Shown here one piece after another: positions 1 through 20,883 of a stretch of 20,883 nucleotides of DNA. Under the pieces are notes generated by a model. That model saw nothing but the letters and a program-made list of their open reading frames with translations, was not told the DNA's origin and did no database searches. Positions within the stretch are counted from its first letter, which is position 1. Each line of letters begins with the position of its first letter. The stretch comes from a virus, in IMG/VR virus record IMGVR_UViG_3300027746_000113, positions 1 through 20,883 of that record. One strand, given 5' to 3'. The translations under genes and the position numbers were made by a program.

Positions 1-165
1 TAAGGTTCCGGCCGCAGACAAAAACGGATCAACCACATCGGGGTAAGCCTGTTTCATCTGTTCAGAATTGGCGCTGCTGAACAGTTGGGTCACAGACCTG
101 CCCGCCACCACCGATAGGCGAAGGATCAGCCCTTGCAGTGCAGCGACTTCAGTTGGTGACGGCAC
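1..165 (-). CDS. MuF-like head morphogenesis protein, N-terminal part only
   Basis: This is the first 55 codons of the gene that follows the portal gene; the rest lies beyond the window edge. An in-frame TGA three codons upstream forces the start to GTG at 165, inside the last codons of the portal gene, so the two are translationally coupled. The visible part (VPSPTEVAALQGLI..., then AGRSVTQLFSSANSEQ) is helical and soluble. In siphoviruses the gene after an SPP1 Gp6-type portal is usually a MuF-like minor head protein, which joins the portal vertex and helps capsid assembly. That assignment rests on position rather than on a motif, because the conserved MuF region would lie further downstream. 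A capsid protease or scaffold is less likely. Confidence 0.6.
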   Translation of the reverse strand, partial: MPSPTEVAALQGLILRLSVVAGRSVTQLFSSANSEQMKQAYPDVVDPFLSAAGTL

Positions 166-1573
166 CGTTACTCAACGGCATGTTCGCCGGGGAAGGGCTC
201 GGGGACGCGGCCGGCATCTGCTGCACCGGCACCTGCTGCAACGCCGCCACCAACTGGTTGGCCTGATTGCGTCGCAACGAATCTTTGATCGCTTGGACTT
301 TCTGCTGCGTTACACCCGGCACAATGTCGACCAGCTCATCAATGGGGATACCGGCGGCAGCCAGCTTCGTAATGCCGTCCACGATGGCGCCGAACGCCCT
401 AGCTTCGGTGTCACGCCACTGCACCTCGGAGCCGGTATCAATAGCTGTTTCGGTGTCGCCCTCAATTTCGCCGGCCAGCCGAAACACCTGCTCCCAGGAC
501 TCACCGAACGAATCCCGCTTCGAGGTGAGTTTGCGCTGCTGGTTGGCTTCGCTCGCGGCCAGGGCCTCAGCACTCAGGTTGACCATTTTGCCGGTCACCT
601 GCGCGGGGCTAATTTGGGCGGCCATCGCAATGTGGTTCATGATCTCGTCCAACACCGAGTTGTATTGATCCAACCCGGCCGGCGGGAACGAGTTCACCGA
701 CACGTCCGGGTCCTCAAACGCCCACACCCGTCGGGCTGAAGCACGCAACACATCGGCCGCCGAACCTGACCAGCCCGTGATCACCTTTTGGGGATGCGCC
801 CCGAACCGTGAGGCCAACAGTCGGTCGAAGTTCACCGAGTTGAGGGTGCGCTGCATTTTGATCAGCGGATCTATTTCACCGACGATCATGTCGTCGGCGT
901 CACGAGTGTTGATGAACCTGACCACCGGGCAGTGCGAAGCACCATGCCGGATGGGCGCGTTAAATGCTGAAATGTTGGCGACCCGGGCAACCAACGTCTG
1001 ATATTCGCGGGATGCTAACGCCGGAATCTCCCCCAAGTCCAAGGGGTAAATGTATTCCTCGTCATACAGGGTGGCTTTCCACCTGGGGTGGGCGTCGGTG
1101 GAATCAATCCACTGCTCGAAGGCGTACTGCGGCCACAAATCGACTTGCGGATCCTCATACACCGCCAACAGTTGCCGCGGAGAACGGGTTTTCCACACCG
1201 AACCCTCATCACCGGAATACACGATGACGTAGGCGGCACCGTAGGTCACTGCCGGCCGATGAACCTCGGCCTGGCGGGCATCCATACGGTTCCGCTGCCA
1301 CATCGCCCACCCGGAAGCGTTCTCCCGAGCCAACGCCGATTTATACCCGGTCACGCACAGGTTTTGGGTGAACGAATCCCGCACCAAACCCATCACATTT
1401 TTTACCGACAGGCTGGCAAGCTCTTTGATTTCATCCTCGGAACCCTCCGGGACCTCCGGGGCGCCCATCGTCCCCGACACATACCCGTAAATACGGTCCA
1501 GATAGGTGCGCTCGTCCAGATGCAGACGCCACATATCGGCTACGACACGGCGGATACCATCTTCATCTAACAA
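149..1573 (-). CDS. Phage portal protein (SPP1 Gp6-like)
   Basis: The 474-residue protein has the length and composition of actinophage portals of the SPP1 Gp6 type. These form the dodecameric ring at one capsid vertex through which DNA is packaged and to which the tail connects. Supporting segments are the helical N-terminus (ERTYLDRIYGYVSG), SVKNVMGLVRDSFTQNL near residues 56-72, the long C-terminal helix with LSAEALAASEANQQRK, and a Pro/Ser-rich disordered tail. The start is a TTG at 1573, chosen because an almost perfect Shine-Dalgarno (AGGAGGTG) lies 5-6 bases upstream. The gene begins 12 bases after the terminase stop and overlaps the next gene by 17 bases. The order TerL-portal-MuF is the standard head module. 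Confidence 0.92.
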   Translation of the reverse strand: MLDEDGIRRVVADMWRLHLDERTYLDRIYGYVSGTMGAPEVPEGSEDEIKELASLSVKNVMGLVRDSFTQNLCVTGYKSALARENASGWAMWQRNRMDARQAEVHRPAVTYGAAYVIVYSGDEGSVWKTRSPRQLLAVYEDPQVDLWPQYAFEQWIDSTDAHPRWKATLYDEEYIYPLDLGEIPALASREYQTLVARVANISAFNAPIRHGASHCPVVRFINTRDADDMIVGEIDPLIKMQRTLNSVNFDRLLASRFGAHPQKVITGWSGSAADVLRASARRVWAFEDPDVSVNSFPPAGLDQYNSVLDEIMNHIAMAAQISPAQVTGKMVNLSAEALAASEANQQRKLTSKRDSFGESWEQVFRLAGEIEGDTETAIDTGSEVQWRDTEARAFGAIVDGITKLAAAGIPIDELVDIVPGVTQQKVQAIKDSLRRNQANQLVAALQQVPVQQMPAASPSPSPANMPLSNGAVTN

Positions 1574-1585
1574 TTCACACCTCCT

Positions 1586-3031
1586 CTACACAAAACATGC
1601 TTTGCCCGACCTGACTTTCGGTTTTTCGGCGACCTCACCGGAGGTCAAACCCCACAACGCCAAGGTGGCTGCACATACAGGGGTGATATCTGATTCAGAG
1701 TCCTTGCGGGACCAGCCGAAGCCGGAATCCCCGATCTTGCGTTTACGGGCCGCCGCCAACGCCGAGTTCAACAACGGCTGATCCAAATGGCGGATAGCGC
1801 CATCCATCACCGAGTCGTAAAACCCGCCGAACGCCGCCGCCATCTGCCTGGCCGACGTCACCGTCACCGTCAAACCCCGCAGGCGCAGCGGATCAACCAT
1901 CGAGAATGCGGCCGAAGCCCCATCCACCACAACAGCCCGAACATCGTGCCGTTCACACAAATCGACAAACCGTTGCACACCCCAGTCCGGTTCCCCGCGC
2001 CGCGTCTCCAACACATCCACATACGGCAAATCCTCAGTGGTCCACGAGGCGGACGCAATCGTCGCGGTCGACCTGTCCGGAGACACATCGAGGGCGAATG
2101 CCACTTCGCCGCCGCGGTCCACCACATTGGCGTCGGCCACAACTTTCCACGAGTCCGCCGAGATCACTCGCTGCGATCCGGCAGAATCCCACATGCCCAG
2201 CCGCTCCCGGGCAAAACCTTCATCGGAGAACCGCGCTCGTTCACCAGCAATGACATCCCATTGCAGCCGGCCACCCAAAGCCGGATTGGCTGCCGCCGCC
2301 GACAACGGATCATCCAAATCGGCGGAACCCAGACACGACCATTCATGCCACGCCAACCTTGAGGACTTCCCTGATAGGGCATCGTCGCGGGTCCTTGACC
2401 ACACTTCGCCGTTGGCGGTCGGGCCTGGCGGGGTGCCCGTGAAAATCCATTGCGGATTACCCAACGGGGCCGCCGACGTTGTGGGCATCAACGCTTCTAA
2501 GGCGTCGTCGGAAAGTTCCTGCGCCTCATCACACACCAGGACATCGACGGTAAACCCGCGACCGGAGCCTTTCGAGCGGGCCACGAATTCGACAGATCCG
2601 CCGTTCGTCAACACGATGGCCTCTTGGCCGTTCGTTCGACGAATGTCTTTCACCAGGTCGGCCATCTCAGGCCACTTGCGGGTGTTCTCAAAAAACGAGG
2701 CCAACCGCAGAAACGCTTTCCGGGCCGTCTTCACCTCGTGGGCGGTGTGCAAAAATTTCTCCCCGAGCTGCACCATGCCGAACAGCTCCCGCATCTCAAG
2801 GATCGCGTTTTTGCCATTCTGGCGCGGAACAGCCAGCCCGCAGGTCAGCGAAGCGAACTTCCCACCGCGGCCTGACCGGGCCAACCAATCCTCGAGGACC
2901 TGGGCCTGCCACACATCCGGGGCCAGCCCGTAGGCCGACGACAAAAAGGCGGCATCCTCACCATCCCCGCGAAATCGGCCTTTAGGCGCGACGTGAACCC
3001 GAGGCGTCTGAACGCCGTGCGGCAAGTTCAT
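1586..3031 (-). CDS. terL: Terminase large subunit (TerL)
   Basis: This 481-residue protein is the ATP-driven DNA-packaging motor with a C-terminal nuclease. The ATPase domain shows a Walker A-like segment LAVPRQNGKN (about 66-75), a Walker B VDVLVCDEAQ (162-171, Asp168-Glu169) and a coupling motif FTGTPP (197-202). The C-terminal RNase H-fold nuclease shows acidic residues at about 315 (ALDVSPDRS), 370 (VVVDGAS) and 449 (SESD). Length and motif spacing are normal for actinophage TerL, and no frame break is seen. The ATG at 3031 overlaps the preceding small gene by 50 bases, with no convincing ribosome site close by, so translation is probably coupled. It is followed directly by portal and preceded by an HNH endonuclease, an arrangement typical of cos-packaging phages. 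Confidence 0.95.
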   Translation of the reverse strand: MNLPHGVQTPRVHVAPKGRFRGDGEDAAFLSSAYGLAPDVWQAQVLEDWLARSGRGGKFASLTCGLAVPRQNGKNAILEMRELFGMVQLGEKFLHTAHEVKTARKAFLRLASFFENTRKWPEMADLVKDIRRTNGQEAIVLTNGGSVEFVARSKGSGRGFTVDVLVCDEAQELSDDALEALMPTTSAAPLGNPQWIFTGTPPGPTANGEVWSRTRDDALSGKSSRLAWHEWSCLGSADLDDPLSAAAANPALGGRLQWDVIAGERARFSDEGFARERLGMWDSAGSQRVISADSWKVVADANVVDRGGEVAFALDVSPDRSTATIASASWTTEDLPYVDVLETRRGEPDWGVQRFVDLCERHDVRAVVVDGASAAFSMVDPLRLRGLTVTVTSARQMAAAFGGFYDSVMDGAIRHLDQPLLNSALAAARKRKIGDSGFGWSRKDSESDITPVCAATLALWGLTSGEVAEKPKVRSGKACFV

Positions 3032-3224
3032 CTAACGCCGTGCCCTTCCGTTGAACCGGGGCCAACTGATCCAACTCGCGCACCACATCGGCGAGCTGCT
3101 TGGTGATCGGCGCAATGTCTTTCGGCGCCCCATCGAAGTCGTCGACCAGGCCGGCCAAATAGTCACGCAACGACGTCAACGACGCCACCCGATCCCCCGA
3201 CGCAAAGGCGTCAGCGACAGTCAC
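2982..3224 (-). CDS. Small protein before TerL, candidate terminase small subunit
   Basis: This is an 80-residue, mostly helical protein (VTVADAFASGDRVASL, then LADVVRELDQLAP) with a basic C-terminal tail rich in Arg and Ser. In phages the gene just upstream of TerL usually encodes the small terminase subunit, which recognises the packaging site, and the size and the DYLAGLV.../VVRELDQL helices fit a minimal version. No helix-turn-helix is obvious, so the call is by position. Start choice: GTG at 3224 lies 14 bases before the end of the lipoprotein gene. A longer reading from GTG 3272 (96 residues) would overlap that gene by 62 bases and has no better ribosome site. The 3' end overlaps TerL by 50 bases, which suggests coupled synthesis of both terminase subunits. 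Confidence 0.6.
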   Translation of the reverse strand: MTVADAFASGDRVASLTSLRDYLAGLVDDFDGAPKDIAPITKQLADVVRELDQLAPVQRKGTALDELAARRSDASGSRRA

Positions 3225-3333
3225 TGCACCCAACAGCGGGCAGGGACTGATTCGGGAGCACCAAATCCTCACCCGTCTTGCAACCCGCCAGAATTGAGGC
3301 TGCTACCAGCAGCAATGCCGCCATTTTGTGCAT
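3211..3333 (-). CDS. 40-residue lipoprotein in the packaging operon
   Basis: The product has a short positive N-terminus (MHKM), a hydrophobic stretch AALLLVAASI and a lipobox ILAGC with the acylated Cys at residue 18. A 23-residue mature tail contains a second cysteine pair (CSDC, 36-39). This fits a type II signal peptide, so the product should be anchored on the outer face of the cytoplasmic membrane. A good ribosome site (GGAG, 7 bases upstream of ATG 3333) supports real translation. Its ATG overlaps the previous stop (TGATG) and its end overlaps the terminase small-subunit candidate. Small phage lipoproteins often block superinfecting phages or influence lysis, but nothing here decides between those roles. 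It is one of the shortest complete lipoprotein genes one could expect, so annotation pipelines may skip it. Confidence 0.65.
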   Translation of the reverse strand: MHKMAALLLVAASILAGCKTGEDLVLPNQSLPAVGCSDCR

Positions 3334-3485
3334 CAGGTCTCCAAGTTTTCCGTGGTCGGGGGGATATTTGCCGCAATGCCTGTGGTGCGGCGTGGCTCTG
3401 GGCGAAGGGGGTCCTCCCCACCCTCCAGGGCCTTCAGCGCCGCCTGGACCTTGGTCACCCACTCACCGAGCGATAAATCGGCCAT
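3333..3485 (-). CDS. 50-residue hypothetical protein
   Basis: This small gene sits between the HNH gene and the lipoprotein gene. Its ATG at 3485 overlaps the HNH stop (TAATG) and its TGA overlaps the next ATG (TGATG), so it is embedded in a fully coupled series. The protein starts MADLSLGEWVTKVQAALKAL, an amphipathic helix, followed by an acidic and proline-rich tail ending in PPTTENLET. No known motif is visible. The coding case rests on exact fit between neighbours and on sensible amino-acid composition. A packaging-complex accessory role is possible from position only. Confidence 0.55.
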   Translation of the reverse strand: MADLSLGEWVTKVQAALKALEGGEDPLRPEPRRTTGIAANIPPTTENLET

Positions 3486-3745
3486 TACCACTGCCTGCCA
3501 TGCTTCAACGTGTTCGACGGGGTTTTGTTGTATCGCTTTTGATTACACAAGCGATGTGCCGGCTTGAGTTCACCGTTGCGGTTGTCGCCGCCTCGTGTCA
3601 CCGGGATGACGTGGTCTGCGGACCAGGACAGCGGATGAGGTGAGCTGTATTGCGGGTCGATCCATTGACCGCACAACCAGCACACGTCGTCGTTGCGGAT
3701 GCGATTGCGGTTGCGAAGGTAGGCCCGGTCTTTGGTTCTGCTCAC
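3485..3745 (-). CDS. HNH endonuclease next to the terminase genes
   Basis: The 86-residue protein carries a compact HNH fold: C22xxC25 (CWLC), the Asp44-His45 pair in SADHVIPVTRGG, Asn at 56-58, His64, and HRLCN at 64-68. This family binds a zinc ion with the cysteines and uses a metal at the HNH site to cut DNA. In cos phages with an HNH gene next to terminase, the HNH protein is known to work with TerL in cutting concatemers at the packaging site, so that is its likely role here. The GTG start at 3745 overlaps the end of the last glycosyltransferase gene by four bases (GTGA), which ties the glycan cassette and packaging genes into one transcript. Confidence 0.88.
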   Translation of the reverse strand: MSRTKDRAYLRNRNRIRNDDVCWLCGQWIDPQYSSPHPLSWSADHVIPVTRGGDNRNGELKPAHRLCNQKRYNKTPSNTLKHGRQW

Positions 3746-4383
3746 ATCGTCACCGCCCTATCAGTCCATGTGGTGCGTGTGCCTGTCCGGTAGGCGATGC
3801 GTCCGGGTGGGCGTGGGAGTTTGTCCCGATGCCTGAACAGGGTGGGTTGGTCTGCGTGATCAGCGAGGGATGGCCAGGTGTAGGAGACGTCTTGCCCGGT
3901 GTTCTGTATCCAATGGGTGATGGCTTCGTCAATGGGGAACAGGTCGGGCATTTGGTTTAAGTGATGCTGCATTGAGTTGATGGCATCAGTTCGTATCGCT
4001 ACTGCTACTGCATGGAGTAGGTGGTTGGTGGTGATGAAGTGTGCGTCGGCCTGGTCCGCTCGGGCGATGGCCTGCTGTTTGCGTTGTTCCCAATCCAATG
4101 TGGGGATGTGGTGGCGGCCAAGATAAAAGGAGATGACCGGTGATGGTGCGACGGCGAGGGCTTGCTCGGCTTGGCTGATGAAGCCTTCAACGGGTAGGGC
4201 GTCGTCTTCGAGAACGATGCACCATTCGTTGGTGCTGTGTTGCAGAAGCCATTGCCAGACGCGGCGGTGGTTTCTGTCGCATCCCAAGGTGCCGTCATCA
4301 ATGTGGGTGTATGCGGCCCTCACTTCATCCATCAAGGTGTGCGCTTGTTCAGCCCGCTTGGTGTGGGCGACAATGCCAATCAA
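3742..4383 (-). CDS. Glycosyltransferase, GT-A fold, family 25-like
   Basis: The 213-residue protein shows the early GIVAHTKRAEQA strand-loop, CDRNHRRVWQW, and then EWCIVLEDDALP. The LEDD motif (about 58-61) is the nucleotide-sugar/metal site typical of family 25-like transferases. FPIDEAITHWIQNTG further on resembles the family's second acidic site. It would transfer a sugar from an activated donor to an unknown acceptor in the cytoplasm. The start is read as TTG 4383, which overlaps the previous stop (TTGA) and has AAGG about 8 bases upstream. An upstream GTG at 4422 would add 13 residues but has no ribosome site and would overlap the previous gene more deeply. It is the last enzyme of the glycan cassette and overlaps the HNH gene by four bases. 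Confidence 0.75.
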   Translation of the reverse strand: MIGIVAHTKRAEQAHTLMDEVRAAYTHIDDGTLGCDRNHRRVWQWLLQHSTNEWCIVLEDDALPVEGFISQAEQALAVAPSPVISFYLGRHHIPTLDWEQRKQQAIARADQADAHFITTNHLLHAVAVAIRTDAINSMQHHLNQMPDLFPIDEAITHWIQNTGQDVSYTWPSLADHADQPTLFRHRDKLPRPPGRIAYRTGTRTTWTDRAVTM

Positions 4384-5390
4384 CGCAGGACCTTGAGGTA
4401 TTCGGGTGTCAATGTTTCCCACGACAAATATTTACGCAGCTCGGACGCTTTCCATGTTGAGTGTCCGTAAAAGTCTTCGTCGGTGGCGAGCTGGTCTATT
4501 TTCGCGGCCAACACTTTGGGGTCGGTGCGATACACGAAGATGTGTTGTTTGGCCCGGAAATCCCCGGACATCATGCTGTCGGTCAACCATGCTTTGGGAA
4601 GCCATGTGTTGTTGGGGTCGATGTCGGGCATGATGACCGGGATTCCAGCGCCGATAGCTTCGTTGGCCGGTAAGCACAGGCCGCCGAAACGTCTTGGCAG
4701 GATCATGGCGTGCTGATTGTCGTAAATTGTCCAGTAGTCGACGTGGTCTGCTGTGTCCAGCACCAAGGTGACGTTGTCGGGTGTGCGGATCTGGTAATCG
4801 CTGATCAGTCCGGCGACATATCCAGGTAGTTGGCAAGTGATGGTGACCGTGATAGTGGCTGTCACATGCTGTAAGGCTTGGAGGAGGTCAAATGTGCCGT
4901 TGCGGTCGTGGACGGCTGGTCGGCCAACGACGTGCAGGAACCGTGTGGCGGTCAACGGTTTTTTGGTGACCGGGAAGCGGTCGGTTTCGATCGGCACCGG
5001 TAGGTGGGTGGCGCCGGCCGGGAAGCGGTCGAAGTTCCACAGGCTTGGGGCCGCCCACACTGTGGGTTGGTCTCGCGGGTCTAGGAACTCGTAGTTGGCG
5101 TGTAGCACCGTTTTGACGCCCATACGTTGGGCTACGGACCAGAGGTCGCCGTAACCGGTTTCTGCGGTGTAGACGACGTCCAGGCCTTCACAGAACTGGG
5201 CGTAGTCATATTCGGTGGGCAGGCCGCGGACGAGCTGCGCCCCCGGGAAGCGGTCCAAGTGCAGTTGCAAAGGCTGCATGGATGGGCAGTCAACCACCAT
5301 TGTTTTGGCTGGCTGTAGGTTGCGTTGCACCGCCCACGTTTGTTGACCCAGGCCGCGGTTGTCTGCACGGGCGATCAATCCGAGGCGCAT
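4380..5390 (-). CDS. Glycosyltransferase, GT-B fold, family 4-like
   Basis: This 336-residue protein has two Rossmann-like halves. The N-terminal acceptor half begins RLGLIARADNRGLGQQT. The C-terminal donor half contains RFLHVVGRP (150-158), a feature of GT4 enzymes, and LPRRFGGLCLPANEAIGAG (231-249), which matches the E-x7-E-type donor-binding element (here with one clear Glu). Reaction: retaining transfer from a nucleotide sugar; the acceptor is unknown. The ATG at 5390 overlaps the previous TGA (TGATG) and has an AGGTG ribosome site five bases upstream; a TTG at 5393 is an alternative. The C-terminus (ELRKYLSWETLTPEYLKVL) is typical of the family. Lower similarity among the first 60 residues would be normal, as that part sees the acceptor. 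Confidence 0.83.
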   Translation of the reverse strand: MRLGLIARADNRGLGQQTWAVQRNLQPAKTMVVDCPSMQPLQLHLDRFPGAQLVRGLPTEYDYAQFCEGLDVVYTAETGYGDLWSVAQRMGVKTVLHANYEFLDPRDQPTVWAAPSLWNFDRFPAGATHLPVPIETDRFPVTKKPLTATRFLHVVGRPAVHDRNGTFDLLQALQHVTATITVTITCQLPGYVAGLISDYQIRTPDNVTLVLDTADHVDYWTIYDNQHAMILPRRFGGLCLPANEAIGAGIPVIMPDIDPNNTWLPKAWLTDSMMSGDFRAKQHIFVYRTDPKVLAAKIDQLATDEDFYGHSTWKASELRKYLSWETLTPEYLKVLR

Positions 5391-6130
5391 CAATACACCT
5401 GGGTGTCGTCGAACTTGGCTTCCCCAGCGCGGCCGTCGGTGTGATACGACCGTTTCATGTTGCCGTGGCCGGGATCATAGATGTGAACGCGGTGTTGCAC
5501 CCAGCCGTGATAGCCGTCGATGCGTTCGGCTTCCTCGAGGATTCCGTACATGCGGTCCTCGATGAAACATTTAGCGTCGGCGGTGAAATGTGAATCAAGA
5601 ATTCGCCGGTAATAGGCGGTGGAGGCGACGTGTGGGCGTTGGGACCACTGCGAAGTATCAATGAACGATTCATGGCTGCTATGTCCGTGCATCAGATGGT
5701 GATGCTCTGTTGGCATAACGCCTTCGTGGTACAGCCGCACGACGTTGGAGTGGCCGTCAACGATGAACTGTTCGATTTTGTCGAAATCAATGGGCTCATC
5801 GGTTACGAGGGGCGTGTCCTGCTCCACGTATAACAGCAGAGTTGTATCAATCTTGTCGATGATGTGGCGCATCATCCCGGACTGATGTTCGTGGCTGTCG
5901 AACAGGAATGGGACGACGTTGCCCCAACTGTGGTCGGCCAGCCACAACGCATCATGGATGAATTGGTTGTAGTCGGCGCGGCGGTGTTCCTGCTCCGACC
6001 GAACCCCATCAAAGGTCAGGAAGATTTCCGATGTCGGAAACAGTTTCCGCACCGACCCGATGGTTTCGGCAAGTATCGCGGTGTCGGGATGCGATTTGAT
6101 GGGTGACACCGGCACCACAACGGTGATCAT
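5390..6130 (-). CDS. Glycosyltransferase-like protein, GT-A fold (GT2-like)
   Basis: The true start is ATG 6130, four bases inside the preceding stop (ATGA), giving 246 residues. A much longer reading frame to 6316 exists, but its extra N-terminus is Arg/Pro-rich shadow of the neighbour. The protein begins MITVVVPVSPIKSHPD, the usual first strand of a GT2-type nucleotide-sugar fold. It continues with SEIFLTFDGVRSEQEHR (34-50) and has LLLYVEQDTP at 98-107, where EQD takes the place of the metal-binding DxD. A His-rich segment (PTEHHHLMHGHSSH) follows at mid-protein, which may bind metal. It presumably adds one sugar in the pathway encoded by this cassette. Family rank is tentative because the classical GT2 QxxRW motif is not seen. 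Confidence 0.7.
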   Translation of the reverse strand: MITVVVPVSPIKSHPDTAILAETIGSVRKLFPTSEIFLTFDGVRSEQEHRRADYNQFIHDALWLADHSWGNVVPFLFDSHEHQSGMMRHIIDKIDTTLLLYVEQDTPLVTDEPIDFDKIEQFIVDGHSNVVRLYHEGVMPTEHHHLMHGHSSHESFIDTSQWSQRPHVASTAYYRRILDSHFTADAKCFIEDRMYGILEEAERIDGYHGWVQHRVHIYDPGHGNMKRSYHTDGRAGEAKFDDTQVY

Positions 6131-6960
6131 GTGGCGCCCAGGTCGTCGAGGTCGGCTTTTAACCATTTGGTGAGTTGCCGTTTCTGGTGCATCCACCACA
6201 CCGTGATGCGGTTGGAGTTCGCCGGCCATTGCTCGAGCTGGTCGTTGATGTAGCCGGGGAGCTGGTCGTAGTTGTCGACGATGGGGAACGGGGCGTCCGG
6301 GTACAGGTTGTCCCAAAACGGTTTTGTGTCAGCTATCGGCACGGTGTGCGATTCCAACGCTTCGTACAAGCGGAAGTTGTCCGCGGTGACCGGCCCGGAC
6401 GGTGCCGGCGCGATCTTGGCGGCCTGCATTGACCCGACGTACAACTTTTTGTCCATGCCTTGGGTGAAGCCTGCGGTTTCGGCCACCAACTTCGGAACGG
6501 TCACGTTGTCGAGGGCGGCGAAGCACTCATTGCGGACGCTGTGAGTGTTTTGCGCCGACAAAAACACTGCGGTGACACGTTCTTGGAGCCACAGCACGTT
6601 GAAGTGGGGCGGGAAGCCGATACCGAACAGGCGTGCATCGCCGTAATCAGTGTTCGGTTTCGGGCTCTGCACCCACCACTTAATGTTGCGGTGGAACACC
6701 CGGTCGGTTTGGAACAGGTCTTCCTCGTCGCCGACGCGCATCGCCAACACCCAGTCGTATCGAGAGATGGCTTCCGAGATTTGGTTAGCCTGGTGATGCC
6801 AGTACCGGCCCGGAATGATGAGGATTGCGCCGTCAGCAGTCGGATAGCCTTCGTGGCGCTTAAATTGCAGGCCGGTGTCGTACAGGTTGTTGGCGAACAG
6901 CAAATCCAACATGTTTTGATCCCACTGCTGTGTAGGAGCTAAACGGCCAACCGGAATCAT
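6127..6960 (-). CDS. Exostosin-like glycosyltransferase
   Basis: The 277-residue protein has the C-terminal region of exostosin/GT47-like enzymes. KLYVGSMQAAKIAPAPSGP (172-190) is followed by NFRLYEALESHTVPIADT (195-212), the donor-binding helix in which Arg and Glu contact the nucleotide sugar. PFPIVDNYDQLPGYI then completes the domain. The N-terminal half (ILIIPGRYWHHQ, WVLAMRVGDEEDLF) is consistent with the acceptor domain of a GT-B fold. No signal peptide or membrane segment is seen, so it acts in the cytoplasm. ATG 6960 overlaps the methyltransferase stop by four bases (ATGA), and the 3' end overlaps the GT2-like gene in the same way. It is probably part of a linear assembly line with its neighbours. 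Confidence 0.75.
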   Translation of the reverse strand: MIPVGRLAPTQQWDQNMLDLLFANNLYDTGLQFKRHEGYPTADGAILIIPGRYWHHQANQISEAISRYDWVLAMRVGDEEDLFQTDRVFHRNIKWWVQSPKPNTDYGDARLFGIGFPPHFNVLWLQERVTAVFLSAQNTHSVRNECFAALDNVTVPKLVAETAGFTQGMDKKLYVGSMQAAKIAPAPSGPVTADNFRLYEALESHTVPIADTKPFWDNLYPDAPFPIVDNYDQLPGYINDQLEQWPANSNRITVWWMHQKRQLTKWLKADLDDLGAT

Positions 6961-7697
6961 GGCTGATAAAACCAGTGCTGTTCGTGGTCTTTGGCCAGGA
7001 AGGTGGGCACATAGTCGAGCACTTCCATGAAGTTGTGGACGTCTTCGATGGTGGCGTTGTAGTCGCGGGCCAACAGGTCATCGTGCAGTGACACCCACAC
7101 CAGCGGTCGGTGTTCGGCCAACGTATCGGTGGCCCCGCGAAGCACTTTCAGTTCTGCGCCTTCAACATCAATGGTGATGGCGTTGGGGATGATCCCTGAG
7201 CGGGCCACCAGGTCATCCAACGTTAGTTGGGGGACGCCGTCGGTGTGTTTGTGGATGTATTCGTATTTGTTGCGGTCGATGAGGTCGCCGGTTGCGGCGG
7301 CCGGCCAGGGCGCGAACTTGCGGAGTTTCGTATCGGTGCTGTCCGACAGTAAGCCGGGATAGCAGGCCAAAGGCGGATAGTGATAGTTGCGTTCCCACGT
7401 CGCTTTGATGTTCGGCCAAAACTGTTGCGTCGGCTCAATCAACACCATGTTCGTCGGCCCGACCATGTCGGCGTAGATCAGGTTGCACCAACCCTGCTCA
7501 GTCCCGACATCAAACAGAATGTCGCCGTAGGTGAGATTGTCGCGCATCGAATGGAAACGTTCCCGTTCCCAGCAGGCGAACACATCCCAGTCACACAACG
7601 GGGCGGGAAGCTCAAATTCGTACTCAAACGTTTCGTCCGGCTTCTGAAGGAACCGGACTGGCTTCCACTCCACCGCATTCAACGGGATCAGGGACAT
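6957..7697 (-). CDS. FkbM-family methyltransferase
   Basis: An S-adenosylmethionine-binding fold is clear. Motif I is LFDVGTEQGW (61-70), an acidic residue follows in VLIEPTQQF (86-94), and the FkbM signature TIDVEGAELKVLRGA is at 175-189. FkbM enzymes O-methylate hydroxyls, often on sugars, so this one probably caps or decorates the glycan made by its neighbours. Start: ATG 7697, ten bases inside the preceding gene, giving 246 residues beginning MSLIPLNAVEW. A GTG at 7721 would add eight residues but sits deeper in the upstream gene. Length is normal and all motifs are intact. Methyl caps usually end chain growth, which fits a short virion glycan (inference). Confidence 0.85.
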   Translation of the reverse strand: MSLIPLNAVEWKPVRFLQKPDETFEYEFELPAPLCDWDVFACWERERFHSMRDNLTYGDILFDVGTEQGWCNLIYADMVGPTNMVLIEPTQQFWPNIKATWERNYHYPPLACYPGLLSDSTDTKLRKFAPWPAAATGDLIDRNKYEYIHKHTDGVPQLTLDDLVARSGIIPNAITIDVEGAELKVLRGATDTLAEHRPLVWVSLHDDLLARDYNATIEDVHNFMEVLDYVPTFLAKDHEQHWFYQP

Positions 7698-8617
7698 ACC
7701 GTGTCCAAAATGGTTTGCCACCTATGCACGTAAGTGTGATGGCCTTTGACGTGGGCGTGGCACAAGGTGCGTAGTGTTTCGCGGCCCTGATCGTGTTCCA
7801 GGTAGTAGTCGATCAAGTCTTTGAGGCCGTCGAAGTCGCCGAAGTCGAAGAACGGCATCGTGCCGTCGAACAGCTCGGCGATGCCTTTGATGCGCGGAAA
7901 GATTTGGAAACCACCGCGGCCTGGGGCTTCAAACAAACGATCCGAGGCATACCAGGGGTAGTCGAAACCCAGGCACAAGGTGTCTCCTACCGCCACCTTG
8001 GACCCGGCATACACCCGGTTAAGTTCGTCGCCACGCAGTGTTCCGGTATCGCCGTCACCACCGATGTGGGTGAACCGTGTGCCGTAGGTGTCGCGCAGCC
8101 AATCAATCAACTGTGGGCGCCACAACCATTCCGGGTGGTATCGCTTCGACCCGACGAAGATGACGTCGTTGGCGTGTGGGCTGGGCTCGGTGCTGATGTA
8201 GCACTCTTTGTCGTACACACCCGCCGGCAGATAATGCCCTTGGACGTTGGTGTGGTCGTTGAGCCAGTCGGCCATCTTTTTGTCGACGGTAAAGAAATGG
8301 TCGATGTCCCAATATGGGCTTGACGCCATGTCGCGTTGGCGTTCCAAGCCCATCCACAAATCCAGGTGATAGGTCACCGAGGGGATGTTGGCTTTGCGGA
8401 GGCGCCGTACCGTGTCTTCGATGCCCGGGGTGTTCCAGCCGTGGGTGTGAACCCACACGAACAGGTCAGAGGCCAGTGCTTCAGCGGTGACAATGTCGGC
8501 TGGGGTGGACGGTTCCTGCAACCGCACAACCTCGTGTCCCAACGTTTCCAGGGATGAGGCGTGATGGTTTTCGGAACTGTACGGAACTTGGAAGTTGCCG
8601 AGGAACGCGATTCGCAT
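7688..8617 (-). CDS. CgeB-like glycosyltransferase (GT-B fold)
   Basis: The 309-residue protein starts MRIAFLGNFQVPYSSENHHA, an acceptor-half Rossmann strand. It carries VTYHLDLWMGLERQRD (81-96) and a donor half with DVIFVGSKRYHPE (151-163). YASDRLFEAPGRGGFQI follows at 223-239, and KGIAELFDG plus a terminal helix with LIDYYLEHDQGRE complete the domain. This C-terminal layout is that of CgeB-like/Glyco_trans_1_2 proteins, which move sugars to protein or polysaccharide acceptors. It is the first enzyme of the cassette. The ATG at 8617 has no strong ribosome site and follows the stop of the small coiled-coil gene by 24 bases, the only clear gap in the cassette. The downstream methyltransferase gene starts inside its last codons. 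Confidence 0.78.
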   Translation of the reverse strand: MRIAFLGNFQVPYSSENHHASSLETLGHEVVRLQEPSTPADIVTAEALASDLFVWVHTHGWNTPGIEDTVRRLRKANIPSVTYHLDLWMGLERQRDMASSPYWDIDHFFTVDKKMADWLNDHTNVQGHYLPAGVYDKECYISTEPSPHANDVIFVGSKRYHPEWLWRPQLIDWLRDTYGTRFTHIGGDGDTGTLRGDELNRVYAGSKVAVGDTLCLGFDYPWYASDRLFEAPGRGGFQIFPRIKGIAELFDGTMPFFDFGDFDGLKDLIDYYLEHDQGRETLRTLCHAHVKGHHTYVHRWQTILDTVCP

Positions 8618-8641
8618 GGGGACGGGCTGCGAACGGTTTGG

Positions 8642-8929
8642 TTAGACGAAGGGTGGTGCGTCGTCGGCCACGACGTCGTCGAGGGCCTGGGCGGCGGCGG
8701 TCAGCGCTGTCAGGTCGACCTGCTCGGCCGGCACGCCCGCGGCGTCGAGCTGGGCCTGAACGTCGGCGATCTTCGCCACGACTTCGTCTTTGGCTTTTCC
8801 GAGCTGCACGACGATGGCGTCAACAGATTCTTGGGTGGACATGGCGAGCCTTTCGGTAGTGAGCGTGAGATATGCGATAACCAACAGGGTGAAACCGCAA
8901 ACAGCGAGGGTGGCGGCCTGCAAAATCAC
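8642..8929 (-). CDS. Small membrane-anchored coiled-coil protein with a possible second start
   Basis: The 95-residue product has a hydrophobic N-terminus (LQAATLAVCGFTLLVIAYLTL, about 3-23) that should span the membrane. An alternating charged and hydrophobic helix follows (LGKAKDEVVAKIADVQAQLDAAG), with an acidic end. The GTG at 8929 has a strong ribosome site (GGAAGGTGA) and overlaps the previous stop by four bases. An in-frame ATG at 8842 has its own AAAGG site at proper spacing and would make a 66-residue soluble form that lacks the membrane segment. The two forms could differ in location. The soluble part resembles small coiled-coil structural proteins of actinophages, but I cannot name a family. 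It leads straight into the glycosyltransferase cassette. Confidence 0.6.
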   Translation of the reverse strand: MILQAATLAVCGFTLLVIAYLTLTTERLAMSTQESVDAIVVQLGKAKDEVVAKIADVQAQLDAAGVPAEQVDLTALTAAAQALDDVVADDAPPFV

Positions 8930-9111
8930 GGCGTCACCTTCCTGATGGCATCCAATTCGCGGTCAACAGCCCGCGACCACAGGGCGTCGTTAGCTGTGCA
9001 GTAGCCCTCAAAGCGTTGACACCGGCAGGATTGGTGATGCCGATATTTGCGTGCATGGGCAAGCGCCAACGCCACACGATTTTCTGGAATGTTTAGGTCG
9101 ACACTGGTCAT
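8926..9111 (-). CDS. 61-residue Cys/His protein
   Basis: The ATG at 9111 gives a product beginning MTSVDLNIPENRVALALAHA and containing HHQSCRCQRFEGYC, a Cys/His cluster able to bind zinc. A helical tail ends in RELDAIRKV. The open frame continues upstream to 9246, but that extension runs through the GC-rich hairpin at 9132-9163 and the promoter-like site, so it is unlikely to be translated. Three of the cysteines lie within ten residues, which suggests a small metal-stabilised fold that may bind nucleic acid or protein. Its stop overlaps the start of the membrane coiled-coil gene by four bases (GTGA). No family is recognised. Confidence 0.5.
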   Translation of the reverse strand: MTSVDLNIPENRVALALAHARKYRHHQSCRCQRFEGYCTANDALWSRAVDRELDAIRKVTP

Positions 9112-9121
9112 GGATGCCCCG

Positions 9122-9163
9122 GAAAGACGAAACCCCGGCACCGAAGGGTGGTGGTACCGGGGT
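9122..9163 (-). terminator. GC-rich hairpin: terminator or 5' leader stem
   Basis: On the minus strand, ACCCCGGTACC (9163-9153) pairs with GGTGCCGGGGT (9142-9132), an 11-bp stem with one G-U pair and a 10-base loop. TTTCGTCTTT follows. The broken U-run makes it a moderate intrinsic terminator for the small-gene operon ending at 9227. Because a promoter-like -10 lies only a few bases upstream, it could instead form the extreme 5' end of the mRNA for the glycan cassette. Confidence 0.5.
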
Positions 9164-9226
9164 GTAGGCGCAGTTATAGCGCGTGACAAATGTAGCACAC
9201 GAATTACATGGCTGTCATTCTGCATG
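9164..9226 (-). promoter_or_regulatory. Promoter-like non-coding stretch before the glycan cassette
   Basis: The 115-base gap 9112-9226 is the only clear break between early and late-type genes. On the minus strand it holds TATAAC at 9178-9173, five of six matches to the sigma-A -10 element. It also holds TACATT further upstream, 18 bases after ATGACA. No -35 matches TATAAC well, which is common in mycobacteria. The region could also contain the packaging end (cos), since the physical ends of related genomes lie between early genes and the terminase module. No overhang can be recognised by eye. Confidence 0.3.
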
Positions 9227-9430
9227 TTATTGGGCGTGTCTGACACGTTTTTCGGGGACGCAAATCGTTGACCGCGGATCGAGTTGCGGGCCTTGTCGGC
9301 CCCAGTCGGCTTCCGGGTCGATGTGGACGACGGCCAAAACCCAGCCGTGCGACTCGTGGATCACTTCCCCTGGAACGTCGACCCCTTTGAAGTCGATAAT
9401 TACGTCGTCTCCGGGTTCGTATTGGGTCAC
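9227..9430 (-). CDS. 67-residue hypothetical protein (small beta-barrel-like)
   Basis: The product begins MTQYEPGDDVIIDFKGVDVPGEV and continues HESHGWVLAVVHIDPEAD. This alternating strand pattern resembles a small SH3- or KOW-like barrel that reads a surface rather than an enzyme. The GTG at 9430 overlaps the upstream stop by four bases, so it belongs to the small-gene operon. It is the last gene before the hairpin at 9132-9163. A 13-base perfect palindrome (CGTGTCTGACACG, 9235-9247) lies within its last codons and may be an operator for the following promoter region. Function unknown. Confidence 0.65.
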   Translation of the reverse strand: MTQYEPGDDVIIDFKGVDVPGEVIHESHGWVLAVVHIDPEADWGRQGPQLDPRSTICVPEKRVRHAQ

Positions 9431-10029
9431 TCAAGTACCCCTTCGGGTAAAGCAAAGCCAAGGAGTCGGCACAGGAACATGTAGCGGTCGGGAGCCCAGT
9501 GGGCTTGGCAGGCTTGGCAGGTACAGCCGGTTTCGGTGACGACTTTCAGTGCTGGTTGGCGGACGGTGTCGCCGGCCGAATCTTTGCGATAGACGAAGCC
9601 GCGTCCGCAGCTCGGGCAGGCCGCGCTGATGTGTTTCACCGATTCGGGGTCTAGCAGGTGCAGGATGGTTTCGCACCACCCGTCGACGGTGGTGGCGATG
9701 GTGGTGACTTTGTCGGTGTCCTGCGGGCGCCACGACGTCGCGGACAGTGCGCCCAGGCGGGCCGGGACGCCGCGTTCCTTGGGCCACCACCCGCGGGTTT
9801 CGGTATCCATGTCGCCCAAAAGCTGCACCGCATCAATCCACAACGGCGGCAAGCTCTTGGCCGGGGTTCGGGTGTCGCCCTGCGTGCCGGCTAGGTCGTC
9901 TTGAAGCTGCCGGTACAGGGACAGGCCGTAGCGGGTTTTGTCGTGATACACGGCGACACGAGGTTTGGTGAGCCGGTCGACAGCCCGCGTGAGTTTGGTG
10001 CGGGCGGCCTGAATGTTGCCGTCACTCAT
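9427..10029 (-). CDS. Phage protein with C-terminal zinc ribbon
   Basis: This is a 200-residue protein from ATG 10029, which has an AAGGGGA ribosome site seven bases upstream and overlaps the previous gene by eight bases. An extra 13 codons upstream in the open frame lack support. The N-terminal half is helical and basic (AARTKLTRAVDRLTKPRVAVYHDK). The middle has LPPLWIDAVQLLGDMD and TIATTVDGWCETILHLLDP. The last quarter is a zinc ribbon with CPSCG and CTCQAC, followed by HWAPDRYMFLCRLLGF. Proteins of this layout are common in actinophage early regions, but their function is not known to me. The ribbon suggests DNA or RNA contact. Confidence 0.75.
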   Translation of the reverse strand: MSDGNIQAARTKLTRAVDRLTKPRVAVYHDKTRYGLSLYRQLQDDLAGTQGDTRTPAKSLPPLWIDAVQLLGDMDTETRGWWPKERGVPARLGALSATSWRPQDTDKVTTIATTVDGWCETILHLLDPESVKHISAACPSCGRGFVYRKDSAGDTVRQPALKVVTETGCTCQACQAHWAPDRYMFLCRLLGFALPEGVLE

Positions 10030-10192
10030 CGCGCATCCCCTTGTAGATATGCCATTTCGCTGCCTCAAGCAGGCCCAAGACTTCGACGGCGTTAAAACTT
10101 GTCGGGAACTGCACTTTTACTGCCATCCGGCCGTCTTCGTCAATGACTCGGGACAGCCGAACCTCAAGAGTCACTAGCGGTTCATGCGTCAT
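10022..10192 (-). CDS. 56-residue hypothetical protein
   Basis: It is translated from ATG 10192, eleven bases inside the upstream gene. It reads MTHEPLVTLEVRLSRVIDED and then GRMAVKVQFPTSFNAVEVLGLLEAAK. A beta hairpin followed by a helix is likely; no cysteines or membrane segment are present. The longer open frame to 10351 is Pro/Cys-rich shadow of the neighbour and is not used. The stop overlaps the zinc-ribbon gene by eight bases. I do not recognise a family. Single-domain proteins of this size and pattern often occur in phage early operons. Confidence 0.6.
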   Translation of the reverse strand: MTHEPLVTLEVRLSRVIDEDGRMAVKVQFPTSFNAVEVLGLLEAAKWHIYKGMRDE

Positions 10193-10397
10193 CCCACACC
10201 CATTCGTATGGGCCGAACACGATGTCTCGCCATGCCTTCCAGCGGGTGAGCCCGCCGAGGGCGCACACTTCGGTGCAGATGGCTTGCTGGGTGGCATACG
10301 TGTGGGCCTGGGGCAATGTGGGGTATCTGTCGGCCCATGCATCGCCGTCATACACCCGCCATTCCCCGTGACGGAACTTCACTGACCAGCGGTTCAC
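10182..10397 (-). CDS. 71-residue hypothetical protein rich in aromatic residues
   Basis: It begins MNRWSVKFRHGEWRVYDGDA and continues with YPTLPQAHTYATQQAICTEV, ending GPYEWVWDD. Six tryptophans in 71 residues is striking. The start resembles small phage proteins with a short three-stranded sheet followed by a helix. GTG 10397 overlaps the upstream stop by four bases. The protein lies in the run of small genes controlled together with WhiB. No function can be assigned from motifs. Confidence 0.6.
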   Translation of the reverse strand: MNRWSVKFRHGEWRVYDGDAWADRYPTLPQAHTYATQQAICTEVCALGGLTRWKAWRDIVFGPYEWVWDDA

Positions 10398-10567
10398 TGG
10401 TCAGTGTCCTCAACATCGGCTTCAAGTTCTTTTAAAGCCGCGGCGGCGTTGTCAATGTGGTCTTTAGCGGACGCTAAAGCCGCAAACATGTCGGAGATAA
10501 TCGCTCCGAACGTTTGACCATCTGGAGCAGCATCCAACCGTTCCGCGAACGTCTTGGGTTCGGTCAT
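10394..10567 (-). CDS. 57-residue helical protein
   Basis: This gene fits exactly between its neighbours: its ATG at 10567 overlaps the stop of the membrane peptide (ATGA) and its TGA overlaps the next GTG (GTGA). The product starts MTEPKTFAERLDAAPDGQTF and carries a long amphipathic helix (ALASAKDHIDNAAAALKELE) with an acidic end (DVEDTDQ). That composition suggests a dimeric coiled coil. No family is recognised. Its existence rests on the coupled overlaps and good coding character. Confidence 0.6.
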   Translation of the reverse strand: MTEPKTFAERLDAAPDGQTFGAIISDMFAALASAKDHIDNAAAALKELEADVEDTDQ

Positions 10568-10635
10568 GGCCACAACCCGTGAACGACCATGCCGGCTGCG
10601 ACAGCCAGGACCAAGGACACCATGAAGACGGTCAT
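10564..10635 (-). CDS. 23-residue single-span membrane peptide
   Basis: The reading starts at ATG 10635 directly after a strong ribosome site (AGGAG, nine bases upstream). It gives MTVFMVSLVLAVAAGMVVHG plus LWP, essentially one transmembrane helix and nothing else. The ATG overlaps the upstream stop (ATGA) and the stop overlaps the next ATG. The longer open frame to 10758 is an Arg/Gln-rich shadow of the upstream gene. A strong ribosome site for so short a product argues that it is made. It could regulate a membrane protein or act as a small pinhole or stress peptide; nothing here settles that. Confidence 0.5.
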   Translation of the reverse strand: MTVFMVSLVLAVAAGMVVHGLWP

Positions 10636-10808
10636 TTTTCTTTTCTCCTGTCGATCAGTCGGGCGAAGTGCACGACCCTGCCCGGGAGCGGTTCGGTCGT
10701 TTTGATCGGATTGCTGCACAAATGTTTGATGCGGGCGTTGCACACATCGCACGTCCAACCCAACGCCACCTGCACGCGGCTGTCATCAACGTCCGATATC
10801 CAAGCCAT
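10632..10808 (-). CDS. 58-residue putative zinc-binding protein
   Basis: It is read from ATG 10808, immediately after the WhiB stop (three bases between TGA and ATG). The product has MAWISDVDDSRVQVALGW, then TCDVCNARIKHLC, a CxxCx7C cluster suited to zinc, and a basic tail (RVVHFARLIDRRKEK). An 18-residue longer reading would overlap WhiB. Its proximity suggests co-expression with the WhiB protein. No family is recognised. Confidence 0.55.
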   Translation of the reverse strand: MAWISDVDDSRVQVALGWTCDVCNARIKHLCSNPIKTTEPLPGRVVHFARLIDRRKEK

Positions 10809-10810
10809 CG

Positions 10811-11044
10811 TCACGACGCCCGCCGAAGGTTGCGTCGTTCCCGATCCGACTTTCCGCCCCACACCCCAAACGGGATTTTTCCGTTCACGGCATAAGCCAG
10901 GCAGTCCGGTTGGACGTCGCAGCGCCGGCAGATGAGTTTGGCTTCACGGTTGGATTCGCCGATGTCGGGGAAGAACAGGTCGGTGTCGACCTGGGCGCAC
11001 AGGGCTTGTTTCATCCACTGGGGTGGGGTGAAATGTGGGATCAC
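10811..11044 (-). CDS. WhiB-family iron-sulfur transcriptional regulator
   Basis: The 77-residue protein has the four conserved cysteines of the Wbl family (C16, C39, C42, C48, with CRRCDVQPDC) that hold a 4Fe-4S cluster. The GVWGG turn (60-64) and a basic C-terminal tail (KSDRERRNLRR) follow. Wbl proteins bind the sigma-A region 4 and adjust promoter choice. Phage-borne WhiB proteins, such as the one of TM4, are known to interfere with host WhiB2 and cell division. This copy is complete and should be redox-sensitive. GTG 11044 overlaps the upstream stop by four bases. Its operon begins at 11295, just downstream of the repeat-rich control region. Confidence 0.93.
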   Translation of the reverse strand: MIPHFTPPQWMKQALCAQVDTDLFFPDIGESNREAKLICRRCDVQPDCLAYAVNGKIPFGVWGGKSDRERRNLRRAS

Positions 11045-11295
11045 GCATGGTCTTTCTTCAGGGCGGCTTTGATGGCGGGTCGGTGTCGTCGGGCGATGGC
11101 CCCGTAGTCGACGTGGTCGCAGCGGCCGAGCTGGTTGAGTCGCAGGCCGGTTTCGTCGCAGAATTCGCAGTGCGCGACCATGTATTCGTCGGGTGGGCCT
11201 TCGGGTTCTTCGTCGTCGGCGGGGATGTCGGGGGGTAGTTCTTCCGGAATTTCTTCGGGAATGTCTTCGATTTCTTCGCCGAAACGGTCACGCAT
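11041..11295 (-). CDS. Acidic protein with a small Cys/His cluster
   Basis: This 84-residue protein has an extremely acidic, proline-rich N-terminal half (GEEIEDIPEEIPEELPPDIP) and a C-terminal half with HCEFCDETGL and RCDHVDYG, a CxxC...CxH zinc-type pattern, ending in AIKAALKKDHA. ATG 11295 has a run of G six bases upstream as ribosome site. It is the first gene of the WhiB operon. The acidic tract could mimic DNA and sequester a DNA-binding partner (inference), in which case phage anti-restriction or antirepressor roles would be worth testing. No family is recognised. Confidence 0.65.
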   Translation of the reverse strand: MRDRFGEEIEDIPEEIPEELPPDIPADDEEPEGPPDEYMVAHCEFCDETGLRLNQLGRCDHVDYGAIARRHRPAIKAALKKDHA

Positions 11296-11331
11296 TGCAG
11301 CCCCCCCTGCGCGCGATACGAAACGTTAGAT

Positions 11332-11352
11332 AACTACTAAAGGTGAGTAGTT
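11332..11352. promoter_or_regulatory. Inverted repeat, operator-like, upstream of WhiB operon
   Basis: AACTACT (11332-11338) and AGTAGTT (11346-11352) form a perfect 7-bp inverted repeat with a 7-base spacer. It lies 37 bases upstream of the first gene of the WhiB operon, in AT-richer DNA than its surroundings. Its symmetry and size suit a dimeric repressor or activator. A hairpin in the leader is the alternative. Confidence 0.4.
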
Positions 11353-11363
11353 CTTCGTTAGTC

Positions 11364-11382
11364 CGTACGTACGTACGTACGT
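11364..11382. repeat. CGTA tandem repeat (self-complementary)
   Basis: CGTACGTACGTACGTACGT is four and three-quarter copies of a 4-base unit that is its own reverse complement. It lies in the non-coding gap 11296-11441 between two operons. Such tracts are prone to slippage, can form cruciforms, and change the distance between flanking control sites. Confidence 0.85.
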
Positions 11383-11406
11383 GCTCACTGCTATCGCATT
11401 GGTTGG

Positions 11407-11429
11407 AAGCAATGCTTGTAAGCAATGCT
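11407..11429. repeat. Direct repeats AAGCAATGCT, 13-base period
   Basis: AAGCAATGCT occurs at 11407-11416 and 11420-11429, followed by a partial third unit AAGCAT at 11432-11437. The spacing is about one helical turn plus two bases. The repeats lie just after the stop of the replication-type gene (minus-strand sense) and before the WhiB operon, and may be binding sites of a phage regulator or replication initiator (iteron-like). Confidence 0.5.
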
Positions 11430-11441
11430 CCAAGCATCGGT

Positions 11442-11804
11442 TTAGATCCCACGAAGTTGTCCTTTCTTCCCGGCCCACCTGGCCGCCGCACCCTTCTGGG
11501 CGCGCTCACGGCGCTTCATGCTTTCCTCACTTGATGGCTGAAACTCGTGCCAGCCGTTGATGTCCCAACCACCCGGAGAAGGAACCCAGAACCCGACCTC
11601 AACCAGTTTTTTGGCATCGGCTATCGTGGCGTGGATGAACGGCAGGCAGTTTGAGGGAAGGTAGCCATCGGTTTGGTGTGAGCCCGAGTAGGCGAGGCTG
11701 CACAGGTAGACAAAAGCGGCCTTGTGGTGCTTCGTGGCGGCCAGCTCCAACACCTTCGGATTAGACGGGAACTGGGTGTCCAAACGGACCCAAGGAAGAC
11801 CCAT
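11442..11804 (-). CDS. Replication-type winged-helix protein
   Basis: The 120-residue protein begins MGLPWVRLDTQFPSNPKVLE and goes on with HHKAAFVYLCSLAYSG, then IHATIADAKKLVEVGFWVP. This pattern matches the N-terminal winged helix of phage replisome organisers and DnaD-like proteins, which bind the origin and help load helicase. The basic tail (SMKRRERAQKGAAARWAGKK) resembles their linker. The protein is shorter than full replisome organisers, so it may only bind DNA. The ATG at 11804 overlaps the HNH stop (TGATG). Iteron-like repeats lie just past its 3' end, which supports a replication role, but that link is inference. Confidence 0.65.
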   Translation of the reverse strand: MGLPWVRLDTQFPSNPKVLELAATKHHKAAFVYLCSLAYSGSHQTDGYLPSNCLPFIHATIADAKKLVEVGFWVPSPGGWDINGWHEFQPSSEESMKRRERAQKGAAARWAGKKGQLRGI

Positions 11805-12163
11805 CAGGCACCTCCCCCAACCACGGAAACCCAGTTATCAACCGGTGTTACGTACCCGAAGTCGTCCAAAAGAACCCACTTTTTGTGTCTGCGGAGCGGT
11901 ATTTCAGCCGGTTTTTTGCCCTGGCGGACCACGAATCCGAAGTCGATTGCCGCTTCTCGATAGCTCTCAACGTCCCTGTGGCAGTAGATGCACAGCAGGA
12001 CACAGTTCGCGGCACCGTTGGTATCAGACGCCCTAGAGCCTCCCGATCCCCTCGGCCGGCGGTGGTGATACTCAACCCTGGTGCGGATCACTCCGCAGCG
12101 TTCACAACGGCCACCAGACCGCAGGAACACCAGTTCTTTCGTGCGCTTCGAGAAGCCGGTCAC
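11804..12163 (-). CDS. HNH endonuclease-like protein
   Basis: The 119-residue protein has C20xxC23 (CERC), an EYHHRRPRG motif at 31-39 with the HH pair typical of HNH nucleases, and Asn53. CIYCHRDV at 58-65 closes the zinc site. Unlike the packaging HNH at 3485-3745, this one sits in the early operon between a recombination gene and a replication-type gene. It could be a homing enzyme or a nuclease that processes recombination or host DNA. Its C-terminal part (QGKKPAEIPLRRHKKWVLLD) may bind DNA. GTG 12163 overlaps the previous stop by four bases. It is complete and in frame with its operon. Confidence 0.8.
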   Translation of the reverse strand: MTGFSKRTKELVFLRSGGRCERCGVIRTRVEYHHRRPRGSGGSRASDTNGAANCVLLCIYCHRDVESYREAAIDFGFVVRQGKKPAEIPLRRHKKWVLLDDFGYVTPVDNWVSVVGGGA

Positions 12164-12513
12164 CGAACCTTCTCAAGTTCGATTTCCGATTTGACCAGAG
12201 AGCCGACCGATCGGCCGACGTCGACTGATCCTTCGACGGCCCGGATCTGTGCCCGCTTATCCCGCACCGAGCATTCCGCCGCCTCGGCTGCTAATCGCTG
12301 CACATGGGTTTGTTCAGTGGCGATGTATTTGCGGATGTCCATTGAACCTTCCGCGGTGAGGAAAGCTCGGGCGTAGGCCATGACGTAGGTTTCGCGCTTT
12401 TCGACGGCGTCACGGTCAAGGTCGCCCAAGGCGCGGGTCAGGGAATCCATTTCCCGTGACAGTTGCGCCAACCTGGCCGCCACACCCGACAGGGTCACTT
12501 CGTATTCAGGCAT
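12160..12513 (-). CDS. Helical hypothetical protein partnered with the annealing protein
   Basis: The 117-residue protein is almost entirely helical with heptad-like spacing (VAARLAQLSREMDSLTRALG, then LDRDAVEKRETYVMAYARAF) and a mixed-charge C-terminus (VKSEIELEKVR). It starts at ATG 12513, eight bases inside the end of the Rad52-like gene, so both are made together. Genes next to phage annealing proteins often encode exonucleases or accessory proteins. No nuclease motif is visible here, so an accessory or scaffold role is more plausible. Family not recognised. Confidence 0.68.
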   Translation of the reverse strand: MPEYEVTLSGVAARLAQLSREMDSLTRALGDLDRDAVEKRETYVMAYARAFLTAEGSMDIRKYIATEQTHVQRLAAEAAECSVRDKRAQIRAVEGSVDVGRSVGSLVKSEIELEKVR

Positions 12514-13096
12514 CGGGTTTCACCACCCGAAGTTTCTGGTCGGTGATGGTTTCGGTAAATGCGTCGATGGTTGCGGCGTCGGCCTCGTAGATGGATAGGC
12601 CGGTTGCGTCTGCAAACTTTTTGCCGATGGTGGCCGGGTTGACTTTATTGGCTTTGCACGCCAGCAGCAGGGCGGTGCGGGCATCATCGGCCGGTGTTTG
12701 TGGGCGTTTTGGCGCCGGGGCATCCGGGTCGCCTTTGCACCACAGGTCTAACGCCAACCCGAACCGCATTCCCGCATTGCGTAGGGCATCACCGATGGCG
12801 ATCTTGGTGGCGTCCGGGCCACGCTTGCCGCCGGCATCCCCGTAGCCAAGCCGGGACACCCCGCACACCGTCAACCGAATCCACAAGCCGCCGAACTCGT
12901 CAAGGAGGGGCAGACCGTTGGCGTCTAGCGCGACGGGTTCCCAATTCCACAGCGGGTCTACATCCAACAATCGTTGCGTGATGAATCCGTGGCCCACAAA
13001 GTCAAGCTGAATGCCGCCCTTAGGCAGTTTTCCGATCTGGTTTGCGGGAAACGGTTCGCGGAGTTTCGCTAACGCTTTCACATCAGGTTCACTCAT
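12506..13096 (-). CDS. Single-strand annealing protein, Rad52/Sak-like
   Basis: The 196-residue protein starts at ATG 13096 (AAGG nine bases upstream). An upstream Ser/Thr/Arg-rich extension in the open frame belongs to the overlapping gene's shadow. It shows LREPFPANQIGKLPKGG (12-28), VGHGFITQRLLDVDPLWNW (34-52), and LGYGDAGGKRGPDATKIA followed by IGDALRNAGMRFGLALDLW. That last helix (GDAL..A...FG) is the hallmark of Rad52-type phage recombinases, which form rings that anneal complementary DNA strands. The C-terminal tail (ANKVNPATIGKKFAD, TITDQKLRVV) probably contacts a single-strand-binding protein. It likely supports repair and concatemer formation of phage DNA. Confidence 0.8.
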   Translation of the reverse strand: MSEPDVKALAKLREPFPANQIGKLPKGGIQLDFVGHGFITQRLLDVDPLWNWEPVALDANGLPLLDEFGGLWIRLTVCGVSRLGYGDAGGKRGPDATKIAIGDALRNAGMRFGLALDLWCKGDPDAPAPKRPQTPADDARTALLLACKANKVNPATIGKKFADATGLSIYEADAATIDAFTETITDQKLRVVKPDA

Positions 13097-13292
13097 TTTT
13101 TGCGCCTTCAAGTCGTGCGAGATGAGCGTCGGAACGGCCGAGGTCTTGGCGTAGGTATTGCAACGCCAGCCGGATGGATATGTCGCGTTCGCTGCCCGAC
13201 GAGTGCTGCTCAGAGATGAAGCTGCACATGTCAACTATGTGACTCATTCTCAACCGTAAAATGGTGAGCGGAATGTTTTCGGTGGTGGTCAT
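13089..13292 (-). CDS. 67-residue hypothetical helical protein
   Basis: ATG 13292 overlaps the previous stop by four bases (ATGA), which rules out the longer open frame to 13394. The protein reads MTTTENIPLTILRLRMSHIV then ISEQHSSGSERDISIRLALQ, ending LARLEGAKNE, and is likely a short helical bundle. Its stop overlaps the start of the Rad52-like gene by eight bases. No motif is recognised. Co-translation with the annealing protein suggests involvement in recombination. Confidence 0.58.
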   Translation of the reverse strand: MTTTENIPLTILRLRMSHIVDMCSFISEQHSSGSERDISIRLALQYLRQDLGRSDAHLARLEGAKNE

Positions 13293-13462
13293 CGAAGAGC
13301 CGCCTGCCGGATAGCCCGCAGGGAAATGTTGCACACCTTCGACGCCGCCGACAACCACTCGTGGTGCTCTTTGGTGGGCAGGTTTTCTTCGCACAGTTCG
13401 TCCAAAATTTTTTGTGCATCCTCGATGAGCCCCGATGCTTGGATCAGGCGTGTGTCATTCAC
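13289..13462 (-). CDS. 57-residue hypothetical protein
   Basis: This gene is read from GTG 13462, which overlaps the previous stop (GTGA), to a TGA overlapping the next ATG. The product begins with the segment NDTRLIQASGLIEDAQKILD and continues ELCEENLPTKEHHEWLSAAS, ending in a basic helix (SLRAIRQAALR). Two helices with a central acidic loop are likely. It is too short for most gene finders. No family is recognised. Confidence 0.55.
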   Translation of the reverse strand: MNDTRLIQASGLIEDAQKILDELCEENLPTKEHHEWLSAASKVCNISLRAIRQAALR

Positions 13463-13641
13463 TTACTCCCCCGTTCTCTGTAGATGGCGCGAACCTGTTG
13501 GTCGCGTTCGATGATTTGTCGCTCAGTCATGCGTTTGTCGCTTTCGCGCAGCATGTTTTTGAACAGGGCCACGCATTCGGTGCAGGTGTCGCCGTGTTGC
13601 CACACCGGGTTGATGCAGCCGGGGATGACACATTTAGGCAT
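13459..13641 (-). CDS. 60-residue zinc-finger-like protein
   Basis: It starts MPKCVIPGCINPVWQHGDTC and continues TECVALFKNML, with cysteines at 4, 9, 20 and 23. This is a C4 arrangement that resembles small zinc fingers found next to phage recombination genes. The C-terminal half is a basic helix (ESDKRMTERQIIERDQQVRA). ATG 13641 has a GAGGTG ribosome site seven bases upstream and lies inside the end of the preceding Cys-rich gene. DNA or protein binding is likely. Confidence 0.65.
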   Translation of the reverse strand: MPKCVIPGCINPVWQHGDTCTECVALFKNMLRESDKRMTERQIIERDQQVRAIYRERGSK

Positions 13642-13774
13642 CGGCGTTCACCTCAAAGTGCGGGCATACGCAGGCGTAGCGGCCGTAGTCGGGGTCCTGG
13701 CATTCGCCGGCACACCGACCCCAACCCAGGTGATGTTCAGTAACAGAGTGTTCGCAGTAACCGCACACATTCAT
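13634..13774 (-). CDS. 46-residue Cys/His-rich protein
   Basis: The ATG at 13774 overlaps the previous stop (ATGA). The short product MNVCGYCEHSVTEHHLGWGR followed by CAGECQDPDYGRYACVCPH holds six cysteines and several histidines in 46 residues, enough for one or two zinc sites (CxxC, CxxxC, CxC...H). It overlaps the next zinc-finger gene by eight bases, so the two are co-translated. Tiny zinc proteins of this sort are frequent in mycobacteriophage early operons. No defined function is known to me. Confidence 0.6.
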   Translation of the reverse strand: MNVCGYCEHSVTEHHLGWGRCAGECQDPDYGRYACVCPHFEVNADA

Positions 13775-13980
13775 TGATCCCGCCTAGCCCACACGTCGTC
13801 GCGTTCCTGGGCGATACGGAGATCGTGGCTGCTGCTGTAGTCGAGGTAACCCCACACCAAGACGGCGACAGACGAAACAATCATCCCGATGCCGAACTTC
13901 CACAGGCTTTCGAAAACACCGAATGCCGCGTACAGGCAGCCGATAACAAACGTCAGGGCTAAGCCGATTCGGATACTCAC
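13771..13980 (-). CDS. Small two-span membrane protein
   Basis: GTG 13980 overlaps the previous stop by four bases, giving 69 residues. The longer open frame to 14136 is Pro/Arg-rich shadow. Two hydrophobic spans are visible, about 6-22 (LALTFVIGCLYAAFGVF) and 29-47 (FGIGMIVSSVAVLVWGYLD), with a short polar tail (ARRDQ) after a charged segment. It should insert in the cytoplasmic membrane as a helical hairpin. An early-operon membrane protein could act in exclusion of other phages or in altering host transport. Nothing in the sequence narrows this down. Confidence 0.65.
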   Translation of the reverse strand: MSIRIGLALTFVIGCLYAAFGVFESLWKFGIGMIVSSVAVLVWGYLDYSSSHDLRIAQERDDVWARRDQ

Positions 13981-14417
13981 GATGCAACCTCCTGTACCCA
14001 GCCGAGCAGGTCTTCTTTGGTGCGGTCCAATGGCAGGGCGGCCAACAGGATCATGGTGAGTTCCTGCAACGCTTGGCGGTCCAACAGTTCCAACGACCTG
14101 AACACAAGTTGCGGGTCTTCGTCGCGGATGCGGCACGCTAAATCCAACGCCGCTTCGACGGTCTGCTCGAGCTTGGCGGCGCGGCGTTCGGAACGCTCAA
14201 ATCGGTACCACCGTTTCGGGGCTGGTAGTTCACCGCGGATGCGTTGCACGTTGCGATCCGACATGCCCACGATGACGGCGATAGCAGTGGCCGACACCCC
14301 GGCTTTGGTGAGACGGTGAATTTCGTCGACCTGCTCAAGGCGTTCACGGTTGGTGTCGAATCGCCGATAATCCTTTTCGGCGTCGGCGACGGCCTGGGGT
14401 ACTGGTAAAAACCTCAC
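13977..14417 (-). CDS. Helix-turn-helix DNA-binding protein
   Basis: From GTG 14417, which overlaps the previous stop by four bases, the product has 146 residues. After a charged N-terminal helix, HRLTKAGVSATAIAVIVGMS (34-53) followed by DRNVQRIRGE is a good helix-turn-helix of the resolvase/MarR-like type, with the recognition helix at about 53-62. The C-terminal half is a helical module (AAKLEQTVEAALDLACRI, LVFRSLELLDRQALQELT). It may regulate early genes or act at the origin. The extension to 14477 in the open frame lacks support. The protein differs clearly from the repressor candidate on the plus strand. Confidence 0.72.
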   Translation of the reverse strand: MRFLPVPQAVADAEKDYRRFDTNRERLEQVDEIHRLTKAGVSATAIAVIVGMSDRNVQRIRGELPAPKRWYRFERSERRAAKLEQTVEAALDLACRIRDEDPQLVFRSLELLDRQALQELTMILLAALPLDRTKEDLLGWVQEVAS

Positions 14418-14665
14418 CACGTCACCGCCTTCAACTCGTTGACGGCGGCAGTGAAAGACATGTGCATGCTGCCCCACAGTGCAGACAGTTCATCGGTCAA
14501 GGTGATGGGTAAAGGCTTCGCTTGCCGGGTTCCGAAGTAGGCGGCTTCCCAAATGTCGTCGAGCAGCAACCGAAAGTAGGTGATGTCGGAATGAAAAGCG
14601 ACATCGTCGTCGGTGAATTTGCAGGCCGGTATCTGCAACATGGGCCACTCTTCTGAAATGGTCAC
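14414..14665 (-). CDS. 83-residue hypothetical protein
   Basis: The protein reads MTISEEWPMLQIPACKFTDD followed by DVAFHSDITYFRLLLDDIWE, ending SFTAAVNELKAVTW. It has no membrane segment and only a single cysteine. GTG 14665 and the final TGA overlap the neighbouring genes by four bases each, placing it firmly in the early operon. The mixture of short strands and helices fits a small globular domain. No family is recognised. Confidence 0.62.
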   Translation of the reverse strand: MTISEEWPMLQIPACKFTDDDVAFHSDITYFRLLLDDIWEAAYFGTRQAKPLPITLTDELSALWGSMHMSFTAAVNELKAVTW

Positions 14666-15015
14666 GCCGACACCTGGTTGTAGCTGTCAACGAAACGTTC
14701 CAACAACCCGAGATGGCGGGGACAAATTTCGGTGGCCGACATCATCAACACTTCGCCGGCCTGATGCAACGACAGGCCGTCGGCGGCGATGGCCTCCCCG
14801 ACACCGATGACACCGCTGATGGTGGGGTAGGCGTCGAGGGTTTGGCAGACAATGGCGCCGAACGTCGCCGTGTAGGCGTAGACGGCATCTCCGGTGTCAG
14901 CTTTGGCTTGGACCGCCAAAATAATGGCTGCGGTGATGAACCCGCCTGTGATGATGCCGAGGCTGAACGCCCTGACGGTTGTTTTTCGGACATTCGATAT
15001 GATGGGTGGGGACAC
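14662..15015 (-). CDS. Secreted DUF732-like protein
   Basis: The 117-residue protein has a signal segment (AFSLGIITGGFITAAIILAV, 16-35) with a likely cleavage site after Ala39 (AKA, then Asp). The mature part YAYTATFGAIVCQTLDAYP continues with ISGVIGVGEAIAADGLSLHQ and AGEVLMMSATEICPRH. Two cysteines at 57 and 98 probably form a disulfide. This layout matches the DUF732 family of small exported mycobacterial proteins, which supports a mycobacterial host. The function of the family is unknown; phage copies may change the cell surface of lysogens. The GTG start at 15015 has an AGAGG ribosome site and follows a strong hairpin at 15038-15066. Confidence 0.75.
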   Translation of the reverse strand: MSPPIISNVRKTTVRAFSLGIITGGFITAAIILAVQAKADTGDAVYAYTATFGAIVCQTLDAYPTISGVIGVGEAIAADGLSLHQAGEVLMMSATEICPRHLGLLERFVDSYNQVSA

Positions 15016-15037
15016 GGAACCTCTTCTTCCTTGTTCA

Positions 15038-15066
15038 GGCCCCGGCTGTTCACGCAGACCGGGGCC
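15038..15066. terminator. Perfect 8-bp GC hairpin between two early genes
   Basis: GGCCCCGG (15038-15045) pairs with CCGGGGCC (15059-15066) across a 13-base loop. In the plus direction it is followed by ACTTTTATG, a weak T-run, so it may stop antisense transcription. On the minus strand no T-run follows, so it may act instead as a pause or processing stem ahead of the DUF732-like gene. Its role is uncertain; the stem itself is plain. Confidence 0.45.
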
Positions 15067-15070
15067 ACTT

Positions 15071-15397
15071 TTATGGGTTGAGTTTTTGGAACATGCGGTC
15101 GATGTTGGCGAGGAGCCGTTCGACGTCGGGGTGGAGGTGCCCGCCGCCGCCGGCAGAACCCGCGCTGGTAATTCCAGCGGCGGCGGGCTTCACCGACTCG
15201 CATCCACAAGGGGGGTTGTGGGGGTCGGTGAGTTTGTGTTGGGCAGCCCACAGTTCGTCGGGCGCCCATGAATCGTGGTCAGCCTCAACATCAGCCAACC
15301 AATTAGTGGTGTCCATCGCCTCGAAGCTGCGCTGCGCCACCACAGGGGCAAACGCATTGATCAGCTTGTCGGCGATGTAACCGAGGAATCGGAGCAT
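15071..15397 (-). CDS. Hypothetical early protein with a hydrophobic N-terminus
   Basis: The 108-residue product begins MLRFLGYIADKLINAFAPVV, a possible amphipathic or membrane-peripheral helix. It continues FEAMDTTNWLADVEADHDSW and has a Gly/Ala-rich linker and a C-terminal helix (DVERLLANIDRMFQKLN). The sequence NPPCGCES has two close cysteines. The ATG at 15397 overlaps the upstream stop (TAATG). The Gly-rich spacer between two structured ends suggests a tethering protein. No family is recognised. Confidence 0.62.
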   Translation of the reverse strand: MLRFLGYIADKLINAFAPVVAQRSFEAMDTTNWLADVEADHDSWAPDELWAAQHKLTDPHNPPCGCESVKPAAAGITSAGSAGGGGHLHPDVERLLANIDRMFQKLNP

Positions 15398-15690
15398 TAC
15401 ACGGCCAAACGTCGTTGCGACCGAGACGTCATGGACGTCATGGCGGGGATGTGCAGCTCGTTGCGCCGAGGCCGCAAAGCCTCAATGGCGGCGTCCAGGT
15501 CGGCTTCGGTCATCCGCCATTTGCGTTGCACCTTGTACCCGGGCAGATGGGGTTTCTGGTAGCCGCGCAGATGGTCAGCCACCCAACGCTGCTCGGTGGG
15601 TCCGCTGTTGCCGCAGAGGATGACAGCGATTTCAGCCAACGAGTAGGTCCGCTTCGTTGCGGTTCGGTACGTGTCGGTGGAAGCGGACAT
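15397..15690 (-). CDS. Excise/Cro-like helix-turn-helix protein
   Basis: This is the first gene of the early operon, divergent from the repressor candidate. From ATG 15690 it encodes 97 residues; GTG 15699 would add three. YSLAEIAVILCGNSGPTEQR followed by WVADHLRGYQKPHLPGYK and the KWRMTEADLDAAIEAL helix forms a winged-helix of the MerR/Xis type, in which the wing carries the WRMTEAD-like strand. Such proteins act as excisionases that bend DNA at attR, or as Cro-like regulators. The place beside the repressor fits Cro, and the fold fits Xis. No ribosome site precedes either start, so a leaderless transcript is possible. Confidence 0.7.
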   Translation of the reverse strand: MSASTDTYRTATKRTYSLAEIAVILCGNSGPTEQRWVADHLRGYQKPHLPGYKVQRKWRMTEADLDAAIEALRPRRNELHIPAMTSMTSRSQRRLAV

Positions 15691-15699
15691 GACGGCCAC

Positions 15700-15856
15700 A
15701 TTAGCGTTGAGTGGTGACTAGCAACACGGCACGCCCAAACTTTTAGGTCACAGTTTGGTAACAGCCCGTCTTTAGCATTCCATTGCTATAGCGTCGGTGG
15801 TGGAGGTCGGCTACCCAATGCGGGGACAAGATCAGACCTAAGGGTAGGTTCCGATC
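15700..15856. promoter_or_regulatory. Divergent control region between early operon and repressor
   Basis: This 157-base gap separates the minus-strand early operon from the plus-strand repressor candidate, so both lysogenic and lytic promoters should lie here. AT-rich patches include ACTTTTAGGTCACAGTTTGG and a stretch around 15768-15790 with TTTAGCATTCCATTGCTATA, whose TATAGC could be a -10 element for the repressor. No -35 fits well at 16-18 bases. The half-site GTNAC appears twice (GTCAC, GTAAC) 11 bases apart and may be an operator. The exact sites are unproven. Confidence 0.45.
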
Positions 15857-16171
15857 ATGGAAGATTGGTCAGATTACGTTCGCCGGATCGTCGGGGAACT
15901 CAACCAGTTGGAAATCGCTGCCAAGACGGGGTTAGCGCAAACCAATATCGGCAGGTGGTTGCGGGGTGCGCCTGGTCAGCCGAAAGCCGACAGTGTCGTG
16001 ATCTTTGCCCGTGCGTTTAACGAACAACCGGTTGAGGCGTTGATGGCGGCAGGCTATTTGACGCCGGCCGAAGCCGGGGTGAAAGCACGGCTACCGAAGG
16101 CACGGACACCGCTGCGGGAGTACACCGAGCACGAGCTGATTGACGAGCTGTCAAGCCGATTCCCTGCCTGA
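15857..16171 (+). CDS. XRE-type repressor (candidate immunity repressor)
   Basis: This is the only plus-strand gene in the window. The 104-residue protein carries an N-terminal XRE helix-turn-helix: LNQLEIAAKTGLAQTNIGRW (residues 16-35), with LAQTNIGRWLRG as turn and recognition helix, then PKADSVVIFARAFNEQPVEA. The remaining residues form a helical C-terminus (YTEHELIDELSSRF). Its divergent position opposite an Xis/Cro-like gene and close to the integrase is typical of a lysogeny switch. It is short for a repressor with a full dimerisation domain but within the range of actinophage repressors. The ATG is preceded by AGG at nine bases. Its C-terminus lacks an ssrA-like degradation tag, and attP is not inside the gene. 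Confidence 0.78.
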   Translation: MEDWSDYVRRIVGELNQLEIAAKTGLAQTNIGRWLRGAPGQPKADSVVIFARAFNEQPVEALMAAGYLTPAEAGVKARLPKARTPLREYTEHELIDELSSRFPA

Positions 16172-16172
16172 G

Positions 16173-16313
16173 CTAACCGCATCGAACTTCGCCCCCCCCC
16201 CCCGTATTCAAGGATTTTTTTACGAGGTCGAGCAGGGCGCGACGGTCCTTGTCGGTGATGTTCCGAGGGTCGACGTCACCCGAATGCAGCAGATTGAAAA
16301 ACGTGTCAGTCAT
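16173..16313 (-). CDS. 46-residue protein with in-gene poly-G tract, facing the repressor
   Basis: ATG 16313 has a GGGGGA ribosome site and opens a frame reading MTDTFFNLLHSGDVDPRNIT then DKDRRALLDLVKKSLN, a neat pair of helices. A glycine run encoded by twelve consecutive G and a short end (EVRCG) follow. The gene stops one base beyond the end of the repressor gene on the other strand, so the two are tail-to-tail. The well-ordered N-terminal 36 residues and good ribosome site argue that it is real, while the poly-G end looks recently evolved or unstable. One extra G would open the frame far into the antisense of the repressor. No family is recognised. Confidence 0.5.
   Translation of the reverse strand: MTDTFFNLLHSGDVDPRNITDKDRRALLDLVKKSLNTGGGGEVRCG
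16192..16203. repeat. Homopolymer of 12 C (12 G on the coding strand)
   Basis: Twelve consecutive C, unique in the window, lie inside the 46-codon gene. Such tracts change length by slippage during replication and would shift the reading frame at the end of that gene. Sequencing or assembly errors at the same place are also common. Confidence 0.9.
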
Positions 16314-16408
16314 GCATCCCCCGCTAGCTTCCCCGGTATCACAGGCGGATCATGCACGCGCTGCAACAAATGAATTTCGAGGGAACGTAGCAGGAATCCC
16401 AGAAATAT

Positions 16409-17515
16409 TCACGGTTTCAGCATTCCCGAAAGAACATCGGCATTGCCCTGCCCCGATGATCGGTCTAGGTGCCCATACACCGAAACTGTGGTCACGATGG
16501 ACTCGTGGCCGAGCTGCGCCTGTATGGCGGGCAGCGGGCGGCCAGCGGTAATAAGCCACGACGCGCAGGTATGCCGCAGGTCGTGAATCCTTGGCCGTTT
16601 CTCCAAACCCTTGTCCTGGGCGCGGGCCACGGCGGGATGCCACACGTTCGGGGCGAACGACGCATTACGCACCACGCCGTCCGGGTTGTGCCGGCCCCGC
16701 CCAGAATTGGTGAACAGAAACTCACCCGAGTAGTCGAGCTGGGCGATGACTTGCGGCGGCAGGTTCACGGTCCGAACAGACTTCTTTGTCTTTGTCGGAC
16801 CTAGCTCGTAGCCGCCGCCTTCCTTCTTTTTCCAGGCCCGAGAAATCCTGACCGTGCCCGCGGCCTTGTCGACGTCCCGCGGGCGCAGTGCGGTGGCCTC
16901 AGACCAGCGGGCGCCCGACGTCACAAGGAAATCGACCAGCGGTATCCAATGCTCGGGGATTTCGGCCCGCAAAATCTGGTATTCGGCTGGCTCGAGGAAC
17001 ACGTTTTCTTCGGCGTTGGTGCGCGGTAGGCGGACGTGTTCGCACGGATTGGACTTGATGTGTCCGCGTTCCACGGCGGCGTTCATCGCGCCGGCCAGAT
17101 AGCCGTGCTTGTTGGCGACGGTCTTGCCTGCCGGCATCGCCCCGTTAGAGTTTTTCAGTCCTTGCATCCACGCCCGCACATCATCGGGGGTTAGTGCCGT
17201 TAACGGCATATCGACGAGGCCGGGAAAGTCTTTCGCGGCGTAGCGTCGATAGTTTTTAAGCGTTTCAGCGGTGACACCGGTCAGGTGATCGTTGTGGTGT
17301 TTGAGCCACTGTCCGACGGTCAGTCCACGGTCCTGGGCCACAACTATCTTCGTGATTTCCAAAGCCTTGAGCGCACCCACCTTGCCGACGAGGGCGTCGA
17401 ACTGTAGGGCTTCGGCATGATCATCGAAGCTGACCGAAGTTTCTCTACCTGCGATGCGGTAGCGAACCTGCGTGTATGCACTGCCATCGTTGCGGGTGCG
17501 GATTCTGACGCTCAC
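16409..17515 (-). CDS. int: Tyrosine integrase
   Basis: The 368-residue protein has an N-terminal arm-binding domain (RIRTRNDGSAYTQVRYRI, 4-21) and a core-binding domain (LTVGQWLKHHNDHLTG to SNPCEHVRLP, about 65-164). The catalytic domain carries the full tyrosine-recombinase set: Arg203 (SGARWSEA), Lys near 243 (TKTKKS), His311-x-x-Arg314 (HDLRHT), His337 (LGHES) and the nucleophile Tyr347 (VYGHL). It recombines attP with attB and, with an excisionase, reverses this. GTG 17515 has an AGGAT ribosome site within an inverted repeat (17518-17532) that could hide it. The attP core lies about 90 bases upstream, so int is probably transcribed from within attP, insulated from late transcription by the terminator at 17751-17779. 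Confidence 0.95.
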   Translation of the reverse strand: MSVRIRTRNDGSAYTQVRYRIAGRETSVSFDDHAEALQFDALVGKVGALKALEITKIVVAQDRGLTVGQWLKHHNDHLTGVTAETLKNYRRYAAKDFPGLVDMPLTALTPDDVRAWMQGLKNSNGAMPAGKTVANKHGYLAGAMNAAVERGHIKSNPCEHVRLPRTNAEENVFLEPAEYQILRAEIPEHWIPLVDFLVTSGARWSEATALRPRDVDKAAGTVRISRAWKKKEGGGYELGPTKTKKSVRTVNLPPQVIAQLDYSGEFLFTNSGRGRHNPDGVVRNASFAPNVWHPAVARAQDKGLEKRPRIHDLRHTCASWLITAGRPLPAIQAQLGHESIVTTVSVYGHLDRSSGQGNADVLSGMLKP

Positions 17516-17517
17516 AA

Positions 17518-17532
17518 CGCCTATCCTAGGCG
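17518..17532. promoter_or_regulatory. Inverted repeat covering the integrase ribosome site
   Basis: CGCCTA (17518-17523) and TAGGCG (17527-17532) form a 6-bp stem with a 3-base loop, placed so that the AGGAT ribosome site of the integrase falls in the stem. This could limit integrase translation. It could also be a binding site of a regulator at the edge of attP. Confidence 0.4.
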
Positions 17533-17535
17533 CAA

Positions 17536-17738
17536 TGTGGACCGGGTGTGTGGACGGGAAGTTTCTGTTTTCTGTTTTCGCAGGTCAGACTATGTAAATT
17601 GGGTGGAGCTAAGGGGATTCGAACCTGACTGAAAAAGGGCAAAAACATAGCGTGATCTGCGGTATGTTGTTTTGGCATGTACGACTGAGTACGACCGGTT
17701 ACCTGCGGAAACGTGTTGGCATGTGGACCACGTCCACA
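17536..17738. other. attP region with tRNA-Ala core and arm-type repeats
   Basis: The core, 17602-17626, reads on the minus strand as the 3' end of a tRNA gene: T-loop TTCGAAT, the 3' part of the T stem, then TAGCTCCA. Acceptor strand TAGCTCC matches the G3-U70 acceptor of tRNA-Ala. The 5' half of the tRNA is missing, as expected for an attP core that restores the host gene upon integration. TGTGGAC occurs at 17536-17542 and 17549-17555 on one side, at 17722-17728 on the other side, and inverted at 17732-17738. GTACGAC occurs twice (17679-17685, 17689-17695), and TTGGCATGT twice (17672-17680, 17716-17724). These are candidates for arm-type sites. The strand asymmetry and the exact exchange point cannot be fixed from this window. 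Confidence 0.75.
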
Positions 17739-17750
17739 CCCCTAAACACG

Positions 17751-17779
17751 AAAAAAGACCCCACCCAAGGGTGGGAGTC
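17751..17779 (-). terminator. Strong intrinsic terminator after the tmRNA-like RNA
   Basis: On the minus strand GAC(T)CCCACCC pairs with GGGTGGGGTC (10 pairs, one bulged T), directly followed by TTTTTT. It lies 18 bases past the 3' end of the 82-nt structured RNA and ends the late/lysis transcript before attP and the integrase. Confidence 0.85.
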
Positions 17780-17796
17780 TCAATCCAGCAAACTAG

Positions 17797-17878
17797 TGGA
17801 GCCGGTGCGATTCGAACGCACGTCCATCCCGGTTCCGCCGTGCGGATTTCGACGAGATGTAGAACCAGTCACGGCCCC
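17797..17878 (-). ncRNA. tmRNA-like mini RNA (tRNA-like domain only)
   Basis: The minus strand holds an 82-nt RNA. It has a 7-bp acceptor, GGGGCCG (17878-17872) with CGGCTCC (17804-17798), including the G3-U70 pair that identifies alanine RNAs, and a discriminator A. It also has a perfect T arm (GTGCG-TTCGAAT-CGCAC, 17821-17805) joined directly to the acceptor. The 50 nt in between form no D stem and no anticodon arm. Instead, CTGGTTC pairs with GAACCGG (7 bp) and CGTCG with CGGCG (5 bp). The 5' end (GGGGCCG, then CTGG and TTC) and the GGAC before the T stem resemble the ends of bacterial tmRNA as I remember them. No mRNA-like region with a tag frame fits. It lies between the gene at 17891 and a terminator. 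Other readings are a degenerate phage tRNA or a tmRNA relic. Confidence 0.55.
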
Positions 17879-17890
17879 TAGACAAAAAGT

Positions 17891-18130
17891 TCAGTCGGTG
17901 TCGACGTCAGCGTCTTCGCGTAGCTCGGTGGCTGTGCGAAGTAGGCCGTCGGTAATCCAGTCTGGTTGGTCGGCCGGCGCCCACACCCAGGCGGTCGATT
18001 CCACTTGACCTTCTGAGTTCATCTTTTCAAGTCCAAGGGCTAAAACGAATTGGCCAAGAACCCAGTTGTCGCCCTCGTCGTTGAGTAGGCGTTGGATGGC
18101 TGTTCGGAGCCGGTCAACGGGATTGGTCAT
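17891..18130 (-). CDS. 79-residue phage protein of a common mycobacteriophage type
   Basis: ATG 18130 overlaps the previous stop by four bases. The product starts MTNPVDRLRTAIQRLLNDEG, continues NWVLGQFVLALGLEKMNSEG and VESTAWVWAPADQPDWITDG, and ends with an acidic tail. Similar small proteins (NPVDRL...GQFVL...GLE, then W.W.P..QP.W...GL) are, as far as I recall, common in mycobacteriophages near lysis or regulatory genes, with no function known. It is the last protein gene before the tmRNA-like RNA, which begins 12 bases after its stop, so both are probably on one transcript. Confidence 0.7.
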   Translation of the reverse strand: MTNPVDRLRTAIQRLLNDEGDNWVLGQFVLALGLEKMNSEGQVESTAWVWAPADQPDWITDGLLRTATELREDADVDTD

Positions 18131-18351
18131 TTGTTGAGCCTGACTGCAAGCCGGTGCAGGGGATCTATGCGGCGAGGCCACTGCCGAAGCAGATGTAACG
18201 CTATGTAGGCGATGGCACCGTTGGTAATGAATGGGTGCCGGATTCGGTACCGGTCGACGGCTTCACTCAACAGTTGCCCGGGTGGGCACGCTGCCTCGTA
18301 GGCGACGATTCCGGCCACCAGGGCGGCCCAGGCGTAGTCGGCGTGCTTCAT
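18127..18351 (-). CDS. Small membrane-associated phage protein
   Basis: The 74-residue protein starts MKHADYAWAALVAGIVAYEA, a hydrophobic helix. It then has CPPGQLLSEAVDRYRIRHPF and ITNGAIAYIALHLLRQWPRR, a second hydrophobic helix, ending with LHRLAVRLNK. This layout recalls a family of small mycobacteriophage proteins (possibly DUF7427, by memory). ATG 18351 has GAGGGG as ribosome site. Its stop overlaps the next ATG by four bases. Function unknown; two spans suggest a role at the membrane near the time of lysis. Confidence 0.7.
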   Translation of the reverse strand: MKHADYAWAALVAGIVAYEAACPPGQLLSEAVDRYRIRHPFITNGAIAYIALHLLRQWPRRIDPLHRLAVRLNK

Positions 18352-18360
18352 GGTGTCCCC

Positions 18361-19173
18361 TCACACTGACCTGACGATGCTGAGGCGTTCGGGTTCGACA
18401 GAAATGCGTGAATAGCCCGAACACACGGTGCAACGCCTCATTGAGTAGGTGAGGACGTTGGCGACGTAGCGGCGCGGGATGGGTTCGGTGTCGTTTCCGC
18501 AGCGGTGACACACGGTCATGGAGTCTTTGCCGTCAACGAACAGGGCGGGATGGTTGGTGATGAACGGCCGTAAATAGTCGTACAAACCTTGGGTGGCGAG
18601 GACGTCTCCGGTGCAGTAGGCGGTGAGGCGTTGTTGGTCGTCAACGGATTTGTTGACCGCCCGTTCCATTGCGTTGCGGTCGTAGCGGTCGGTTTTGGCG
18701 TCGATGCCGGCTATTTGGCAGAACGCATCCAATGACTTGAAGGGTGCCCCGGACTTGAACTGCTTGCGCAGGACCTTGAGGGTGTCGACGGTTTTGAATG
18801 GTGGCAGTGGGGGTAGGCCGCCCTCGATGAACAGATCACCGGCAAGCCACGGTACGTCGGCTGCGTCGAGGTTATGGCCAACGATGATGTCGGCCTGGGA
18901 CATCAACTGGTGAACGTTTTTCAGGAACTTTTTGCGCCCACCCTTGTCCCATTCGGCCAGTTCGATCACGTCGGCCTCGTCGTACCATTTGGCGCACACG
19001 ATGGTGGTGCGGGGCTGCCGGTCGACGGTTTCGTAGTGGATGTACCGGTTTTTTAGGTCGCCGCGGTCCCACCAATACTGGGTCGTGATACCGGGTAGGC
19101 GTTCCACATCCAAAATCAGGATTTTGTTGCGGACACCTTCACGCATCACCGTCAACCGGCTTGTTAACGTCAT
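18361..19173 (-). CDS. DnaQ-fold 3'-5' exonuclease with C-terminal zinc ribbon
   Basis: ATG 19173 overlaps the previous stop by four bases, giving 270 residues; 39 further codons upstream are shadow. The RNase H-like exonuclease fold shows Exo I at ILDVERLPG (Asp22, Glu24), Exo II at VGHNLDAADVPWL (His100, Asn101, Asp103), Asp130 (KTVDTLKVLR) and Exo III at AYCTGDVLATQGLYDYL (Asp190). This is the acid set that binds two metal ions. A zinc ribbon follows (CHRC 222-225, CTVC 248-251). It should remove nucleotides from 3' ends of DNA or RNA. It lies between lysis and integration genes, unlike most phage exonucleases, which sit in replication modules. Confidence 0.83.
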   Translation of the reverse strand: MTLTSRLTVMREGVRNKILILDVERLPGITTQYWWDRGDLKNRYIHYETVDRQPRTTIVCAKWYDEADVIELAEWDKGGRKKFLKNVHQLMSQADIIVGHNLDAADVPWLAGDLFIEGGLPPLPPFKTVDTLKVLRKQFKSGAPFKSLDAFCQIAGIDAKTDRYDRNAMERAVNKSVDDQQRLTAYCTGDVLATQGLYDYLRPFITNHPALFVDGKDSMTVCHRCGNDTEPIPRRYVANVLTYSMRRCTVCSGYSRISVEPERLSIVRSV

Positions 19174-19403
19174 AGCGTCTGGTGATGCCGGATGTGGTTT
19201 CGTAAACCGCTGATGCTGACTTTTAGCGGCGGATTTTCTAAGGCACACGCATCCCACAACTGAACTAAGCTCAGCTTTTTGGTCACCCAATCATCGAAGG
19301 CGCTGCGGTCCTCTTTCGACAATCCTTCAAGCCATAAACAGGTGACGCAACCCCAGTTCCCGCGAGATGCGACCAAGTTGGACAAATTTTCGGATAGAGA
19401 CAC
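19170..19403 (-). CDS. Small Cys-containing phage protein
   Basis: GTG 19403 has a strong ribosome site (AAGGAGAG). The 77-residue protein has WGCVTCLWLEGLSKEDRSAF, then DDWVTKKLSLVQLWDACALE and PPLKVSISGLRNHIRHHQ. The pattern CxxCxWL...W...QLW.AC...PLK...GLRNHI..H resembles a small group of actinophage proteins that I recall from several mycobacteriophage genomes. The CxxC plus the late His residues may hold zinc, and a DNA-binding role is plausible. It links the lysis genes to the exonuclease gene through overlapping ends. Confidence 0.7.
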   Translation of the reverse strand: MSLSENLSNLVASRGNWGCVTCLWLEGLSKEDRSAFDDWVTKKLSLVQLWDACALENPPLKVSISGLRNHIRHHQTL

Positions 19404-19412
19404 ACTCTCTCC

Positions 19413-19724
19413 TTATTGGTGGCGGCGACTCACTTGTGTGATTCGTCGTTCCAGTTCCGCCACCTCTGAGCGGCGGCGGTTTTCCTCTGCTGCAAGGTCT
19501 TGCCTCATGCCACGGAAGTCATGGCCAAGTTTTTCTATCGCGTTGATGGCGCGGTCCACGTCGTCACGAAGGTTAGTGTCATGCTGATTTTTTGTTTGAT
19601 AAACGACTTCCTTCAAATCTTTGTGGTTTCGGTGGGCAAACCAACTGGGGATTGCAACCATTGCCGTGGCCGCTAGGATGGTAAACACGTCCATCCAGTT
19701 GTCTGGGTTTGGGATGGAATTCAC
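19413..19724 (-). CDS. Holin-like membrane protein with coiled-coil tail (DUF2746-like)
   Basis: The 103-residue protein has one transmembrane span (VFTILAATAMVAIPSWFA, about 13-30) and a long charged helix (HDTNLRDDVDRAINAIEKLG, AEENRRRSEVAELERRITQV). It matches the layout of DUF2746 proteins, which follow the first holin in many mycobacteriophages and are thought to support lysis. GTG 19724 overlaps the holin stop by four bases. A spanin-like or holin-regulating role is likely from position. Direct pore formation by a single span is less likely. Confidence 0.78.
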   Translation of the reverse strand: MNSIPNPDNWMDVFTILAATAMVAIPSWFAHRNHKDLKEVVYQTKNQHDTNLRDDVDRAINAIEKLGHDFRGMRQDLAAEENRRRSEVAELERRITQVSRRHQ

Positions 19725-19987
19725 CGAACGTCACCCTCATATCCGGCCTGCAACTTTTGCACAGGGGCTTCAACGACTGTCACGTTTGTGCCGGCGGTAG
19801 TGCGGTCCAGGCTCATCAGGATCGACAGGATCGCCGCCGAGCTTGCCAGCGCGAGCACGTTCTTGATATCCGCCGAAAACAGGTTGGTAGTGCCGACGCC
19901 GATCGCGGCGACAGCGGTCTGCGCCCAAGTGCGTACGGCCCGGACGAACACGCCGCCCTCGCCGAACCAGAAAGTCTTAGTCAGCAT
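19721..19987 (-). CDS. Holin (r1t type)
   Basis: The 88-residue protein starts MLTKTFWFGEGGVFVRAVRT and has WAQTAVAAIGVGTTNL and VLALASSAAILSILMSLD as two membrane segments. The RAVRTWAQTAVAAIG motif is typical of r1t-type holins, and a polar C-terminal tail follows. It should open the cytoplasmic membrane at the set time and let endolysin reach the cell wall. ATG 19987 has the ribosome site AGGAG seven bases upstream. It follows the lysin B gene by nine bases. Two holin-like proteins in tandem are normal in these phages. Confidence 0.85.
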   Translation of the reverse strand: MLTKTFWFGEGGVFVRAVRTWAQTAVAAIGVGTTNLFSADIKNVLALASSAAILSILMSLDRTTAGTNVTVVEAPVQKLQAGYEGDVR

Positions 19988-19996
19988 GTCAGTCTC

Positions 19997-20883
19997 CTAT
20001 GCGGCCAAATAGTCGATGGCGGGGCGAGGGTCGTAGTTGATGTGCGGGCCGGTCTGCTTGGCGAAGAACATCCCGGCATCCATGACGGCCTTGAACATGC
20101 CGATCAGCTCGGCGGGCTTGCCGGTGCCGAGCTCAAGCACCTGGGCGAGCAGGTTGTCCGGGCCTTGGAGCATCCGGGCGCCCATGATGATCTTGTAGAT
20201 GGCGGTCTTGTTCTCGCCGCTCTCGCCCTCGACGTCGGTGTAGAGGTCGCCCTTGTGCCGATAGTTCCTGTACCAGCTAGGGGTGTCGGTCATCAGTTGG
20301 TCGGCGATGCCGTGAGACGTCATCGACACGGGAGCGCCACCCGGATCTGCCCAGACGTGCCCTGCCTCGGCCATCGGATTCCCGAACGTGACGGCCTTCA
20401 GGACACTCCCGCGCGCCCAGTGCAGTCGGCCATTGTCTGGCGCGATGTCCTGCATCCAGGTTTCCGACGTGACGATCGCGCCCTGGCTGTAGCCGATCAT
20501 GGCGCACCCATATTTGACGATGCGGTCGCGGTGCAGCTCAAACTGGCGGCGCAGCTCGGCGCGGCCATCTTGAACCGAGGGGTTCATCGGCACGACGGCG
20601 GCCGGATAGCCGATCGGCTGCCACTTGTAGCGCCACTCAAGCGCCCTTGCGGTATCGGCGTCCGGGCCGACCCACCAGGGGACGCCCGTGCCGCAGACGG
20701 TGAACAGGACCGGGCGGTTGTCGGCGGCGGGCGGCTTGACAAGATACCCACTGGCGAGCTTGGTGGCGTAGTCGATGATGCCGTTGGGCTTCTTGAGCTT
20801 GCCCTGCGCGGTATAGGCGGTCTGCATCTGATAGACAGCCGTGAAGGTTGCGTCGTCGAATGCCGGGGTGTCGGCGAGGCTTC
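19997..20883 (-). CDS. lysB: Lysin B (mycolylarabinogalactan esterase), 5' end outside window
   Basis: The frame stays open to the window edge (SLADTPAFDDATFTAVYQMQ precedes the Met at 20827), so the start is missing. The first visible part, FTAVYQMQTAYTAQGKLKKP then NGIIDYATK, resembles a peptidoglycan-binding module. The rest is a serine esterase. Numbered from the Met at 20827, it has LFTVCGTGVPWWVG (41-54), the nucleophile elbow GYSQGA (112-117, Ser114), Asp194 (KGDLYTD) and His262 (TGPHINYD). These match the Ser-Asp-His triad of the lysin B family, which cuts the ester between mycolic acids and arabinogalactan. This gene is strong evidence for a host with a mycolate outer layer. The endolysin (lysin A) gene should lie just beyond the window. 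Confidence 0.93.
   Translation of the reverse strand, partial: SLADTPAFDDATFTAVYQMQTAYTAQGKLKKPNGIIDYATKLASGYLVKPPAADNRPVLFTVCGTGVPWWVGPDADTARALEWRYKWQPIGYPAAVVPMNPSVQDGRAELRRQFELHRDRIVKYGCAMIGYSQGAIVTSETWMQDIAPDNGRLHWARGSVLKAVTFGNPMAEAGHVWADPGGAPVSMTSHGIADQLMTDTPSWYRNYRHKGDLYTDVEGESGENKTAIYKIIMGARMLQGPDNLLAQVLELGTGKPAELIGMFKAVMDAGMFFAKQTGPHINYDPRPAIDYLAA

Follow-up and report, generated by a model that had tools for sequence, protein, structure and literature searches.

The minus strand of the window, by which we mean the whole stretch of DNA analysed (a virus record of 20,883 bases with integrase, lysin B, holin and terminase-like genes), encodes an 82-nt RNA which is very likely a tmRNA reduced to its tRNA-like domain (TLD-only tmRNA), and which is conserved as a folded RNA. 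Read from 5' to 3', this RNA runs GGGGCCG-UGACUGGUUCUA-CAUCUCG...CGGGAUG-GAC-GUGCG-UUCGAAU-CGCAC-CGGCUCC-A and consists of the following parts:

17797..17878, minus strand: 82-nt RNA extending from G1 (17878) to A73 (17797), very likely a TLD-only tmRNA; RF00023 match of 50.3 bits, covariation in five family variants
17872..17878, minus strand: 5' strand of the acceptor stem, with G3 at 17876; sequence, fold, covariation
17860..17871, minus strand: D-loop without a D stem, UGACUGGUUCUA; fold, aligned to the RF00023 D-loop
17853..17859, minus strand: 5' strand of P2, CAUCUCG; fold, covariation
17834..17846, minus strand: inner hairpin UCCGC-ACG-GCGGA, pairs 17846-17842 / 17838-17834; minimum-energy fold, covariation
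17825..17831, minus strand: 3' strand of P2, CGGGAUG, whose final G is the first base of the GGAC linker (17825-17822); fold, covariation
17805..17821, minus strand: T arm with stem GUGCG/CGCAC and loop UUCGAAU; sequence, fold, covariation
17798..17804, minus strand: 3' strand of the acceptor stem, with U70 at 17800; sequence, fold, covariation

All seven acceptor pairs are formed between GGGGCCG (17878-17872) and CGGCUCC (17804-17798), G3-U70 included, and a CCA end is not encoded, A73 (17797) being followed by CTA. An initial annotation of this DNA had described a perfect 7-bp acceptor with G3-U70 and a discriminator A, as well as a perfect 5-bp T arm with loop TTCGAAT; both descriptions hold on the minus strand, a strand it had not named, where the RNA starts at 17878 and the T arm extends from 17821 to 17805. 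It had also pointed to a tmRNA-like 5' end and to GGAC before the T stem, in agreement with the alignment of the D-loop to the Rfam tmRNA family (RF00023) and with GGAC at 17825-17822. In a permissive Rfam scan of the RNA region the match to this family exceeded the gathering score, which is 47, with an E value of 4e-19 for a 381-base stretch. It spanned positions 17878-17794, aligned to model positions 1-374 except for 292 skipped positions of the message part; it was recovered again in a search of the whole record, and tmRNA is the best member of its Rfam clan for this RNA. According to both its sequence and the RF00023 alignment, the RNA contains no message domain, tag reading frame or pseudoknots, which bears out the earlier reading that neither a tag frame nor a long insert is present. 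A cloverleaf is missing as well: D stem and anticodon arm, whose absence had been noted at the outset, are absent from the fold, and ARAGORN, run on the window, called neither a tRNA nor a tmRNA at this site. The permuted tmRNA model RF04321 scored only 12.9 bits (against 47), and the acceptor strands lie in normal order within one unit. An Rfam scan with a fast filter across the entire window missed the RNA and returned zero matches. The search motif was found at a single site of the window but in none of 100 dinucleotide shuffles. The folding energy is unremarkable by itself (z = -1.46); the case for this RNA is built on homology and covariation.

Integrase and pattern searches of viral contigs revealed seven further contigs with this RNA (L008, L025, L036, L037, L061, L062 and L063), which together with the window represent five distinct versions; a sixth version was found in a 34-kb contig (L246) with an IMG/VR name formatted like those of isolate genomes. 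The P2 strands of the five read CAUCUCG/CGGGAUG, CAUCGCG/CGCGAUG, CAUUCCG/CGGAAUG, CACGCCG/CGGCGUG and CAUGCCG/CGGCAUG, with seven pairs in each. Across the five versions 99.2% of cells are paired, seven pairs are changed on both sides, and the covariation score of the stems was reached by no shuffle; furthermore, the RNA retains high identity where the flanking DNA has diverged. These relatives also decide between two folds of the middle part, for which a long helix (7 + 5 bp with a 7-nt bulge) had initially been drawn. That helix is not conserved, as its two segments show no pair with both sides changed and only 86% and 92% of cells paired in the relatives, and P2 (CAUCUCG/CGGGAUG) with the inner hairpin is the true fold instead. 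No close relatives of the window at the DNA level were found in the phage collection.

Covarying stems in phages, for which the initial annotation had suggested a search, are present in these five variants and also in further phage RNAs. A pattern consisting of the tmRNA D-loop, GGAC and the T-loop, in which 14-44 bases took the place of the message part and neither P2 nor G3-U70 was specified, matched at least 120 stretches of viral sequence. We checked 134 of the matches listed, from two scans and a few earlier loci; T stem and acceptor were both perfect in 105 of them, whereas most of the others had T stems no better than random; real TLD-only tmRNAs are thus clearly separate from chance matches. 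All scans together yielded at least 106 distinct TLD-only tmRNAs in at least 133 viral loci, and among the matches listed G3-U70 is present in 105 of 106 and A73 in 106 of 106 distinct sequences. When reduced to 68 non-redundant sequences among the matches listed, P2 positions 2 to 7 are paired in 82-99% as opposed to 39-47% after shuffling, six pair types occur at each of these positions, G3-U70 is found in 67 sequences and acceptor pairs 4 to 6 vary. At least six contiguous P2 pairs were seen in 76% of 85 sequences among the matches listed, compared to 0.6% in shuffles. A subset scan with a complete listing contained 43 stretches, from which a rough extrapolation suggests a total of a few hundred TLD-only tmRNAs in IMG/VR. 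The flanks of the first ten families, although short, contained no proteins detectably common between families, so several unrelated groups of phages carry the RNA. All 19 records tested first contained a tmRNA match above the cut-off, and the short form was present in 18 of them; L017 was dropped as a carrier of the TLD-only form because this contig has a full tmRNA.

Individual viral records show further variation. The L139 record (123,582 bases) carries one TLD-only and one full-length tmRNA (46486-46567 and 77588-77979), and the L191 record (135,953 bases) carries two TLD-only tmRNAs (42520-42602 and 109671-109753). In the 63-nt forms of L125, L181, L194 and L203, P2 is a plain hairpin, and their size is near that of plastid forms of about 65 bp (PMC11915505). 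In L042 (5970-6061), and also in L010, L029, L039 and L054, a TLD-like RNA lies on the same strand as the portal protein coding sequence, whose 3' end it overlaps; P2 and the T stem show paired changes between the copies.

Full-length matches were also obtained for cultured phages, namely the Streptomyces phages Shaeky, pSt2308, LuckySocke and GiJojo and the Pontimonas phage phiPsal1. Their RNAs score 54.6-61 bits, all above the tmRNA cut-off, and have perfect acceptor and T stems; none of the five copies is annotated as tmRNA. The RNA is located among tRNA genes in the four Streptomyces phages and directly upstream of the major capsid gene in phiPsal1. Streptomyces phage Alone3 contains a decayed copy (36.8 bits) with a broken T stem; Alone3 (L111:678-757) and LuckySocke, whose copy is intact (L290:801-878), share the same Streptomyces lividans host strain and the same tRNA neighbours. 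In GiJojo a hypothetical protein (gene 44; L291:799-1041) is annotated across the TLD-only tmRNA, which is probably a false gene call. Several other leads from cultured phages were rejected, being full or permuted tmRNAs. Near a permuted tmRNA of Ruegeria phage RpAliso, a weak YrlA Y-RNA-like match was noted (L115:1163-1238; 42.3 bits, cut-off 69).

A close variant of the pattern produced 16 matches in 84,980 bacterial and archaeal genomes, and the only one with a full T stem lay inside a Synechococcus tmRNA (permuted form included). With a looser pattern, 346 actinobacterial genomes gave six matches, none of them with stems, and a reversed-pattern control gave about as many. The TLD-only form is rare or absent in the genomes scanned, which does not imply that it never occurs. 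The family covariance model was discarded as a genome probe: in 396 actinobacterial genomes its best match reached 42 bits, and 11 of 12 loci checked were tRNA-Ala, which the model picks up at 36-42 bits, the twelfth lying in a full tmRNA. No match was found in 401 genomes of the family holding the tRNA-Ala core described below, a search without a positive control, and plasmids contained no full-length match to two family members.

In the window, the RNA is flanked on its two sides by the following features:

17891..18181, minus strand: small gene of unknown function, which stops 12 bases short of the RNA and from whose transcript the RNA may be released by cleavage
17759..17776, minus strand: intrinsic terminator, a 7-bp stem followed by TCTTTTTT, about 20 bases past A73

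The small gene closes a same-strand run of genes, among them lysin B, holin and an exonuclease-like gene, and judging from this gene order the RNA would come last in a late operon. The RNA region yielded no sigma-70-like promoter, so that the RNA may be processed from the operon transcript. The strong terminator that had been predicted close downstream is indeed present, and a similar hairpin is found 3' of the RNA in the relatives despite differing spacers.

What might such an RNA do? G3 paired with U70 and the discriminator A73 are known alanine identity elements, and since both are almost invariant among the matches listed, charging with alanine has probably been selected across the TLD-only class. 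We propose, with a probability of about 0.6, that the window RNA is a dominant-negative, alanylated decoy which takes SmpB and stalled ribosomes from host tmRNA. It would be excised by tRNA processing enzymes and receive a CCA end, be charged with alanine by host AlaRS, and be bound by EF-Tu and SmpB of the host; because no SmpB gene was found in 16 other phage records carrying such RNAs, host SmpB would have to serve. The charged complex with SmpB would then rival host tmRNA for both SmpB and stalled, non-stop ribosomes, and as it offers no tag frame it would act as a dominant-negative decoy and lower trans-translation during infection or lysogeny. There is a published precedent: the tmRNA gene of mycobacteriophage DS6A is listed as 'TLD only' (PMC4131195), and according to the 2025 tmRNA database paper (PMC11915505) the tag-less DS6A form inhibits the endogenous tmRNA of E. 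coli. In view of DS6A, the simplest mechanism would be the same, with the RNA acting as a decoy for host SmpB in competition with the tmRNA of the host. Inhibition by a similar molecule is reported not to depend on its ability to be charged, and may come about via SmpB titration (PMC4131195, published in 2014), so inhibition alone leaves the retention of G3-U70 unexplained. We therefore favour a charged decoy that enters stalled ribosomes, because the alanine pair is near-invariant and would be needless for a pure SmpB sponge. The function suggested at the outset, in which an alanylated RNA would bind SmpB and block trans-translation, fits both the DS6A case and the near-invariance of G3-U70. 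More than 100 viral loci, compensatory stems and the near-invariant alanine mark suggest that phages commonly act on ribosome rescue via RNA, and TLD-only tmRNAs may let them block or redirect this process; the five cultured phages with intact copies and Alone3 with its decayed one are phages available for testing.

The main rival of the decoy is rescue without tagging, which we consider rather unlikely. Here, the alanylated RNA and SmpB would enter stalled ribosomes and accept the nascent chain, and the peptidyl-RNA would then drop off or be hydrolysed, leaving the ribosome free and the protein not tagged for degradation. To our knowledge, no such release route has been described. In its favour, the near-invariance of G3-U70 and A73 suggests that charging matters, and frame-less mitochondrial tmRNAs are kept alongside mitochondrial SmpB; the authors suggest that these tmRNAs still assist with incomplete mRNAs (PMC11915505). 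However, inhibition is what was reported from the sole assay of a TLD-only RNA of the phage type. Somewhat more broadly, TLD-only tmRNAs could be a widespread, charging-selected class engaged in tag-less rescue, or in a switch to another rescue route, beyond soaking up SmpB; we regard this as a tentative idea.

Alternatively, the RNA might be a decoy for another partner, such as AlaRS, EF-Tu, RNase P, the CCA-adding enzyme or a tRNA-cutting defence nuclease. The acceptor, the T arm and the alanine identity are all present, and the relatives in the four Streptomyces phages sit among tRNA genes. For this purpose, however, the tmRNA-specific D-loop, P2 and the GGAC linker would be needless and a tRNA-Ala would do, which makes a target other than SmpB and the stalled ribosome unlikely.

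The neighbourhood of the RNA beyond its terminator raises the question of whether it is a relic of integration or excision:

17602..17625, minus strand: likely attP core GGTTCGAATCCCCTTAGCTCCACC, corresponding to a tRNA-Ala(GGC) 3' end; a neighbour outside the RNA
16409..17515, minus strand: tyrosine integrase, a neighbour

A relic of host ssrA acquired through imprecise excision, or a duplicate of the attachment site, would fit the nearby integrase and the tRNA-type attP core, which lies about 170 bases from the RNA, and cluster K1 phages integrate at ssrA, the tmRNA gene (PMC10865867). Yet GGTTCGAATCCCCTTAGCTCCACC, found in an actinobacterial genome as the 3' end of tRNA-Ala(GGC) and hence most likely the attP core, is a sequence separate from the RNA; four integrase-bearing relatives share its last 22 bases completely or almost completely. 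The window phage thus probably integrates at tRNA-Ala, and host tmRNA was rejected as attB since the core is a tRNA-Ala end. The integrases nearest to that of the window are those of cluster K phages, although the window core is tRNA-Ala(GGC). In L025, L036 and L037 the RNA is present, but the integrase and the attP core are both missing from its surroundings, so the RNA is not part of the attachment site. In addition, the stems covary across the five variants, and conservation is much stronger in the RNA than in the flanking DNA. A relic, which the initial annotation had listed as an option, is contradicted by these conserved, covarying stems in related phages and by the many phage RNAs of the same build, and is very improbable. 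Least credible of all are a tRNA-Ala pseudogene, which would share G3-U70 and the T arm and resembles what the family model picks up in genomes, but fits neither the missing ARAGORN tRNA call nor the best clan score for tmRNA, and one piece of a permuted two-piece tmRNA, which is at odds with the normal order of the two acceptor strands within a single 82-nt unit and with the poor permuted-model score.

The initial idea of a tmRNA reduced to its tRNA-like domain is thus upheld by Rfam, covarying stems and many phage RNAs; as a type, such an RNA was already known from DS6A. The original paper on the DS6A TLD-only tmRNA is reportedly Mao 2009. Going by its description, the DS6A RNA resembles the window RNA in being phage-encoded, barely more than a tRNA-like domain and devoid of a tag frame. 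DS6A differs in that it integrates at tRNA-Lys (PMC10865867), whereas the window phage probably uses tRNA-Ala, and in that the literature consulted treats it as a single phage case, whereas here many phages and covariation are involved. Full-length phage tmRNAs, known from Bxz1, Cali, Wildcat and others (PMC4131195), have the same acceptor, D-loop, P2 start and T arm, but also possess the message part and tag which the window RNA lacks. Tag-less tmRNAs have also been described in mitochondria of jakobids and others, together with the two plastid forms of about 65 bp (PMC11915505); like the window RNA they have retained the tRNA-like domain and lost the message part, but they are organellar and, in mitochondria, usually permuted, whereas the window RNA is a single piece in normal order. 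The RNAs of tRNA-dependent lysogeny (PMC10865867) are likewise small phage RNA genes resembling a host RNA, but they replace a disrupted host tRNA, whereas the window RNA has no anticodon and the likely attB core is tRNA-Ala. In the open-access papers searched we found no other phage RNA of the TLD-only kind besides DS6A. By this measure, what appears to be new is how widespread the class is, along with its covariation, the conservation of the alanine mark and the cultured carriers.
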